Shown: positions 1 to 64,000 of the stretch, piece after piece
How positions within the stretch are numbered: position 1 is the stretch's first letter
How the letters are laid out: every line of letters starts with the position of its first letter
Source of the DNA: an uncultured Paracoccaceae bacterium
GTDB lineage: Bacteria > Pseudomonadota > Alphaproteobacteria > Rhodobacterales > Rhodobacteraceae
Direction: 5' to 3'
DNA length: 64,000 nucleotides
NCBI GenBank assembly: GCA_937872465.1
Contig: CALMSR010000051.1
Span: 62,001 to 126,000 of the forward strand
Made by a program: the position numbers and the translations under genes
The notes under the pieces: model-generated
The model's input: only the letters and a program-made list of their open reading frames with translations
What the model was told of the DNA's origin: nothing
Database searches by the model: none

Positions 1-1596
1 CGCCGCGCCACGCTCTATGCCGGCGCGATCCAGAGCGCGATGCAGCGCCACGCCGTGGTGCCGCTCCTGCTGGCGCGCGACCCGATCCTGATGCAGGCGC
101 TGCGCACCGGCCGCTACGAGGGGGCGGAGGAGCGGCTGGCGAGCTTCCGCGAGGAGATCGGCGCCGGCTCGATCTTCCTGCTCGATCCGGTCGGGCGGAT
201 CGTGGCGGCGAGCGACGAGCGCCCGCGCGAGCAATACGACGGCGACAAGGCCTATTTCACCAAGGCCATGGCCTCGACCGGCACCGAATTCTCGATGATC
301 GAGAACGAGGACGGTGCCTTCAGCTTCCACTATGCCCGGCAGGTCTTGGTCGAGGATCAGGTGCTGGGCGTCGTCGTGGTCACCGTCGATCTCGGGGCGC
401 ATGAGGAGGGCTGGCGGCGCACCGGCATCAAGATCGCCGTGACCGATTCCGAGGGCGACATCCTGCTCGCCTCGGAGCCGGCCTGGCGCAGCAATTCGCT
501 CTCCAGCGTCCTCGCCCCGGGCTCGGAGGCCTCGCTGGTGCGCAATGCGCTCCGGAGCGCGCAGAACACCATCGGCGAGGTTCCCTATACCTATATCGGC
601 GACACGCCCTATCTGCTGGCCGAGGTGCCGGTGGGGTTCCGCAACTGGCGCCTGACCTTCTTCTCGACGCTCGAAGGCGTGCGGGCGCGGGTCAACGGCG
701 GGCTGGCCATGATCGTGATGGTGATGGCCCTTCTGCTGGCGCTCGCCCTCTACATGCTCTCGCAGCGGACGCGGGCGGAGAGCCGGCGCCTGCAGAAGGA
801 ATCGACCGAGCTGCGCGCGCTCAATCGGCGGCTCTCGGACGAGATCGCGGCGCGCAAGCGGCTGGAGAAGAACCTCAAGGAAGCCGAGCAGAGCCTCGAG
901 CAGGCGTCGAAGCTCGCCGCGCTCGGCCAGATGTCGGCGGCCGTGAGCCACGAGCTGAACCAGCCGCTGGCCGCGATGAAGACCTATCTCGCCGGGGCGC
1001 GGCTGCTCCTGCAGCGGCGCCGGCCCGACGAGGCGGTCAGCTCCTTCCAGCGCATCGACGATCTGATCAACCGGATGGGTGGGATCACCCGCCAGCTCAA
1101 GTCCTATGCGCACAAGGGCGAATTGTCGCTCGAGCCGATCGACCTGCGCGACAGCGTGCGGGCGGCGCTGTCCCTGATGGCGCCGCAGCTGACCAAGATG
1201 CCGGTCTCGATCTCGACCACCATGCCCTCGGGGCCGGTGATCGTGCGCGCCGATCCGATCCGCGCCGAGCAGATCATCGTGAACCTGCTGCGCAACGCGC
1301 TCGACGCGGTCAGCTCCCGCACCGACCGGCGCATCAAGATCCTGCTGGTTCAGGGCGAGATGGTGCTCCTGTCGGTGGAGGACAACGGCACCGGCATCAA
1401 GGACCCGGACAAGCTCTTCGAACCCTTCTATACAACCAAGAGGCCCGGCGAGGGTCTCGGGCTCGGTCTCGCGATCTCGGCGGGTCTGGCTGCGGAACTC
1501 GGCGGGCGGCTCGTGGCCCGCAACGCACCGGACGGAGGTGCGGTCTTCGAACTGCTCCTGCCGCGGGACACGGGACAGAGCCAGGCCGCGGAGTAG
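1..1596 (+). CDS. dctB: DctB-like sensor histidine kinase (5' end outside window)
   Basis: This is a membrane sensor kinase of the C4-dicarboxylate (DctB) type, which would phosphorylate the regulator encoded next to it. The frame is open from base 1, so the N-terminus and first membrane helix lie upstream. A periplasmic PAS/Cache-like sensor region runs to about nt 680, and a membrane helix lies near nt 700-765. A coiled-coil linker follows. The H-box (VSHELNQPLAA) has its histidine codon at 949-951. The N-box (IIVNLLRNALDA) is near nt 1275, and the G boxes (EDNGTGI, then GEGLGLGLAIS) lie near nt 1380-1480. It ends 3 bp before the response regulator. The inducer is inferred from family and from dctPQM 17 kb away. 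Confidence 0.9.
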   Translation, partial: RRATLYAGAIQSAMQRHAVVPLLLARDPILMQALRTGRYEGAEERLASFREEIGAGSIFLLDPVGRIVAASDERPREQYDGDKAYFTKAMASTGTEFSMIENEDGAFSFHYARQVLVEDQVLGVVVVTVDLGAHEEGWRRTGIKIAVTDSEGDILLASEPAWRSNSLSSVLAPGSEASLVRNALRSAQNTIGEVPYTYIGDTPYLLAEVPVGFRNWRLTFFSTLEGVRARVNGGLAMIVMVMALLLALALYMLSQRTRAESRRLQKESTELRALNRRLSDEIAARKRLEKNLKEAEQSLEQASKLAALGQMSAAVSHELNQPLAAMKTYLAGARLLLQRRRPDEAVSSFQRIDDLINRMGGITRQLKSYAHKGELSLEPIDLRDSVRAALSLMAPQLTKMPVSISTTMPSGPVIVRADPIRAEQIIVNLLRNALDAVSSRTDRRIKILLVQGEMVLLSVEDNGTGIKDPDKLFEPFYTTKRPGEGLGLGLAISAGLAAELGGRLVARNAPDGGAVFELLLPRDTGQSQAAE

Positions 1597-1599
1597 GAC

Positions 1600-2946
1600 A
1601 TGGACATCAAGCGATCGGTCGCGATCATCGACGACGAGGCGCATCTGCGCGAATCCGTCGCGCAATACCTGCAGCTCTACGGCTTCGACACCGCGACCTA
1701 TGACGCGGCCGAGCCGGCGCTCAAGCAGATCTCGCCCGATTTCGCGGGCATCGTCGTCACCGACATCCGGATGCCCGGCATGGACGGGATGGCGCTGCTG
1801 CGCAAGATGCAGTCGGTCGACCCCGGGTTGCCGGTGATCCTGATGACCGGCCACGGCGACGTGCCGATGGCGGTGGAGGCGATGCGGATCGGCGCCTTCG
1901 ACTTCGTGGAGAAGCCCTTCGAGCCCGAGCGGCTGCGCGATCTCTGCCAGCGCGCCACCGAGATCCGCGCGCGCACGCTGGAGACGCGGGCGCTGCGCCG
2001 GGAGCTCTCCGACGGGACGGTGCTGATGCGGCGGCTGATGGGCAACAGCCCGAGCGTGGCGAAGATGCGCGAGACGATCCTCGACGTCGCCCAGGCCGAC
2101 GGGCATATCCTGATCCTCGGCGAGACCGGCACCGGCAAGAGCCTGGTCGCGCGCGCCATCCACGCCTGCGGCCCGCGCGCGAGCAAGCCCTTCGTCACGC
2201 TGAACTGCGCCTCGGTCCAGGCCGGCCAGGTCGAGGCGATGCTCTTCGGCGCCGAGGACTGGCCGGAGAAGCCCCTGATCGACCAGGCCGAGGGCGGGAC
2301 GCTCTGCCTCGAGGACGTGGAGGATCTGCCGCCCGGCGCCCAGGCGCGGCTGCTCGAGACGATCAACGCCGCCGAACCGACCGGGGGTGCGGCGCGGCCG
2401 CTCAACATGCGCATCGTCGCGGTATCGAGCCGGCTCGGCAACAGCCCGCCGCCGGCGGAGGTGATGCGCGACGACCTATACTTCCGCCTCGCCGGGCTGA
2501 TCGTCGAGGTTCCGCCGCTGCGCGCGCGCGGCGAGGACATCCTCGCCCTCTTCTCGCATTTCACCATCCAGTTCGCGGAGGAATACGGCTGCGAGCCGCC
2601 CACGCTCAATGCCGGCGACGCCGCCAATCTCGTGCAGGCGCCCTGGCCGGGGAACATCCGCCAGCTGATCAATCTCGCGGAGCGCGCGGTGCTCCAGGCC
2701 CGGCGCGGGGAGACCAATATCTCCGCCCTGCTGATCGACGACGGCTTCGACGGCCCGGTGATGGCGGTCGACGCCGAGAAGCCGCTCAAGGAGCATGTGG
2801 ACGCCTTCGAGAAGATGCTCATCGATCACGCGCTGCGGCGGAACCAGGGGTCGGTGGCGGCGGTGATGACCGAGCTCGCCCTGCCCCGCCGCACGCTGAA
2901 CGAGAAGATGGCGAAATACGGGCTGAGCCGGCAGGATTATCTCTAG
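1600..2946 (+). CDS. dctD: DctD-like NtrC-family response regulator lacking the GAFTGA motif
   Basis: This 448-residue regulator has three parts. The receiver domain (about 1-120) has acidic pocket D11/D12 and phospho-acceptor D55. The AAA+ domain (about 145-365) has Walker A GETGTGKS at 174-181. The C-terminus carries a Fis-type helix-turn-helix (about 400-448). Ordinary DctD proteins contact sigma54 through a GAFTGA loop. Here the corresponding stretch (about 213-229, LFGAEDWPEKPLIDQ) has no such motif. The Walker B region reads TLCLEDVE instead of the usual TLFLDE, so the acidic pair is E238-D239. It probably acts as a phosphorylation-controlled activator that does not use sigma54, as known for Rhodobacter NtrC; that is an inference. 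It follows dctB with a 3-bp gap. Confidence 0.9.
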   Translation: MDIKRSVAIIDDEAHLRESVAQYLQLYGFDTATYDAAEPALKQISPDFAGIVVTDIRMPGMDGMALLRKMQSVDPGLPVILMTGHGDVPMAVEAMRIGAFDFVEKPFEPERLRDLCQRATEIRARTLETRALRRELSDGTVLMRRLMGNSPSVAKMRETILDVAQADGHILILGETGTGKSLVARAIHACGPRASKPFVTLNCASVQAGQVEAMLFGAEDWPEKPLIDQAEGGTLCLEDVEDLPPGAQARLLETINAAEPTGGAARPLNMRIVAVSSRLGNSPPPAEVMRDDLYFRLAGLIVEVPPLRARGEDILALFSHFTIQFAEEYGCEPPTLNAGDAANLVQAPWPGNIRQLINLAERAVLQARRGETNISALLIDDGFDGPVMAVDAEKPLKEHVDAFEKMLIDHALRRNQGSVAAVMTELALPRRTLNEKMAKYGLSRQDYL

Positions 2947-3294
2947 CGAAGGCCCTCGGCCGGCATCGCTTGCGCCCTGCTCCCATCCTGCACAGGCCGG
3001 GTGTCCCCAGCCCGATCGACCCGTGGCGATCGGGCCGCGCCGGCCCTGCGGGGGGCCGGCGCGCAAGCGCGCCGTCCAGGGCCGACGCGGCCCGATCCCC
3101 GACCGCCGGTGAAGCTGCACTCCCCTCGCCCTGGGGCTTGCGCCTTCGGGCGACCGGACCGGGCAAGGCGCCACCGGCGCCTCGCCTTCTCGGTCCGGGG
3201 ACATGCGGCGCGGGCCGCGCCGGGCGCGGCCTTCTTCCTGTCCTCAGGCTTGGTTCAGGGACAAGAGTGCGGGTCGGGCGGAGGGGCCTTGGGA
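2947..3294. other. gene-free stretch between dctD and the Rdx gene
   Basis: These 348 bases carry no gene I can support. The sequence is extremely GC-rich with several nested inverted repeats, including a strong hairpin at 3037-3062 that could end dctBD transcription. Apparent reading frames on both strands have low-complexity Arg/Pro/Ala composition typical of GC-rich noise. Confidence 0.6.
3037..3062 (+). terminator. GC-rich hairpin downstream of dctD
   Basis: A perfect 10-bp stem (GCGCCGGCCC / GGGCCGGCGC) with a 6-nt loop lies about 90 bp after the dctD stop. There is no T-run, so intrinsic termination is uncertain. It could equally protect the 3' end of the mRNA. Confidence 0.4.
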
Positions 3295-3591
3295 TCAAGC
3301 GCCCGCGTCGTGGTCCCGGTCGAGATGGCCGAGGTCGCGGTCCGGGGCGATGCGGTCGCGCAGGCGGGTCTTGAGGGTCCGGGCATCGGGAAAGCCGCCG
3401 TCGCGCCGGCGCTCCCAGAGCAACGCGCCGTCCACGCGGATCTCGAAGATGCCGCCGGTGCCGGGGATCAGCGTCACCGAGCCGAGCTCGGTGCCGAAGG
3501 TGGAGAGCAGTTCCTGCGCCATCCAGGCGGCGCGCAGGAGCCAGTTGCACTGGGTGCAATAGGCGATGGTGACCTCGGCGCGCTCAGCCAT
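3295..3591 (-). CDS. Rdx/SelW-SelT-family thioredoxin-like protein
   Basis: This is a 98-residue protein with the Rdx-family layout: a beta strand, then a CxxC redox motif at C12-C15 (YCTQC), a long helix, and the hydrophobic [12 protein letters not shown] strand pair. It is the cysteine form; no selenocysteine codon is present. Family members are small cytosolic redox proteins of ill-defined substrate. The start codon overlaps the end of the upstream oxoprolinase gene by 8 bp, so the two are probably translated from one mRNA. The last 20 residues are charged and Asp-rich. The fold assignment is secure; the role is unknown. Confidence 0.85.
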
Positions 3592-6500
3592 TGCCGTAGC
3601 CGCCGCCGCCCGGGGTCTCCAGCCACCAGACGTCGCCCGCCCCGACGCTGCGGCTGTCGGCCGAAGCGAGCGTCTCCAGGCGCCCGTCCGCGCGCGCGAT
3701 CCGGGTGCGGCCGCAGGCCCCGGGCCGCCCGCCCGCCAGCCCCGGCGGCGGCACGATGCGATGGCCCGAGAGGATCGCCACGGTCATCTCCTCGAGGAAG
3801 CGGATGCGCCGCGTGACCCCGTTCCCGCCGGGGTAGGCCCCCTGCCCGCCCGAGCCTTGGCGGATCGAGAATTCGTCGAGCACCACCGGGAAGCGCCATT
3901 CGAGCACCTCCGGGTCGGTCAGCCGCGAATTGGTCATGTGCGAATGCACGCCCGAAGTGCCGGGATGCCCCGATCCGTCCGAGAGCCGCCCGGCGCCGGT
4001 GCCGCCGCAGATCGTCTCGTAGTACTGCAGCTTCGCATTGCCCCAGGTGGTGTTGTTCATGGTCGATTGCGCCGCCGCCTGCACGCCCAGGGCGAGGAAG
4101 AGCGCGGAGGTGACCGCCTGGCTGGTCTCGACATTGCCCGCTATCACCGCCGCGGGATATTCCGGCGAGAGCATGGTGCCGCGCGGCAGGATCACCTCGA
4201 GCGGCTTCATCACGCCTTCGTTCATCGGGATGTCGTCGTCGACGAGGCAGCGGAAGACATAGAGCACCGCCGCGCGGGTCACCGGCTCGGGCGCGTTGTA
4301 GTTGGTGGCGAGCTGCGCCGTGGTGCCGGTGAAGTCGATGCGCGCCGCGCGGGCCGCGCGGTCCACGGTGATCCGCACTCGGATCTCGCGCGGATTGCCG
4401 TCGAAATCGGGATCCATCGGATAGAGGTATTCGGCATCCGTGAGCGCCTCGATGGCGCGGCGCACGCATTCCTCGGCATTGTCCTGCACGTGGCCCATGT
4501 AGGCCCGGACCACGTCGAGCCCGAACTGGGCGACCATGCGACGCAGCTCCTGCGCGCCCTTCTCGCAGGCGGCGACCTGGGCCTTCAGGTCGGCGATGTT
4601 GATGTCGGGCGAGCGTGCCGGATATTGCGCGGAGCGGAGCAGTGCCCGGGTCTCGGCCTCGCGGAAGCGGCCGGCCTCGACCAGCGTCCAGTTGTCGATA
4701 TAGGCGCCCTCGTCGTGGATGGTGCGGCTGTCGGGCGGCATCGAGCCCGGGGTGAGCCCGCCCACGTCGGTATGGTGGCCGCGCGCGGCGGTGAAGAAGA
4801 GCACCGTCTCGCCGGCATCGTCCCAGACCGGCGCGACCACGGTGATGTCGGGCAGATGCGTGCCGCCGTTGTAGGGTGCGTTGAGCGCGAAGACGTCGCC
4901 CGGGGCCATGCCGGGGTTCTGCGCCACGATCGCCTTCACGCTCGCCCCCATGGAGCCCAGATGCACCGGCATGTGCGGCGCATTGGCGATGAGATCGCCG
5001 GCGGCGTCGAAGACGGCGCAGGAGAAGTCCAGCCGCTCCTTGATGGTCACGCTGGCGGCGGTGTTCTCCAGCACCGCGCCCATCTGCTCGGCGATCGACA
5101 TGTAGAGGTTGTTGAAGACCTCGAGCATCACCGGGTCGGCGTCGGCGCCGATGACGTCGCGCCGGGGCCGCGCCGCGATCCGGCGCAGGAGCACATGGTC
5201 GTGGCCGGTCACCCGCGCCTGCCAGCCGGGCTCGATCAGGATCGAGGTATGCGGCTCGACCAGCACCGCCGGCCCGGTGAGCCGGTCGCCCGGTCGCAGC
5301 GCCGCGCGGCGCACGAAGTCTGCCTCGATCCAGGCCCCGCCGAGGAAGACCGGCCTGCGCGCCGCCCTCTCGACCGCCGCCTCGGGCCGTTCGGTCTCGG
5401 GCGCCTCGGTCTCGGCGATGTCGGCGGCGAGGCCCACCGCCTCGACCTGCACCGATTCGATCACCAGCACCGCGCCCTCGCCGGGGTCGAAGCCGAAGCG
5501 CGCGCGATGGGCGCGGCGGAAGGCGTCGCGCATGGCGTCGAGATCGCCGAAGGCGATCGGCAGCGCCGTGTCGGTGCCGCGGAGCTTCAGGTGCAGCGTC
5601 CGGACCAGCCGGATCCGCGGCTCGGCAACGCCCTGCGCCTCGACCTCTCCGGTCGTCTCGGCGCCGAGCGCATCGAGCCGCGCCGCCGCCGCGAGCCGGC
5701 TCGCATCGTCGAGATCGGCCTCCACCGCCTGGGTCCGGGTGGCGCGGATGTCGGCGAGCCCCATGCCATAGGCCGAGAGCAGCGAGGCCATGGGGTGGAT
5801 CAGGCAGGTCTCCATGCCGAGCGTGTCGGCGATGGCGCAGGCGTGCTGCGCCCCCGCGCCCCCGAAGACCGTCAGGCAATAGCCCTGCACGTTGTGGCCG
5901 CGCTGCACGCTGATCGTCTTGATCGCATTGGCCATGTTCTCGACCGCGATGCGCAGGAAGCCCTCCGCCACCTCCTCCGCCGGCCGGCCGATCTCGCCGG
6001 CGAGGCGCGTGAAGCCCGCCGCGGTGGCCTCGGCGTCGAGCGGCCGGTCGCCGCCGGGGCCGAAGATCGCGGGGAAGAATTCCGGCCGGAGCCGTCCGGT
6101 CAGCACATTGGCGTCGGTGACCGCCAGCGGCCCGCCGCGCCCGTAGCAGGCGGGCCCCGGATCGGCCCCGGCGCTCTCGGGGCCGACCCGCATGCGCGCC
6201 CCGTCGAAGCCGAGCAGGCTGCCGCCGCCGGCGGCGACGGTATGGATCATCATCATCGGCGCGGTGATGCGCACCCCGGCGATCTCGGTCGAGAGCACGC
6301 GCTCGAAGTCGCCGGCATAGTGGCAGACATCCGTGGAGGTGCCGCCCATGTCGAAGCCGATGATCCGCCCCTGGCCGGCGATCTGGCTGGTGCGCACCGC
6401 GCCGACCACCCCGCCGGCCGGGCCGGAAAGGATCGCGTCCTTGCCCTGGAAGAGGCCCGCGTCGGTCAGCCCGCCGGAGGATTGCATGAACATGAGCTTG

Positions 6501-7201
6501 CCGGTCATGTCGCCCTCGAAGGCCGCCGCCACCCGGTCGATGTAGCGCCGCAGGATCGGCGTGAGATAGGCGTCGACCACCGTGGTGTCGCCGCGGCTGA
6601 CCATCTTCATCAGCGGCGAGACCTCGTGGCTGACCGAGACCTGGGCGAAGCCCGCCGCCCGCGCGATCTCCGCCGCCCGCGCCTCGTGCGCCCGGTGCCG
6701 GTAGCCGTGCACGAAGACGATGGCGCAGGCGTTCATCCCCCCTGCCCGCGCCGCCGCCAGCGCCGCGGCGAGATGCGCCTCGTCGAGCGGGCGCTCGACG
6801 GTGCCGTCGGCCCGCAGCCGCTCCCGCGCCTCGATCACCTGGGCATGGAGCATTTCCGGCAGCAGGATGTGCCGCGCGAAGAGCCGCGGGCGGTTCTGGT
6901 AGGCGATGCGCAGCTGGTCGCGCAGGCCCGCGGTGGTGACCAGCACCACCGGCTCGCCCTTGCGCTCGAGCAGCGCGTTGGTGGCGACGGTGGTGCCCAT
7001 CTTCACGCTGGATATGCGCGCCGCGGGGATCGGCGCCTCGGGGTCGAGGCCGAGCAGGCCGCGGATGCCGTGCAGCGCCGCGTCGGCGTATTGCCCGGGG
7101 TTCTCGGAAAGGAGCTTGGCGCGGTGGAGCCCGCCCTCGGGGTCGCGGGCCACGATGTCGGTGAAGGTGCCGCCGCGATCGATCCAGAAATCCCAGGCCA
7201 T
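3584..7201 (-). CDS. fused HyuA-HyuB 5-oxoprolinase/hydantoinase
   Basis: This is a 1205-residue ATP-dependent hydrolase of the 5-oxoprolinase (OPLAH) type, which opens 5-oxo-L-proline to glutamate at the expense of ATP; hydantoins are an alternative substrate. The N-terminal half is HyuA-like, with the nucleotide-binding signatures [10 protein letters not shown] at the start and [11 protein letters not shown] near residue 300. The C-terminal half is HyuB-like, beginning near residue 690 ([15 protein letters not shown]). In many bacteria these are separate genes; here they are one chain. I chose the ATG at 7201, preceded by GGAGG, over an upstream ATG at 7234 because the family N-terminus begins there. 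It is translationally coupled to the Rdx gene. Confidence 0.9.
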
Positions 7202-7281
7202 CACCACCTCCGCCGCCGTTCCGCCACTCACCACGCCCGCCCCGGTGATGCAAGCGGGAGCGGAGGGCTCCGGCGGGGCAA

Positions 7282-7330
7282 TTCATCCTGTCTTCCTCGA
7301 CCGTTCGTCTACAAGACGAGGGCTGCGCCC
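7282..7330 (-). repeat. 49-nt dispersed element, copy 1
   Basis: Read on the minus strand, this matches the minus strand of 28526-28574 at 38 of 49 positions without gaps. Shared blocks include CCCTCGTCTTGT and ACGGTCGAG. It ends about 80 bp before the oxoprolinase ATG. The TCGTCT-tgt-AGACGA part can fold into a small hairpin. Confidence 0.55.
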
Positions 7331-7357
7331 GGCCCGGGGGGGGGGCGGGCGCAGCCC
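7320..7357. terminator. 12-bp hairpin with G-rich loop
   Basis: GGGCTGCGCCCG at 7320-7331 pairs perfectly with 7346-7357, leaving a 14-nt loop made largely of G. It overlaps one end of the dispersed element. It lies upstream of both flanking genes, so it is more likely a leader or repeat structure than a terminator. Confidence 0.35.
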
Positions 7358-7488
7358 GGCGGTGGCCGTTCGGAAGGCGTGGGCCGCACTGCCCATCCCC
7401 GATGTTCCTAGATGCCCATGCGCTGTGCAGGGCCTGTGCAACCTCGAAGCATCGGCGGCCGGCCGCGCGATCGGGGCCGCTTTGGCTT

Positions 7489-7517
7489 TTGTGCGCCGCC
7501 GCAAGCCCTGCTAGGCT
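7489..7517 (+). promoter_or_regulatory. promoter for the J-domain gene, predicted leaderless
   Basis: TTGTGC at 7489-7494 and TAGGCT at 7512-7517 are separated by 17 bp. The ATG follows the -10 box after only 6 nt, so transcription should begin at or next to the start codon. No Shine-Dalgarno sequence precedes the ATG. The same TAGGCT-N6-ATG arrangement precedes dnaE. Confidence 0.5.
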
Positions 7518-7523
7518 GGTGCC

Positions 7524-8222
7524 ATGTCGATCTGGAGCCGGATAAGCGAAGCGGTGGCCGCGCTGGTGGCGCGGGGCGAGGCGCTGTCGGCGTTCTTCGA
7601 CCGCCGCCGCACGCCGCCCGAGCGCTCGGTCGCCTTCACCATCGCGGTGGTCAGCCTCGGCGCCAAGATGGCCAAGGCGGACGGCCAGGTGCGGCCGGTG
7701 GAGGTCGCGGCCTTCCGCGACGTGTTCCAGATCGCGCCGAAGGACGAGGCGGCGGCGGCGCGGGTCTTCAACCTCGCGCGGCAGGACGTGGCGGGCTTCG
7801 ACATCTATGCGCGGCGAATCGCGCGGATGTTCGCCGACCAGCCGAACGTGCTGGAGGACATCCTCGAGGGGCTCTTCTACATCGCGCTCGCCGACGGCCG
7901 CTATCACGAGGGCGAGGAGAGCTTTCTCACCGCGGTTGCGGAGGTCTTCGGCCTCTCGCCGCAGGCCTTCGCCTGCATCGAGGCGCGCCATCTGGAGGGC
8001 CGCGGCCGCGATCCCTGGCAGGTGCTCGGCGTGCCGCGGGACGCCGAGATGGCGACGATCCGGGCGCGCTGGCGCGAGCTCGTGCGCACGCATCACCCCG
8101 ACAAGATGATCGCCCGCGGCCTGCCCCCCGAGACCGTCAATCTCGCCAATGCGCGGCTGAGCGCGATCAACCGGGCCTGGGAGGAGATTACCGCCCGGAA
8201 GGCGGCAGCCTCAGATGCGTGA
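7524..8222 (+). CDS. TerB and J-domain co-chaperone-like protein (DjlA-like)
   Basis: This is a 232-residue soluble protein with two domains. A TerB/DjlA-type helical domain covers about 35-145 and contains the two repeated acidic ADGQ/ADGR segments typical of TerB. A C-terminal J domain covers about 168-228 with the HPD motif (THHPDK) that stimulates DnaK ATPase activity. E. coli DjlA has an N-terminal membrane helix; here the N-terminus is short and not clearly membrane-spanning, so this form is probably cytosolic. The last 12 bp overlap the convergent diguanylate cyclase gene. The start has no ribosome-binding site, consistent with a leaderless transcript. Confidence 0.88.
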   Translation: MSIWSRISEAVAALVARGEALSAFFDRRRTPPERSVAFTIAVVSLGAKMAKADGQVRPVEVAAFRDVFQIAPKDEAAAARVFNLARQDVAGFDIYARRIARMFADQPNVLEDILEGLFYIALADGRYHEGEESFLTAVAEVFGLSPQAFACIEARHLEGRGRDPWQVLGVPRDAEMATIRARWRELVRTHHPDKMIARGLPPETVNLANARLSAINRAWEEITARKAAASDA

Positions 8223-9227
8223 TTGCGGCGCGAAGCGGCTGCAGGCGGCCCGGTCGAAGAAGCTGTAGCGGCTCCGGCCGCGGCCCTTGCTGCAATAGAG
8301 CGCGCGGTCGGCCTTGTTCAGCAGATCGTCGCCGATCTCGCCGTGGTCGGGCGCGAGCGCGATGCCGATGCTGGCGCTGATGCGCACCTCCCGGCCGAAG
8401 ACGCGGAACGGCCGGGCGAGGCAGTCGACCATGCGGCCGGCGAGGATCTCGGCGTCCCCCGGCTGCTCGATCTGGGTCTGGACGATGCCGAATTCGTCGC
8501 CGCCGAGCCGCGCCACCGTGTCGCTCTCGCGCACCGAGGCCGCCATGCGTCCCGCCACCTGCACCAGGAGATCGTCGCCGGCCTGATGGCCGAAGGCGTC
8601 GTTGACCGGCTTGAACGCGTCGAGGTCGATGTAATGCACCGCCATCATACCGCCGCGCTTGACGTGGGAGATCGCCGTCTGCAGCCGGTCGCCGAAGAGC
8701 ATCCGGTTGGGCAGGTCGGTCAGCGGATCGTGATGCGCGAGATGGGTGATCAGCGCCTGGGAGCGGCGCTGTTCGGTGACGTCGAGATAGGTGGTCACGA
8801 AGCCGCCACCCTCGAGCGGGATGCCGCGCACCTCGACGATCGAGCCGTTCGGCCGGGTCCGGTCGTAGCAATGCGCCTCGCGCCGGCGCACGAGGTCGAG
8901 TCGGCGCTGCACGATCTGCTCGACGTCGCCCTCGCCGTATTCGCCGCGCTCGGCGTTGAAGCGGAAGAGGTCCTCGAGGCGCAGGTCGTCCCTGGCGATC
9001 AGATCCTCGGGATATTCCAGCATCTCGACCTGCTGCCGGTTGCAGAGCACCATGCGCTGGTCGTCGTCGAAGAGCGAGATGCCGCCGGGAAAGTTCTCGA
9101 TCACCGCTTCGAGCAGCCGGATGCGCTCGCTCTGGTCGATCTGGCGCCGGCCGATCGTCGCCAGCACGCCCGTCGGGCCCGTCTCCTGCGGCAGAAGCAT
9201 CTTCTCGGCCTTCGGCATGATGCGCAC
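8211..9227 (-). CDS. PAS-GGDEF diguanylate cyclase
   Basis: This is a 338-residue cytosolic signalling enzyme that would make cyclic di-GMP from two GTP. A short N-terminal segment and a PAS domain (about 35-155) sense an unknown cue. The cyclase domain (about 163-325) has the intact active-site motif GGDEF at 242-246. An RxxD product-inhibition site (RESD, 233-236) sits exactly five residues before it. There is no EAL domain and no membrane helix. The gene converges with the J-domain gene, overlapping it by 12 bp. The start at 9227 has GGAG at a reasonable distance; the internal Met at codon 4 is an alternative. Confidence 0.9.
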   Translation of the reverse strand: MRIMPKAEKMLLPQETGPTGVLATIGRRQIDQSERIRLLEAVIENFPGGISLFDDDQRMVLCNRQQVEMLEYPEDLIARDDLRLEDLFRFNAERGEYGEGDVEQIVQRRLDLVRRREAHCYDRTRPNGSIVEVRGIPLEGGGFVTTYLDVTEQRRSQALITHLAHHDPLTDLPNRMLFGDRLQTAISHVKRGGMMAVHYIDLDAFKPVNDAFGHQAGDDLLVQVAGRMAASVRESDTVARLGGDEFGIVQTQIEQPGDAEILAGRMVDCLARPFRVFGREVRISASIGIALAPDHGEIGDDLLNKADRALYCSKGRGRSRYSFFDRAACSRFAPQSRI

Positions 9228-9472
9228 TCCGGAGGATGCCGGGCCACCGGAGGCCGGGATCCATCCGAAGGACTAGCCACAGGATTCTTGAAAGCTTGGT
9301 TAACGGGGCGTTCGGGATGCGCCTCGGGCCGTCATCCGGTGATCACTTCGAAACGGAGACCGTCCCCCGTGGCGGCGCCGCATTTCCCCGCGAATCTGTC
9401 ACCTGTAAAATCCACGAAGGAAATGCGGCGCCACGGGGTCGGGCGGATGGCGGGGTTGTGCCTGGACCGGCC

Positions 9473-10693
9473 TCAGCCGCCGGCGAAGCGGTCGCTGCCG
9501 CGGGGGTCGGGGGGCTCCTGGCTCATTTCCAGATGCAGCCGCGTGCCGGTCCAGGGATGCGCGCGGGCCACCGCCTCGTCGATCTCCACGCCGAGGCCGG
9601 GGCCTTCCGGGGGGATGACATAGCCCTGCTCCCAGCGGATCGGGGTGGCCAGCAGCGCGGCGTGGAAGCCGCCGCCGGTCTGGATGGTCTCCAGGATCAG
9701 GAAGTTCGGGATCGAGAGCGCGAGCTGGATCGCCGCCGCCCAGACGATCGGCCCGCAATAGATGTGCGGCGCGACCTGCACCCCGAAGCCCTCGGCCATG
9801 GCCGCGATCTTGCGCGCCTCGAGCAGCCCGCCGACCCGCCCGATGTTCGGCTGAGCGATGCCGATCGCGCCGCTGCGCAGGAGCAGGGCGAATTCCGCCT
9901 TGGTGGTCAGCCGCTCGCCCGCGGAGATCGGCACCGGCGACTGGGCCGCGACCGCGGCGAAGTCGAGCGGCAGGTCCGGCGGCACCGGCTCCTCGAACCA
10001 CAGCGGGTCGTAGGGCGCGATGCGCCGCGCCAGGCGTATCGCGCCGGAGGGTGTGAACTGGCCATGGGTGCCGAAGAGCAGGTCGGCGCGATCGCCGACG
10101 GCCTTGCGGATCGCGCGGCAGAAGGCCTCGGAGCGGTCGAGATCGGGCATCGTCGGCTGGTGGCCGCCCCGGACGGTATAGGCGCCGGCGGGATCGAACT
10201 TGATCGCGGTGAAGCCTGCCGCGACCATGGCGCGCGCGGCCTCGGCGGAGGCCTCGGGGTCGTTGTAGAAGCGTGCCGGATCCTGGTGCGGCTCGGGGTA
10301 GAGATAGGAATAGCTGCGCAGCCGGTCCCAGACCCGTCCGCCCCAGAGCGCGTGCACCGGGCGGTCGTGCGCCTTGCCGAGAATGTCCCAGCAGGCGATC
10401 TCGAGCCCGGAGAAGGCGCCCATCACCGTGGGGTCGGGGCGCTGGGTGAAGCCCGCGGAATAGGCCTTGCGGAACATCCATTCGATGTTCTCGGGGTTCT
10501 CGCCCTCCATGTGCCGCGCGAATACGTCCCCGATCACCGCGCGCATCGCCTCCGGGCCGACGGTGGCGGCATAGACCTCGCCCCAGCCGGTGATGCCGCA
10601 GGCGGTGGTGAGCTTGACGAGGATGAAATAGCGCCCGCCGAAGCCGGGCGGCGGGTTGCCGACCACGAGGACCTCGAGATCCTGAAGTTTCAC
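9473..10693 (-). CDS. enolase-superfamily sugar-acid dehydratase
   Basis: This 406-residue member of the mandelate racemase/muconate-lactonizing group probably dehydrates an aldonic or uronic acid. The N-terminal capping domain (about 1-125) has the family's GRYFILVKLTT and GWGEVY signatures. The barrel carries K165 (IKFDPAG), GTHGQ at 208-212, LWFEEP near 231-236, SAGER near 258-261 and a late APHIYCG histidine. The site where galactonate dehydratase has an Asp metal ligand (DxHG) reads GTHG in my hand alignment, so the exact reaction is open. The start is GTG at 10693; it overlaps the dehydrogenase stop as GTGA, which implies translational coupling. Confidence 0.82.
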   Translation of the reverse strand: MKLQDLEVLVVGNPPPGFGGRYFILVKLTTACGITGWGEVYAATVGPEAMRAVIGDVFARHMEGENPENIEWMFRKAYSAGFTQRPDPTVMGAFSGLEIACWDILGKAHDRPVHALWGGRVWDRLRSYSYLYPEPHQDPARFYNDPEASAEAARAMVAAGFTAIKFDPAGAYTVRGGHQPTMPDLDRSEAFCRAIRKAVGDRADLLFGTHGQFTPSGAIRLARRIAPYDPLWFEEPVPPDLPLDFAAVAAQSPVPISAGERLTTKAEFALLLRSGAIGIAQPNIGRVGGLLEARKIAAMAEGFGVQVAPHIYCGPIVWAAAIQLALSIPNFLILETIQTGGGFHAALLATPIRWEQGYVIPPEGPGLGVEIDEAVARAHPWTGTRLHLEMSQEPPDPRGSDRFAGG

Positions 10694-11775
10694 GGTGCGT
10701 CCTCGAACACGATGACGTTGCGCCGCGCCGCCCCGGACCTGGTCGCGGCGATCGCCTCGTTGATGCGCTCGAGCGGGTAGCGCCCGGAGATCAGTTCCGC
10801 GAGCTTCAGCCGCCCGGCACGCCAATGCTCGATCAGCCAGGGGATGTCGCGCGCCGGCACCGACTGCCCCATGCGCGAGCCGAGGATGCTCTGGTTCATC
10901 GCCGCGAGGCTCGACGGGTCGTAGCCGACGCTGGTGCCGTTCGCCGGCATGCCGACCACCACGACGCTGCCGCCGGCGGCGAGCATCGCCGGCGCATCCG
11001 CCAGCGCCTTCGGTGCGGCCACCGCGACGAAGACATGGTCCAGCCCGCGCCCGGCGGTCGCCGCCCGCACCGCGGCGGCCGCCTCCGGGCCGGCGAGCAC
11101 GCCCTGGGTGGCGCCGAATTCGCGTGCCGTCTCAAGCTTCTCCGGCGTCAGGTCGACCGCGATGATCCGGGCAGCACCGCCGAGCACCGCGCCCTGGATC
11201 GCGTTCAGTCCGACGCCGCCGGCGCCGATCACCGCGACCGAGGCGCCAGGACGCATGCGCGCGGTGTTGACGACCGCGCCGACGCCGGTCAGCACGCCGC
11301 AGGCGAGCAGGCAGGCCTGGTCGAGCGGCAGGTCGTCGGGCAGCGGCACGCATTGGCTGCGGTCGACCACGACCGATTCGGCAAAGGCGCCTGTGTTCAT
11401 GCCGTGCTTGAGGATCGTTCCGTCGGCAGCGGAAAGCGGGCTCGGGAAGGCGTCCCAGGCGTGGTCGCAGGAGGTCGGCGCCCCGGAGCCGCAGGCCGGA
11501 CAGGCGCCGCAGGACCGGATCAGCGTGACCAGCACCCTGTCGCCCGGGGCGAGCCCGGTCACGCCGGGGCCGAGCGCGGTCACCCGCCCCGCCGCCTCGT
11601 GGCCGTAGACCGCCGGCAGGTCGCCGCCCCAGGCGCCTTCGGCATAGGCGATGTCGGAATGGCAGATGGCGCAGGCGGCCACCCGGACCTCCACCTGATT
11701 AGGTCCGGGCGCTGCGAGGCGCACCGCCTCGATGCCCAGGGGTTGCCCGAAGGTCCGGCAGACGGCGGCGCGCAT
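10690..11775 (-). CDS. zinc-dependent medium-chain alcohol dehydrogenase
   Basis: This is a 361-residue NAD(P)-dependent dehydrogenase of the MDR family, closest in layout to the class III/formaldehyde-dehydrogenase-like branch. Catalytic zinc ligands are C38, H59 with E60 (YGHE) and C159. The structural zinc loop keeps all four cysteines (C89, C92, C95, C103). The Rossmann motif GAGGVG is at 184-189. It is the first gene of a two-gene minus-strand unit with the enolase-type dehydratase, coupled by a GTGA overlap. That suggests oxidation of a sugar or sugar-derived alcohol in the same pathway; the substrate is not readable from sequence. Confidence 0.88.
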   Translation of the reverse strand: MRAAVCRTFGQPLGIEAVRLAAPGPNQVEVRVAACAICHSDIAYAEGAWGGDLPAVYGHEAAGRVTALGPGVTGLAPGDRVLVTLIRSCGACPACGSGAPTSCDHAWDAFPSPLSAADGTILKHGMNTGAFAESVVVDRSQCVPLPDDLPLDQACLLACGVLTGVGAVVNTARMRPGASVAVIGAGGVGLNAIQGAVLGGAARIIAVDLTPEKLETAREFGATQGVLAGPEAAAAVRAATAGRGLDHVFVAVAAPKALADAPAMLAAGGSVVVVGMPANGTSVGYDPSSLAAMNQSILGSRMGQSVPARDIPWLIEHWRAGRLKLAELISGRYPLERINEAIAATRSGAARRNVIVFEDAP

Positions 11776-11862
11776 GGAGGGTCCGATCCCGATGGTTCCC
11801 GCTCATTTCATACGGAACCGGCCGCGCCACTTCCACAGCGAAAGTGCGGGCGCGGCAAGCCG

Positions 11863-11891
11863 CTTGCCGCCGGCCATCCGGCTGCTAGGCT
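11863..11891 (+). promoter_or_regulatory. dnaE promoter, predicted leaderless
   Basis: CTTGCC at 11863-11868 and TAGGCT at 11886-11891 are spaced by 17 bp. Six nucleotides then separate the -10 box from the dnaE ATG at 11898, so the transcript should start at about the A of the ATG. There is no Shine-Dalgarno sequence. Confidence 0.55.
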
Positions 11892-11897
11892 CGCCCG

Positions 11898-14800
11898 ATG
11901 AGCCAGCCGCGATTCATCCATCTCCGCCTGCATTCCGCCTATTCGCTGCTCGAAGGGGCGATCCGGATCGAGGCGATCCCGAAGCTCTGCCTCGCGGATT
12001 CGATGCCGGCGGCGGCGCTGACCGACAGCGGCAACCTCTTCGCGGCGCTGGAATTTTCGCAAGCGCTGGCCAAGGCCGGGATCCAGCCTATCGTCGGCTG
12101 CCAGCTCGATGTCGCCCATGCGCCGCCCAAGCCCGGCGACCGCCCCGCCCCGGCGGCGCCGATGGTGCTGCTCGCCCGCGACGAGACCGGCTACGGCAAT
12201 CTGCTGCGGCTCAGCACCGCGAATTATCTCGAGGCGGGGGAGGCGCCGGCGCATGTCCCGCTCGAGGCACTGCGGGCGCATTCCGAAGGGCTGATCTGCC
12301 TGACGGGCGGGGCGGCGGGGCCCCTAGGCGTGCTGATCCGGGAGGGCAAGGCCGAGGCGGCGCGGGCGCTCGCCGCCACGCTCGCGCGGGACTTTCCCGG
12401 GCGCCTCTATGTCGAGGTCCAGCGCCACCCGGAGAACGACGCGCGCCGCACCCCGGCCGAGACGGCGAGCGAGCCGGGGCTCGTCGCCATCGCCCATGAC
12501 CTCGACCTGCCGCTGGTCGCGACCAACGACGTGCATTTCGCCGCGCGCGAGATGGCGGATGCCCAGGACGCGCTGCTCTGCATCGCCGACGGGGCCTATG
12601 TCGACCAGAGCCAACCGCGCCGCCGCCTGACGCCGGAGCATTTCTTCAAGTCGCAATCGGAAATGGCGGAGCTCTTCGCCGACCTGCCCGAGGCGCTGGA
12701 ATCGACCGTGGAGATCGCGCGCCGCTGCGCCTATCGCCCGCTCAAGCGCAAGCCGATCCTGCCCCGCTTCGCCGAGGACGAGGTGGAGGAGCTGCGCGAC
12801 CAGGCCCGGGCCGGCCTGAAGGCCCGTCTCGCGGTGATCCCGCCTGCCGCCGAGCCGGCCGATTACGAGGCGCGGCTGGAATTCGAGCTCGGCGTGATCG
12901 AGAAGATGGGCTTTCCCGGCTATTTCCTGATCGTCGCCGACTTCATCAAATGGGCCAAGGAGCGCAGCATTCCGGTGGGGCCGGGCCGCGGCTCGGGCGC
13001 CGGGTCGCTCGTGGCCTATGCGCTGACGATCACCGACCTCGACCCATTGCGCTACGGGCTGCTGTTCGAGCGGTTCCTCAATCCCGACCGCATCTCGATG
13101 CCGGATTTCGACATCGATTTCTGCATGGACCGCCGCGAGGAGGTGATCGCCTATGTGCAGGAGCGCTACGGCCGCGACCGGGTGGCGCAGATCATCACCT
13201 TCGGCGCGCTGCTCTCCAAGGCCGCGGTGCGCGACGTCGGCCGGGTGCTGCAGATGCCCTACGGCCAGGTGGACCGGCTCTCGAAGCTGATCCCGGTCGA
13301 GGGGGTCAAGCCCGTCTCGATCGACAAGGCGCTCGCCGACGAGCCGCGGCTGCGCGAGGAGGCCCGCGACCCGCAGGTCGCCCGCCTCCTGCGCATCGCC
13401 CAGGCCGTCGAGGGGCTGCTGCGCAACGCCTCGACCCATGCCGCGGGCGTGGTGATCGGGGACCGGCCGCTCGTGGAGCTGGTGCCGCTCTACCGCGATC
13501 CGCGCTCGGAGATGCCGGCGACCCAGTTCAACATGAAATGGGTCGAGGAGGCGGGGCTGGTGAAGTTCGACTTCCTCGGGCTCAAGACGCTGACGGTGAT
13601 CCGCAATGCGCTCGACCTGCTGGAGGCGCGCGGGGTGGAGATCGACATCGGGGCGATCCCGCTCGACGATCCGGCGGCCTATGCGCTCTATTCGGCGGCG
13701 GCCACCGTCGCGGTCTTCCAGGTGGAAAGCTCGGGAATGCGCGACGCGCTGCGCCAGCTCAAGCCCACCTGCATCGAGGACATCGTGGCGCTGGTCGCGC
13801 TCTACCGCCCCGGCCCGATGGAGAACATCCCGAAGTTCTGCAACGTCAAGAACGGCCGCGAGCCCCGCGAGAGCATTCACCCTTCCATCGACCCGATCCT
13901 CGACGAGACGCAGGGCATCATCGTCTATCAGGAGCAGGTGATGGAGATCGCCCGCAAGATGGCGGGCTACAGCCTCGGCGGCGCCGACCTGCTGCGCCGC
14001 GCCATGGGCAAGAAGATCCAGGCCGAGATGGATGCGCAGAAGCCGCTCTTCATCGAGGGCGCCAAGGCCAACGGCGTGCCCAAGGCCAAGGCCGAGGAGG
14101 TGTGGAACCTGCTCGACAAATTCGCCAACTACGGCTTCAACAAGAGCCATGCCGCGGCCTATGCCGTGGTCAGCTACCAGACCGCCTGGCTCAAGGCCAA
14201 CCATCCGGTGGAGTTCATGGCGGCGGTGATGAACTGCGACATCCACCTCACCGACAAGCTCGGGGCCTACAAGCAGGAGGTCGACCGGCTCGGCATCGGC
14301 ATGGTGCCGCCTTCGGTGAACGGCTCCGGCGCGGATTTCACCGTCTCCGAAGGCCGGATTGTCTATGCGCTCGGCGCGCTCAAGAACGTCGGCGTCGAGG
14401 CCATGCGGCTGATCGTGGAGGCGCGGGTGGAGGGGGGGCGTTTCAACGGCCTCGTCGATTTCGCCGCCCGCGTCGACCTGCGGCGCGTCGGCAAGCGCGC
14501 GCTGGAGATGCTGGCGCGCGCCGGGGCGATGGATGCGCTCGATTCGAACCGCCGCAAGGTCTTCGAGAGCCTCGAGGCGCTGATGGCGCATTCGGCCCTC
14601 GCCCATGCGGACCGGGCCTCCTCCCAGGTCAGCCTCTTCGGCGATGCGGCGGAGCTTCCCGCGCCGCGCCTGCCGCAGCCGGAGGATTGGTCGCCGGTGG
14701 AGCGGCTGGCGCAGGAGCATGCCGCCGTGGGCTTCTATCTCTCGGGCCATCCGCTCGACGACTACCAGGGCGCGCTGCACCGCGAGGGCGTGCTCAGCCA

Positions 14801-15341
14801 TGCCGACCTGCTGCGCAAGGCGGCCGGGTCGAGCCAGACCGTCGCCCGCATCGCCGGATCGGTGGCGGCGCGGGACGAGCGCAAGTCGGCGCGCGGCAAT
14901 CGATTCGCTTTCGTGCGGCTCTCCGATCCCACCGGGCTCTACGAGGTACGGGTCTTCTCCGACGTGCTCGACGCCGCCCGCGAGCATCTCGAGCCCGGGC
15001 GCAGCGTCGTGCTGACCGTGGAGGCGACGGTCGAGGGCGACGAGATGAAGCTGCTCGCCCGCGCCGTGCAGCCCATCGACATCGCCGTCGCCGGCGCCGC
15101 CAACGCCGGCCTGCGGATCTATGTCAACGATGCCGCGGCCGGGCCGTCGCTGGCCGCGCGGCTCGCCGACATCGCGCGGGGCGGCGGCAAGCTCCGGCGC
15201 GGGCCGGTGGAACTGGTCCTCGTCGCGCCCGACCTCGACGGCGAGGTCGAGATCGAGCTGGCCGAGCGCTATCCGCTGACGCCGCAGGTGATCGGCGCGC
15301 TCAAGACCGCGCCGGGGGTGGTCCATCTCGAGGAGTTCTGA
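11898..15341 (+). CDS. dnaE: DNA polymerase III alpha subunit
   Basis: This is the replicative polymerase catalytic subunit (1147 residues). The order is N-terminal PHP domain, palm/fingers, tandem HhH and an OB-fold C-terminal region. The PHP start HLRLHSAYSLLEG is the DnaE1 form, not the ImuC/DnaE2 form. The usual TDHGN in this domain reads TDSGN, so the PHP metal site looks degenerate and no proofreading activity is expected from it. Catalytic aspartates fall at D403 and D405 (PDFDIDF) and D558 (VKFDFLG), matching the known E. coli triad pattern. It stands alone, followed by a convergent terminator hairpin. Confidence 0.97.
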   Translation: MSQPRFIHLRLHSAYSLLEGAIRIEAIPKLCLADSMPAAALTDSGNLFAALEFSQALAKAGIQPIVGCQLDVAHAPPKPGDRPAPAAPMVLLARDETGYGNLLRLSTANYLEAGEAPAHVPLEALRAHSEGLICLTGGAAGPLGVLIREGKAEAARALAATLARDFPGRLYVEVQRHPENDARRTPAETASEPGLVAIAHDLDLPLVATNDVHFAAREMADAQDALLCIADGAYVDQSQPRRRLTPEHFFKSQSEMAELFADLPEALESTVEIARRCAYRPLKRKPILPRFAEDEVEELRDQARAGLKARLAVIPPAAEPADYEARLEFELGVIEKMGFPGYFLIVADFIKWAKERSIPVGPGRGSGAGSLVAYALTITDLDPLRYGLLFERFLNPDRISMPDFDIDFCMDRREEVIAYVQERYGRDRVAQIITFGALLSKAAVRDVGRVLQMPYGQVDRLSKLIPVEGVKPVSIDKALADEPRLREEARDPQVARLLRIAQAVEGLLRNASTHAAGVVIGDRPLVELVPLYRDPRSEMPATQFNMKWVEEAGLVKFDFLGLKTLTVIRNALDLLEARGVEIDIGAIPLDDPAAYALYSAAATVAVFQVESSGMRDALRQLKPTCIEDIVALVALYRPGPMENIPKFCNVKNGREPRESIHPSIDPILDETQGIIVYQEQVMEIARKMAGYSLGGADLLRRAMGKKIQAEMDAQKPLFIEGAKANGVPKAKAEEVWNLLDKFANYGFNKSHAAAYAVVSYQTAWLKANHPVEFMAAVMNCDIHLTDKLGAYKQEVDRLGIGMVPPSVNGSGADFTVSEGRIVYALGALKNVGVEAMRLIVEARVEGGRFNGLVDFAARVDLRRVGKRALEMLARAGAMDALDSNRRKVFESLEALMAHSALAHADRASSQVSLFGDAAELPAPRLPQPEDWSPVERLAQEHAAVGFYLSGHPLDDYQGALHREGVLSHADLLRKAAGSSQTVARIAGSVAARDERKSARGNRFAFVRLSDPTGLYEVRVFSDVLDAAREHLEPGRSVVLTVEATVEGDEMKLLARAVQPIDIAVAGAANAGLRIYVNDAAAGPSLAARLADIARGGGKLRRGPVELVLVAPDLDGEVEIELAERYPLTPQVIGALKTAPGVVHLEEF

Positions 15342-15392
15342 GCCCGGGCAGCGCCGCGGCGGGTCGCTCGCGGGCGACAGGCCCGGCGCTCA

Positions 15393-15410
15393 CCGGCGCC
15401 GAGGCGCCGG
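15393..15410. terminator. hairpin between dnaE and the DUF6280 gene
   Basis: CCGGCGCC and GGCGCCGG form a perfect 8-bp inverted repeat with a 2-nt centre in the 119-bp convergent gap. It could serve both strands. No T-run follows on either side. Confidence 0.45.
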
Positions 15411-15460
15411 GCGAAAGCAACCGGTCTGTCCTGGGAAGGAAGGGTTGGCCGAAGCGTCGT

Positions 15461-15775
15461 TCAGGCGGCCTCGGCCCGCTGCGCCTGGCGTTCGCTCTCC
15501 TCGCGGCTGAGTGCCACCGAGGTGCGCACGCCGCGCCGGACGAATTCCATCATGCCCTTGACGGTGCGCTCGTTGGGGTCGATCCCCGCGCACATCAGCA
15601 CCTCGCGCCCGTCGCGCGACCGCGCCCAGCGGGCAATGACCTCGGGGCCGTTGCCGTATTTCTTGTCGTCTGCGATCGCGTCGTCGAGCGCGGCCAGAAC
15701 CACCGCCGCGAAGAGTTTCTGGGCGCGCGCGCCCTGATCGTTGGTGTATGCGACCGCGTCCACGTAATCGAACAT
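15461..15775 (-). CDS. DUF6280-type small protein of unknown function
   Basis: This is a 104-residue acidic cytosolic protein. From memory it resembles a conserved Rhodobacteraceae family (DUF6280) with the core ARKLFAAVVLAALDDAIADDKK-like segment, a WARSRDGREVL stretch and a C-terminal VRTSVALSREE motif. No catalytic signature is visible and the function is unknown. I chose the ATG at 15775 because GGAAGG lies about 9 nt upstream; an ATG 13 codons earlier lacks this support. It is transcribed away from the YiiX-like gene's stop and converges with dnaE. Confidence 0.8.
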   Translation of the reverse strand: MFDYVDAVAYTNDQGARAQKLFAAVVLAALDDAIADDKKYGNGPEVIARWARSRDGREVLMCAGIDPNERTVKGMMEFVRRGVRTSVALSREESERQAQRAEAA

Positions 15776-15954
15776 TACGTCGTCCTTCCCGTTCTCTCGG
15801 TTGTTGCGGCGCAATATGACCCTTCGATGACGCCTTTAGCTATGCCAATATCACATGGCCGCCATGCGTCAGAGGAATACCAGGGAAGCCCGCCCCGAAC
15901 GAAGCGTCAAGCTGCAACCGAACCGGGCTAGAGATAGACGATGGCGCGCACAAA

Positions 15955-16758
15955 TCAACCGGCGGCGCGGGTCTTCTCGCCTTCCGTCTGATCGCTCCAG
16001 GTCAGGCCCCGGTAGTCGAAACCGGTCGCGAGCGTCGGCTTGACGATGTGGAAATAGGGCGAGAGGTCGAAATCGCGTGGCGCGTAGAGCGAATGGTGGC
16101 GGATCTCGAGGATCTCGCGGCGCTGGGTCCGCGCCATCCGGTCGGCACGGAACTCGCGGGTGATGCGCGGCAGGATCGGGTAGCGGATGCGCCCGAAGGC
16201 CTGGGCGATCAGCGAGGAGCAGATCGCCCGCGTCGGATCGCCCGAGCCGAAGGCGAGCAGGCGCCGCCGCCAGCGCACGGGCACCGGCGGCGTCGGCAGG
16301 AAGTAGCGCAGGAGATCGGTGATGTTCTTCATGTCGTAGCGCTTGCCGATGCTCGAGACCATGAAGTCGACGACCTTGGCGCGGTCCTCGTCGGTGAGGT
16401 CGTTCGCCCGGCAGATCCGCGTGTTGAAGCATTCGTATTTCGAGAGCGGCGCGGCGATGCAGCCGTCGCCGAGATTGACCTCCACGAGGCAGAGCCGCTC
16501 GCCCTCGGGCGTGACCTGCCCGACCGCGTTGCCCACGTACATGGCCGCATGCGACCAGGTGGACATGGTGAGGTACTTGATCGCGACCGAGATGCGGTTG
16601 TGTCCCTCGATCAGCAGCACGTCGCCCGGCTCCAGCACCTTGCGCAGGGCCGCGACATTGGCATGGGTATAGGGGACGAAACCCGGAGAAGGCGTTTCCA
16701 GACTGGCCGCCAGCTTGCGGCCGATCCGGTCCATCAGCGTCTCAGCGTATTCGGTCAT
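15955..16758 (-). CDS. YiiX/YebB-like permuted-papain cysteine hydrolase
   Basis: This is a 267-residue protein of the NlpC/P60-related permuted papain fold. The histidine side is in STWSHAAMYVG (about residue 70), preceded by the GDVLLIEG strand typical of YiiX-like proteins. The nucleophile is the Cys of AICSSLIAQAF (about 181). Family members are thought to be amidases or lipid/peptide hydrolases; no substrate can be read here. No signal peptide is obvious, so a cytosolic location is likely. It is a single gene with a 180-bp gap to the DUF6280 gene downstream on the same strand. Confidence 0.8.
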   Translation of the reverse strand: MTEYAETLMDRIGRKLAASLETPSPGFVPYTHANVAALRKVLEPGDVLLIEGHNRISVAIKYLTMSTWSHAAMYVGNAVGQVTPEGERLCLVEVNLGDGCIAAPLSKYECFNTRICRANDLTDEDRAKVVDFMVSSIGKRYDMKNITDLLRYFLPTPPVPVRWRRRLLAFGSGDPTRAICSSLIAQAFGRIRYPILPRITREFRADRMARTQRREILEIRHHSLYAPRDFDLSPYFHIVKPTLATGFDYRGLTWSDQTEGEKTRAAG

Positions 16759-17088
16759 GCCGCCGTGCCGTCAGGCTGTCCGGGCGCGCCGGAAACGCCC
16801 GAACGGAACAGATTTCGCCGGTGATCACCGAATACCTCTCAAACCGCGTCGGGTCCCGCGGGCCCATCCTGCCCGGAAATCCCGCCGGCGTCACGGTCTT
16901 TGCGCGCGGAGCCGGGCCGCCGCGCGGCCCCGACTCGCGAAGCCGTTACCGCGGGGCCCGGCCGGCGCGGGATCCGGGCCCGTCTGGGCTGTTTTCGGTT
17001 CACGCGGGCCCCTTCGCGCCTTAGTCTTTGCCCGATTTCCGCCATCGGGGCGTAACAATTGCCGGCAGATGCACGAAGGGGTGAAGGC
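16759..17088. other. divergent intergenic region upstream of the ECF sigma gene
   Basis: This 330-bp gap lies between the minus-strand YiiX-like gene and the plus-strand sigma/anti-sigma pair. It is GC-rich with no gene I can support. A GTAAC-N17-CGAAG sequence at 17052-17078 could be an autoregulated promoter. Confidence 0.5.
17052..17078 (+). promoter_or_regulatory. possible ECF-type autoregulated promoter
   Basis: GTAAC (17052-17056) and CGAAG (17074-17078) are 17 bp apart, just before the sigma gene. This resembles the GTAAC/CGAA-type promoter I recall for Caulobacter SigF, whose anti-sigma is NrsF. The box is only about 10 nt from the ATG at 17089, and a GAAGG-like ribosome site overlaps it, so the assignment is tentative. 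Confidence 0.3.
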
Positions 17089-17637
17089 ATGGGGCCCGGC
17101 AACGATCGATCACTCGAGGAGTTGCTTCGCGCGGCGAACCGTGGAGATCAGCGCGCCTATGCCGCCTTCCTGCACGCGATCACGCCGGTGCTGCGCGGGA
17201 TCGCGCGGGCGCGCGGCGGTGGGCTGGGGCCGGAGATTTGCGAGGATGTCGTGCAGGAAACGCTGCTAGCGATCCACCAGAAGCGCCAGACCTGGCGGGA
17301 GGACCTGCCGGTGCGGCCCTGGCTCTATGCGATCGTGCGCTACAAGGTGGTCGACGCCTTCCGGGCGCGGGGTCGGGTCGTGCATGTCCAGATCGACGAT
17401 TTCGCCGAGGTGATCCCGGCCGAGCCGGACGTGGATCTCACGGTGCGCGGCGACGCGGAGCGGATGATCGGCAGGCTCGATCCGCGCTCGGCGCGGATCG
17501 TCCGGGCGATCGGGCTCGAGGGGGCGAGCATCGCCGAGACATCCGCCGCCCTCGACATGACCGAATCGGCGGTGCGCGTCGCCCTGCATCGCGGGCTCAA
17601 GAAGCTCGCGGGCCTGCGGGAGAGCATGGTCGAATGA
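17089..17637 (+). CDS. ECF-family RNA polymerase sigma factor (SigF-like)
   Basis: This is a 182-residue alternative sigma factor. Region 2 covers about 10-90, with the conserved DVVQETLLAIH and RPWLYAIVRYKVVDAFR helices. Region 4 covers about 125-178, with a helix-turn-helix (IAETSAALDMTESAVRVALHR) for -35 recognition. I chose the ATG at 17089 over one ten codons earlier because the protein family starts near here. Its stop overlaps the start of a DUF1109/NrsF membrane anti-sigma gene as ATGA, a standard sigma/anti-sigma arrangement. By analogy with Caulobacter SigF-NrsF it may answer metal or oxidative stress; that is inference. Confidence 0.9.
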   Translation: MGPGNDRSLEELLRAANRGDQRAYAAFLHAITPVLRGIARARGGGLGPEICEDVVQETLLAIHQKRQTWREDLPVRPWLYAIVRYKVVDAFRARGRVVHVQIDDFAEVIPAEPDVDLTVRGDAERMIGRLDPRSARIVRAIGLEGASIAETSAALDMTESAVRVALHRGLKKLAGLRESMVE

Positions 17638-18269
17638 ACACCGAGCAGCTGATCCAGGCGATGGCGGCGGACATGCAGCGGACGCGCCCCGTCGAGGCGG
17701 TGCTGCCGGCGGCGCTGGTCGCCACGGCGCTGCTCTTCGGCGGCATCTTCCTCATGCTGATGGGCGTGAGGCCCGATCTCGGCGCGGCGCTCAGCCATTT
17801 CGTCGTGGTGCTCAAGACGCTGCTGCCGCTGGCGCTGGCGGTCGGCGCGCTCGGAACGGTGCTGCATCTCAGCCGGCCGGGAGACCGTCCCGGCCCCTGG
17901 GGCTATCTGCTCGTCCTCGTGCCCGCGGCGATCCTCCTCGCCATGCTCGCCGCGGCCGCGGGGCTCGCGCCTGTCGCCATCGGGGCCGAGGTGTTCAAGG
18001 CCGGGATCGCCAGCTGCGTGACGGTCATCCCGCTGATCTCGCTGCCCGTCGCCGCCGCCAGCCTCTGGCTGCTGCGCCGCGGCGCGAGCATCCGGCCGCG
18101 GCTCACCGGCGCCATGGCCGGGCTGATGAGCGCCGGCGCCGGTGCGACGATGTATTCGTTCTATTGCACCGACGACAATCCGCTCTTCTACGGGACCTGG
18201 TACACGGTCGCGATCCTGGTCGTGACGCTCGCCTGCGCCCATGCCGGCGGCCGGCTGCTGCGCTGGTAG
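17634..18269 (+). CDS. NrsF-family (DUF1109) membrane anti-sigma factor
   Basis: This is a 211-residue integral membrane protein with about six hydrophobic helices after a short cytosolic N-terminus (MNTEQLIQAMAADM), the layout of NrsF/DUF1109. In Caulobacter such proteins hold the partner ECF sigma at the membrane and release it on heavy-metal stress through periplasmic cysteines. Here a Cys lies in the YSFYCTDDNP loop and another in GIASCVTVIP. The ATG overlaps the sigma stop codon by 4 bp, so the pair should be made stoichiometrically. Confidence 0.88.
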   Translation: MNTEQLIQAMAADMQRTRPVEAVLPAALVATALLFGGIFLMLMGVRPDLGAALSHFVVVLKTLLPLALAVGALGTVLHLSRPGDRPGPWGYLLVLVPAAILLAMLAAAAGLAPVAIGAEVFKAGIASCVTVIPLISLPVAAASLWLLRRGASIRPRLTGAMAGLMSAGAGATMYSFYCTDDNPLFYGTWYTVAILVVTLACAHAGGRLLRW

Positions 18270-18394
18270 CGGGGCGCGGCGGCGCAGATCGACAGACCTT
18301 CCGCCTGGCTGATGACACGGCGCCTGGATGGGGAATAGGACGCGCCCCGCGCGGCCCGGGGCGGGCTGCGTGTCGAGGGTGAGGGCCGCCGGGA

Positions 18395-19096
18395 TCAGTC
18401 GGCGTCCGGCACCGCCTTGCGCCGGCGCGCCTCGGCCCTGGCGGTCTGAAGCTCCGTCTCGAGGCGGTTCTCGTACCATGTCCCGAGCGCGAGCCCGGCA
18501 AGAAAGCCGCCCAGATGCGCCTCCCAGGCCAGCATCCCGCCGAGGCCCACGTAGAGGACGACGTTGAGGCCAGCCAGTACCGCGACCCGGCGCAGGACCG
18601 GCCCGACCGGCGCCCCCGCCGCCCGGTGACGGCGCCAGTCCCAGACGATCCAGACCCCGAGAAAGGCGAAGACCGCCCCGGAGGCGCCGACCATGGGAAA
18701 ACCGCCCCGGGAGAGCAGGCCGAAGGCGGCGCCGCCGGCCACGGCGCCGAGGACGAAGATCGTCGGCACGCTCGCGGCACCGTAGCGGTCGGAGACGAAC
18801 CGCCCCAGCGCCAGCACGATCGTGAGGTTCATGGCCATGTGCAGGAAACCGCCGTGCAGCAGCGCATGGCTGAGGAACATTGTCACCGGCTGCAGGCCGA
18901 AGAGCGGACGGCCGCCGTAGAGCAGTTCGCTCCAGAAGGCGCCGGCCGCGAAGACCCGGAGCCGCAACGAGGGATCGAGGAACACGCCTGCGTCCGCCAG
19001 CGACAGCACCACCTCGATGAGCGCGATGAAGCCGGTCAGCGCCAGAAGCACGCGCGGCAGGCGTCGGCCGTCCGGAGTGAGTCCCGGACCGCTCAT
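18395..19096 (-). CDS. rhomboid-family intramembrane serine protease
   Basis: This is a 233-residue multi-pass membrane protease. The HGGFLHMAMN segment in the second core helix (about 81-90) matches the rhomboid H-x4-H/N signature. The nucleophile is S139 in GASGAVFAFLG and the catalytic His is H194 in WEAHLGGFLAG. About six membrane helices are visible. The long in-frame extension upstream of 19096 has no coding character, so I start at that ATG (MSGPG). It is divergent from dctP. The substrate is unknown. Confidence 0.88.
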   Translation of the reverse strand: MSGPGLTPDGRRLPRVLLALTGFIALIEVVLSLADAGVFLDPSLRLRVFAAGAFWSELLYGGRPLFGLQPVTMFLSHALLHGGFLHMAMNLTIVLALGRFVSDRYGAASVPTIFVLGAVAGGAAFGLLSRGGFPMVGASGAVFAFLGVWIVWDWRRHRAAGAPVGPVLRRVAVLAGLNVVLYVGLGGMLAWEAHLGGFLAGLALGTWYENRLETELQTARAEARRRKAVPDAD

Positions 19097-19220
19097 CTTG
19101 GCGCCGGAACGGGGTGTCGCGATCGCATCGGCGCATGCTGCGGCCGCGCCGGGAGAGGCGCAAGGGGAAAACGCCGCGACAGGCCCCGGCGCCGCCGGGG
19201 AGGCCCTGTTCGCAGCGCGC

Positions 19221-19259
19221 TTGAACGGATCGCGGCATTCGTGCGATATTCCGGAATAT
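19221..19259 (+). promoter_or_regulatory. dctP promoter with overlapping 14-bp palindrome
   Basis: TTGAAC at 19221-19226 and GATATT at 19245-19250 are spaced 18 bp and fit a sigma70-type promoter about 60 nt upstream of the dctP start. The sequence ATATTCCGGAATAT (19246-19259) is a perfect palindrome that overlaps the -10 box and the likely start site, so it looks like an operator. I found no -24/-12 sigma54 promoter in the 220-bp gap. Confidence 0.5.
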
Positions 19260-19316
19260 AACCGGGCGGGCGCATGTCCCGTCAAACACTCACAAAAGAA
19301 CCAACAGAGGAAACCG

Positions 19317-20324
19317 ATGCAACTGCGCCACATCCTGACCGCCGCCGCGAGCCTTCTCGTGCTGGGCGCGGCCCCCGCCTTCGCCACCTGCGAGGATGGC
19401 GAGATTCTGATCAAGTTCGCCCATGTCACGAATGCCGACAATCATCCCAAGGGAATCGCGGCACAACTCTTCGCCGACCGCGTCAACGAGGAGATGAACG
19501 GCAAGGTCTGCGTCGAGGTCTATCCGAACTCGACCCTCTACGACGACGACAAGGTGCTCGAGGCGATGCTGGCCGGCGACGTGCAGATGGCGGCGCCCTC
19601 GCTCTCGAAATTCGAGACCTTCACCAAGAAGCTGCGCCTCTACGACCTGCCCTTCGTCTTCGCCGACATAGACGCGGTCGACCGCTACCAGAATTCCGAG
19701 GACGGCCAGGCGCTGCTGGAATCGATGCAGCGCAAGGGGCTGCTCGGCCTCGCCTACTGGCATTCCGGCATGAAGCAGCTCTCGGCCAGCAAGCCGCTGC
19801 TGGTGCCCGAGGACGCCGCGGGGCTGAAGTTCCGCATCCAGCCCTCGGACGTGCTCGAGGCGCAGTTCGTGGCGCTGGGCGCCAATCCGCAGAAGATGGC
19901 CTTCGCCGAGGTCTATGGCGCGCTGCAGACCGGCGTGGTCGACGGGCAGGAGAATACCTGGTCGAACACCTACGGCCAGAAGTACTTCGAGGTGCAGGAC
20001 GGCATCACCGAGACCAACCACGGCGTGCTCGATTACATGGTCGTGGTCTCCACCGATTTCTGGGAAGGCCTGCCCGACGACGTGCGCGACCAGCTCGGCA
20101 CGATCATGGCCGAGGTCACCGCCGAGCGGAACGCCGCCGTGGTGCAGATCGAGGAGGAATCCAAGGAGGCGATCATCGCCACCGGCGCCGAGGTCCGCGA
20201 GCTCACGCCCGAGCAGCGGCTGCTCTGGGTCGAGGCGATGAAGCCGGTCTGGGACCAGTTCTCCGGCGAGATCGGCGTGGAGGTGATCGAATCGGCGGTC
20301 TCCTACAACGAGGTCACCAACTAG
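19317..20324 (+). CDS. dctP: TRAP transporter substrate-binding protein
   Basis: This is a 335-residue periplasmic binding protein of the DctP family, the solute receptor of a TRAP C4-dicarboxylate or related organic-acid importer. A signal peptide covers about 1-23 (AAPAFA cleavage). The mature part carries the family's IKFAHVTNADNHP start. The conserved ligand-binding region is LKFRIQPSDVLEAQFVALGANP, with the carboxylate-clamping Arg in FRIQ. GALQTGVVDGQENTW follows. AGAGG precedes the ATG at 19317. It is first in the dctPQM operon. The substrate is inferred from family and from the DctBD pair. Confidence 0.92.
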   Translation: MQLRHILTAAASLLVLGAAPAFATCEDGEILIKFAHVTNADNHPKGIAAQLFADRVNEEMNGKVCVEVYPNSTLYDDDKVLEAMLAGDVQMAAPSLSKFETFTKKLRLYDLPFVFADIDAVDRYQNSEDGQALLESMQRKGLLGLAYWHSGMKQLSASKPLLVPEDAAGLKFRIQPSDVLEAQFVALGANPQKMAFAEVYGALQTGVVDGQENTWSNTYGQKYFEVQDGITETNHGVLDYMVVVSTDFWEGLPDDVRDQLGTIMAEVTAERNAAVVQIEEESKEAIIATGAEVRELTPEQRLLWVEAMKPVWDQFSGEIGVEVIESAVSYNEVTN

Positions 20325-20335
20325 CGACGGGGGCC

Positions 20336-20362
20336 CCGGTCCGCGGCGATCCCGCGGACCGG
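20336..20362 (+). terminator. attenuator-like hairpin between dctP and dctQ
   Basis: CCGGTCCGCGG and CCGCGGACCGG form a perfect 11-bp stem with a 5-nt loop in the 91-bp dctP-dctQ gap. Such a structure would stabilise or partly terminate the mRNA after dctP, allowing more binding protein than permease. Confidence 0.6.
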
Positions 20363-20415
20363 ATACCGCCACCGAGGGCCGTCAAGAGCCGAGCCGAACA
20401 GGGAAGGGAACACCG

Positions 20416-21039
20416 ATGTCCGCCGAGCCGAAGTCGGCGCTGGGGCGTGCGGTCAACGAGATCGAGGAGACGCTGATCGCGGTCCTTCTCGGGCTGATGA
20501 CCCTCATCACCTTCGCCAATGTCGTCGCCCGCTACGTCTTCAACGCCAATATCCTCTGGGCGCTGGAGGCCACCGTCTTCCTCTTCGCCTGGCTGGTGCT
20601 GATCGGCGCCTCCTACGTGGTCAAGATCTCGGGCCATCTCGGCGTCGACGCGGTGGTGCGCCTGCTGCCGCCGGGACCGCGCCGCGCCATGACGCTCGTC
20701 GCCGCGGCCTGCTGCGTGGTCTATGCGGTGCTGCTGCTCGTCGGGTCCTGGCAGTACTGGGCGCCCTTCGTCGGCAGGCAGGCCTGGTACGAGGTCAACG
20801 ACATCCGCATGCCCGACTGGCTGCGCTTCATCGAGCCGATCCTCAACGAGGGTGAACCCTACGAGAAGCTGCCGCGCTTCATCCCCTATGCGGCGCTGCC
20901 GCTCGGCATGGCGCTGCTGACGTTCCGCTTCGTCGAGGCCGGATGGAGGATCTGGACCGGAGAGACCGAGCTGATGATCGCCAGCCACGAGGCCGAGGAC
21001 ATGGTCGCCGAGGCCGCCGCCAGGACGAAGGAAGACTGA
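20416..21039 (+). CDS. dctQ: TRAP transporter small membrane subunit
   Basis: This is a 207-residue four-helix inner-membrane protein of the DctQ family. The first helix contains IAVLLGLMTLITFANVVARYVF, followed by the LEATVFLFAWLVLIGASYVVK segment characteristic of DctQ. It partners with DctM to form the Na+-driven TRAP permease. There is a longer than usual periplasmic loop (about 115-155). AGGGAAGGG lies upstream of the ATG. It ends 3 bp before dctM. Confidence 0.9.
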   Translation: MSAEPKSALGRAVNEIEETLIAVLLGLMTLITFANVVARYVFNANILWALEATVFLFAWLVLIGASYVVKISGHLGVDAVVRLLPPGPRRAMTLVAAACCVVYAVLLLVGSWQYWAPFVGRQAWYEVNDIRMPDWLRFIEPILNEGEPYEKLPRFIPYAALPLGMALLTFRFVEAGWRIWTGETELMIASHEAEDMVAEAAARTKED

Positions 21040-21042
21040 GCC

Positions 21043-22419
21043 ATGGACGTGGTCTTCCTCTTCCTGATGGTCATCGGCTTCATGCTGATCGGCGTGCCGA
21101 TCGCGGTGTCGCTCGGGCTTTCGTCGATCATCTTCATGCTGGCCTTCTCCGACACCTCCCTGGGGTCGATCGCGCAGCAGCTCTTCAACGCCTTCGCCGG
21201 CCATTACACCCTGCTGGCGATCCCGTTCTTCATCCTCGCCTCCACCTTCATGTCGACGGGCGGCGTGGCCAAGCGCATCATCCGCTTCGCCATCGCCGTG
21301 GTGGGGCATTTCCGCGGCGGGCTCGCCATTGCGGCGGTCTTCGCCTGCATGCTCTTCGCCGCGCTCTCCGGGTCCTCGCCGGCCACGGTCGTGGCCATCG
21401 GCTCGATCTGCATCGCCGGCATGACCTCGGTGGGCTATTCCAAGGACTTCGCCGCCGGGGTGATCTGCAACGCCGGCACGCTCGGCATCCTGATCCCGCC
21501 CTCCATCGTGATGGTGGTCTATGCCGCCGCGGTCGATGTCTCGGTGGGGCGGATGTTTCTCGCCGGCGTGCTGCCGGGGCTGCTCGCAGGGCTGATGCTG
21601 ATGATCGGCATCTACATCGCCGCGCGCTGGCGGAACCTGCCCTCCCAGCCCTGGGCCGGCTGGGAAGAGGTGATCGCCTCGGCGCGGGACGCCGGCTGGG
21701 GCCTTTTCCTGATCGTGATCATCCTCGGCGGCATCTACGGCGGCATCTTCACGCCGACCGAGGCCGCGGCGGTGGCGGCGGTCTATGCCTTCCTGATCGC
21801 GAATTTCGTCTATCGCGACATGGGGCCGCTGCATGATCCCGTGGGCGAGCGCAACCACTCGCTCCTGAAACGCCCCTGGGCGCTCGTCACCGCCTGGGTG
21901 CATCGCGACGCCCGGCACGCGCTCTTCGAGAGCGGCAAGGTGACCATCATGCTGATGTTCATCATCGCCAACGCGCTGATCCTGAAGCACGTGCTGACCG
22001 ACGAGCAGATCCCGCAGATGATCACTGACGCGCTGCTGAGCGCCGGCTTCGGCGCAGTGACGTTCCTGATCATCGTCAACGTGATCCTGCTGATCGGCGG
22101 GCAGTTCATGGAGCCCTCGGGGCTGGTGGTGATCGTGGCACCGCTGGTCTTCCCGATCGCCATCGAGCTCGGGATCGACCCCATCCATCTCGGCATCATC
22201 ATGGTGGTGAACATGGAGATCGGCATGATCACCCCGCCGGTCGGGCTCAATCTCTTCGTCACCTCCTCGGTGGCGTCCATGCCGATGATGCGCGTGGTCA
22301 GGGCCGCCCTGCCCTGGCTCGGCATCCTGTTCCTGTTCCTGATCATCGTGACCTACGTGCCCTGGATCTCCACGGTCCTGCCCACCTGGTTCATGGGGCC
22401 CGAGATGATCATCCGCTAG
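21043..22419 (+). CDS. dctM: TRAP transporter large permease
   Basis: This 458-residue channel-forming subunit has 12 or more hydrophobic helices. Family landmarks are the N-terminal IGVPIAVSLGLSS helix, the SGSSPATVVAIGSI pore hairpin, GTLGILIPPSIVMVVYA, TPTEAAAVAAVYA, and the second hairpin GMITPPVGLNLFVTSSV. An insertion near residues 262-300 (PVGERNHSLLKRPWALVTAW) lengthens the cytosolic loop compared with typical DctM of about 430 residues. It is the last gene of dctPQM. Confidence 0.92.
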   Translation: MDVVFLFLMVIGFMLIGVPIAVSLGLSSIIFMLAFSDTSLGSIAQQLFNAFAGHYTLLAIPFFILASTFMSTGGVAKRIIRFAIAVVGHFRGGLAIAAVFACMLFAALSGSSPATVVAIGSICIAGMTSVGYSKDFAAGVICNAGTLGILIPPSIVMVVYAAAVDVSVGRMFLAGVLPGLLAGLMLMIGIYIAARWRNLPSQPWAGWEEVIASARDAGWGLFLIVIILGGIYGGIFTPTEAAAVAAVYAFLIANFVYRDMGPLHDPVGERNHSLLKRPWALVTAWVHRDARHALFESGKVTIMLMFIIANALILKHVLTDEQIPQMITDALLSAGFGAVTFLIIVNVILLIGGQFMEPSGLVVIVAPLVFPIAIELGIDPIHLGIIMVVNMEIGMITPPVGLNLFVTSSVASMPMMRVVRAALPWLGILFLFLIIVTYVPWISTVLPTWFMGPEMIIR

Positions 22420-22560
22420 GCTCGGCCGGAGCCGGAAAGCCCGGCGCCGGTCCCGCCACAACCGGGGCGCGAATTTCGCGTCCATACCCGCTATCCCCAG
22501 GTTTAACAGGGCGCGTTTCGCCGGCTTCGGGCTATAAGGCGGCCCGAAGGAGACCGACTC

Positions 22561-24132
22561 ATGGCCGACGGACCAGCCGCCCCCGAGCTCGCGCAGCCGC
22601 TTCCGAGCAATATCGAGGCCGAACAGGCGCTGCTCGGCGCGCTGCTCGTCAACAACGACGTCTACGACCGGGTCGCCGGCATCGTGCGGCCGGAGCATTT
22701 CTTCGACCCGGTGCATGCGCGGATCTTCGAGGTGACCGGCGAGCGCATCAAGAAGAACGCGCTCGCCACCCCGGTCACGCTCAAGGCCTTCTTCGAGGCC
22801 GATACCGGACTCGACACGCTCGGCGGCCCGGCCTATCTCGTGCGGCTCGCGGGTGCCGCGATCTCGCTCTTCGCCGCGCGGGACTATGCACAGCTGATCT
22901 ACGACCTCGCCATCCGCCGAAACCTGATCCTGATCGGACAGGAGATCGCGGAGAAGGCGACGCGCATGGAGGTCGACAGCGAGCCCAAGGACCAGATCGT
23001 CGAGGCCGAGCAGGCGCTCTACCAGCTCGGCGAGGAAGGCAAGGTCGACAAGGGCTTCCAGAGCTTCCGCCGCGCGGTCTTCGACGCGGTCAACGTCGCC
23101 AATGCCGCCTATCTGCGCGACGGCGGTCTCGCCGGGATCTCGACCGGCTTTGTCGACATCGACCACAAGCTCGGCGGGCTGCATCCCTCCGACCTCCTGA
23201 TCCTCGCCGGCCGGCCGTCCATGGGCAAGACCGCGCTCGCCACCAACATCGCCTTCAACATCGCGAAGGCCTATCGGAAGGGCACGAAGCCCGACGGCAG
23301 CGAGGGTGCCATCGAGGGCGGCGTCGTCGGCTTCTATTCGCTGGAGATGTCCTCCGAGCAGCTCGCCGCCCGCATCCTCTCAGAGGCTGCGCGGGTGCCC
23401 TCGAACCAGATCCGCGAGGGGCGCATGAGCGAGGAGGAGATGCGCCGCTTCATCGAGGCGGCCAAGGCGCTGGAGAACGCGCCGCTCTTCATCGACGACA
23501 CGCCGGCCCTGCCGATCTCGACCATCGCGGCGCGGGCGCGGCGGCTCAAGCGCCAGCACGGGCTCGACGCGCTCTTCATCGACTATCTCCAGCTCGCCCG
23601 CCCGGCTTCAGCCCGCTCCGAGGGCCGCGTCCAGGAGGTCTCGGAGATCACGCAAGGTTTGAAGGCCATCGCCAAGGAGCTCAACATCCCCGTGATCGCC
23701 CTCTCCCAGCTCTCGCGCCAGGTGGAGAGCCGCGAGGACAAGCGCCCGCAGCTCTCGGACCTGCGCGAGTCGGGCTCGATCGAGCAGGACGCCGACGTGG
23801 TGATGTTCGTCTTCCGCGAGGAATACTACAAGGAGCGCGAGAAGCCGGGCGACCACGACATCGAGGGCATGATGAAGTGGAAGGACGAGATGAGCGCGCT
23901 GCACGGCCGCGCCGAGGTCGTCATCGGCAAGCAGCGCCACGGGCCGATCGGCACGGTGGATCTCGCCTTCGAGGGCGAGTTCACGCGGTTCTCGAATCTT
24001 GAGCGATTTCATGAGGACCGCCAATACGCTCCGGCGGCCTCAAGCCGCCCAATGCAGATCGGGAACAAGCAGGGGTTGTCAGTTGATCAGGGTAAATCCA
24101 AACCCGCAGTAAGTCCCGAGGATTTTAGGTAG
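22561..24132 (+). CDS. dnaB: replicative DNA helicase DnaB
   Basis: This is a 523-residue hexameric helicase. The N-terminal primase-contact domain (about 10-115, PSNIEAEQALLGALL) is followed by the RecA-like domain with Walker A GRPSMGKTA (about 218-226), Walker B LFIDYLQL, and DLRESGSIEQDADVV. A roughly 20-residue insertion after Walker A (KGTKPDGSEGAIEGG) is as I recall from alphaproteobacteria. GAAGGAG precedes the ATG. The last 35 or so residues, after TRFSNLERF, are of lower-GC composition and do not look like a normal DnaB tail, so the 3' end was probably replaced by a rearrangement. Confidence 0.95.
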   Translation: MADGPAAPELAQPLPSNIEAEQALLGALLVNNDVYDRVAGIVRPEHFFDPVHARIFEVTGERIKKNALATPVTLKAFFEADTGLDTLGGPAYLVRLAGAAISLFAARDYAQLIYDLAIRRNLILIGQEIAEKATRMEVDSEPKDQIVEAEQALYQLGEEGKVDKGFQSFRRAVFDAVNVANAAYLRDGGLAGISTGFVDIDHKLGGLHPSDLLILAGRPSMGKTALATNIAFNIAKAYRKGTKPDGSEGAIEGGVVGFYSLEMSSEQLAARILSEAARVPSNQIREGRMSEEEMRRFIEAAKALENAPLFIDDTPALPISTIAARARRLKRQHGLDALFIDYLQLARPASARSEGRVQEVSEITQGLKAIAKELNIPVIALSQLSRQVESREDKRPQLSDLRESGSIEQDADVVMFVFREEYYKEREKPGDHDIEGMMKWKDEMSALHGRAEVVIGKQRHGPIGTVDLAFEGEFTRFSNLERFHEDRQYAPAASSRPMQIGNKQGLSVDQGKSKPAVSPEDFR

Positions 24133-24204
24133 CGCAGTGCCATATTTGTTACCTGCTACGCGCGAACTATGACCTAGATATCTTTCGTTCCTTTTTAGGG
24201 CATC

Positions 24205-24220
24205 GCCGAATTTCTTCGGC
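24205..24220 (+). terminator. small hairpin after dnaB
   Basis: GCCGAA-tttc-TTCGGC forms a 6-bp stem with a UUUC loop about 70 bp after the dnaB stop. The T-rich stretch CCTTTTTAGG lies before it, not after it. It is a weak terminator candidate. Confidence 0.3.
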
Positions 24221-24441
24221 TCCGATCAAGGCCCCAGCCATACGGAAGTTACCGCCGTGCACACCAAATCAACCCGGCTGCTTCGGCGCGTAGGCCAGGG
24301 GTGCAGGTCGAATACGCGCGCACGTGGGTGAAGCAGGCGTCCAGGCTCTTGCCGTACCGACGCCTCGCTTGCATCGCTTCGTTCACAGTGCTGCATTGCC
24401 CGTACGCTCGACTGGGGTGAGGCGGCCGCAAGTTCCCCCTG

Positions 24442-24564
24442 CCACCGCTCGCCGAACGGACGCAGATCGAGTTCGAAGGTCCAGGCGGAGAGGGGCTGGT
24501 GGGTGAGGAAATGCGCTGCCTCGGCGATCGCCGCGGGGTCGAGGAAGAAATCGTCCGGCGCATC
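24442..24564 (-). pseudogene. C-terminal remnant of a short-chain dehydrogenase
   Basis: On the minus strand these 41 codons read DAPDDFFLDPAAIAEAAHFL, then THQPLSAWTFELDLRPFGERW. The DPxAIAE-x-HL-x-QPxSAWTFELDLRPxxE pattern is the typical end of many SDR oxidoreductases. The expected stop just after this motif is missing, and no Rossmann fold (TGxxxGxG) or YxxxK can be found upstream in any frame. I therefore call it a decayed fragment. It sits in the scar between dnaB and the DMT transporter. Confidence 0.7.
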
Positions 24565-24674
24565 GGACGCCCGGGCACGGGTGGTCGCGCCGGTGCCTGC
24601 GATCGCGTAGTTCCGCTCGCCCCGAGGAGCGGGGCTCAGGGTGGCGACTCAACCGGGCGCCCGGCGCAGGCCGG

Positions 24675-25568
24675 TTAGCGGGTCAGTACCAGGAGCAGGA
24701 TACCGCCCACCACCAGGGCGATCCCGACGATTTCCTGGGCGCTCGGCCGTTCGCCGAAGGCGAGCCGTGCGGTCAGCAGGCTGAAGAGGATCTCCACCTG
24801 CCCCACCGCCTTGACCTCCGCCGCCGGGGCCAGGGTGAAGGCGGTGAACCAGCCGAGCGAGGCGAGCATGCCGACCGCCCCCACCGGGACGGCGAGGCGC
24901 CAGGCGCGCAGCACGGCCCCGACCGCGCCGGGCTGGCGCCAGCGCATCCAGAGCGTCATGAAGAGCGTCTGCGCCACCGTCACGCAGGCCAGCGTGAAGG
25001 CCGCGCGCAGGAGAAAGCCGCCGTCGCCTTCGAGCGCCAGCGCCGCCGCCCGGTAGGAGACGCCGGAGAGCGCGAAGGCGGTGCCCGAGGCGATGCCGAC
25101 CCCTGCCGCGCGGTTGAGGATGCCGCCGCGCCAGCCGTTCCTGGCCGAGAGCAGCAGCACGCCCGCGACGCTGATCGCCACACCGCCCCAGGAGAGCGGC
25201 CCCAGCCAGTCGCCGAGCAGCAGCGCGCCGAGCAGCGCCGCCTGGATCGTCTCGGTGCGTGCAAACGCGTTGCCGACCGCGAAGTTGCGCATGGCGAAGA
25301 CCTGCAGGAGCAGCATCTGCCCGGCGATCTGGCCCGCGCCCCCGACCAGTGCCCAGAGCACGAAGGTGGCGGCGATCCCCGGCGCGCCCCCGGCGCCCGC
25401 TCCGAGCACGGCGGCCAGCAGCACCGCGAGCGGCGCCGCGAAGAGGAAGCGCGCATAGGTCGCCCCGAGCACGCCGACGCGCCCGGAGAGGGATTTCTGC
25501 AGCGCCGAGCGCAGGTTCTGCAGGAAGGCCGCGCCGACCGAGAGCGCGACCCAGATCTCCGGGCTCAC
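24675..25568 (-). CDS. EamA/DMT-superfamily transporter
   Basis: This is a 297-residue inner-membrane protein with ten hydrophobic helices in two similar halves (EamA repeats, about 1-135 and 150-297), the fold of drug/metabolite exporters. The second half has the LAPAAEVKAVGQVEILFSLL helix, and the C-terminus ends in GIALVVGGILLLVLTR. The start is GTG at 25568 without an obvious ribosome-binding site. The substrate cannot be read. It is divergent from the AhpD-like gene. Confidence 0.85.
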   Translation of the reverse strand: MSPEIWVALSVGAAFLQNLRSALQKSLSGRVGVLGATYARFLFAAPLAVLLAAVLGAGAGGAPGIAATFVLWALVGGAGQIAGQMLLLQVFAMRNFAVGNAFARTETIQAALLGALLLGDWLGPLSWGGVAISVAGVLLLSARNGWRGGILNRAAGVGIASGTAFALSGVSYRAAALALEGDGGFLLRAAFTLACVTVAQTLFMTLWMRWRQPGAVGAVLRAWRLAVPVGAVGMLASLGWFTAFTLAPAAEVKAVGQVEILFSLLTARLAFGERPSAQEIVGIALVVGGILLLVLTR

Positions 25569-25643
25569 GCCGGTGCAGGCCGCTTGACAGGGCCCGGAGG
25601 AGCCAATCTACCGAAGGTCGGCGTGGAAGGAGGCGAGGGCCCC

Positions 25644-25994
25644 ATGAGCAAATCCTATCCCGAGATCACCAGGCGCATCGTCGGCGGCGTCCGGGTGCTG
25701 CGCAAGAACATTCCCGAGACGATGAAGGGTTTCAGCGCCATGGCGAGCGCGGCGACCCGGGAGGGCGCGCTCGACACCAAGACCAAGGAGCTGATCGCGC
25801 TCGCCATCGGCGTGGCCACGCGCTGTGATGGCTGCATCGGCTTCCACATGGAGGCGTTGGTCAAGCTCGGGGCGAGCCGCGAGGAAGTCGAGGAGGCCCT
25901 CGGCATGGCGGTCTACATGGGCGGCGGGCCGGCGCTGATGTATGCGGCCGATGCCATGCACGCCTTCGACCAGTTCTCCGGCGCCGGAGAATGA
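25644..25994 (+). CDS. AhpD-like carboxymuconolactone decarboxylase family protein
   Basis: This is a 116-residue all-helical protein of the CMD/AhpD family. The redox CxxC with following His (CDGCIGFH, about 55-62) is the AhpD active-site pattern, so it is more likely a peroxidase-linked disulfide protein than a true decarboxylase. The C-terminal helix GMAVYMGGGPALMYAADAM is typical of the family. GGAAGGAGG lies about 10 nt before the ATG at 25644, which decides this start over an in-frame ATG 20 codons earlier. It lies just upstream of the ECF42-type module. Confidence 0.88.
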   Translation: MSKSYPEITRRIVGGVRVLRKNIPETMKGFSAMASAATREGALDTKTKELIALAIGVATRCDGCIGFHMEALVKLGASREEVEEALGMAVYMGGGPALMYAADAMHAFDQFSGAGE

Positions 25995-26057
25995 TGGCGG
26001 CGGCCGGCAAGGCGCCACGCCCTGCGGACGCGGCCGGCGAAAAAGTTCCGCGGCGGT

Positions 26058-26084
26058 GTCGATTTCCGGAGATCGCGTTCGTCG
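26058..26084 (+). promoter_or_regulatory. putative ECF42-dependent promoter
   Basis: TGTCGA at 26058-26063 and CGTC at 26081-26084 are separated by 17 bp, and the DGPF-protein ATG is 46 nt downstream. This matches the bipartite motif reported for ECF42 targets (TGTCGA at -35, CG[A/T]C at -10). Its position before the gene paired with an ECF42-type sigma makes autoregulation likely. Confidence 0.6.
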
Positions 26085-26130
26085 TTTCAATATCCGGCCG
26101 AAGGGGCCGGCTCAGACACGGAGAGAGACG

Positions 26131-26562
26131 ATGCGCGTGATGGTTCTGGTGAAGGCGACCGACGACAGCGAAGCGGGCATGCGGGCGGACCCCGAGACGA
26201 CGGCGATGTTCGAGGCGATGGGCCGGTTCAACGAGGAGCTGGTCAAGGCCGGCGTCATGCTCGCCGGCGACGGCCTCAAGCCCTCCTCCCACGGCAAGCG
26301 CGTCGCCTTCGACGGCCCCGGCCGCAGGGTCATCGACGGGCCCTTCGCCGAGACCCGCGAACTGGTCGCCGGCTACTGGCTCTGGGAGGTCAAGGACATG
26401 GAGGAGGCGCTCGCCTGGGCGAAGCGCTGCCCCAATCCCATGCCGGGCCCGAGCGAGCTCGAGATCCGGCCGCTCTACGAGATGGCCGATTTCCAGGAGA
26501 TCCTGACGCCGGAGGTCAAGGAGATCCACGAAAGGACCCGCGAGAAGCTCGCCGGCAGCTGA
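26131..26562 (+). CDS. YCII-like DGPF-domain protein
   Basis: This is a 143-residue cytosolic protein of the YCII/DGPF family. The signature DGPFAETRELVAGYW lies at about 70-84, preceded by the usual MRVMVLVKATDDSEAG start. DGPF proteins are regularly encoded beside ECF42-group sigma factors; their biochemical role is unresolved. GAGAGA precedes the ATG. The sigma gene starts 134 bp downstream, so the two probably share the promoter at 26058. Confidence 0.9.
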   Translation: MRVMVLVKATDDSEAGMRADPETTAMFEAMGRFNEELVKAGVMLAGDGLKPSSHGKRVAFDGPGRRVIDGPFAETRELVAGYWLWEVKDMEEALAWAKRCPNPMPGPSELEIRPLYEMADFQEILTPEVKEIHERTREKLAGS

Positions 26563-26696
26563 GGCCCTTTCCGGGCGTTGGGGTCCGGAAGCAGCGCGGT
26601 CTCCGTGGCCTTGTTGCGGGTGGCCGAGCGAAGCCCGCATGAGACCGCCGGCCATTGCCCGCTTGCCTCGTCCGGGGCTTCGGCCGACAAGGCGGC

Positions 26697-27950
26697 ATGG
26701 CGGCGGGCGAGACGCGACAGGCGATCGAGGCGGTGTTCCGCATCGAGCGGGCCAGGCTCATCGGGGGCCTGGTCCGGATCCTGCGCGACGTCGACCAGGC
26801 GGAAGAACTGGCGCAGGACGCCCTGGTCGTCGCCCTCGCGGAATGGCCGGAAACCGGCGTGCCGGCCAATCCCGGCGCCTGGCTGATGACGGTCGCGCGG
26901 CGCCGCGCCATCGATGCGCTGCGCCGCGACAGGATGCGCGCGCGCAAGCACGAGCAGATCGCGCGGGATATGGACGCGGAGGCCGGCTTCGCCGAGGAGA
27001 CCGACCCGGCCGCGGGTGGGGATCCCGGCGACGAGTTGCTGGGCCTCATCTTCGCCGCCTGCCACCCGGTGCTCTCGGCCGATGTCCGCGCGGCGCTCAC
27101 GCTGCGGGTGGTCGGCGGCCTGACTACCGAGGAGATCGCCCGTGCATTCCTCGCAAGCGAGCCGACCATCGCCCAGCGCATCGTCCGCGCCAAGAAGACC
27201 ATCGCAAGGGCGGGCCTGGGCTTCGAGGTGCCACGCGGCGCCGCGCGCGCGGCGCGGCTCGCCTCGGTGCTGGAGGTGATCTACCTGATCTTCAACGAGG
27301 GCTATGCCGCCACCGCGGGCGAGGACCTGGTCCGGCCGGACCTCTGCCTCGAGGCGCAGCGGCTCGGCCGCATCCTGGCCGGGCTGATGCCCGACGAGGC
27401 CGAGGTGCTGGGCCTGCTCGCCCTGATGGAGATCCAGGCCTCGCGCCTCGCCGCGCGTGTCGGACCGGACGGCGCGCTGCTGACGCTGACCGAGCAGAAC
27501 CGCGCGCGCTGGGACCAACTCATGATCCGCCGTGGCCTCGACGCGCTCGCCCGTGCCGAGGCGCTGGGAGGTGACGGCCCCTATGTCCTCCAGGCCGCGC
27601 TCGCCGCCTGCCACGCCCGCGCGCGCAGCCCCGGAGACACGGACTGGCCCCGCATCGCGGCGCTCTACGACCGGTTGCGCGTGGTGATGCCCTCGCCGGT
27701 GGTCGATCTCAACCGGGCGGTCGCCCATAGCATGGCCTTCGGCCCCGAGACCGGCCTGCGGCTGATCGACGCGATCGCCGGGGCCGATGCCTTGCAGGGC
27801 TACGCGCCCCTGCCGGCGGCACGGGGCGATTGCCTGTTCCGGGCCGGTCGCCGGGCCGAGGCCCGCGCCCAGTTCGAGGCCGCCGCCCGGCTCAGCCGCA
27901 ACGCGCGGGAAAGGGCCTTCCTGCTCGCCCGGGCGGAGGCCTGCGACTGA
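26697..27950 (+). CDS. ECF42-group sigma factor with C-terminal extension
   Basis: This is a 417-residue sigma factor. Region 2 (about 10-80) includes DVDQAEELAQDALVVALAEWP and NPGAWLMTVARRRAIDALRRD. Region 4 (about 120-180) includes the TTEEIARAFLASEPTIAQRIVRAK helix-turn-helix. The remaining 230 residues form the long helical, TPR-like extension (DUF6596) typical of ECF42; it begins around SVLEVIYLIFNEGYAA and holds the LNRAVAHSMAFGP motif. ECF42 sigmas have no anti-sigma and are thought to be controlled through this extension. I use the ATG at 26697, as the family begins near here. Confidence 0.9.
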   Translation: MAAGETRQAIEAVFRIERARLIGGLVRILRDVDQAEELAQDALVVALAEWPETGVPANPGAWLMTVARRRAIDALRRDRMRARKHEQIARDMDAEAGFAEETDPAAGGDPGDELLGLIFAACHPVLSADVRAALTLRVVGGLTTEEIARAFLASEPTIAQRIVRAKKTIARAGLGFEVPRGAARAARLASVLEVIYLIFNEGYAATAGEDLVRPDLCLEAQRLGRILAGLMPDEAEVLGLLALMEIQASRLAARVGPDGALLTLTEQNRARWDQLMIRRGLDALARAEALGGDGPYVLQAALAACHARARSPGDTDWPRIAALYDRLRVVMPSPVVDLNRAVAHSMAFGPETGLRLIDAIAGADALQGYAPLPAARGDCLFRAGRRAEARAQFEAAARLSRNARERAFLLARAEACD

Positions 27951-27960
27951 GGGCAAGCGC

Positions 27961-27983
27961 TGCCTGCGACAGAGCCGCAGGCA
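27961..27983. terminator. bidirectional hairpin between the ECF42 sigma and holin-like genes
   Basis: TGCCTGCG and CGCAGGCA form a perfect 8-bp stem with a 7-nt loop in the convergent 73-bp gap. Confidence 0.5.
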
Positions 27984-28023
27984 ACCCTGCTCACCTGAAC
28001 CGCGATCCGGCGGTTCGGCGCTC

Positions 28024-28437
28024 CTAGCGCATGGGCGGGAGCGAGTTCCCCGATCCCGCGCGCTGGGCGAGCGCCTTCTTGAAGATGACCAGCGGCAGGA
28101 TCAGCACGGCGATGACCCCGAAGAGCCAGACCACCAGGGTGGCGATCACCCAGGTCGAGAAGCCGGTGATCACCAGCCCGTCGGTCAGCCAGGTGGTCAC
28201 GAGCAGCCCGACGAAGGTTGTCACCAGGGCGATGCCGCCGGTGATGGCGCGCACGTATTTGAACGAGAGCTTGAAGATCAGCGGCGCGAGGATGAAGCGC
28301 GCCGCGGTGAAGATCACGATGACCCAGAGAAAGCCCGGGGGCGTGATGACGAAGCCGGGCAGCAGCCACTTGGCCACCAGAAGGCCGATGGCATTGGCCA
28401 CCAGCTCGACGACCGTCAGGGCAATCAGACGAACCAT
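28024..28437 (-). CDS. 4-TM holin-like (phage holin superfamily IV type) membrane protein
   Basis: This is a 137-residue membrane protein with four hydrophobic helices arranged in pairs and the GFVITPPGFLWVIVIFTAARFIL segment seen in PF04020-type proteins. These are widespread in bacterial chromosomes and most are not from phage. The start at 28437 is set by a strong GAAGGAGG about 5 nt upstream; longer in-frame starts up to 28530 are unlikely. A short hydrophilic tail ends the protein. The function is unknown. The second copy of the 49-nt element lies about 90 bp upstream. Confidence 0.8.
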   Translation of the reverse strand: MVRLIALTVVELVANAIGLLVAKWLLPGFVITPPGFLWVIVIFTAARFILAPLIFKLSFKYVRAITGGIALVTTFVGLLVTTWLTDGLVITGFSTWVIATLVVWLFGVIAVLILPLVIFKKALAQRAGSGNSLPPMR

Positions 28438-28844
28438 GCGGGCCTCCTTCGCAGCGGAACGTAGCCGCGGCGCCTTCCGCATACAAGCGGGCTCTGCCGG
28501 CGCCTCGGGGCGATCGGACTTGGTGCCCATTCCTTCTTTCTCGACCGTCCCGCAACAAGACGAGGGCAGCGCCCGCCTGGAGCGCGGAAACCATACCGGG
28601 CGAAAGTCCGCTCCCGCCCGCCCTTCAGCCGCGCGGGCGTCTGGCCAAGCGGCGCGCCGCTTGCTAGACAGGCCGCGGGCCGGTCACGGCGATGTTGCTG
28701 GCCCAACCGCCTGTTGATGGTGTAGATCGGCCCGATCGTTTCCGATGGTATCCGCTAGTCGCGAGTGCATGGTATGAAGTCGCCGCAATCCTTTCCCCGA
28801 TTCTTCTGTCCGCTGTCCGGACCTGCCCGCGCGGCCGGAGCGGG
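28438..28844. other. divergent intergenic region before the GMC oxidoreductase gene
   Basis: This 407-bp gap contains the second 49-nt element (28526-28574) and a moderately AT-richer section (about 28710-28800) that probably holds the GMC gene promoter. I cannot identify a clean -35/-10 pair. I see no additional gene. Confidence 0.5.
28526..28574 (-). repeat. 49-nt dispersed element, copy 2
   Basis: On the minus strand it aligns without gaps to the minus strand of 7282-7330 (38 of 49 identical). It lies 89 bp upstream of the holin-like ATG; copy 1 lies 81 bp upstream of the oxoprolinase ATG. The orientation relative to the downstream gene is the same. Confidence 0.55.
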
Positions 28845-30383
28845 ATGGCAAGACGGCCGGATCGCATGATCCTCGATGCGAACACCGCCGACCGCCAGGC
28901 CTTCGAGCGGGAATTCGACGCCTGCGTGATCGGCACCGGCCCGGCCGGGATCTGCATCGCGCGCAAGCTGGCGGAGGCGGGTTTCGACGTCGCGCTCATG
29001 GAGGGCGGCGACCTCGACTACACCCCGGAATCGCAGGAACTCTACGTCGGCGACGTGATCGGCCACGATTACTACCAGACCGACGTGACGCGGCTGCGCT
29101 TCTTCGGCGGCACCTCGAACCACTGGGGCGGGCGCAGCCGTACGCTGGAGCCCCATGATTTCGAGCATCATCCCTATCATCCGCTGAGCGGCTGGCCGAT
29201 CGACAAGACCGACCTCGACCCCTATGCGGAGGAAGCCGACACGGTGCTCGACCTGCCGCCTGCGGAGGTCTTTCCCGACCGGGTCGACGATTACGCCGGC
29301 CCGGACATGCCGATCATCAAGTTCCGGCAGAGCCCGCCGACCCGCTTCGGCGAGAAATACCACGACGAGCTCGCGGCCTCCGAGCGCATCACCCTCGCCG
29401 TGAACGCCAATCTGGTGGACATGCGCCTCGATCCGACGCTCGCCACGGTCGAGACGGCGCTGTTCAAGTCCTATGCGCCGGGCGATGCCGGCTTCCCGGT
29501 CCGGGCGCGCCTCTTCTGCCTCTGCCTCGGCGGGCTCGAGAACCCGCGCTTCCTGCTCAACGCCAACAGCCAGATCCCCGAGGGCATCGGCAATTCCAAC
29601 GATCTCGTCGGCCGCTTCTTCGCCGAGCACATGGCCTTCAAGATCGGCAGCGTGCTCTTCGAGAGCGAGGTGCCGACCGGTCGCGGCTACGAGCCGACGG
29701 CGGAGTTGATGGACGAATACGAGATCCTCAACTTCAACCTTCTCGTCGGCACGAAAGGCCTTGAATTCACGCGGGAAGCCGCGCGCAGCGTCATCTGCTC
29801 GGGCGAATTCTCCGAGCGGCTGGCGGAAAAGGTGCTCGGGCGGCCGCTCGACTGCGACTTCGGCGGGCTCGGGGAATATTGGGAGAACCTCAACGCCGAG
29901 GACCGCGACCAGGGCTGGCTCGCGGTCATCATCGAGCAATCGCTCAATCCCGACAGCCGGGTGATGCTCGCCGAGGAGCGCGACATCTTCGGCCACCGCC
30001 GCCTCGCGCTCGACTGGCAGTTCACCGAACTCGACGCCCATACCACGCGCACCGCCGCCACGCTGATCGCTCAGCGCTTCGCCGAACAGGGGCTCGGCCG
30101 CGTGCAGATCCGAGACTGGCTGATGGCCGAGCCGGTGGTCTGGCCGGCCATGGGCGAGGGCCAGGGCGAGGTCGGGCTGCACCACCACATGTGCACGACC
30201 CGCATGAGCGCCGATCCTGCCGAGGGCGTGGTGGACGCCGATTGCCGCATCCACGGGATGAGCAATCTCTATATCGGCGGCTCCAGCGTCTTCTCCACCG
30301 GCGGCCATGCGAACCCGACCTATACGGTGGTCCAGCTCGCGCTGCGCCTCGGCGATCATCTGGTGGCGCAGCTTTCGGCCTGA
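28845..30383 (+). CDS. GMC-family FAD-dependent oxidoreductase
   Basis: This is a 512-residue flavoprotein. The N-terminal FAD Rossmann motif is VIGTGPAGICIARKL (about 27-41). FFGGTSNHWGGRSR forms the FAD-linking loop. The C-terminal GMC active site includes HHHMCTTRMS and the closing GGHANPTYTVVQLALRLGDHL with its Asn. Family members oxidise alcohols, sugars or polyols, often passing electrons to a quinone or cytochrome. No signal peptide is visible. An ATG at 28845 with nearby GGAG or the ATG at 28866 could be the start. It stands before a hexuronate cluster, so a sugar or sugar-acid substrate is plausible but unproven. Confidence 0.88.
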   Translation: MARRPDRMILDANTADRQAFEREFDACVIGTGPAGICIARKLAEAGFDVALMEGGDLDYTPESQELYVGDVIGHDYYQTDVTRLRFFGGTSNHWGGRSRTLEPHDFEHHPYHPLSGWPIDKTDLDPYAEEADTVLDLPPAEVFPDRVDDYAGPDMPIIKFRQSPPTRFGEKYHDELAASERITLAVNANLVDMRLDPTLATVETALFKSYAPGDAGFPVRARLFCLCLGGLENPRFLLNANSQIPEGIGNSNDLVGRFFAEHMAFKIGSVLFESEVPTGRGYEPTAELMDEYEILNFNLLVGTKGLEFTREAARSVICSGEFSERLAEKVLGRPLDCDFGGLGEYWENLNAEDRDQGWLAVIIEQSLNPDSRVMLAEERDIFGHRRLALDWQFTELDAHTTRTAATLIAQRFAEQGLGRVQIRDWLMAEPVVWPAMGEGQGEVGLHHHMCTTRMSADPAEGVVDADCRIHGMSNLYIGGSSVFSTGGHANPTYTVVQLALRLGDHLVAQLSA

Positions 30384-30419
30384 TCCCGGCCCGGTCCGTG
30401 CGCGCGCCGGAGCCTCGCT

Positions 30420-31190
30420 TCAGCCGCTCCCAAAGGACGCCGCCAGCGCCTCGGCGCCGCGCGCGAGCATCGCCGCGTCGATGCCCACGGCGGTGAAGCA
30501 GGTCCCGAACGCCATGCAACGCCGCGCGAAGGCGGGATCGAGGGTGAGGATGCCGGCCGGGCGGCCGGCCGCGACGATGCGCCGGATCGTCTCCTCGACG
30601 GTCGCGACCACCTCGGGATGCCCGGCCGCGCCGGGATGCCCCAGGCTCGCCGCGAGATCGGCCGGCCCGATGAAGATCGCATCCACCCCGTCGACCGCCA
30701 TGATCTCGTCGAGCGCATCGAGCGCCTCGCGGGTCTCGACCTGCACGATCAGGCAGAGCTCCGTCTCGGCGCGCAGCACATAATCCTCGACGCGCCCGAA
30801 CCGCCCCGCCCGCGTGGTCGTCGCCACCCCCCGCAGGCCGCGCGGCGGATAGCGCATCGCCGCCACTGCCGCCCGGGCCTCCGCCGCCGATTGCACGTAA
30901 GGGATCAGCAGCGTCTGGGCGCCGGCGTCGAGCAGCCTTTTGATCAGCACCGTGTCGTTGGTCGCCGCGCGCACCACCGGCGCGACCTCGTAGGCGGCCG
31001 CCGCCTGAAGCTGCGGGAGCACCGAGATCGGGTCGCCCGGCGCATGCTCGGTGTCGAAGACCAGCCAGTCGAAGCCCGCTCCCGCGAGGATCTCGGCCAC
31101 ATAGCTGCCGGGCAAGGCGCCCCAGAGCCCGATCTGCTGCTCGCGCGCCGCGAGCCGCCGCTTGAAGCGGTTCACCGGCAGCGCGGTCAC
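30420..31190 (-). CDS. HpcH/HpaI-type class II aldolase
   Basis: This is a 256-residue TIM-barrel aldolase of the HpaI/GarL family, which cleaves 2-keto-3-deoxy sugar acids or 4-hydroxy-2-oxoacids to pyruvate plus an aldehyde. The sequence has FDTEHAP at about 46-52, the QVETREALDALDEI strand with its metal-binding Glu, and the IFIGPADLAASLGHPG loop. The start is GTG at 31190, chosen because the family begins with PVNRFKRRL here. An upstream in-frame extension looks non-coding. The stop of a 23-codon frame overlaps this GTG. Next to uxaC and kduI/kduD it may handle a keto-deoxy acid product. Confidence 0.85.
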   Translation of the reverse strand: MTALPVNRFKRRLAAREQQIGLWGALPGSYVAEILAGAGFDWLVFDTEHAPGDPISVLPQLQAAAAYEVAPVVRAATNDTVLIKRLLDAGAQTLLIPYVQSAAEARAAVAAMRYPPRGLRGVATTTRAGRFGRVEDYVLRAETELCLIVQVETREALDALDEIMAVDGVDAIFIGPADLAASLGHPGAAGHPEVVATVEETIRRIVAAGRPAGILTLDPAFARRCMAFGTCFTAVGIDAAMLARGAEALAASFGSG

Positions 31191-31350
31191 GACCCCGCCC
31201 CCGCAGGCAGGCCGCCCGGCCGACCGGCTTCCTTCATTGCCTGGTTTCTGGCGCTCATACCGCTCCCCCGCCGCCCGCGACGACCCTGCTTGGCACGTCG
31301 GCCGGGCACCGACAAGGTCTGGTCGTGCCACCTGCGCGAGGCCCCATGCG

Positions 31351-31379
31351 TTGACCGTGGCTTCCCCGCCCCGTATTGA
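31351..31379 (+). promoter_or_regulatory. sigma70-type promoter of the hexuronate operon
   Basis: TTGACC at 31351-31356 and TATTGA at 31374-31379 are spaced 17 bp and lie about 60 nt upstream of the uxaC ATG. This is the clearest sigma70-like promoter in the window. Confidence 0.6.
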
Positions 31380-31438
31380 CTTTCGGGAGCAGGGCGACAT
31401 TCGGTGAGGCGGCCGGAGGGCGCCCGCGGGGGAGATGC

Positions 31439-32845
31439 ATGGGCCTGCTGGATCCGGACCGGCTGTTTCCGATCGAGCCCGGGGCGCGCGGCCTCGCCCG
31501 GGACCTCTACGAGACGGTGCGCGGCCTGCCCATCATCAGCCCGCATGGCCATACCGACCCGCGCTGGTACGCCGAGAACGCGCCCTTTCCCGATCCGGCG
31601 CAGCTCTTCGTGGTGCCCGACCATTATGTCTTTCGCATGCTCTGCTCCCAGGGCGTGCCGCTCGCCGCGCTCGGCGTGCCCCGGAGCGACGGCGGCCCGA
31701 CCGAGACCGACGGCCGGAGGATCTGGCATCGCTTCGCCGAGAATTACCACCTCCTGCGCGGCACGCCGTCGCGGCTCTGGCTCGACCATACCTTCGAGAC
31801 GGTGTTCGGCCTCGACCGCCGCCTCTCGGCCGAAACCGCCGATCACTATTACGACACCATTGCCGGGTGCCTCGCCCGGCCGGAGTTCCGCCCCCGCGCC
31901 CTCTTCGAGCGTTTCGGCATCGAGGCGATCTCGACCACCGACGGCGCCCTCGACGACCTGCGCTGGCACGCGGCGATCCGCGATTCCGGCTGGCCGGGCC
32001 GCGTCTTGCCCGGCTACCGCCCGGACACCGTGGTCGATCCCGACTTCGAGGGCTTCGCCGGCAACCTCGACCGGCTGGGCGAGATCACCGGCTGCGACAC
32101 CGGATGCTGGGCCGGCTATCTCGAGGCCCACCGCGCCCGCCGCGCCTTCTTCAAGGAATACGGCTGCACCAGCTCCGACCACGGGCACCCGACCGCCCGC
32201 ACCGAGAACCTCGCCCCGGCCGAGGCGGAGGCCCTCTTCGACCGCATCCGCGCCGGCAGGGCGGGTTCCGGGGACGCCGGGGCCTTCCGTGGCCAGATGC
32301 TGACCGAGATGGCGCGGATGAGCCTCGACGACGGGCTCGTGCTGCAGATCCACCCGGGTTCCTGGCGCAACCATTCCGCCGAGACCCATGCGCGCTTCGG
32401 CCGCGACAAGGGCTTCGACATCCCGACGCGCACCGATTTCGTCGGGGCGCTGAAGCCGCTGCTCGATGCCGTCGGCATGCGCGCCGATCTCACCATCGTG
32501 GTCTTCATGCTCGACGAGACGACGCTCGCGCGCGAGCTCGCGCCGCTGGCGGGCGTCTATCCGGCGCTGCGGCTCGGGCCCCCCTGGTGGTTCTTCGACA
32601 GTCCCGAGGGCATGCGCCGCTTCCGCGAGCTGACCACCGAGACCGCGGGCTTCTACAATACCGTCGGCTTCAACGACGACACCCGCGCCTTCTGCTCGAT
32701 CCCCGCGCGGCACGACATGGCGCGGCGGGTGGATTGCGCCTGGCTCGCCACCCTGGTCGCCACGGGGCGCCTCGCGCGGGACGAGGCGCCCGAGCTCGCG
32801 CGGGAGCTCGCCCATGACCTCGCCAAGCGGACCTACAGGCTGTGA
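31439..32845 (+). CDS. uxaC: glucuronate (uronate) isomerase
   Basis: This is a 468-residue cytosolic isomerase converting D-glucuronate to D-fructuronate and D-galacturonate to D-tagaturonate. It belongs to the amidohydrolase-like UxaC family: LPIISPHGHTDPRWYAEN holds the first metal-ligand His pair, and LGPPWWFFDSPEGM and GFNDDTRAFCSIPARHD are conserved C-terminal blocks. GGGGAG lies 5 nt before the ATG at 31439. It heads the cluster uxaC-kduI-kduD-uxuB-uxaA. The length matches the family (about 470). Confidence 0.95.
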   Translation: MGLLDPDRLFPIEPGARGLARDLYETVRGLPIISPHGHTDPRWYAENAPFPDPAQLFVVPDHYVFRMLCSQGVPLAALGVPRSDGGPTETDGRRIWHRFAENYHLLRGTPSRLWLDHTFETVFGLDRRLSAETADHYYDTIAGCLARPEFRPRALFERFGIEAISTTDGALDDLRWHAAIRDSGWPGRVLPGYRPDTVVDPDFEGFAGNLDRLGEITGCDTGCWAGYLEAHRARRAFFKEYGCTSSDHGHPTARTENLAPAEAEALFDRIRAGRAGSGDAGAFRGQMLTEMARMSLDDGLVLQIHPGSWRNHSAETHARFGRDKGFDIPTRTDFVGALKPLLDAVGMRADLTIVVFMLDETTLARELAPLAGVYPALRLGPPWWFFDSPEGMRRFRELTTETAGFYNTVGFNDDTRAFCSIPARHDMARRVDCAWLATLVATGRLARDEAPELARELAHDLAKRTYRL

Positions 32846-32889
32846 GCCCGGCCCGGCGCGATGATTTCCCCTGACCCCCGGGAGGACCC

Positions 32890-33714
32890 ATGCTGAACGT
32901 CGAGACCCGCCATGCCATCGACCCCGCCACCGCGCGAGGCTTCGACACCGAGACGCTGCGCCGGCATTTCCACGTCGGCGGCATCTTTCGCGACGGCGAG
33001 ATCCGACTGATCTACACCCATTACGATCGCATGATCGTCGGCGGCGCGGTGCCTGCGGGTGGCGCGCTCATCCTCGACAAGGTGGCCGAGGCCGGCACCG
33101 AGAGCCTGCTCGACCGGCGCGAGATGGTGGTCGTCAACATCGGCGGCGACGGCACGGTCTCGGCCGCCGGCAGCGATCACGCCATGGCCAAGGGCGACAT
33201 GCTCTATCTCGGCATGGGCTCCGGTCCGGTCACCTTCGCCGGACAGGGGCGCTTCTACATCCTCTCCGCGCCCGCCCACGGCATCCACCCGACCCGCCTG
33301 ATTCGGATCGCCGAGGCGGCCACCATCAACCTCGGCTCGGCCGAGGCGGCGAATGCGCGTACCATCTACCAGTTCGTGCATCCCGACGTGATGAAGGCCT
33401 GCCAGCTCGTCGTCGGGCTGACCCGGCTGGAGCCGGGCTCGATCTGGAACACCATGCCGGCGCATGTGCACGACCGCCGCAGCGAGGCCTATCTCTACAT
33501 CGACCTGCCCGAGAGCGCCCGCGCCATCCACCTGATGGGCGAGCCGACCGAGACCCGCCATCTGGTGCTGAAGAACGAGGAGGGCGCGATCTCCCCGCCC
33601 TGGTCGATCCACGCCGGGGCGGGAACCTCGGCCTATACCTTCATCTGGGCCATGGCCGGCGACAATGTCGATTACAAGGACGTCGACATGGTGGCCATGG
33701 AGACGCTGCGGTGA
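32890..33714 (+). CDS. kduI: 5-dehydro-4-deoxy-D-glucuronate isomerase
   Basis: This is a 274-residue cupin-type zinc isomerase converting 5-keto-4-deoxyuronate to 2,5-diketo-3-deoxygluconate in the breakdown of pectin- or alginate-derived unsaturated uronates. Typical blocks are RHFHVGGIF and YTHYDRMIVGGAVP in the N-terminal part. The C-terminal cupin has the metal-ligand sequence NTMPAHVHDRRSEAYLY. GGGAGGA precedes the ATG. It ends 5 bp before a truncated gene on the opposite strand. Confidence 0.95.
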   Translation: MLNVETRHAIDPATARGFDTETLRRHFHVGGIFRDGEIRLIYTHYDRMIVGGAVPAGGALILDKVAEAGTESLLDRREMVVVNIGGDGTVSAAGSDHAMAKGDMLYLGMGSGPVTFAGQGRFYILSAPAHGIHPTRLIRIAEAATINLGSAEAANARTIYQFVHPDVMKACQLVVGLTRLEPGSIWNTMPAHVHDRRSEAYLYIDLPESARAIHLMGEPTETRHLVLKNEEGAISPPWSIHAGAGTSAYTFIWAMAGDNVDYKDVDMVAMETLR

Positions 33715-33719
33715 GGCCT

Positions 33720-34118
33720 TCAGCCCAGGCGGCCGTGGCGGTGCCAGGCGATCGCGTCCTCGAGCCGGTCGTCCCCCCGGAAGACCTCTCCTCCGACCAC
33801 GAAGCTCGGCGAGCCGAAGATGCCGGCGGCCTTCGCCGCTGCGGTCTCCGCGGCGAGCGCGCGCTTGCTCTCGGGGGCGTCGGCGAGGCCCGTCACCCGT
33901 GCCGGGTCCTGACCGATGCGGCGCAGGCTCTTGCCGAGGTTCGGCTCGCTCCCCGCGGGCTGGCCTTCCTGGAACCGGATGCGATAGGTTTCCACCACGT
34001 CGTCGCGGCACCGGCCCTCGCGCATGACGACGAGCGCAACCCGGTTGGCGCGCGCGAGATCCTCGAGCGGACAGGGCGCGGGCAGCCGCGCCGGCAGCCC
34101 GTATCCCGCCCGGATCAT
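33720..34118 (-). pseudogene. truncated DsbA-like / 2-hydroxychromene-2-carboxylate isomerase-type gene
   Basis: These 132 codons match the C-terminal two thirds of the DSBA-like thioredoxin fold family. The NRVALVVMREGR helix, the helical insertion and the closing FGSPSFVVGGEVFRGDDRLEDAI, with the conserved cis-Pro-like SP, are present. The N-terminal beta strand and the active-site CxxC or SxxS are absent, and the sequence upstream runs into kduD without them. A complete protein would be about 200 residues. It lies in opposite orientation inside the hexuronate operon, 47 bp from kduD, so it is probably a leftover of the cluster's insertion. A functional short form is possible but unlikely. 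Confidence 0.65.
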
Positions 34119-34165
34119 GGCAGATCGGCGCCCGCCTGTCGGGCGGGTGCCGCAGGGGGCCGGCC

Positions 34166-34912
34166 ATGAGCGATCCTTTCCGCCTCGACGGCAAGGTGGC
34201 GCTGGTCACCGGCGCCAATACCGGGATCGGCCAGGCCATCGCCCTCGCCATGGCCGGCGCCGGGGCCGAGGTGGTCGCCGCGGGCCGTTCCTCGCTCGAC
34301 GAGACCCTCGACCTGATCGCCGGGAAGGGCCTGAAGGCGCGGCCGCTCGCGCTCGCGCTCGACGATCCGGTGGCCGCCGCCGCGACGCTCGCCGGCCTCG
34401 GCCGTCTCGACGTGCTGGTGAACAACGCCGGCATCATCCGCCGCGCCGATGCGGTCGATTTCAGCGAAGCCGATTGGGATGCGGTGATCGACGTCAATCT
34501 CAAGGCGGTCTTCTTCCTCGCCCAGGCCTTCGCCCGCGCCGCCTTCGCCCGCGAGGGAGGTGGTGCGATCATCAACATCGCCTCGCTGCTCTCCTTCCAA
34601 GGCGGCATCCGCGTTCCCTCCTACACCGCCGCCAAGCATGGGGTCGCCGGCCTGACCAAGCTGCTCGCCAACGAATGGGCCGCGAAGGGCATCAACGTGA
34701 ACGCCATCGCACCGGGCTATATCGCGACCAACAACACCGAGGCGTTGCGCGCCGATCCCGACCGCAACCGGGCGATCCTCGAGCGCATCCCGGCCGGCCG
34801 CTGGGGCGAGGCGCGGGACATCGCCGACACCGCCGTCTTCCTCGCATCCCCGGCGGCGCAATACATCCACGGAACCATCATCCCCGTCGACGGAGGCTGG
34901 CTTGCCCGCTGA
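34166..34912 (+). CDS. kduD: 2-deoxy-D-gluconate 3-dehydrogenase / 2-keto-3-deoxygluconate oxidoreductase
   Basis: This is a 248-residue SDR enzyme acting after KduI, reducing 2,5-diketo-3-deoxygluconate to 2-keto-3-deoxygluconate. The NAD site is TGANTGIG (15-22), NNAG is at about 86-89 and the catalytic Y-x3-K is in SYTAAKHG (about 152). The C-terminus IHGTIIPVDGGWLAR is the usual KduD ending. AGGGGG lies upstream of the ATG. Its 3' end overlaps uxuB by 11 bp. Confidence 0.93.
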   Translation: MSDPFRLDGKVALVTGANTGIGQAIALAMAGAGAEVVAAGRSSLDETLDLIAGKGLKARPLALALDDPVAAAATLAGLGRLDVLVNNAGIIRRADAVDFSEADWDAVIDVNLKAVFFLAQAFARAAFAREGGGAIINIASLLSFQGGIRVPSYTAAKHGVAGLTKLLANEWAAKGINVNAIAPGYIATNNTEALRADPDRNRAILERIPAGRWGEARDIADTAVFLASPAAQYIHGTIIPVDGGWLAR

Positions 34913-36344
34913 TTTTCCGCGTCTGCGCCGCAGCCCCGGGCCGCGCCCCGGCACCGGCATCGTGCATCTCGGCCTCGGGGCCTTCTTCCGGGCCCATGGC
35001 GCCATCTACATCGCCGAGGCCATGGCGGCCTCGGGCGGCGACTGGGGCATTCTCGGCGTCAGCCTGCGGCATCCGGACCAGCGCGACCGCCTCGAGCCGC
35101 AGGATTATGCCTATTTCGCCGTCGAGCTCGGCCCGGAGGGCGCGACGCCACGGCCCATCGAGGTGATCGAGGACATGCGCGTGGCGCCGGAGGACCCCGC
35201 CGGGGTTCTGGCCGCCATGGCCGATCCGGGCGTGCGCATCGTCAGCCTGACCGTGACTGAGAAGGGCTATTGCCACGCGCCCGCCACCGGGCGGCTTGAC
35301 CGCGGCCATCCCGACGTGCTGCACGACCTGGGCGAGCCCCTGCCCCGCTCCGCCCCCGGCTTCCTCGTGCGCGCGCTCGAACGCCGCCGCGCCGCGGGCC
35401 TGCCCCCCTTCACCGTGCTCTGCTGCGACAACCTGCCCGACAACGGCCATCTCCTGCGCGGCCTCGTGCTCGAGATGGCGGGCGAGATCGACGCGGGCCT
35501 TGCGGACTGGATCGAGGCCGAGGGAGCCTTTCCCTGCACCATGGTCGACCGCATCGTGCCCGCCACGCGCCCCGAGAACATCGACTGGGTCGCGGAGCTC
35601 ACCGGCTGCCACGACGCGGCGCCGGTCCTGCACGAGCCGTTCCGGCAATGGGTCATCGAGGACCGCTTCGTCGGCGCCGCCCGTCCCGACCTCGCCGCCG
35701 TGGGCGTGCAACTCGTGCGCGAGGTCCGGCCCTTCGAGCTGATGAAGCTGCGCATGCTGAACGGCGCGCATTCCGCGCTCGCCTATCTGGGCTATCTCGC
35801 CGGATACGAGACGGTGGCCGAGGCCGCCGGCGACCCGGCCTTCGCCGCCTTTCTGCGGGGCATGTGGCAGGAGGAGGTCATCCCCACCCTCGCGCCGCCC
35901 GAAGGCGAGGATCTCGCGGCCTATGCCGAAACCTTGCTCACGCGCTTCACCAATCCCGCGATCCGCCACCGGAACTGGCAAATCGCCATGGACGGCAGCC
36001 AGAAGCTGCCCCAGCGCCTGCTCGGCACCATCGCCGACAATCTCGCCGCCGGCCGGCCCTCGCGCCGCCTCGCCCTGGCGGTCGCGGCCTGGATGCGCTA
36101 CGTCGGCGGCACCGACGAGGCGGGCCAGGCGATCGACGTGCGCGATCCGCTGGCCGAGCGCCTGCGCGCGCTCTCGGACGGCGCCGCGGACCCGGCCACA
36201 AGGGTCTCCGCCCTGCTCGCTATGCGGGAGATCTTCTCGCAGGCCCTTGCCAGCGAACCCGGCTTACGTGACGCTGTCACCGCGGCCTACCGCGCGCTCG
36301 CGGAACGCGGCGCCCGGGCAGCCGTGGCGGAGATCGGCACATGA
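34902..36344 (+). CDS. uxuB: mannitol dehydrogenase-family fructuronate reductase
   Basis: This is a 480-residue NAD-dependent long-chain dehydrogenase that reduces D-fructuronate to D-mannonate. The N-terminal Rossmann part has IVHLGLGAFFRAHGA, and TVTEKGYC with FTVLCCDNLPDNG form the family core. The C-terminal catalytic segment is LRMLNGAHSALAYLG, with its K in FELMKLR. Translation appears to start at TTG (34902), because GGAGG lies 5 nt before it and no ATG or GTG occurs before the conserved core. It overlaps kduD by 11 bp, and its stop overlaps the uxuA stub as ATGA. Confidence 0.88.
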   Translation: MPADFPRLRRSPGPRPGTGIVHLGLGAFFRAHGAIYIAEAMAASGGDWGILGVSLRHPDQRDRLEPQDYAYFAVELGPEGATPRPIEVIEDMRVAPEDPAGVLAAMADPGVRIVSLTVTEKGYCHAPATGRLDRGHPDVLHDLGEPLPRSAPGFLVRALERRRAAGLPPFTVLCCDNLPDNGHLLRGLVLEMAGEIDAGLADWIEAEGAFPCTMVDRIVPATRPENIDWVAELTGCHDAAPVLHEPFRQWVIEDRFVGAARPDLAAVGVQLVREVRPFELMKLRMLNGAHSALAYLGYLAGYETVAEAAGDPAFAAFLRGMWQEEVIPTLAPPEGEDLAAYAETLLTRFTNPAIRHRNWQIAMDGSQKLPQRLLGTIADNLAAGRPSRRLALAVAAWMRYVGGTDEAGQAIDVRDPLAERLRALSDGAADPATRVSALLAMREIFSQALASEPGLRDAVTAAYRALAERGARAAVAEIGT

Positions 36345-36496
36345 AGGACGGCTGGCGCTGGTTCGGACCGTGCGACCGGATCGGCCTCGACGTGATCGCC
36401 CACCCCGGCTGCCCGCCGGAGGGACGCCAGCGCGGGCGCGTCGAACCCTGTGGCGTCCCCGCAGCCCACAACCATGCCAAGGTGCATCATGCCTGA
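36341..36496 (+). pseudogene. uxuA: N-terminal stub of uxuA (mannonate dehydratase)
   Basis: The first 20 codons after the uxuB stop read MKDGWRWFGPCDRIGLDVIA, which closely follows the start of UxuA (WRWFGP-x-D-x-x-x-L-x-x-I). The frame then changes character and ends at codon 52, before any catalytic part of a roughly 400-residue enzyme. The ATGA overlap with uxuB is what an intact uxuB-uxuA operon would show. The gene therefore seems to have lost nearly all its body by deletion, joining the stub to the uxaA leader. Confidence 0.7.
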
Positions 36497-37991
36497 GCCA
36501 TCGAACCTGCTCGTCCTCAATGCGGCCGACAATGTCGGCGTGCTGACCGCCCGCGTCGAGACCGGCGAGACCCGCCTTTCCGCCGGACACAAGATCGCCC
36601 GGAGCCCGATCGCCAGGGGAGCGGAGATCGTGAAGTTCGGTCAGGTGATCGGCTATGCCACCGCGGACATCCCCGCCGGCGCCCATGTGCATGTGCACAA
36701 TTGCGCCTTCGGCGCCCATGACCAGAACTATCATATCGGCGTGGACCTCGCCGCCGCCCGCGCCGCGATCCCGCGCGTGGAGACCGGCAGCTTCGACGGC
36801 TATCGCCGGCCCGGCGGCCAGGTCGGCACCCGCAACATGATCGCGGTCTGCGCCACGGTGAACTGCTCGGCCACGGTGATCCGCCGCGCCGCCGAGGAGG
36901 TGACGCGCTCGGGGCTGCTCGAGGATTACCCCAATGTCGATGGCGTGGTGGCCTTCGCCCATGGCACCGGCTGCGGCATGGCCCCCGACGGGCCGGGCTT
37001 CGCCAATCTCCAGCGCGTGCTCTGGGGGCATGCCACCCACCCCAACACCGGCGCGGCGGTCTTCGTCGGGCTCGGCTGCGAGGTGATGCAGATGGCGCGG
37101 ATGAAGGCGCAATTCGGCTCCGACGGCGCCGAGCGGTTCCACGGCCTGACCATCCAGGACACCGGCGGCACCACCAAGACCATCGCCCGCATCGTCGATC
37201 AGGTCCGCGAATTGCTGCCTGCGGTCAACGACATCGAGCGCGAACCGGTTCCGGCGTCGGAACTGATGCTGGCGCTGCAATGCGGCGGCTCGGACGGGTT
37301 TTCCGGCATCACCGCCAATCCCGCGCTCGGCGCGGCCTCCGACCTGCTGGTGGGCATGGGCGGCACGGTGGTGCTGGCCGAGACCTCCGAGATCTACGGC
37401 GCCGAACAGCTGCTCCTGCGCCGCGCCGCCAGCCCGGAGGTGGCCGAGAAGCTGATCGAGCGCATCCGCTGGTGGGAGCATTACTGCGAGATCAACGGCG
37501 GCTCGATGGACAACAACCCCTCGCCCGGCAACAAGGCCGGCGGGCTGACCACGATCCTCGAGAAATCGCTGGGCGCGGCGGCCAAGGGTGGCACCACGCC
37601 GCTCACGGATGTGGTGCAATATGCCGAGAAGGTCCGCACCAAGGGCTTCGTCTTCATGGATTCGCCCGGCTACGACCCGGCGAGCGTGACGGGGCAGATC
37701 GCCACCGGCTGCCAGGTGGTCACCTTCACCACCGGTCGCGGCTCGGCCTTCGGCTCCAAGCCCGCGCCGACGATCAAGCTCGCCACCAACGACCGGCTCT
37801 ATGCCGCGATGCCCGACGACATGGACATCAACTGCGGCGACATCGTGAGCAAAGGCGTCTCGATCGAGGACAAGGGCCGCGAGATCCTCGACAAGGTGCT
37901 GCGCGTGGCCTCCGGCGAGAAATCGAAGAGCGAGGCGCTCGGCCTCGGGGACAACGAATTCGTCCCCTGGCAGATCGGCGCGGTGATGTAG
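36489..37991 (+). CDS. uxaA: altronate dehydratase (UxaA/GarD family)
   Basis: This is a 500-residue iron-dependent dehydratase converting D-altronate to 2-keto-3-deoxygluconate. An N-terminal SAF domain (about 1-90, with AHVHVHNCAFG) is joined to the C-terminal catalytic domain. Conserved blocks are RPGGQVGTRNMIAV, FAHGTGCGM, LQCGGSDGFSGITANPA, and GGSMDNNPSPGNKAGGLTTILEKSLGA. The full-length fused form matches the family. The start overlaps the last codons of the uxuA stub. It closes the cluster and is followed by a hairpin. Confidence 0.9.
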   Translation: MPEPSNLLVLNAADNVGVLTARVETGETRLSAGHKIARSPIARGAEIVKFGQVIGYATADIPAGAHVHVHNCAFGAHDQNYHIGVDLAAARAAIPRVETGSFDGYRRPGGQVGTRNMIAVCATVNCSATVIRRAAEEVTRSGLLEDYPNVDGVVAFAHGTGCGMAPDGPGFANLQRVLWGHATHPNTGAAVFVGLGCEVMQMARMKAQFGSDGAERFHGLTIQDTGGTTKTIARIVDQVRELLPAVNDIEREPVPASELMLALQCGGSDGFSGITANPALGAASDLLVGMGGTVVLAETSEIYGAEQLLLRRAASPEVAEKLIERIRWWEHYCEINGGSMDNNPSPGNKAGGLTTILEKSLGAAAKGGTTPLTDVVQYAEKVRTKGFVFMDSPGYDPASVTGQIATGCQVVTFTTGRGSAFGSKPAPTIKLATNDRLYAAMPDDMDINCGDIVSKGVSIEDKGREILDKVLRVASGEKSKSEALGLGDNEFVPWQIGAVM

Positions 37992-38018
37992 CGCCGGCAG
38001 CCGGTCGAACCGCGAGGG

Positions 38019-38033
38019 GTCCCACAGTGGGAC
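38019..38033 (+). terminator. terminator after uxaA
   Basis: GTCCCA-cag-TGGGAC is a 6-bp hairpin followed by an AT-rich stretch (CCTTATCATATTGTTATT), which is unusual for this window. It resembles an intrinsic terminator for the hexuronate operon. Confidence 0.5.
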
Positions 38034-38112
38034 GTGCCTTATCATATTGTTATTGCAAGAGTTCTCAAAACACTGGCCGGTCGTCGTCCGATCCGTTCAA
38101 CCGGAGATCGTA

Positions 38113-38682
38113 TCACGCTCCGGCCGCGGCGCCGACCGGGAAGAGCCTGATGTCGAGCCAGCGCCCCGCGAGGTCGAGCGCGGCGCTTTCCGCGGCGTCG
38201 AGCAGCAATGCGTCGCGGCGTTCCAGCGCGAAGCGCGTCGCACCGACGCGCCCCGAAAGCGGGCCCTCCGCGGCGAGGACGAGGTGATGGCCGCCCGGGG
38301 CGATCGCGTCATGGGCTTCCGCCCAGCGCACGTCCGAGCGCCAGCGGTCGCGGCGCGTCATGACGTTGAGATCGACGATTGGTCCGTCCAGGAGCGTCGC
38401 CGTGCAGGGGATGTCGCCGGAAAAGGCGACGGGCGCCGCATCGACCGTGACCGGGGCCGCCCCGTCGAGCGCGAGCAGGATGCCCCTGCCCTCGATCACC
38501 GTCAGGACCCGGTCGATGCCTTCGAAGCGCGAGAACGGTCCCGGAGCGGTCACCGGTGCCATGGAAACACGCCAGTCGAACTCGGTTCCCGTTTCCGCCG
38601 GATACACGAGGATCTCCAGCGTCTCGCCGCCGCCGTTCCGCCAGGGCACGCGCCGGTACTGGCTCGCTCGAAGTATCTGCAT
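38113..38682 (-). CDS. HutD/Ves-family cupin protein
   Basis: This is a 189-residue protein of the HutD/Ves family. It opens with RVPWRNGGGETLEI (about 11-24), the family signature, and continues with FDWRVSMAPVTAPGPFSRFEGIDR and a bicupin body. HutD is often linked to histidine utilisation, possibly as a negative modulator, but no hut genes are in this window. It is single-gene, convergent with the hexuronate operon. An upstream extension without coding character was excluded; the ATG is at 38682. Confidence 0.85.
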   Translation of the reverse strand: MQILRASQYRRVPWRNGGGETLEILVYPAETGTEFDWRVSMAPVTAPGPFSRFEGIDRVLTVIEGRGILLALDGAAPVTVDAAPVAFSGDIPCTATLLDGPIVDLNVMTRRDRWRSDVRWAEAHDAIAPGGHHLVLAAEGPLSGRVGATRFALERRDALLLDAAESAALDLAGRWLDIRLFPVGAAAGA

Positions 38683-38865
38683 GGTCCCTGCCCCCAACTG
38701 GTCCGACGGACATAGCCGATCACCCGGCCCCGAAATCAAGTCGAAACTGCCGCGGGCGACCTCCGGGCGCCGACCGTCGGAGGCCATGCCGTCGGCACTC
38801 GCTATGCGCGCGCTTTCGCTTCGGCTAGAGTGCCCGGAAACGGCAGGCGGAGGCAGCGAGGCAGC

Positions 38866-40101
38866 ATGCGGGCGACACGACGGACCATCGTTCTCGGGAT
38901 AGGCGCCGCGGCGCTTTCGGCCTGCGCCGGCCCCGCCCCAAAGCGGCAGGCGCCGGTGGAGGAGGTCATGCGGCCGGTCCCGAACGCCGGCTACGACGCC
39001 TGGGTCGCGGGCTTCCGGCCGCGCGCCACGGCGCAGGGCATCGCGCCCGCGACCTTCGACGCAGCCTTCGCCGGGGCGGGCTTCCTTCCCGGGGTGATCG
39101 AACGCGACCGCAACCAGACCGAATTCACCCGCAGCCTCGAGGATTACCTCGCCATCGCGGCGTCCGAGGAGCGGGTCGCGAACGGCCGCGCCGCGCTGCG
39201 GCAATACGGGCCGACGCTCGCCGCGATCGAGGCGCGCTACGGTGTCGAGCCGCAGGTCGTCGCCGCCGTCTGGGGCATGGAGAGCAGCTATGGCACGAGG
39301 CGCGGCAACGTCCCGGTGGTCTCCTCGCTCTCGACCCTCGCCTACGAGGGCCGCCGCGGCGCGTTCTTCGAGCAGCAGCTCGTCGCGGCGCTGCGCATCC
39401 TGCAGAACGGCGACGTGACGCCGGGGGCCATGACCGGGAGCTGGGCCGGCGCCATGGGCCACACCCAGTTCATCCCGACCTCCTATCTCGCCTATGCGGT
39501 CGATTTCACCGGCGACGGGCGGCGGGACATCTGGTCGGACGATCCCAGCGACGCGCTCGCCTCCACGGCGGCCTATCTGTCGCGCTCGGGCTGGCGGCAT
39601 GGCCAGCCCTGGGGCGTCGAGGTCCGACTGCCGGCCGGCTTCAACACCGGCCAGACCGGACGCGGCACGCGACGAAGCCCGTCGGACTGGGCGGCGATGG
39701 GCGTGCGCGCCATGGACGGCCGCCCCGTCCCGGACCACGGGCCCGCCTCGGTCATCATTCCCATGGGGCCGAGCGGCCCCGCCTTCATGATCTTCGGCAA
39801 TTTCACCGCGATCACGCGCTACAACAACGCCGAGAACTACGTGATCGGCATCGGGCACCTCTCGGACCGGCTCGCCGGGGGCCCGCCGATCCGCGCCAGC
39901 TTCCCGCCGGATGCGCAGGGCATGACCATCGCCGACCGACAGGAGCTGCAGCGTCGGCTGACCGCCGCGGGCTTCGACACCCAGGGCAGCGACGGCGTCA
40001 TCGGTCCGAACACCCGCGCCGCGATCAGCGGCTACCAGAGTCGTGCCGGGCTGGCCGTGACCGGCGAGCCGTCGCTCGAGCTCCTGGCGCAGCTACGCTG
40101 A
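38866..40101 (+). CDS. MltB-family lytic murein transglycosylase lipoprotein with peptidoglycan-binding domain
   Basis: This is a 411-residue peptidoglycan-cleaving enzyme. A lipoprotein signal ends at the lipobox LSAC (Cys20). The SLT_2 (MltB) catalytic domain runs from about 40 to 335, with the catalytic Glu in WGMESSYG and the GSWAGAMGHTQFIPTSY block. A C-terminal peptidoglycan-binding domain (about 348-411) has LQRRLTAAGFDTQGSDGVIGPNTRAAI. It should be anchored to a membrane facing the periplasm. GGAGG lies upstream of the ATG. It is a single gene. Confidence 0.92.
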   Translation: MRATRRTIVLGIGAAALSACAGPAPKRQAPVEEVMRPVPNAGYDAWVAGFRPRATAQGIAPATFDAAFAGAGFLPGVIERDRNQTEFTRSLEDYLAIAASEERVANGRAALRQYGPTLAAIEARYGVEPQVVAAVWGMESSYGTRRGNVPVVSSLSTLAYEGRRGAFFEQQLVAALRILQNGDVTPGAMTGSWAGAMGHTQFIPTSYLAYAVDFTGDGRRDIWSDDPSDALASTAAYLSRSGWRHGQPWGVEVRLPAGFNTGQTGRGTRRSPSDWAAMGVRAMDGRPVPDHGPASVIIPMGPSGPAFMIFGNFTAITRYNNAENYVIGIGHLSDRLAGGPPIRASFPPDAQGMTIADRQELQRRLTAAGFDTQGSDGVIGPNTRAAISGYQSRAGLAVTGEPSLELLAQLR

Positions 40102-40132
40102 TCCGATTGCGCGCGGCACCCCGCCCGCCCAT

Positions 40133-40154
40133 GGCCCCGGGTTTTGCCGGGGCC
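40133..40154. terminator. bidirectional hairpin between mltB-like and sugar-binding protein genes
   Basis: GGCCCCGG and CCGGGGCC form a perfect 8-bp stem around GTTTTG in the 105-bp convergent gap. Confidence 0.55.
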
Positions 40155-40206
40155 GGGAGCGGAAGATCCGTGAGGCGCAGCGATGCGCCCCACGGAGCCG
40201 CGGGCC

Positions 40207-41199
40207 CTATTGGGCGAGGCAGCTGTCGACGTTGTCGCCCGTGCATTCGTCGAGGCCGGTGTAGATGATCGGATCGAGCGTCTTGCCCTCGATCAGTTCC
40301 ATCATCACCGTGGGCGCGCGGTAGCCCATCTCGAAGGGTCGCTGGCCGACCTGGGCATGGCTGAGCCCGGCGCGCAGCGCATCCATCTGCGGCGGAAGCG
40401 TGTCGCCGGCGATGATGATGAGTTCCTTGGAATCCAGCTTGTCCTTCACCTGCTCGGTGACCTGGGCATAGGCCTGCGGCCCGAACTGCGCCCAGCCGCC
40501 GACGAGGATGAAGGCGTCCAGGTCCGGATTGGCGGTGAAGACATCCTGCATCTGCTGGTTGGCGAGATCGATCTGGTCATTGGTGAAGACCGGGCAGCCG
40601 TCGGCTTCCGTCCAGCCGTTCTGCCCCGTCAGCCTGTCGACCTGCTCGCCCGCGATGGTATCGCGGAAACCCGCCGCGCGGGCGTTGATGTTGTCGGCCG
40701 CGACGTTTCCGAGCTGCAGGCAGACGGTGCCGCCGTCCGGCTTGAGCTCCATCGCATGCTTGGCCATCAGCACGCCCATCTCGTAATTGTCGGTGCCGAG
40801 ATAGGTGGCGCGAAGATCGCGGTCGGCCTCGACGAGGTCGGCGTCGATCGTCATGACCGGGATCGACGGCGCGACACGCCGGATGAGATTGCCCATTGCC
40901 GGCGCGTTCGAGGGCGAGATCGCGATCGCCTTCACATCGGGACGGTTGAGGAGATCCTCGACGATCTGCACTTCACCGGCTTCGTCGGCGCTGGAGGCCG
41001 GACCGGTATAGAGGCATTCGTATTCGGAATCGGCGTTCTCGCCCATCCACTTCTGGCAACCGAGGTTGATCTGTTCGAAGAACGGGTTGTCGAGCCCCTT
41101 GACCACGATGGCCAGCACGTCCTTGGCCTGCGCCGTGGTCGCGCCGGATACGAGTGCCGCCACTGCGGCCCCGGCTGCGAGCAGCATCTTCATCTTCAT
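40207..41199 (-). CDS. sugar ABC transporter substrate-binding protein (RbsB/FrcB type)
   Basis: This is a 330-residue periplasmic receptor of the ribose/fructose class. A signal peptide covers about 1-25 (TAQA-KD). The mature protein begins VLAIVVKGLDNPFFEQINLG, the family's first strand. IAISPSNAPAM, VMTIDADLVEADRDLRATYLGTDNYEMG and the late AGDTLPPQMDALRAG line the binding cleft. Cysteine pairs suggest disulfides. GGAGG precedes the ATG at 41199. It is divergent from the ATPase and permease genes of the same importer. Confidence 0.9.
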   Translation of the reverse strand: MKMKMLLAAGAAVAALVSGATTAQAKDVLAIVVKGLDNPFFEQINLGCQKWMGENADSEYECLYTGPASSADEAGEVQIVEDLLNRPDVKAIAISPSNAPAMGNLIRRVAPSIPVMTIDADLVEADRDLRATYLGTDNYEMGVLMAKHAMELKPDGGTVCLQLGNVAADNINARAAGFRDTIAGEQVDRLTGQNGWTEADGCPVFTNDQIDLANQQMQDVFTANPDLDAFILVGGWAQFGPQAYAQVTEQVKDKLDSKELIIIAGDTLPPQMDALRAGLSHAQVGQRPFEMGYRAPTVMMELIEGKTLDPIIYTGLDECTGDNVDSCLAQ

Positions 41200-41297
41200 G
41201 GGTTTCCTCCACTATCGGGTGATTCTTTCTTGCGCCATCGGGCGAGGACCCGGATCGGTCGGCATCACCCGTATTCCGTCGCCGTCGGGGTCCCTGT

Positions 41298-41332
41298 TGC
41301 TAATATTATCAGTCATGCTACACTCCTGCCAA
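41298..41332 (-). promoter_or_regulatory. promoter of the first sugar-binding protein with an overlapping near-palindrome
   Basis: On the minus strand TTGGCA (41332-41327) and GATAAT (41310-41305) are spaced 16 bp. The -10 box is inside TGATAATATTAGCA (41311-41298), a 14-bp palindrome with one mismatched pair. A related TGATATTAGCA occurs upstream of the second sugar-binding protein gene at 46593. Confidence 0.5.
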
Positions 41333-41452
41333 GCACTAGGTTCGGATAGCGGGTAATTAATTGCTCCATCGCCCATCGGTTCCGGGTAGGGACGCGGCGG
41401 CACGGGGACGGAGAACGGTTGGCGGGATACCCTCCTCGATGAGCGAACGTGA

Positions 41453-42196
41453 ATGACGGCCTTTCAGATCATCGGGCTGAGCAAGCGCTTCGGCGCGATC
41501 GAGGCCCTGACCGACGTCTCGATGACGATCGAGCCGGGGGAGGTCGTCGGGCTGATGGGCGACAACGGCGCCGGCAAGTCGACACTGGTCAAGATGCTCG
41601 CCGGTAACTTCCCGCCGACGGCGGGCAGGATTCTGATCGACGGATCGGAGATGCATTTCCACGGGCCGATCGACGCCCGCACCAAGGGCATCGAGATCGT
41701 CTACCAGGATCTCGCGCTCTGCGACAATCTGACCGCGGCGGCGAACGTCTTTCTCGGGCGTGAGAAGCGGCGCCGGATCCTCGGGCCGATCAGCATCCTC
41801 GACCACGGCGCCATGAACGCCCGCGCCGGCGAATTGTTCGCGGAGATCAAGTCCGAGACGCGGCCGCGCGATCTCGTCCGCAGCATGTCGGGCGGCCAGC
41901 GCCAGGCGGTGGCGATCACGCGCACGCGGCTGAGCGAGCCGCGGATCGTGCTGATGGACGAGCCGACCGCGGCGATCTCGGTGCGGCAGGTGGCCGAGGT
42001 GCTCACCCTGATCCGCCATCTGCGCGACCAGGGGATCGCCGTGGTGCTGATCAGCCACCGCATGCCGGACGTCTTCGCCGTATGCGACCGCATCGTCGTG
42101 CTGCGCCGCGGCCGCAAAGTTGCGGACAAGCCGATCGCGCAGACCTCGCCGGAGGAAGTGACCGGCCTGATCACCGGCGCGATCGAGACCGCCTGA
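41453..42196 (+). CDS. sugar ABC transporter ATP-binding protein (single domain)
   Basis: This is a 247-residue ATPase with one nucleotide-binding domain, the FrcA-type arrangement, unlike the tandem ATPases of most ribose-class importers. Walker A is GDNGAGKS (about 36-43), the signature is SMSGGQRQ (about 143) and Walker B is IVLMDEPTA, followed by the H-loop ISHRM. It has no good ribosome-binding site. A 5-codon frame (MSERE) starting at 41439 ends in an ATGA overlap with this start and may couple translation. The permease follows 37 bp downstream. Confidence 0.88.
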   Translation: MTAFQIIGLSKRFGAIEALTDVSMTIEPGEVVGLMGDNGAGKSTLVKMLAGNFPPTAGRILIDGSEMHFHGPIDARTKGIEIVYQDLALCDNLTAAANVFLGREKRRRILGPISILDHGAMNARAGELFAEIKSETRPRDLVRSMSGGQRQAVAITRTRLSEPRIVLMDEPTAAISVRQVAEVLTLIRHLRDQGIAVVLISHRMPDVFAVCDRIVVLRRGRKVADKPIAQTSPEEVTGLITGAIETA

Positions 42197-42233
42197 TGCA
42201 GCCGATCGGCCAGGAAATTCGCGAGAGAGCCCC

Positions 42234-43220
42234 ATGACAGCGAGTCTGGAAGACGCCATCGGCAAGCAGACCCATACCGGTCTTCTCGGACGACTCATGT
42301 CGCATCAGGTCTTCTGGGTCTTCCTCGCCGCGGTGCTCGGCAGCATCGCGCTGAGCCTGCTGACCGATACCTTCGCCACCGAGCGCAACCTCTTCAACGT
42401 GACGCGGAATTTCGCCTTCATCGGCATCATCGCCATCGGCATGACGGCAGTCATCATCACCGGCGGCATCGACCTCTCGGTGGGCTCGGTGGTGGTGCTC
42501 TCGGCGATGATCTGCGGCATGTCGATGGCGAGCGGGATGTCGATCTTCCTGGCGATCCCGCTCGCCCTGGGCGGGGCGCTGGTGGTGGGGCTCATCAACG
42601 GCCTGCTGATCGCGGTCATCGGCATTCCACCCTTCGTGGTCACCCTCGGCATGCTGTCGGTGGCGCGGTCCATCGCGATGGTGCTGAGCCAGAACAAGAT
42701 GGTCTTCGAGTTCGGCCCGGACCAGGCCAAGCTGCTCTGGCTCGGCGGCGGCTCCAGTTTCGGAATTCCCAATCCGCTTCTGGTGCTGATCCTGCTCGCC
42801 CTCCTGACCGGGTTCCTGTTTCACTGGAGCCAGTGGGGCCGGCATGTCTTCGCCATCGGCGGCAACGAGCATGCCGCGATCCTGACCGGCATTCCGGTCG
42901 CGCGCACGAAGATCACGGTCTACATGTTCGCCTCGCTGCTCGCCGGGATCACCGGGGTTCTGGAGGTCGGCTGGCTCGGCGGCGTCACCACCAACCTCGG
43001 TCAGGGCATGGAGCTCAACGTCATCGCCGCCGCGGTGATCGGCGGCGCCAATCTCGCCGGCGGCGTCGGCACCGCCTTCGGGGCGGTGGTCGGCGCCTTC
43101 CTGATCGAGGTCATCCGCAACAGCCTCATCCTCTTGGGGATCTCGACCTTCTGGCAGGGCGCCTTCATCGGGAGTTTCATCATCGTCGCCGTGACCTTCG
43201 ACCGGTTGCGCAAGACCTGA
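42234..43220 (+). CDS. sugar ABC transporter permease
   Basis: This is a 328-residue inner-membrane permease of the RbsC/FrcC type with about ten hydrophobic helices. Family landmarks are IITGGIDLSVGSVVVLSAMI, GLINGLLIAVIGIPPFVVTLGML, FAIGGNEHAAILTGIPV and VIGGANLAGGVGTAFGAVVGAFLI. GAGAG lies before the ATG. It forms the importer with the preceding ATPase and the divergent binding protein. Confidence 0.92.
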   Translation: MTASLEDAIGKQTHTGLLGRLMSHQVFWVFLAAVLGSIALSLLTDTFATERNLFNVTRNFAFIGIIAIGMTAVIITGGIDLSVGSVVVLSAMICGMSMASGMSIFLAIPLALGGALVVGLINGLLIAVIGIPPFVVTLGMLSVARSIAMVLSQNKMVFEFGPDQAKLLWLGGGSSFGIPNPLLVLILLALLTGFLFHWSQWGRHVFAIGGNEHAAILTGIPVARTKITVYMFASLLAGITGVLEVGWLGGVTTNLGQGMELNVIAAAVIGGANLAGGVGTAFGAVVGAFLIEVIRNSLILLGISTFWQGAFIGSFIIVAVTFDRLRKT

Positions 43221-43295
43221 GGGCGGCCGGGGGCAAGCCATGCGGATATCACGGCCATCCGGGCGCCGGCCTCGCCGGCAGCCGGCATGGGATGC

Positions 43296-44297
43296 CTAGT
43301 TGTGCAGCACCATGCAGTCTCCGCCGACCGACCTGAGCCGGTCGCAGAGGGATTCGGCCTCGGCGCGGCTGGACCGACCGACCTGGGCGTAATGCAGCGC
43401 GCGCGGCATGCCGGGCCGACGGCCGCGGGTGTAGCTGACCGGCTCGCCGCGCAGGACCGCGGAATGGCGGTTCCGGAGGCGCGCGACCTGCCGCTCGACC
43501 CCGTCCCGGTCACGGTTCGAGGCGAGGATCACGCCCCAGGGCAGGACCGGCGGGCCCGAGCGGAATTCGCGCAACCGGCGGTTCTCGGCGAGCGTGACGC
43601 AGGCCGACTGGAAAGCCACCTCCTTGTCGAGCGCGACATCGAGCGTGGCGGGGGGCGCGTCGCGCCAGGTCTCGACGGAATGGCCGGTGATCGCCTGGAC
43701 ATAGGCGCGGGTCTCCGCCGGCAATCCGCCGCCAGCCGAAAGGTAGCGCTCGACCCGCGCCTCCCCGCCGTTGTAGGCGGCGGCCGCGAGGCCGGGATTG
43801 CCGTAGGTGCGGCTGAGTTCGGCGAGATATTCCGCCGAAGCGGCGAGCGCTTCCGCGGGGTTGAAGGCGTCACGCAGGCCGCGCAGCTTCGCGGTTCCCG
43901 GCATGAACTGGGCGATCCCCTGCGCACCCGCCGGGCTGACCGCACCCGCATCGAAGAGGCTCTCCTTCCAGATCAGGCGCGCGAAGAAATTCACCTCCAC
44001 GCCGCTTGCGCGCGCCACCGCCTCGATCGTCCGGCAGACATCGGGAACGTAGCTCGCCAGCGCGATGCAATGGCTGCCGTCCCCGGTGCAGCGCCGCTCG
44101 GGCGAAGGTGCGGTCCGCGCCCGGGGCATGGGAGCGACGCTGGCGAGGATCAGCGCGTCCCTCCCGGGATCCGGGCTCGGTTCGGCGCGCGGGGCATCCT
44201 GCGGCGCGGTGCCCGCGCCGGCCGTCGCGGCGGGACCGGCCGCTACGGCGAGACCGACCGCCAATGCCCCGAAAAACCTGCAAAACCCCATCGCCAT
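43296..44297 (-). CDS. soluble lytic transglycosylase (SLT domain)
   Basis: This is a 333-residue exported peptidoglycan lytic enzyme. A signal peptide (MAMGFCRFFGALAVGLAVAA) precedes a low-complexity linker. The SLT domain follows with catalytic Glu in LIWKESLFDAG, then SPAGAQGIAQFMPGTA and AAAYNGG. The C-terminal 75 residues look SPOR-like (ALHYAQVGRSSRAEAESLCDRLRSVGGDC). I chose the ATG at 44297, not 44357, because the signal peptide begins there and a TAGTCT -10 box sits 8 nt upstream, implying a leaderless mRNA. Confidence 0.87.
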   Translation of the reverse strand: MAMGFCRFFGALAVGLAVAAGPAATAGAGTAPQDAPRAEPSPDPGRDALILASVAPMPRARTAPSPERRCTGDGSHCIALASYVPDVCRTIEAVARASGVEVNFFARLIWKESLFDAGAVSPAGAQGIAQFMPGTAKLRGLRDAFNPAEALAASAEYLAELSRTYGNPGLAAAAYNGGEARVERYLSAGGGLPAETRAYVQAITGHSVETWRDAPPATLDVALDKEVAFQSACVTLAENRRLREFRSGPPVLPWGVILASNRDRDGVERQVARLRNRHSAVLRGEPVSYTRGRRPGMPRALHYAQVGRSSRAEAESLCDRLRSVGGDCMVLHN

Positions 44298-44305
44298 GGG
44301 GGCGG

Positions 44306-44334
44306 AGACTAGCGGATCGCGGCCGGTTTCGCCA
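44306..44334 (-). promoter_or_regulatory. promoter of the SLT gene, predicted leaderless
   Basis: On the minus strand TGGCGA (44334-44329) and TAGTCT (44311-44306) are spaced 17 bp; the ATG at 44297 follows after 8 nt with no Shine-Dalgarno sequence. It resembles the dnaE and J-domain gene promoters. Confidence 0.4.
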
Positions 44335-44383
44335 GCATCCCAGCTCGCGATCTTCATACATGATTAACCAGGGCCGGGGCGCG

Positions 44384-45364
44384 TCAGCCGGGATACCAGA
44401 TGCGCCGCGGGTCGTCGGGCGCCCGCTCATAGGCCCAGGCCGCCTCGACCAGACGCTCCATGTCGTAGTCCGGACGCCAGCCGAGCGCGAATTTCGCCGC
44501 CGTATTGTCCATCCAGTTGGAGCGATAGGCGCTCGGGATGTCGATGGCGCCGAGACCGCGGCTGCGCGCCAGATAGCTGGCGAGCGCGCCGTAATCCACC
44601 GGCTCGTCCATGCAGATGTTGAAGAGCCGCTGCGCCGCCCCGGGCGAGTCGAGCGCGGCGAGGATGGCGGAAGTGAGGTCGTCCACATGGACGAAATTCC
44701 GCTTCAGCGGCGCGCCCTCGGCGTCGAGCAGCCGCGGCACGGTTCCCTCCGCCCGGCATCGCGCCGCCACCGCGTCAGACACGAGGTCCTTCCAGACCGG
44801 CCCGCCGAAGACGTCGTCGCCAAAGCTCAGCGTAAAACGGAAGTCGTCCTTTTCCATGATCCAGGGCGCGCGCAGGCAGGTCCAGTCGATCCCGTACTGG
44901 ATGCCGAACTGCGCCAGCATGACCTCCTCCAGCACCTTGGAGAGCGCGTAGCAGCCCGGATAGGCCATGTGCGGCGTGCGTTCGGTCAGCGGCCCGTCGT
45001 GGGCGTAGTAGAAATGCCCGACACCGGCATCGCCGCCGATCAGCAGGAACCGCTGCGCCGTCGGGCTGTCGCGGAAGGCTTCGAGCAGCCAGAAGAGGCC
45101 CTTCACCGTCACGTCCATGACGAGTTCGGGCATTTCCTTGCAGGTCGCCAGATGCACGACATGGCTGACCCCGGCGATGGCGCGTTCGGCGGTCTCGCGG
45201 TCGGCGATGCTGCCCCGGACGACCTCGACCCGCTCGCCCTCCGGCAGCGTCCGGTTGTGGCAGAGCGCGCGGATGCGGGCGTGCCGCCATTCCGGGTCCA
45301 CGAGCAGTCGGTCGATCAGCCGCCGGCCGACCTTGCCGGTGGGCCCGGTGACCAGGATCCGCAT
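44384..45364 (-). CDS. NAD-dependent epimerase/dehydratase (extended SDR)
   Basis: This is a 326-residue extended SDR. The cofactor site is GPTGKVG at residues 7-13 and the catalytic Y-x3-K is in CYALSKVLEE (about 139). A Ser/Thr is not obvious in the usual SSxx position, which reads LIGGDAGVG. Members interconvert or oxidise sugars and nucleotide sugars. Its location directly after a LacI regulator and beside two sugar importers suggests a catabolic oxidation or epimerisation step on the imported sugar. The substrate is unknown. Confidence 0.82.
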   Translation of the reverse strand: MRILVTGPTGKVGRRLIDRLLVDPEWRHARIRALCHNRTLPEGERVEVVRGSIADRETAERAIAGVSHVVHLATCKEMPELVMDVTVKGLFWLLEAFRDSPTAQRFLLIGGDAGVGHFYYAHDGPLTERTPHMAYPGCYALSKVLEEVMLAQFGIQYGIDWTCLRAPWIMEKDDFRFTLSFGDDVFGGPVWKDLVSDAVAARCRAEGTVPRLLDAEGAPLKRNFVHVDDLTSAILAALDSPGAAQRLFNICMDEPVDYGALASYLARSRGLGAIDIPSAYRSNWMDNTAAKFALGWRPDYDMERLVEAAWAYERAPDDPRRIWYPG

Positions 45365-45374
45365 CGTCCCCTCC

Positions 45375-46457
45375 TCAGTTTCGCGGGCGCGGCGGCGCGA
45401 CCGATTCGCGATCGACCAGGGTGCATTCCACCTTGACCTGCGGCTGCCGGCCCTCGGCGCGGATCTGGCCGTCGATCAGCACCTCGGCGGCCTGGACGCC
45501 CATCTCCGAATGCGGCAGCACCACGGTGGTCAGCGGCGGGCGCATGAACTGGGCGATCTCGCGGTCGTCGTAGCCCACCACCGAGACATCCTGCGGGATG
45601 CGCAGGCCCCGTTCCTTGAGCGCGTCATAGACGCCGACCGCCATCATGTCGTTGGCCACGAAGATCGCCGTCGGCGGGTCCGGCAGGTCCATCAGCGTCA
45701 CCGTGTGCTGGTAGCCGGTCGGCGGCTCCCAGTTGCCGGGCAGCACCAGCGCGGGATCGAACAGGATGTCGCGCTCGGCCAGCGCCCGGCGATAGCCCTT
45801 GAGCCGGTCGCGCGACGGATCGGTCCAGGACTGGCCGGCGATATGGCCGATGCGGCGGTGGCCGGCCCGCAGCAGGTGCAGCGTGGCGACATAGCCGCCG
45901 AGCAGCTCGCCCGGCACCACCGAGGCGAGGCTGTGGTTCTGCACGAAGCAGTTCAGCAGCACGGTCGGGATGCGGTAGAGCTGCGGCAGCGGCCGGATGT
46001 GGCGGGTCAGGATCGTGGCATAAACAAGCCCGGCCAGGGGCTGGCGCAGGAGCTGGCCCAGCAGCGCCTCCTCGAGTTCGCGGTCGCTGTGGCTGACGCA
46101 GGCGGTGACGGTCAGGCCGTGCTCCCAGGCCTTCTCGCGCACGGCGTCGAGCTGCATGGCGCACCAGGGATCGGTGGAGATCTCGTCGGAGAGAAAGCCG
46201 ATGACGCTGGAGCCCACCCGGTCTGGCTGGGCGGGGCCGCGGCGGGTGAGCGTATAGCCGAGGTCGCGCGCCGCCTCGCGCACCCGGCTCCGGGTCGAGG
46301 CCGAGAGCCGTGCGCCCTGGCTGTTGTTGAGCACGAGCGAGACCGTGGTCTGCGACACCCCTGCCCGCGCCGCGACGTCGATCATGGTCGGCGGCCGCGC
46401 GGCTTCGGCGGCATCGTCGCCCCCTGGGTTCGCGACCGTCTTTCTGCCACCCTTCAT
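45375..46457 (-). CDS. LacI-family transcriptional regulator
   Basis: This is a 360-residue sugar-responsive repressor. The DNA-binding domain (about 24-75) has TMIDVAARAGVSQTTVSLVLNN and the hinge-entry SASTRSRVREAARDLGYT. The effector domain is of the periplasmic-binding-protein fold, with IFVANDMMAVGVYDALKERG and VSVVGYDDREIAQFM. It is divergent from the second sugar-binding protein gene and 10 bp upstream of the epimerase gene. It probably controls the importer operon and perhaps the one at 40-43 kb; both have a related AT-rich motif at their -10 region. Confidence 0.92.
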   Translation of the reverse strand: MKGGRKTVANPGGDDAAEAARPPTMIDVAARAGVSQTTVSLVLNNSQGARLSASTRSRVREAARDLGYTLTRRGPAQPDRVGSSVIGFLSDEISTDPWCAMQLDAVREKAWEHGLTVTACVSHSDRELEEALLGQLLRQPLAGLVYATILTRHIRPLPQLYRIPTVLLNCFVQNHSLASVVPGELLGGYVATLHLLRAGHRRIGHIAGQSWTDPSRDRLKGYRRALAERDILFDPALVLPGNWEPPTGYQHTVTLMDLPDPPTAIFVANDMMAVGVYDALKERGLRIPQDVSVVGYDDREIAQFMRPPLTTVVLPHSEMGVQAAEVLIDGQIRAEGRQPQVKVECTLVDRESVAPPRPRN

Positions 46458-46592
46458 TCCGGCCCTCGCACAGGCTCCTGTTTGGGACGGCCGAGCGGAA
46501 TGCGCGACTTCGCCGCCCGGCGTCCATTCGTATTATCATCATTAACAAGTTGAAATGTCCATGCTTATTCCATGTTGCCTAGAATCGGCGAG

Positions 46593-46603
46593 TGATATTA
46601 GCA
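46593..46603 (+). promoter_or_regulatory. operator-like motif upstream of the second sugar-binding protein gene
   Basis: TGATATTAGCA lies in the LacI/binding-protein divergent gap. It is a shortened form of the near-palindrome TGATAATATTAGCA at 41298-41311. An AT-rich segment with TTGAAA (46550) lies just upstream, but the -35/-10 spacing here is not clear. Confidence 0.35.
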
Positions 46604-46686
46604 TGGCCGGGTGGCCGCGGCCTCCGGGACCGCGGCTCGCGGCGCTCCGCTGTGGGGCGCTCGGAAAGAAAACGGGAGGAAAATCA

Positions 46687-47637
46687 ATGCAACGCAACCT
46701 GATCGCCGGCGTCGCCGTGGTGCTGGCAATGGCCGGCGCCGTCCAGGCGCAGGAGAAGCCGCAGCTCGCCTTCGTCGTGAACGGCGCCTCGGATTTCTGG
46801 AAGCTGGCCGAGGCCGGGGTCGCCAAGGCGCAGGGCGAGTTGCCCGGCTACGAGCTGCAGTTCCGCTATCCGGCCCAGGCCACCGCCGCGCTGCAGAACG
46901 CGCTGATGGACGATCTCGTCGCCGCCGGCACCGACGCGATCATGATCTCCTCGGCCGATCCCAAGACCTCGATCGACGCCTTCAACCGGATCGCCGCGCA
47001 GATCCCGCTCTTCACCACCGACAGCGACGCGCCCGACAGCGACCGCATCGCCTATGTCGGCTCGTCGAACACCGAGGCCGGCGTGCAGGCGGGCGAGATC
47101 GCCAAGAAGGCGCTGCCGGACGGCGGCCAGTGCATGGGCTTCGTCGGCCTGCTCGGCGCGGACAACGCGGTCGAGCGGATCGCCGGCTTCCGTCAGGCCG
47201 TGGAAGGCACCGGGATCGAGCTGGTCGATGTGCGCGGCGACGACATCGACCAGACCAAGGCGCGGGCGAATGTCGACGACGTGCTCGCGGCGAACCCGGA
47301 CATCACCTGCATGGTGGGCTTCTATTCCTACAACCCGCCGCGGATCTACGAGGCGCTTCAGGCGGCCGGCAAGCTCGGCGAGATCACCGTCATCGCCTTC
47401 GACGAGGATCCGATCACGCTCGGCGCCGTGCGCTCGGGCGAATTCGCCGGCACCGTGGTGCAGCAGCCCTTCGAATGGGGCTACCAGGGCATGCTGCTGA
47501 TGGCGAAATACCTGGAGGGTGACAGCTCGATGGTCCCCGAGGACGGGCTGATCATCATCCCCACCAAGATCATCGACCAGTCGAATGTCGACGCCTTCGA
47601 GGAGGACCTCAAGGCGAAGATCGCCAGCGTGGGCTGA
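46687..47637 (+). CDS. sugar ABC transporter substrate-binding protein (second system)
   Basis: This is a 316-residue periplasmic receptor of the ribose/xylose class. A signal peptide covers about 1-21 (GAVQAQ). The mature N-terminus is PQLAFVVNGASDFWKLAEAG, and IMISSADPKTSIDAFNRIAAQIPLFTTDSDAPDSDRIAYVGSS-type segments line the cleft. FDEDPITLGAVRSGEF and the C-terminal VVQQPFEWGYQGM follow the family. GGGAGGA precedes the ATG at 46687. It is first in the order receptor, tandem ATPase, permease, with a hairpin after it. Confidence 0.92.
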   Translation: MQRNLIAGVAVVLAMAGAVQAQEKPQLAFVVNGASDFWKLAEAGVAKAQGELPGYELQFRYPAQATAALQNALMDDLVAAGTDAIMISSADPKTSIDAFNRIAAQIPLFTTDSDAPDSDRIAYVGSSNTEAGVQAGEIAKKALPDGGQCMGFVGLLGADNAVERIAGFRQAVEGTGIELVDVRGDDIDQTKARANVDDVLAANPDITCMVGFYSYNPPRIYEALQAAGKLGEITVIAFDEDPITLGAVRSGEFAGTVVQQPFEWGYQGMLLMAKYLEGDSSMVPEDGLIIIPTKIIDQSNVDAFEEDLKAKIASVG

Positions 47638-47648
47638 TCCCGCCTGCC

Positions 47649-47672
47649 GGGCCGGCCTACGCGCGCCGGCCC
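47649..47672 (+). terminator. hairpin between binding-protein and ATPase genes
   Basis: GGGCCGGC and GCCGGCCC form a perfect 8-bp stem with an 8-nt loop in the 55-bp gap. As with the hairpin after dctP, it may raise receptor mRNA relative to the rest of the operon. Confidence 0.5.
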
Positions 47673-47692
47673 GCCCGCCGCGGGACCACCGA

Positions 47693-49195
47693 ATGACCGA
47701 ACCCTTCCTCGAGCTCCTGAACATCGGCAAGCGATACCCGGGCGTCGTCGCGCTCGACGATGTCAGCCTTTCGGTGGCGCCGGGGGAGGTGATCGGCCTC
47801 GTCGGCGAGAACGGCGCGGGCAAGTCGACGCTGATGAAGGTGCTGGGCGGGGTCGCGCAGCCCTCCGCCGGCACGATCCGGGTCGACGGCACGGACCGGG
47901 CGGCCATGACCGTGGCCGAGGCCATCGCCGCCGGCATTGCCTTCGTGCACCAGGAGCTGAACCTCTTCGAGAATCTAGACGCCGCCGCAAATGTCTTCAT
48001 CGGCCGCGAGCCCCTGAAGGCCGGCCCGCTGCGGCTGGTCGACCGCGCGCGCCTCGCCGCGGCGGCGGCGCCGCTCTTCGAGCGGCTGGGGGCGGATTTC
48101 GCACCTGCGACCCCTGTCGCGTCGCTCTCCATCGCCCAGCGGCAGCTGGTGGAAATCGCCAAGGCGCTGTCGCTCGACTCGCGCCTCGTGATCATGGACG
48201 AGCCGACCTCGAGCCTGACCCTCACCGAGACCGACCGGCTGCTCGCGGTGATCGGGGATCTGCGGGCGGCCGGGGTCAGCATCATCTTCATCTCGCACCG
48301 GCTCAACGAGGTCACGGCCTGCAGCGACCAGGTCATGGTGCTGCGCGACGGCAGGAAGGTCGCGGAACTGGCCAAGGCCGAGATCTCGCCCGAGGCTATG
48401 GTCCGGCACATGATCGGCCGCGACCTGAAGTCGGTCTATCGGCCGCCGCAGGCGGCGCCCGGCGCGCCGATCCTGGAGATCCGGGGCGCGCGCACGCCGG
48501 CGCATCCCGATCCCGGCGTCGACATCGCCGTGCGGCGCGGGGAGATCCTCGGCCTCGCCGGGCTGATCGGCGCAGGACGCACCGAACTCGCCCGCGCGGT
48601 CTTCGGCATCGAGCCGCTGACGGCAGGCGTCGTCCGGCTGGACGGCCGCGACCTCGCGATCCGCTCGCCGTGCGACGCCATCGCCCAGGGCCTCTACCTG
48701 GTTCCCGAGGACCGCAAGGGCAGCGGCGTCGTGCTGGACCTCGCCATCGCGCAGAACATCTCTCTGCCCCGCCTCGCCGATCTCGCGCATCGCGGGCTGG
48801 TCGACCGGGCCGCCGAGACCGCGCTCGCCGAGGATCAGGCCGAGCGGCTGCGGATCCGGGCGCCCGGCGTGAATGTCCCGGTGGGATCGCTGTCGGGCGG
48901 GAACCAGCAGAAGGTCGTGCTGGCGAAATGGCTGTCGATGTCGCCCAAGGCGATCATCTTCGACGAGCCGACCCGGGGCATCGACGTGGGCGCGAAGCGG
49001 GAGATCTACGATATGCTGCGGGCGCTCGCCGATTCCGGGGTCGCGATCCTGATGATCTCGAGCGACATGGAGGAGGTCATCGGCGTGAGCGACCGGATCG
49101 CGGTGATGCACGAGGGCCGGATCAGCGGAACGCTGGCCCGGCCAGATTTTTCCGAGGCGGCCGTGCTGCGGCTCGCGGTCGGGCATCTGCAATAG
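47693..49195 (+). CDS. sugar ABC transporter ATP-binding protein (tandem, RbsA type)
   Basis: This is a 500-residue protein with two nucleotide-binding domains. The first has GENGAGKS, a weak signature (SLSIAQRQL) and LVIMDEPTSSL. The second has the degenerate Walker A LIGAGRTELA, the signature SLSGGNQQKVVLAKW and IIFDEPTRGIDVGAK. That is the normal RbsA/MglA pattern. It energises the importer with the flanking receptor and permease. The permease gene starts 12 bp downstream. Confidence 0.93.
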   Translation: MTEPFLELLNIGKRYPGVVALDDVSLSVAPGEVIGLVGENGAGKSTLMKVLGGVAQPSAGTIRVDGTDRAAMTVAEAIAAGIAFVHQELNLFENLDAAANVFIGREPLKAGPLRLVDRARLAAAAAPLFERLGADFAPATPVASLSIAQRQLVEIAKALSLDSRLVIMDEPTSSLTLTETDRLLAVIGDLRAAGVSIIFISHRLNEVTACSDQVMVLRDGRKVAELAKAEISPEAMVRHMIGRDLKSVYRPPQAAPGAPILEIRGARTPAHPDPGVDIAVRRGEILGLAGLIGAGRTELARAVFGIEPLTAGVVRLDGRDLAIRSPCDAIAQGLYLVPEDRKGSGVVLDLAIAQNISLPRLADLAHRGLVDRAAETALAEDQAERLRIRAPGVNVPVGSLSGGNQQKVVLAKWLSMSPKAIIFDEPTRGIDVGAKREIYDMLRALADSGVAILMISSDMEEVIGVSDRIAVMHEGRISGTLARPDFSEAAVLRLAVGHLQ

Positions 49196-49207
49196 GGATC
49201 CGCGATC

Positions 49208-50173
49208 ATGCAGAAGAAGGATCTCGGGCTCCTGGTGCTGATCCTCGCGGTCGGCGCGGTCGTGGCGATCATCAACCCGCGGTTCCTCTCGCCAATCAAC
49301 CTCGCCAATACCGCGAACCTCGTCGGCCTCTTCGGCATCTTCGCGATTGGCCAGGGCTTCGTGATCATCACCGGCGGGATCGAGCTCTCGGTAGGTTCGG
49401 TGATCGCGCTCCTGGGCGTGCTCTTCATCGACCTGATCGTGACCCATGCGATGCCTTGGCCCTTCGCCTTCCTGCTGATGCTCGCGGGTGGCGTGCTGAT
49501 CGGGCTGGCGCACGGGCTCCTGGTCACCCGCATGAACATGCAGCCCTTCATCGTCACGCTCTGCGGCCTGCTGATCTATCGCGGCGTCGCGCGGTTCTAT
49601 ACCGCCGATGCCACCGCCGGCTTCGGCTTCGGCGTCAGCTTTCCGACGCTCGAATGGCTCGCGACCGGGCGCAGCTTCGGGGTGCCGCATTCGTTTCTCG
49701 CCATGCTCGCCATCACGGCGGTGATGTGGGTCGTGCTGCACCGCTCGGTCTACGGGCGGCATCTCTACGCGGTCGGGAAGAACGAGGAGGCGGCGCGCTA
49801 TTCCGGCGTGCCGACGGGTCGGGTGATCGTCACGGCCTATGTGATCTGCGGCGTGCTGACGGCGATCGCGGCGATCTTCTTCGCCATGTACACCCGCTCG
49901 ATCTCGCCGGCATCCCACGGCGGTTTCTACGAGCTCTACGCCATCGCCGCCGCGGTACTGGGCGGCTTCTCGCTGCGCGGCGGCGAGGGGTCGATCATCG
50001 GCGTGGTCCTCGGGGCGGTGCTCCTGCAGGTGCTGCAGAACCTCGTGAACCTGCTCGGCATCCCCAGTTCGCTCAATTTCGCGGTGATGGGATCGGTGAT
50101 CCTGATCGGCGTGCTGGTCGACCAGCAGTTCGGCGAATACCGCCGGCGGCGCGCGGCGCAGCAGCGGCAGTGA
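49208..50173 (+). CDS. sugar ABC transporter permease (second system)
   Basis: This is a 321-residue RbsC-type permease with about ten hydrophobic helices. IITGGIELSVGSVIALLGVL, MNMQPFIVTLCGLLIYRGVARF, YAVGKNEEAARYSGVPTGRV and YAIAAAVLGGFSLRGGEGSIIGVV are the family blocks. It ends an operon and converges with the first polyamine oxidoreductase gene after 30 bp. Confidence 0.92.
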   Translation: MQKKDLGLLVLILAVGAVVAIINPRFLSPINLANTANLVGLFGIFAIGQGFVIITGGIELSVGSVIALLGVLFIDLIVTHAMPWPFAFLLMLAGGVLIGLAHGLLVTRMNMQPFIVTLCGLLIYRGVARFYTADATAGFGFGVSFPTLEWLATGRSFGVPHSFLAMLAITAVMWVVLHRSVYGRHLYAVGKNEEAARYSGVPTGRVIVTAYVICGVLTAIAAIFFAMYTRSISPASHGGFYELYAIAAAVLGGFSLRGGEGSIIGVVLGAVLLQVLQNLVNLLGIPSSLNFAVMGSVILIGVLVDQQFGEYRRRRAAQQRQ

Positions 50174-50203
50174 GCCGCGGCCGGCCCGCCGGTCGGACGT
50201 CCC

Positions 50204-51511
50204 TCACAACCGGTCGCGCAGCGCGTACCAGCTCATTGCCAGCGCGAGCAGCGGGGCGCGCAGGAACGCGCCGCCGGGAAAGCTCCGCTGCGGCAGATCG
50301 GCCAGAACGTCAAAGCGTTCCGCCGTGCCCTGCACCGCCTCGGCGACGAGCTTGCCCGCCAGCGTCGCCATCGCGACGCCGTGGCCGGAATATCCCGCCG
50401 CCGAGAACACCTGGGACCCGAGCCGCTGGAATGCCGGCATCCGGTTGACCGTGATCGCCAGCGTGCCGCCCCAGGCATAGTCGATCGGCACCTCGGCGAG
50501 CGCGGGATAGATCGCCGCCAGCCGCGGCCGCACCAGCGCGGCGATGTCGCGCGGGAAGCGGTAGCCATAGGTCTCGCCGCCGCCGAAGAGCAGCCGGTGG
50601 TCGCGCGACTGTCGGAAGTAATTGACCACGAAGCGCGAATCCGCGACGCCCATGTTCTCGCGGATCAGCGGCACAGCACCCAGCGGGGCCGTCGCCACGA
50701 TGAAATTGTTGATCGGCATCACCCGCGCGGCGACCTCCGGGACGAGATCGCCGAGATAGCCGTTGCCGGCCAGCACCGCGAACCGCGCCCGCACCGCCCC
50801 TCGCGCCGTCTCGAGCTTCGGGCTCGCGCCGCCCTCGAGCCGCGTCACCCGGCTGCGCTCGTGGATGCGCGCCCCGGCCAGCGCCGCGGCCCGCGCCAGT
50901 CCGAGCGCGAAGTTCAGCGGATGCAGATGCGCCGCGCCGCGGTCGCGGATGCCGCCGTGATAGGCATCGCTGCCCACGGCCTCGCGGACAGCGGCCCTGT
51001 CCAGCGCCTCGGCCGCGTCATAGCCGTAGTCGCGCCGGAGCTTCTCCGCGCTCGCGTGAAACGCCGGCACATGGGCCGCCTTGTGCGCCGCATAGATGAT
51101 GCCCGGCGTGAGATCGCAAGCGATGCGATGCCGCGCCACCCGCGTGCGCACGAGTGCCTTGGCCTCCTCGGCCATGTCCCAGAAGACGCGCGCGCGGCCG
51201 CGGCCGGCGGTCTTCTCGATCCATTCCTGGTCCTGGCGCTGCCCGCTGCCCAGCTGGCCGCCGTTGCGCCCCGAGGCGCCCCAGCCGACCCGGTTCGCCT
51301 CCAGCAGCACCACGGAGAAGCCCGCCTCGGCGAGATGCAGCGCCGCGGAAAGCCCGGTATAGCCGCCGCCGACGATGCAGACATCCGCCGAGGTCTCGCC
51401 GGCGAGCGGTTCGAATCCGCCGGGCGGGCTGGCCGTCGCGGCGTACCAGCTCGCGGCATGCTCGCCGGGCGTGTCGTTCGCCGTCAGCAGATCGAGATGC
51501 CCGGCGAGCAT
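50204..51511 (-). CDS. puuB: FAD-dependent gamma-glutamylputrescine oxidase-like protein (PuuB type)
   Basis: This is a 435-residue DAO-family flavoenzyme. The FAD motif is VCIVGGGYTGLSAALHLAEAG (about 44-64), followed by VGWGASGRNGGQ, the PuuB/OrdL hallmark, and the C-terminal SAAGYSGHGVAMATLAGKL. In the gamma-glutamyl polyamine route it oxidises gamma-glutamylputrescine to the aldehyde. It is the last gene of the minus-strand polyamine unit, 7 bp after the ligase gene. A second homologue lies at the unit's other end (59129-60436). Confidence 0.87.
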   Translation of the reverse strand: MLAGHLDLLTANDTPGEHAASWYAATASPPGGFEPLAGETSADVCIVGGGYTGLSAALHLAEAGFSVVLLEANRVGWGASGRNGGQLGSGQRQDQEWIEKTAGRGRARVFWDMAEEAKALVRTRVARHRIACDLTPGIIYAAHKAAHVPAFHASAEKLRRDYGYDAAEALDRAAVREAVGSDAYHGGIRDRGAAHLHPLNFALGLARAAALAGARIHERSRVTRLEGGASPKLETARGAVRARFAVLAGNGYLGDLVPEVAARVMPINNFIVATAPLGAVPLIRENMGVADSRFVVNYFRQSRDHRLLFGGGETYGYRFPRDIAALVRPRLAAIYPALAEVPIDYAWGGTLAITVNRMPAFQRLGSQVFSAAGYSGHGVAMATLAGKLVAEAVQGTAERFDVLADLPQRSFPGGAFLRAPLLALAMSWYALRDRL

Positions 51512-51518
51512 TCCGCCG

Positions 51519-52892
51519 TCAGACGTTCAGGAGCAGATGATCCCGCTCCCAGGGCGAGATCACCTGCAGGAAGGTCTCCACCTCGTCGCGCTTGATCGCC
51601 TTGTAGAGCGTGCAGAAATCCGCGCCGAGCACCTCGGTGATCTCCGGGCAGTTCTCGAAGAGATCGAGGGCCGAGAGCAGGTCCCGCGGCAGGGCGCGCG
51701 GCCGGTGATAGGCCTCTCCCGCCACCGCCTCGCGCGGCATGATCGCGTTCTTCATGCCGAGATAGCCGCAGGCGAGGCTCGCGGCCAGCGCCAGATAGGG
51801 GTTGCAGTCCATGCCGACCACGCGATTCTCCACCCGCCTTGCCGCGGGCCCGCTGATCGGCACGCGGATCCCGGTGGTGCGGTTGTCGGGCCCCCATTCG
51901 AGATTGATCGGCGCCGCGCCCCCGGGCACGAAGCGGCGATAGCTGTTGACGTAGGGCGCGAACATGCAGACCACCGTCGGCATGTGCCGCTGCATCCCGC
52001 CGATGAAGGCGCGGAAGTGCTCGGTGGCCGAGCCGTCCTCCGCCGTGAAGACATTCGTGCCGCTGCGCATGTCGACGACCGAATGGTGGATATGCATCGC
52101 CGAGCCCGGCTCGTGCTGCATCGGCTTGGCCATGAAGGTGGCGAAGCAATTGTTCCGGAGCGCGGCCTCGCGGATCGTGCGCTTGAAGAAGAACACCTGG
52201 TCGGCGAGCGCGACGGGATCGCCGTGCAGGAAGTTGATCTCCACCTGTCCGGCGCCACCCTCCTGGATGATGGTGTCGAGCTCGAAGCCCTGCGCCTCGG
52301 CGAATTCGTAGATGTCGTCGATCACCTTGCCGTATTCGTCGACGGCCGACATGGAATAGGCCTGACGCGAGACCATCTGCCGGCCGGTGCGCCCGAGCGG
52401 CGGCTCGATCGGCTCGTTGGGGTTGAGGTTGGGCTTGATGAGATAGAATTCCATCTCCGGCGCCACCACCGGCGCCCAGCCCTCCGCCGCATAGAGCGCG
52501 ACCACCCGCTTCAGCACGTTGCGCGGCGAGACCTTGACCGGCTCGCCGGCGAGGTTCTCGACGTTGTGGATCACCTGCAGCGTGATGTCGTCGGCCCAGG
52601 GCGCCGCAGTGCCCGTGGAATAGTCGGGCTTGAGCACCATGTCGCTCTCGGTCCACTGGAAGGCGTCGTGCATCTCGACGTAGTCGCCGGCGATCGTCTG
52701 GTGGAAGATCGAGGTCGGCAGGAACATCCGGTCCTCGCGCGCGAACTTGGAGAAGGGCATCGCCTTGCCGCGCGAGATGCCGGCGATGTCGGGCACGATG
52801 CACTCGACTTCCTCGATGCGCCGGTCGCCGAGCCAGTCGCGAAAGTGATCGGGCAGGCGCTGGATGCTTTCGCGGGTCGAGGGGGGCGGCAT
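51519..52892 (-). CDS. puuA: glutamine-synthetase-family gamma-glutamylputrescine synthetase (PuuA type)
   Basis: This is a 457-residue ATP-dependent ligase of the glutamine synthetase fold, expected to join glutamate to putrescine. The beta-grasp N-terminal domain covers about 1-120. Catalytic blocks are APEMEFYLI (metal-binding Glu), GGAGQVEINFLHGDP, MHIHHSVVD, NSYRRFVPGGAAPINLEWGPDNRTTGIRVP-type ATP/metal region and NPYLALAASLACGYLGM. AGGAG lies 6 nt before the ATG. It sits 9 bp after agmatinase, so putrescine made by agmatinase can be glutamylated immediately. Confidence 0.87.
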   Translation of the reverse strand: MPPPSTRESIQRLPDHFRDWLGDRRIEEVECIVPDIAGISRGKAMPFSKFAREDRMFLPTSIFHQTIAGDYVEMHDAFQWTESDMVLKPDYSTGTAAPWADDITLQVIHNVENLAGEPVKVSPRNVLKRVVALYAAEGWAPVVAPEMEFYLIKPNLNPNEPIEPPLGRTGRQMVSRQAYSMSAVDEYGKVIDDIYEFAEAQGFELDTIIQEGGAGQVEINFLHGDPVALADQVFFFKRTIREAALRNNCFATFMAKPMQHEPGSAMHIHHSVVDMRSGTNVFTAEDGSATEHFRAFIGGMQRHMPTVVCMFAPYVNSYRRFVPGGAAPINLEWGPDNRTTGIRVPISGPAARRVENRVVGMDCNPYLALAASLACGYLGMKNAIMPREAVAGEAYHRPRALPRDLLSALDLFENCPEITEVLGADFCTLYKAIKRDEVETFLQVISPWERDHLLLNV

Positions 52893-52901
52893 GGAGGTCT
52901 C

Positions 52902-53873
52902 CTAGAGATGGCCGACATCGACCCGCGCGGCCCCCGCCTTCTCGGCGAGGACGCAGAGCCAGTCATGGGCCAGATGCGCGGCGGCGAGCGCGGTGATCTC
53001 GGCATGGTCGAAGGGCGGCGAGACCTCGACGACATCCATGCCCACCAGATCGAGCGGGCGCAGTCCCCGCACCAGTTCCAGCGCCTGCCAGCTCGCAAGC
53101 CCGCCGGGCACCGGCGTGCCGGTCCCCGGTGCGAAGGCCGGATCGAGCGCGTCGATGTCGAAGGAGAGATAGACCGGCCTGCCCGCGGCGCGGCGGCAGG
53201 CGACATCGAGCGCCGTGCCGATGCCGTTGCGATGGACCCAGGGCGCCGTGAGCACCTCGAGCCCTTCGGTCGTGTCATGGAACGTGCGGATGCCGATCTG
53301 CGTCGAGGCGCCGGGATCGACCAGTCCCTCGCGGATCGCCCGGCCCATCATTGTGCCGTGGTCGAGCCGGCCCGGATCGTCCGGCCAGAGATCGCCATGG
53401 GCATCGACCTGGATGAGCGCGAGCGGACCGTGGCGTTCCGCATGGGCCCTGAGGAGCGGCCAGCTCACGAAATGGTCGCCGCCTAAGGTCAGGAGCCGCG
53501 CGCCCGCGGCGAGAATCTCGCTTGCCTGCGCCTCGATGTCGCGCGCGACGGTCTCGGGATGATGCGGATCGATCCAGCAATCGCCGAAATCGACGACCGA
53601 CAGGGATTCCAGCAGATCGAAGCCGAAGGGAAAGGCCTTGAGTTCGGCGAGCTGGACCGAGGCCGCCCGGATCGCCCGCGGCCCCAGCCGGCAGCCCGGG
53701 CGATAGGTGACCGCGGCATCGTAGGGCACGCCCATCACCGCCACGTCGACGCCCGCGAGATCGCGGCTGTAGCGCCGGCGCAGGAAGGACAGCGCCCCGC
53801 CGTAGGTCATCTCCGGAAGGCGCTCCCGGCTCTGTCCGAGACGGAAGGCGGAATCGCCGCGCGCCTCACCCAT
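52902..53873 (-). CDS. speB: agmatinase (arginase/ureohydrolase family)
   Basis: This is a 323-residue binuclear-manganese ureohydrolase, expected to split agmatine into putrescine and urea. Metal-ligand motifs are intact: LTLGGDHF, VDAHGDLWPDD and SFDIDALDPAFAPGTGTPVPGG. The related guanidinobutyrase or guanidinopropionase activity cannot be excluded from sequence. I use the ATG at 53873 (MGEARGD), which overlaps the last 8 bp of the upstream permease gene. Being inside a putrescine transport and breakdown unit supports agmatinase. Confidence 0.88.
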   Translation of the reverse strand: MGEARGDSAFRLGQSRERLPEMTYGGALSFLRRRYSRDLAGVDVAVMGVPYDAAVTYRPGCRLGPRAIRAASVQLAELKAFPFGFDLLESLSVVDFGDCWIDPHHPETVARDIEAQASEILAAGARLLTLGGDHFVSWPLLRAHAERHGPLALIQVDAHGDLWPDDPGRLDHGTMMGRAIREGLVDPGASTQIGIRTFHDTTEGLEVLTAPWVHRNGIGTALDVACRRAAGRPVYLSFDIDALDPAFAPGTGTPVPGGLASWQALELVRGLRPLDLVGMDVVEVSPPFDHAEITALAAAHLAHDWLCVLAEKAGAARVDVGHL

Positions 53874-54666
53874 TGCGCGCGCTCCGGCGCATGTACCAGG
53901 TGGCGAGGCCGACCGCGATCGCCACCACGACGATGATGATCGTGGCCAGCGCATTGATGTCGGGCGAGACGCCGAGGCGCACCTTGGAGAAGATCACCAT
54001 CGGCAGCGTCGAGGCCCCCGGGCCGGTCACGAAGCTCGCCACCACGAGATCGTCGAGCGACAGCGTGAAGGCGAGCAGCCACCCGGCCACCAGCGCCGGC
54101 GCGATCACCGGGATGGTGATGTCGAAGAAGACCCGGACCGGACGCGCGCCGAGATCCATCGCCGCTTCCTCCAGATCCCGGTCGAGCCCGGCGAGCCGCG
54201 ACTGCACCACCACCGCCACATAGGCCATGCAGAAGGTGACATGCGCGATGATGATCGTCGTCTTGCCGCGTCCCGCCGGCCAGCCGATCAGCTGCTCCAT
54301 CGAGACGAAGAGCAGCAGGAGCGACAGGCCGGTGATCACCTCGGGCATCACCAGGGGCGCCGTGGACATGCCGGTCAGGAGCGCCCTGCCCCGGAACCGC
54401 CCGAACCGGACCAGCACATAGGCCGCGAGCGTGCCGAGGATCACCGCGAGCGTCGCCGTGACGAAGGCCACCTGGAAGCTGATCCAGGCCGAGCCGAGGA
54501 TCTGCGGGTCGCGGAAGAGCTCGCCATACCATTTGGTCGAGAACCCGCCCCAGACCGTCACCAGCTTGCTCTCGTTGAAGCTGAAGATGATCAGCGACAG
54601 GATCGGCGCATAGAGAAAGATGAACCCCAGCACGCAGAAGATGCGCAGCAATCCGCCCGCCTTCAC
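53866..54666 (-). CDS. potI: polyamine ABC transporter permease (PotI/PotC type)
   Basis: This is a 266-residue inner-membrane permease with six helices. The conserved EAA loop reads LEEAAMDLGARPVRVFFDITIPVIAPAL. The N-terminal helix ends in FIFLYAPILSLIIFSFNESK, typical of PotC/PotI. The start is GTG at 54666, overlapping the PotH-type stop as GTGA, and its end overlaps speB, so the three are translationally linked. Confidence 0.92.
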   Translation of the reverse strand: MKAGGLLRIFCVLGFIFLYAPILSLIIFSFNESKLVTVWGGFSTKWYGELFRDPQILGSAWISFQVAFVTATLAVILGTLAAYVLVRFGRFRGRALLTGMSTAPLVMPEVITGLSLLLLFVSMEQLIGWPAGRGKTTIIIAHVTFCMAYVAVVVQSRLAGLDRDLEEAAMDLGARPVRVFFDITIPVIAPALVAGWLLAFTLSLDDLVVASFVTGPGASTLPMVIFSKVRLGVSPDINALATIIIVVVAIAVGLATWYMRRSARNG

Positions 54667-55604
54667 GTCGTCTCTCCCTTGTCGGCCTGCACGCTGCGCA
54701 GGATCATGATCGGGACGACCAGGACGATCAGCATCGCGATCGCCACGGCGCTCGCCACCGGCCAGTCGCGGTTGGAGAAGAACTCGTTCCAGAGCACCCG
54801 GCCGATCATCAGCGTGTCGGGCCCGCCCAGCAGTTCGGGGATCACGAATTCGCCGATCGCGGGCACGAAGACCAGCATGAAGCCGGCGATGATGCCCGGC
54901 ATCGAGAGCGGCAGCGTGATGTGGAAGAAGGTGACGAGCGGCCGCCCCCCGAGATCCGCGGAAGCCTCGAGCAGGCTCTCGTCGAGCTTCACCAGATTGG
55001 CATAGAGCGGCAGGATCATGAAGGGCAGGTAGGTATAGACGATGCCGAGATAGACCGCGAAATCGGTCTGCAGCATCACCAGCGGCTGGTCGATGATCCC
55101 GGTCCAGAGCAGGAAGTTGTTGATGACCCCGTTCGAGCGCAGGAAGCCCTGCCAAGCGTAGACGCGCAGCAGGAACGAGGTCCAGAACGGCAGGATCACC
55201 AGCGTGAGCAGCAGCGAGCGCCGCGGCTCGGGCGAGCGGGCGATGTAATAGGCCATCGGATAGCCGACGAGCAGCGCGATGACCGCGGAGACGAAGGCCA
55301 CCTTGATGGAGAAGATATAGGCGTTGAGATAGAGCGGGTCGCTGAGCAGATAGGCGAAGTTCTCGAAGTTCAGCGTCAAGAGCGCCCGTGCCCCGTCCCA
55401 TTCCACCAGCGGCAGGTAGGGCGGCATGGCGATCGCCGGCTCGCTCAGGCTGATCTTGGCGACCACCAGGAACGGGATCAGGAAGAAGACCAGCAGCCAG
55501 AGAAACGGCACGGCGACCACGAGGACGCGCCCGCCGAGCCCCAGCCGGCGCAGAACCGCCGCGGTCCAGCGGAACGGCGGGAAACGCTCGATCGCCCCGG
55601 TCAT
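54663..55604 (-). CDS. potH: polyamine ABC transporter permease (PotH/PotB type)
   Basis: This is a 313-residue inner-membrane permease with six helices and the EAA loop LLEASADLGGRPLVTFFHITLPLSMPGI. FLWLLVFFLIPFLVVAKISLSEP forms the first helix. It pairs with the PotI-type subunit. Its start overlaps the ATPase stop by 4 bp and its stop overlaps the next permease start, a tightly coupled operon. Confidence 0.92.
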   Translation of the reverse strand: MTGAIERFPPFRWTAAVLRRLGLGGRVLVVAVPFLWLLVFFLIPFLVVAKISLSEPAIAMPPYLPLVEWDGARALLTLNFENFAYLLSDPLYLNAYIFSIKVAFVSAVIALLVGYPMAYYIARSPEPRRSLLLTLVILPFWTSFLLRVYAWQGFLRSNGVINNFLLWTGIIDQPLVMLQTDFAVYLGIVYTYLPFMILPLYANLVKLDESLLEASADLGGRPLVTFFHITLPLSMPGIIAGFMLVFVPAIGEFVIPELLGGPDTLMIGRVLWNEFFSNRDWPVASAVAIAMLIVLVVPIMILRSVQADKGETT

Positions 55605-56740
55605 CGGGTCAGCACCACGCCGGCGGTGTCGTCCCAGGCGATCCAGACCTTTTCGTCCCAGGTGAGCGCCTCGTCGTCGTAGCGGGAGAGATTCGCCCGC
55701 GTCGCGCGCACCAGAACCCCGTTCGCGAGCCGGATGCGGAAGATCGAGAGATTGCCGAGATAGGCGACCTCGTCGATGACGCCCTCGAAGGCGTTGCGCC
55801 GGCTTTCCGGCCGTTCGCGGCTCAGCCGCACCTTCTCGGGACGGATCGCGTACCAGACCTGCTGGTTCACCGTGCAGCTCACCCCGTGGCCGACATGGAT
55901 GCTGCCCCCGAGATCCGGCGCCGCGATCTCGACATAATCCGGCTTGTCCTCGGTGACCCGGCCCTCGAAGAGGTTCACCGAGCCGATGAAATCGGCGACG
56001 AAGCGCGACCCCGGATGCTCGTAGATCTCGGAGGGTTCGCCGACCTGGACGATGACCCCCTCGTTCATCACGCCGATCCGGGTGGAGAGCGTCATCGCTT
56101 CTTCCTGGTCGTGGGTCACGACGATGAAGGTGACGCCGAGCGTCTCCTGGATTTTGACCAGCTCGAACTGCGTCTCCTCGCGGAGCTTCTTGTCGAGCGC
56201 GCCCAGCGGCTCGTCGAGCAGCAGGAGCTTCGGCCGCTTGACCAGGCTGCGGGCCAGGGCCACCCGCTGCCGCTGGCCGCCCGAGAGCTGATGCGGCTTG
56301 CGCCCGGCGAACTGGCTGAGCTGCACCATCTTCAGCATGTCCGTTGCCCGGTCGTGGGCCTCCGCGCGGCCGATGCCGTCGCGCTGCAGCCCGTAGGCGA
56401 CGTTCTTCTCGACACTCATGTGCGGGAAGAGCGCGTAGGACTGGAACATCATGTTGGTCGGCCGCTCGTAGGGCGCCTTGCCGGCCATGTCCTGCCCGTC
56501 GATCTCGATGCGCCCCGAGGAGGGCGTCTCGAAGCCCGCAAGCATGCGCAGAAGCGTCGACTTGCCGCAGCCCGACCCCCCCAGCAGGCAGAAGAGCTCG
56601 CCCTTGAAGATGTCGAGGCTCACGTCCTCGACGGCGGTGAAATCCCCGAAACGCTTGGTGATCTTCTGGATGCGGACGAAGGGCGGTTCCGAACCGCCGG
56701 CCCAGGGTTTTCTCAGAGCAACCGGCACGGTCTCGTTCAT
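55601..56740 (-). CDS. potG: polyamine ABC transporter ATP-binding protein (PotG/PotA type)
   Basis: This is a 379-residue ATPase. Walker A is GGSGCGKST, the Q-loop is MMFQSYALFPHMSV, the signature is LSGGQRQRVALARSL and Walker B is LLLLDEPLGALDKK. After the ATPase comes the C-terminal TOBE regulatory domain (about 285-379) with YAIRPEKVRLS. I use the ATG at 56740 (MNETVPVAL); an in-frame ATG 15 codons earlier has no support. It energises the PotHI-type pair. Confidence 0.93.
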   Translation of the reverse strand: MNETVPVALRKPWAGGSEPPFVRIQKITKRFGDFTAVEDVSLDIFKGELFCLLGGSGCGKSTLLRMLAGFETPSSGRIEIDGQDMAGKAPYERPTNMMFQSYALFPHMSVEKNVAYGLQRDGIGRAEAHDRATDMLKMVQLSQFAGRKPHQLSGGQRQRVALARSLVKRPKLLLLDEPLGALDKKLREETQFELVKIQETLGVTFIVVTHDQEEAMTLSTRIGVMNEGVIVQVGEPSEIYEHPGSRFVADFIGSVNLFEGRVTEDKPDYVEIAAPDLGGSIHVGHGVSCTVNQQVWYAIRPEKVRLSRERPESRRNAFEGVIDEVAYLGNLSIFRIRLANGVLVRATRANLSRYDDEALTWDEKVWIAWDDTAGVVLTR

Positions 56741-56809
56741 GGGCGTTCCGAAGCTCCAGACGGCGCTACCCGCCGCGGGCCGCATCGGCGGCGGATTTCC
56801 GCGTCGAGC

Positions 56810-57898
56810 TTATTGTCCGGCGCGCATCCGTGTCCAGAGGCGCGCCAGGCTCCGCTGCGTCGCCGCATCATAGAGTGCCGCGGGAAACAATGCGTCGAGC
56901 ACCTCGCCGGGCGGATAGATCTCGGCATTCTCCCGGATCGCCTCGTCGACATAGGGCTGCGACGCCGTCACCGCATTGGGGAAATAGACGTAGTTCGTGA
57001 TCCCGGCCATGATCTCGGGCCGCAGCACGAAGTCGATGAAGGCATGGGCCGCATCCGGGTTCGGGGCCTCGGCCGGGATCGCCATCATGTCGAACCATTG
57101 CTGCGCCCCTTCCTTCGGGATCGCATAGCCGATCTGCACGCCATTGCCCGCCGCTTCCGCCCGCTCGGCAGCCATGAAGACATCACCCGACCAGCCAAAG
57201 GAGAGGCAGACAGATCCACTTGCCAGATCCTCGATGTAGCGTGCGGAATTGAAGTCGCGCACGAAGGGACGGATGGCGTCCAGCGCCTCCTCCGCCCGCG
57301 CGAGGTCATCGGGACCCGGCGCGGCGGGATCGAGGCCGAGATACTTCAGCACCGCCGGAAGCACCTCCACAGGGGAATCGAGCATGGTGATGCCGCAATC
57401 GGCGAGTTTGGCGGCATAATGCGGGTCGAAGATCAGCGACCAGCTGTCGACCGGCGCATCCGGACCCAGTCGCCGCCGGACCTCGTCGACATTGTACCCG
57501 AGGCCCGTCGTGCCCCAGAGATAGATGGCCGCATGGGCGTTGCCCGGGTCGTAGGCAGCGGCCTTGGCCATCTGACCGGGGTCGAGATTGCGCCAATTGG
57601 GGATCCTGTCGCGGTCGAGCGGCATGAAGACGTCGTTCTTGATTGCGCGCCGCAGGAAATCCGAGGACGGAACGACGATGTCGGCCCCGGAAACCCCCGT
57701 GAGCAGCGACAGTTCGAGTTCCTCCATCGAATCGTAGGTGGTGTAGATCACGTCGATGCCGGTGGCGGCTTCGAAAGCCGCGATCGTGTCGTCCGCGATG
57801 TAGTTTGACCAGTTGAACACGCGCAGGACGCCCCCGGCCGCTGCGGGCGCACCCGCCGCCAGCGCCAGCACGAGAAGCGCGATCCCCTTAGGTCGCAT
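56810..57898 (-). CDS. potF: polyamine ABC substrate-binding protein 1 (PotF type)
   Basis: This is a 362-residue periplasmic receptor with signal peptide (about 1-22). The mature start VLRVFNWSNYIADDTIAAFE is the PotD/PotF first strand. Ligand-box residues appear in LWGTTGLGYNVD and the aromatic/acidic GWSGDVF, and IPKEGAQQWFDMMAIPAEAPN is close to the downstream paralogue's sequence. It lies between the second receptor gene and the ATPase. Two adjacent receptors sharing one permease suggest different polyamine preferences. Confidence 0.9.
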   Translation of the reverse strand: MRPKGIALLVLALAAGAPAAAGGVLRVFNWSNYIADDTIAAFEAATGIDVIYTTYDSMEELELSLLTGVSGADIVVPSSDFLRRAIKNDVFMPLDRDRIPNWRNLDPGQMAKAAAYDPGNAHAAIYLWGTTGLGYNVDEVRRRLGPDAPVDSWSLIFDPHYAAKLADCGITMLDSPVEVLPAVLKYLGLDPAAPGPDDLARAEEALDAIRPFVRDFNSARYIEDLASGSVCLSFGWSGDVFMAAERAEAAGNGVQIGYAIPKEGAQQWFDMMAIPAEAPNPDAAHAFIDFVLRPEIMAGITNYVYFPNAVTASQPYVDEAIRENAEIYPPGEVLDALFPAALYDAATQRSLARLWTRMRAGQ

Positions 57899-57932
57899 AT
57901 GCGGTTCTCCATTCCGAACCGGCAGGCATCCG

Positions 57933-57958
57933 CCGGGGGCCGTCGTCACGGCCCCCGG
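57933..57958 (-). terminator. hairpin between the two polyamine receptor genes
   Basis: CCGGGGGCCGT and ACGGCCCCCGG form a perfect 11-bp stem with a 4-nt loop, about 43 nt after the stop of the upstream receptor gene. It would protect or partly terminate that mRNA before the rest of the pot operon. Confidence 0.55.
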
Positions 57959-58000
57959 GAATGTGGCGCATAACGCGCAGATGCGCAACCTAAAGTAGAA

Positions 58001-59098
58001 CTACTGTCCCGTCTTGACCTGGGTCCAGAGCCGTGTCGTCAGCCGGTCGGTGCGGGCGTCCTTGGCCAGCGTCGGCCAGAGCTTGGCCCGGACCTCCTGG
58101 TCCGGATAGACCGCCGGGTCGCCGGTGATCTCGGGATCGATCAGATCCGTCGAGGCCGCATTGGCATTGGCATAGAACACGTAATTGGTGATGTCGGCGG
58201 AGATCTGCGGCTCCATCACGAAATTCATGAAGGCATGCGCCGCCTCGGGGTTCGGCGCATCCGCCGGGATCGCCATCATGTCGAACCATTGCTGGCCGCC
58301 CTCCTTCGGGATGGAATAGCCGATCTCGATGCCATTGCCGGCCTCGACCGCACGATCCGCCGCGATGAAGATGTCGCCGGAGAATCCGACCGATACACAG
58401 ACCTCGCCATTCGCGAGATCGGAGATGTACTGCGAGGAACTGAAGTAGCGCACATAGGGCCGAATGCCGAGAAGCAGATCCTTCGCCTGCTCCAGTTCGT
58501 CGGCGTCATTGGAATTGGGATCGAAGCCGAGATAGTTCAGCGCCGTCTCCAGCATGTCGGTCTTGGAATCGAGCAGCGTCAGGCCGCAATCCGCAAGCTT
58601 CGCGGCGATCTCGGGATCGAAGATCATCGACCAGCTGTCGACCGTCACATCCTCGCCCAGCCGCTCGCGAACCTTCTCGACATTGTAGCCGATGCCGACC
58701 GTGCCCCACATGTAGATGACGGCATGCTCGTTTCCCGGATCATAGGCCGCGGCGCGCTCCATAAGGTCGGGATCCATGTTCGCGAGGTTCGGCAGAAGGT
58801 CCTTGTTCAGCGGCTGATAGACCCCGGCGCCGATCTGGCGCTGCAGGAAGGACGAGGTCGGGACCACGAGATCGTAGCCCGAGGAACCGGCGAGCAGCTT
58901 CGCTTCCAGCACCTCGTTGGAATCGTAGACGTCGTAGACGACCTTGACCCCGGTCTCGGCCTCGAACTTGGCGATGGTGTCCTCGGCGATGTAGTCGGAC
59001 CAGTTGTAGATGTGCAGTTCGCCCTCGGCGGCAAGCGCCGGGGCGGCCGCCAGCCCGAGGGCCAGCGCAAGTTGCGTCCTGATCTTCATGGTCTTCAT
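58001..59098 (-). CDS. potF: polyamine ABC substrate-binding protein 2 (PotF type)
   Basis: This is a 365-residue periplasmic receptor, clearly a tandem paralogue of the next gene; IPKEG-x-QQWFDMMAIPA-x-APNP is shared, and alignment runs end to end. A signal peptide covers about 1-23 (APALAAEG). The mature start is LHIYNWSDYIAEDTIAKFE. A WSDY rather than WSNY box and GFSGDIF rather than GWSGDVF mark differences in the ligand site. It follows the oxidoreductase gene by 30 bp. Confidence 0.9.
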   Translation of the reverse strand: MKTMKIRTQLALALGLAAAPALAAEGELHIYNWSDYIAEDTIAKFEAETGVKVVYDVYDSNEVLEAKLLAGSSGYDLVVPTSSFLQRQIGAGVYQPLNKDLLPNLANMDPDLMERAAAYDPGNEHAVIYMWGTVGIGYNVEKVRERLGEDVTVDSWSMIFDPEIAAKLADCGLTLLDSKTDMLETALNYLGFDPNSNDADELEQAKDLLLGIRPYVRYFSSSQYISDLANGEVCVSVGFSGDIFIAADRAVEAGNGIEIGYSIPKEGGQQWFDMMAIPADAPNPEAAHAFMNFVMEPQISADITNYVFYANANAASTDLIDPEITGDPAVYPDQEVRAKLWPTLAKDARTDRLTTRLWTQVKTGQ

Positions 59099-59128
59099 CC
59101 TCTCCTGTTGTTGTGCCGACGTCCGGCG

Positions 59129-60436
59129 TCAGACGCCCAGCCGGTCGCGGAGCATGTACCACCACGATCCGACCATGGAATAGGGAACGGCGAAACGGCG
59201 CCCCCCGGGGAAGGGAATCCACGGCACCGCGGCGAAGACGTCGAACCGCGACCGGTCCCCGTCCACCGCCTGGGCCAGGATGCGTCCGAAGAGATGGCTC
59301 CCGACCACGCCATGGCCGCTGTAGCCTTGGGCGAAATAGCTCCGCGCCCCGAGCCGCCCCATCTGCGGCACCCGGCTGAAGGAAATCGCGCAATTGCCCG
59401 ACCAGGCGAAGTCAACGCCCACGCCTGCGAGACCCGGAAAGATCCTGCCCAGCGCCGGCAGGAGCTTGGCCTTGATGTCCGCGGGATCGGTGCCGCCATA
59501 GACCGTGCCGCCCCCGAAGAGCAGCCGCCTATCGGCCGAGAGCCGGTAGTAGTCGAGCACGTAGCGCATGTCCTCCACGCACATGTCGCTCGGAAGGATC
59601 TCCGCGGCGCGCGCGCCGAGCGGCTCGGTCGCGATCATCTGCGTGGAGAAGGGCATGATCCGATCTTCGAGCTCGGGCACCAGATGGCCGAGATAGGCAT
59701 TGCCGCCGAGGATCAGCGCCTCCGGCCGGACCGAGCCGCGGGCGGTGCGCACGACGGGGCTTCCCGCCACGTCCTCGATGGCGGTCACCATGCTCGCCTC
59801 GTGGATCACGCCACCGAGGCGCTCGAAGGCCGCCGCCTCGCCGAGCGCGAGGTTCAGCGGATGCATGTGGCCGCCGCTCCGGTCGAGCATGCCCCCGAGA
59901 TAGGCGTCGCTGCCCAGATGCCGGCGCAGGGCCGCGCGGTCGAGCATCTCGAAATTGTCGTGACCGTGCCGGCGCCAGAGCGCCTGCTTGGCCTCGAGGT
60001 CCTTCATCTGCCGCGCGGTGAAGGCCGTGAAGATGTTGCCGTCCTTGAGGTCGCAGGCGATGGCGTATCTCGCGACCCGCTCCCGGATCAGCGCGCCGCC
60101 TTCCTGCACCACCTTCCCGACGAAATCCGCGGTCTCCCGGCCATAGCGCGCCGTGATCGTCTCGAGGCTCGCATTCAGCCCGTTGACGATCTGCCCGCCG
60201 TTGCGGCCCGATGCGCCCCAGCCGATGCGCGCGCCTTCGAGCAGAACGACCTTGTGGCCGCGCTCGGCCAGCTCGATCCCCGCCGAAAGCCCGGTGAAGC
60301 CGCCCCCGACGATGCAGACCTCCGCCGCGACGTCGCCTTCGAGCGGCGGGCGCTCCGGCGCGGGATTGGCCGAAGCCGCGTAATAGCTGGCCGGATAGGC
60401 GCCGGTTCCGGCCGGATTCAGGACAGGCGCGCTCAT
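59129..60436 (-). CDS. puuB: FAD-dependent gamma-glutamylputrescine oxidase-like protein, second copy
   Basis: This is a 435-residue DAO-family flavoenzyme with EVCIVGGGFTGLSAGIELAERG, IGWGASGRNGGQIVNG and the C-terminal YFAQGYSGHGVVGSHLFGRIL. It is a clear homologue of the protein at 50204-51511 with the same length. Two such enzymes in one unit could act on different gamma-glutamylated amines. GGAGAG precedes the ATG at 60436; a longer frame upstream has no coding character. It is first of the minus-strand polyamine genes. Confidence 0.87.
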   Translation of the reverse strand: MSAPVLNPAGTGAYPASYYAASANPAPERPPLEGDVAAEVCIVGGGFTGLSAGIELAERGHKVVLLEGARIGWGASGRNGGQIVNGLNASLETITARYGRETADFVGKVVQEGGALIRERVARYAIACDLKDGNIFTAFTARQMKDLEAKQALWRRHGHDNFEMLDRAALRRHLGSDAYLGGMLDRSGGHMHPLNLALGEAAAFERLGGVIHEASMVTAIEDVAGSPVVRTARGSVRPEALILGGNAYLGHLVPELEDRIMPFSTQMIATEPLGARAAEILPSDMCVEDMRYVLDYYRLSADRRLLFGGGTVYGGTDPADIKAKLLPALGRIFPGLAGVGVDFAWSGNCAISFSRVPQMGRLGARSYFAQGYSGHGVVGSHLFGRILAQAVDGDRSRFDVFAAVPWIPFPGGRRFAVPYSMVGSWWYMLRDRLGV

Positions 60437-60647
60437 CGTCAACTCTCCGAGCCGATCGGCAATCCCCAGAAACCGAAGGAATGCCGCGCCGCTCGTCGGG
60501 GGTCGATCCTCGGGAACGGGCGGATGGTCCCTACCATCTGTCCGCGCGGGCGCCAAGCCGGGGCAACGACAGGGTGATCGGGACGCCGCGGCAGCCGGTC
60601 TTGCGGCGTGGTGGCCGGGGCTCCGGGCACGGGTCCTCGCGCCCCGC

Positions 60648-61547
60648 TCAGATCAGGCCGCTGGCCGTGAGGAACCGCATCATCCGGCGCTGCTGGCCCT
60701 CGCTCAGCGGCCAGGCCGAGGGCGGCCGCGTCGGGCCACAGTCCCGGCCCAGGGCCTGGAGCGCCGCCTTGACCGTGGTGACGTTGGTGCCGCCCAGTTC
60801 CTCGGCGCGGATGTCCTCGAAGACCCGCATCCCGGCGATGAGGTCACGGGCACGGCCGTAGTCCGAGGCCTCCAATGCGGCATGAATGGCGATCGAGCGT
60901 TCCGGCCAGACGTTGATCAGCCCGGAGGTGAAGCCGCGCGCGCCGACCGCGTAGAAGGGCGGCGCCCAGACCTCGGCGAGGCCGCCGACCCAGGTGATCG
61001 AGGGATCGCAGGCGGCGCGGGCCTCGGCGAGCCGCAGCGGGTTCGGCGTCGCCCATTTCACGCCCACCACGCCCGGCAAGGCGCAGAGCGCCGCGATGCC
61101 GCCGCTGCCGATCGCGTCGTTGCGCAGGTAGAGCATGATCGGCAGCCCGTCCGAGGCGTCGCGGACCGCCCTGACGTAATCGACCGTGCCGCGCGGCGCG
61201 ACGAAAGGATCGGGCGGCTGGTGGACCATCAGCGCGGCGGCACCGGCTTCGGCCGAGGCGCGCGCAAGCCGGCAGGCGTCGCGAATGCCGCGGCCGACCC
61301 CGGCGAGAACCGGCGCGCGCCTGCCGACCATGGCGACGACCTCGCGAACCATCGTGCAGGCCTCGTCGGTGGTCAGCGCGTAGAACTCGCCGGTATTGCC
61401 GTTGACCACCGGCAGGTGCACGCCGGCGCCGAGCGCGCGGTCGATGATCGGCGCGAGCCTCCCGGGCGCGATGTCGCCGGCCGCGTCGTAGGGCGTGACC
61501 AGGATGCCCGAGATGCCGGTCAGCCTGGCGGCGAGATCGAATGCCAT
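60648..61547 (-). CDS. DHDPS/NAL-family aldolase or dehydratase
   Basis: This is a 299-residue class I TIM-barrel enzyme. The Schiff-base lysine is K164 (GVKWATPNP) and the catalytic tyrosine is Y140 (MLYLRND). The pyruvate-binding GNTGEF box is at 50-55. Beside an L-arabonate-type dehydratase (21 bp upstream) the likely substrate is 2-keto-3-deoxy-L-arabonate, either cleaved to pyruvate and glycolaldehyde or dehydrated to alpha-ketoglutarate semialdehyde. Sequence alone does not decide between these. Confidence 0.85.
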   Translation of the reverse strand: MAFDLAARLTGISGILVTPYDAAGDIAPGRLAPIIDRALGAGVHLPVVNGNTGEFYALTTDEACTMVREVVAMVGRRAPVLAGVGRGIRDACRLARASAEAGAAALMVHQPPDPFVAPRGTVDYVRAVRDASDGLPIMLYLRNDAIGSGGIAALCALPGVVGVKWATPNPLRLAEARAACDPSITWVGGLAEVWAPPFYAVGARGFTSGLINVWPERSIAIHAALEASDYGRARDLIAGMRVFEDIRAEELGGTNVTTVKAALQALGRDCGPTRPPSAWPLSEGQQRRMMRFLTASGLI

Positions 61548-61568
61548 GAATTCCCCCAGCGACTGCGT

Positions 61569-63311
61569 TCAGTGGATGTCCGGCTCGCCGGCAGCCGGGC
61601 CGAAGGAACGCGCGAGATAGTCGAAGTCGCAACCCTCGTTGGCCTGCCCGACATGCCGCTGGAACATGTAGCCGTAGCCGCGCCGGTAGCGCGGCTCGGG
61701 CGCCCGCCAGGCGGCCCTGCGCCGGGCGATCTCGGCCGCCTCCACCAGCATGTCGAGCCGGCGGCTCGGCAGGTCGAGCCGCACGATGTCGCCGCTCCGG
61801 AGCAGCGCCAGCGGCCCGCCGACGAAGCTCTCGGGCGCGACATGCAGCACGCAGGCGCCATAGGAGGTGCCCGACATGCGGGCATCCGAGATGCGCAGCA
61901 TGTCGCGGAGCCCTTCCTTCACCAGCCGCTTCGGCAGCGGCAGCATGCCCCATTCCGGCATCCCCGGCCCGCCCTGCGGCCCGGCATTGCGCAGCACCAG
62001 CACATGTTCGGGCGTGACCTCCAGCGTCTCGTCCTCGATCGCAGCCTTCATCTCCGGATAGCTGTCGAAGACCAGCACCGGACCCTCGTGGACATGGTAT
62101 TTCGGATCGCAGGCGGCGGGCTTGATCACCGCACCGTCCGGGCAGAGATTGCCGCGCAGCACCGCGAGCGAGCCCTCGTGATAGACCGGATTCGAGAGCG
62201 GCCGGATCACGTCGTCGTTCCAGACCTCCGCGCCTTCGAGCCCCTCGCCGAGCGTCCTGCCGGTGACGGTGATCACGGAGGTGTCGAGGCGATCCTCGAG
62301 CCGCTTCATCAGCGCGCGAAGGCCCCCGGCATAGAAGAAATCCTCCATCAGGTAGTCCCTGCCCGAGGGCCGGAGATTGGCGATGAGCGGCGTGCTGCGG
62401 CCGAGGGCATCGAGGTCGTCGAGCGTCAGGCCGACTCCGGCGCGCCGAGCCATGGCGATGAGATGCACCACGGCATTCGTCGAGCAGCCGGTGGCCATGG
62501 CGACGATGGCGGCATTGCGCACCGCGGCATCCGTGACGATCCGGTCCGGGGTCAGATCCTCCCAGACCATCCCGACGATGCGGCGTCCGCAGGCCGAGGC
62601 CATGCGCCGATGGCCGGAATCGGCTGCCGGGATCGAGGAGGCGCCCGGCAGGCTTAGGCCCATCGCCTCGGTGATCGCGGTCATGGTCGAGGCGGTGCCC
62701 ATGGTCATGCAGGTGCCGACCGAGCGGGCGATGCCGCCCTGGATGCCGAGCCATTCCTCGTCGGTGACCTTGCCCGCCCGCCGCTCGTCCCAGTATTTCC
62801 AGGCATCCGAGCCCGAGCCCAGCACGCGCCCGGCGTAATGCCCGCGCAGCATCGGCCCCGCCGGCAGGAAGATCATCGGCACGCCGGCGGTGAGCGCACC
62901 CATCACGAGGCCCGGCGTCGTCTTGTCGCAGCCTCCCATCAGCACCACGCCGTCGAGCGGATGGGCGCGGATCATCTCCTCGGCCTCCATCGCCAGCAGG
63001 TTGCGGTAGAGCATCGAGGTAGGCTTCAGGAAGCTCTCGTCGACGCTGAGCGCCGGCAGCTCCACCGGGAATCCGCCGGCCTGGAGCACGCCGCGCTTCA
63101 CGTCGCGCGCCCGCTCCGGGAAATGGCCGTGGCAGGAGTTCAGCTCCGACCAGGTGTTCAGGACGCCGATGATCGGCTTGCCCATGAACTCCTCCTCGGC
63201 ATAGCCGAGCTGCATCATGCGCGAGCGGTGGCCGAAGCTGCGCAGGTCGTCGGGGGCGAACCATCGGGCGCTGCGCAGCTGCTCCGGGCACTTCTTCCTG
63301 GTGTCGACCAT
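61569..63311 (-). CDS. IlvD/Edd-family sugar-acid dehydratase (L-arabonate type)
   Basis: This is a 580-residue iron-sulfur dehydratase. The [2Fe-2S] ligands are C60 (NSCHGH), C128 (GGCDKT) and C201 (TCMTMG), a spacing that matches the characterised rhizobial L-arabonate dehydratase. Conserved SIPAADSGHRRMA and the C-terminal catalytic-Ser region MSGTSYGACVLHVAPES are intact. The enzyme would make 2-keto-3-deoxy-L-arabonate. D-xylonate or D-fuconate are alternatives within this clade. It is coupled with the DHDPS-family gene 21 bp downstream. Confidence 0.88.
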   Translation of the reverse strand: MVDTRKKCPEQLRSARWFAPDDLRSFGHRSRMMQLGYAEEEFMGKPIIGVLNTWSELNSCHGHFPERARDVKRGVLQAGGFPVELPALSVDESFLKPTSMLYRNLLAMEAEEMIRAHPLDGVVLMGGCDKTTPGLVMGALTAGVPMIFLPAGPMLRGHYAGRVLGSGSDAWKYWDERRAGKVTDEEWLGIQGGIARSVGTCMTMGTASTMTAITEAMGLSLPGASSIPAADSGHRRMASACGRRIVGMVWEDLTPDRIVTDAAVRNAAIVAMATGCSTNAVVHLIAMARRAGVGLTLDDLDALGRSTPLIANLRPSGRDYLMEDFFYAGGLRALMKRLEDRLDTSVITVTGRTLGEGLEGAEVWNDDVIRPLSNPVYHEGSLAVLRGNLCPDGAVIKPAACDPKYHVHEGPVLVFDSYPEMKAAIEDETLEVTPEHVLVLRNAGPQGGPGMPEWGMLPLPKRLVKEGLRDMLRISDARMSGTSYGACVLHVAPESFVGGPLALLRSGDIVRLDLPSRRLDMLVEAAEIARRRAAWRAPEPRYRRGYGYMFQRHVGQANEGCDFDYLARSFGPAAGEPDIH

Positions 63312-63358
63312 GCCTTGGCTTCCCGGCAGTGTCCCGGCCTCCTGTCACCCCAGGGGCG

Positions 63359-64000
63359 TCACTCCGGGAAGACCTTGGCCCAATCGTCCTTCATGCTGAT
63401 GACGTTCCAGCCCTTCTGCTTGGCTTCGTCCATCAGATCCTGCGGGAAGGCGCCGATCTTGGTGTCGGGCTGGCCGTCGGCCGGACCATAGGCATATTCG
63501 CGGTCCGCGTCGTCGTGGAAGACCAGCACCTTCAGCGTCGCCCCCTCGCCGGCGCCGGTCCATTCCAGCATCTCGCGATCGCCCGCGGAATTGCCGAAGG
63601 CCGCAATCGGACGGCGGCCGATGTGGGAATTGATGCCGACCGGCTTGCCCGCCTTGTCGTCGATGAAGTTGATCGCGGCTTCGCGCATCAGGACGGGCGT
63701 GCCGTCCACGACCTTGTATTCGGTCTTGATCGAGGATCCGACGACCTGCTCGGGCGGAATGTCATAGACCTGCTCGGTCCAGGGCCGCATGAACTCGATG
63801 CCGCCGCCGGAGACGATGAAGGTCTTGAAATCGTTGGCCTGCAGGTAATCGATCACCTCGAGCATCGGCTGATAGACGAGCTCGGTATAGGGCCTGTCGA
63901 ATTTGGGGTGCTTCGCCTTGGCGATCCAGCCCGAGACGATCGTCTCGAAATCCGCCGTGCTCATCCCGGCATGGGTGGCCGCGATGATCTCGGTCAGCCC
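63359..64000 (-). CDS. HAD-family phosphatase (5' end outside window)
   Basis: This frame is open to the window edge, so at least 213 residues are seen and the N-terminus with the nucleophile DxD is missing. HAD motif II is FIVSGGG (Ser) and motif IV is AFGNSAGDREML, the GD pair that holds Mg2+. The arrangement resembles phosphoserine-phosphatase-like HAD hydrolases of about 300 residues, some of them periplasmic. An internal ATG at 63964 is not the likely start, because the coding sequence GLTEIIAATHAG continues upstream. The substrate is unknown. Confidence 0.82.
   Translation of the reverse strand, partial: GLTEIIAATHAGMSTADFETIVSGWIAKAKHPKFDRPYTELVYQPMLEVIDYLQANDFKTFIVSGGGIEFMRPWTEQVYDIPPEQVVGSSIKTEYKVVDGTPVLMREAAINFIDDKAGKPVGINSHIGRRPIAAFGNSAGDREMLEWTGAGEGATLKVLVFHDDADREYAYGPADGQPDTKIGAFPQDLMDEAKQKGWNVISMKDDWAKVFPE

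Follow-up and report, generated by a model that had tools for sequence, protein, structure and literature searches.

The regulator locus and its domain architecture

The 64 kb stretch of DNA analyzed here, henceforth the window, begins within the gene for a DctB-like sensor kinase, which is followed by the gene for a DctD/MifR-like response regulator that we name DctD-A. A set of dctPQM genes, unlinked to the regulator, lies further downstream. The features referred to below are as follows:

1..1596, + strand: 3' part of the gene for a DctB-like sensor kinase, with its start upstream of the window (from domains and structure matches)
1600..2946, + strand: DctD-A, a DctD/MifR-like response regulator of 448 aa lacking GAFTGA
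1618..1941, + strand: receiver domain, residues 7-114, with the phospho-acceptor D55 at 1762-1764
2119..2142, + strand: Walker A GETGTGKS, residues 174-181
2242..2286, + strand: site of the deleted L1 (GAFTGA) loop, LFGAEDWPEKPLIDQ, residues 215-229 (from alignments)
2311..2316, + strand: swapped Walker B acids E238-D239
2467..2490, + strand: arginine fingers R290 and R296 (RDDLYFRL)
2803..2919, + strand: Fis-type HTH, residues 402-440, with the recognition helix PRRTLNEKMAKYGL (Pfam HTH_8)
19220..19250, + strand: weak dctP promoter candidate CTTGAAC-N18-GATATT, read by eye
19317..20324, + strand: dctP, TRAP binding protein
20416..21039, + strand: dctQ-like TRAP small permease (from position and reading)
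21043..22419, + strand: dctM-like TRAP large permease (from position and reading)

A preliminary description of this locus had presented the regulator as a DctD with intact receiver, Walker A and Fis-type parts, which has lost GAFTGA and carries E-D in place of D-E in Walker B. This account of the protein itself is borne out. Pfam assigns Response_reg to residues 7-114, Sigma54_activat to 146-300, AAA_lid_14 to 308-376 and HTH_8 to 402-440. Alignment to the three GAFTGA-bearing regulators of the same genome (L001, L002 and L003) shows the motif to be deleted rather than displaced, which rules out an intact copy elsewhere in the protein, and sets the Walker B sequence TLCLED, with its E238-D239, against D-E in all three. 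Walker A, both arginine fingers, the sensor II arginine and D55 are intact. In the same alignment, the NtrX-like L004 of the source genome lacks GAFTGA and retains D-E. It adjoins the NtrC-like L001 (C51:46556-47686), which retains GAFTGA, unlike the Rhodobacterales NtrC proteins treated in the consulted excerpt of PMC10274813; the labels NtrC and NtrX were assigned to these two genes by reading.

The predicted structure of DctD-A has a mean pLDDT of 82 and a pTM of 0.51, such that the folds of its domains are usable and their arrangement is not. The nearest solved structures to the model are NtrX, followed by NtrC1, NtrC4, LuxO, FleQ and VpsR, and the receiver matches a solved DctD receiver.

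Conservation of DctD-A across the order

Of 292 genomes surveyed from the order, 289 have an orthologue of DctD-A, the exceptions being G110, G141 and G227. With the exception of these three and G182, whose copy is split, every genome matches DctD-A at E below 1e-150 (288/292). Among the matches listed, in which genome completeness is 99-100%, the orthologues of the survey genomes other than the source genome are 56-60% identical to DctD-A. A scan of named genomes, for which the best 80 of 585 confirmed stretches were used, contributed 71 stretches at 53-60% identity, nearly all labelled Rhodobacterales (L133-L203), and nine from outside Rhodobacterales at 42-44% (L204-L212). The resulting set of 107 distinct orthologues comprises 30 and a further 4 from the survey genomes, the first G182 piece, the 71 named copies and one from a plasmid. 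In G182 the orthologue (L109/L122) consists of two overlapping pieces covering residues 6-307 and 305-448, with a break near residue 306 that is either genuine or an assembly error; this genome has no sigma54 match.

The preliminary description had proposed that the GAFTGA and Walker B columns be aligned across Rhodobacterales. When this was done, a GAFTGA-like motif was found in none of the 107 orthologues, as against all 13 relatives chosen for possessing it. At the first Walker B position, all 107 have E and the 13 relatives D; at the second, 102 have D, four G and one N, where the relatives uniformly have E. A sequencing error or a pseudogene is ruled out as the cause of the loss by the 107 orthologues. 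Walker A (GxxGxGK[ST]), D55 and each of the arginine fingers are kept throughout (107/107), and the sensor II arginine is kept in 106, the sole miss being the split copy of G182. The switch asparagine survives in only five orthologues, the window copy included, versus 13/13 relatives, and residues of sensor I are likewise changed. The stretch from F216 to G233, which spans 25 residues in the 13 relatives, has 16-20 residues in 106 of the 107, making the loop-bearing segment 5-9 residues shorter. The remaining orthologue, L159, has 30 residues here, with a repeat-like insertion (AETGAEIGAEIGAA) at the position of the deleted loop.

Three plasmid regulators of Rhodobacterales were kept outside both the 107 and the 13. 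Two of these DctD-like proteins (L214 and L217) lack GAFTGA and the third (L216) has GAFPGA, which suggests further losses of the motif.

Distribution of sigma54

The source genome has one sigma54 gene in addition to its three GAFTGA-bearing regulators. Across the 292 genomes, the sigma54 DNA-binding domain is matched at E <= 0.001 in 79, of which 73 pass the family cut-off and nine are short matches with E-values of 5e-5 to 9e-4; the control for this search was positive in 4 of 14 known genomes. The remaining 213 genomes have no match to this domain at E <= 0.001, and all of them retain the regulator, one as the split copy. Conversely, the three genomes without a DctD-A orthologue all match sigma54. 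Retention of the gene in 213 genomes with no sigma54 match is the strongest evidence that DctD-A is independent of sigma54, and we regard this independence as close to certain for the family as a whole, in agreement with the earlier proposal that the need for sigma54 has been lost. In the source species, which has sigma54 and three GAFTGA-bearing regulators, an indirect link may nevertheless be conceivable. Jannaschia sp. CCS1 is described as lacking sigma54 (PMC3162934, in excerpt), and Cereibacter sphaeroides as having four bona fide family members with the motif (PMC11999139, in excerpt).

Genomic neighborhood, partner kinase and phylogenetic affinities

The stop codon of the kinase gene lies 3 bases before the ATG of the regulator, and the two genes occur together in all 20 context stretches (15-31 kb), with purQ just upstream in 19; the neighbors purQ, rne and ccdA were named by reading. 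The window dctP, dctQ and dctM have no match in these 20 stretches. No alpha-ketoglutarate permease was recognized, by reading, among those of the conserved neighbor families that could be identified.

The sensor of the kinase matches solved DctB sensors (3by9, E 1.7e-15; 2zbb, E 5.9e-10). Two of its positions, the arginine of FRPYF and the lysine of VVK, are those that we take to bind the ligand in DctB. Neither is kept in any of 20 sensors of the DctD-A clade, whereas among 10 comparison kinases the arginine is kept in all nine that are readable there and the lysine in all 10. The window sensor has lysine for that arginine and the G198 sensor has arginine for that lysine, which makes the change a mild one in both.

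In a tree of 38 rows, the purQ-linked regulators form a monophyletic clade (100/100), within which the window protein and that of G198 branch first; in this tree the bootstrap is not fully settled, the loop columns were kept and some long branches are flagged. Loss of GAFTGA is not special to the source genome, as the oldest split of the clade already has it. In a second, quick tree, from which the Walker A and L1-Walker B columns were removed, regulators from Pseudomonas, Azospirillum and an alphaproteobacterial MAG fall together with the purQ-linked clade (SH-aLRT 98), while the dctP-linked DctD proteins of Rhodobacterales group with the GAFTGA-bearing DctD of G110 and G227 (99). Two changes of GAFTGA state are seen on this tree. 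The recognition helix PRRTLNEKM is common to DctD-A and those Pseudomonas, Azospirillum and MAG regulators, as against PRKT[FL]YDKL in most dctP-linked copies.

In three of the Pseudomonas stretches (L207, L211 and L212) an MFS gene, read as alpha-ketoglutarate-permease-like, lies downstream of the regulator. Two TGAGCGG-type palindromes are present at this regulator/MFS locus in L207 and L211, and a TGGCAC-type sigma54 element in L207 and L212; the L211 stretch ends with the start of such an element. Pseudomonas aeruginosa MifR controls an alpha-ketoglutarate permease together with RpoN, according to the consulted part of PMC4482717. Judged from the clade and the recognition helix shared with these permease-linked regulators, DctD-A is closer to the MifR type, MifR itself being compared by its description, than to the dctP-linked DctD regulators. 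The MifR-type relatives in Pseudomonas have GAFTGA, D-E and -24/-12-like elements, none of which is found for DctD-A. The two altered sensor positions and the absence of a recognized permease neighbor further set the DctD-A clade apart from them.

A putative DctD-A site, TGAGCGG-N4-CCGCTCA, was derived from the Pseudomonas relatives. It occurs 13 times per strand in 14 genomes, versus 8 in the reversed control (6 versus 3 in the source genome), and the search of these genomes yielded no convincing DctD-A regulon; the two AT-centered sites (L265 of the source genome and L268) adjoin genes that by reading are unrelated.

The dctP promoters of relatives and the dctP-linked paralogue DctD-B

A close dctP (E <= 1e-120) is present in 76 of 121 genomes and missing from 45. 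The DctP (TRAP binding protein) family is matched fourteen times in the source genome (4.4 Mb). Upstream regions of dctP were collected from 71 genomes, one per genome (L073-L101, L111, L219-L258 and that of the source genome); coming from related genomes, these regions are not independent. The palindrome TGTGCGG-N4-CCGCACA is found with up to 3 mismatches in 59 of the 71 and is perfect in 33, compared with 0/71 perfect and at most 4/71 within 3 mismatches over ten rounds of shuffled controls. Two copies of this box, 32-34 bases apart, are present in 43 regions. The Sinorhizobium meliloti DctD site is given as TGTGCGgaaatCCGCACA, with tandem sites there too (PMC11077940, in excerpt), and the palindrome is this site. 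Assignment of these boxes to DctD-A was considered and dropped, as a second DctD, here termed DctD-B, adjoins dctP in many relatives.

DctD-B is encoded directly upstream of dctP, and was found adjacent in at least 43 of the 59 boxed regions and in none of the 12 unboxed ones; the former number is a lower bound because in 40 of the 71 regions only about 0.8 kb upstream was covered. From this adjacency and the published DctD site, DctD-B would be the protein that binds the boxes. GAFTGA is missing from 20 of the 22 copies that could be aligned over the loop, and in these 20 the Walker A lysine is replaced by another residue; G110 and G227 supply the two copies with both GAFTGA and the lysine. 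In three genera, represented by G198 (L284 1501-2109), G174 (L288) and G126 (L289), the dctP-linked regulator is reduced to 203, 199 and 195 residues, respectively, and consists of a receiver and an HTH with the AAA+ domain gone. Downstream of each of these short genes come a single box (with 1, 1 and 2 mismatches, respectively) and then dctP, and no sigma54 match was found in the three genomes. When the G198 protein was searched against 196 genomes, 84 of them matched at E <= 1e-42; of the matches that were listed, G174 and G126 alone gave a full-length one within a short open frame.

A -24/-12 element (with at most 1 mismatch, within 170 bases of the start codon) is present in two of the 71 regions, L073 and L111, and its occurrence in the other 69 is at the level of shuffled sequence. 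These two belong to G110 and G227, which have sigma54 and a GAFTGA-bearing DctD just upstream of dctP; being of one genus, they amount to one independent case of such a promoter. With these two set aside, 35 of 41 two-box regions have a [CG]TTG 145-151 bases downstream of where box 1 begins, as against 0-8 of the 41 in other windows of equal width. When aligned on this [CG]TTG, position +29 is T in 33 of the 35, which is where a -10 hexamer preceded by a 17-base spacer would end, the remaining -10 bases being weak. On this basis the boxed dctP promoters of the relatives are read as sigma70-type. The box is also present in 41 of 47 dctP regions from genomes without a sigma54 match. C4-dicarboxylate control does seem to have moved away from sigma54 in much of the order; such a move had been proposed earlier from the window protein, but the evidence for it concerns DctD-B.

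Mode of action of DctD-A and alternative explanations

Taken as a whole, the observations on DctD-A are probably best explained by a phosphorylation-controlled regulator of NtrC-family build that acts without sigma54. The DctB-like kinase encoded at 1-1596 of the window would phosphorylate D55, binding of ATP without normal hydrolysis would aid assembly of the protein on DNA, and DctD-A would then act on sigma70-type promoters. The model for this is Rhodobacter capsulatus NtrC, for which ATP binding rather than hydrolysis is reported to be needed at a sigma70 promoter (PMC10274813, in excerpt). The two proteins, likened by description, belong to the NtrC family, lack GAFTGA and keep the ATP-binding site. 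They are not orthologues, the NtrC-like gene of the source genome being L001, which possesses the motif.

The swapped E-D pair might still hydrolyze ATP, E238 being invariant. DctD-A could alternatively be pictured as an ATPase that remains active through a re-wired Walker B, with E238 holding the magnesium and D239 serving as the base, and that remodels a sigma70 complex in the manner proposed for Caulobacter NtrC. The latter also lacks GAFTGA and is reported to need both ATP binding and hydrolysis (PMC10274813, in excerpt). The conserved Walker A, arginine fingers and sensor II and the switch asparagine of the window copy would fit such an enzyme. Nevertheless, we consider it unlikely, given that five of the 107 orthologues have G or N in place of the catalytic acid, 102 have lost the switch asparagine, and no L1 loop is left for the transmission of force.

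The role originally ascribed to the gene, that of the DctD of the window dctPQM, driving this operon from a sigma70 promoter, would account for the presence of both in one window and for the resemblance of the kinase sensor and the receiver to solved DctB and DctD structures. No -24/-12 element was found upstream of the window dctP, as the preliminary description had stated. The sigma70-like promoter that it had described there is less secure, with no site at the promoter-scan threshold and only the weak CTTGAAC-N18-GATATT readable, which matches the template of the relatives' dctP promoters loosely. No match within 3 mismatches to the DctD box, the published S. meliloti site, lies upstream of this dctP. 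A weak half-box, CGTGCGATATTCCGGAAT, is found at 19240, with a PWM score of 4.3, whereas the lowest-scoring box of the relatives reaches 11.4. Only one PWM hit in the 64 kb window ranks above it, and 3 out of 500 shuffled versions of the 400-base region score as high, yet the site would overlap the presumed -10. The same presumed -10 is also overlapped by a perfect 14-base palindrome, ATATTCCGGAATAT, at 19246-19259. Without a proper box, and with a weak match and a loose promoter, the dctP promoter argument neither proves nor excludes control by DctD-A.

All 37 candidates in the source genome were scored without finding a dctP-linked DctD, the best match being the window protein itself, so DctD-A could have taken over that role. 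However, DctD boxes are not in excess in the source genome (7 versus 9 in the reversed control), at least 43 of the 71 dctP regions have an adjacent DctD of their own, a close dctP is missing from 45 of the 121 genomes, and the two sensor positions common to DctB/MifS-type kinases are changed. The gene is, rather, a purQ-linked paralogue with a different recognition helix, and its identification as the DctD of this operon is doubtful enough that we do not adopt it; the window dctPQM stands as a candidate target of DctD-A, not an established one.

Continued use of sigma54 through a non-canonical loop, for which the sigma54 gene of the source genome and the otherwise retained AAA+ fold might be cited, is very improbable; the 213 genomes that keep the regulator without a sigma54 match are a strong counter-argument, to which the shortening of the loop stretch in 106 of the 107 orthologues adds. 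That DctD-A is a decaying gene without function, as the several lost catalytic residues and the one split copy could intimate, is scarcely credible, being contradicted by the invariance of D55, Walker A and the arginine fingers, the strong matches in 288 of 292 genomes and the fixed neighborhood.

Evolutionary implications

The sigma54-independent regulator favored here shares with S. meliloti DctD the domain order, a DctB-like partner and a similar receiver, and differs from it in lacking GAFTGA. Like DctD-A, DctD-B is without the motif, and the losses are separate; unlike DctD-A, DctD-B has lost the ordinary Walker A, in three genera the AAA+ domain as well, and is associated with boxed sigma70-type dctP promoters. 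It appears reasonably likely that the sigma54 machines of the two paralogues were dismantled independently. DctD-A would have kept ATP binding while losing the loop and swapping the Walker B acids. DctD-B would have lost the loop and the ordinary Walker A and, in the three genera, its AAA+ domain altogether, so that only receiver and HTH remain there in a protein of about 200 residues; the ancestral boxes would have been kept, and the -24/-12 element would have given way to a sigma70 promoter at a constant distance.

Family members that lack GAFTGA and act with sigma70 include TyrR, DhaR and HupR (PMC3162934, in excerpt), and we recognized no report in the open-licence literature of GAFTGA-less DctD paralogues or of AAA+-less DctD in Rhodobacterales. 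Together with R. capsulatus NtrC, the sigma54-free members have so far been scattered cases, whereas here one is carried by 289 of 292 genomes. As most of these have no sigma54 match, the label "sigma-54-dependent" attached to the protein in a Paracoccus record is misleading. If the proposed history of the two paralogues is true, it would show, in readable steps, how enhancer-ATPase control gave way to ordinary activation at a single operon. The states of DctD-B, namely intact, with the ATPase site lost and with the ATPase domain deleted, share one kind of box, so that the way in which such a protein activates sigma70 polymerase would become directly testable.
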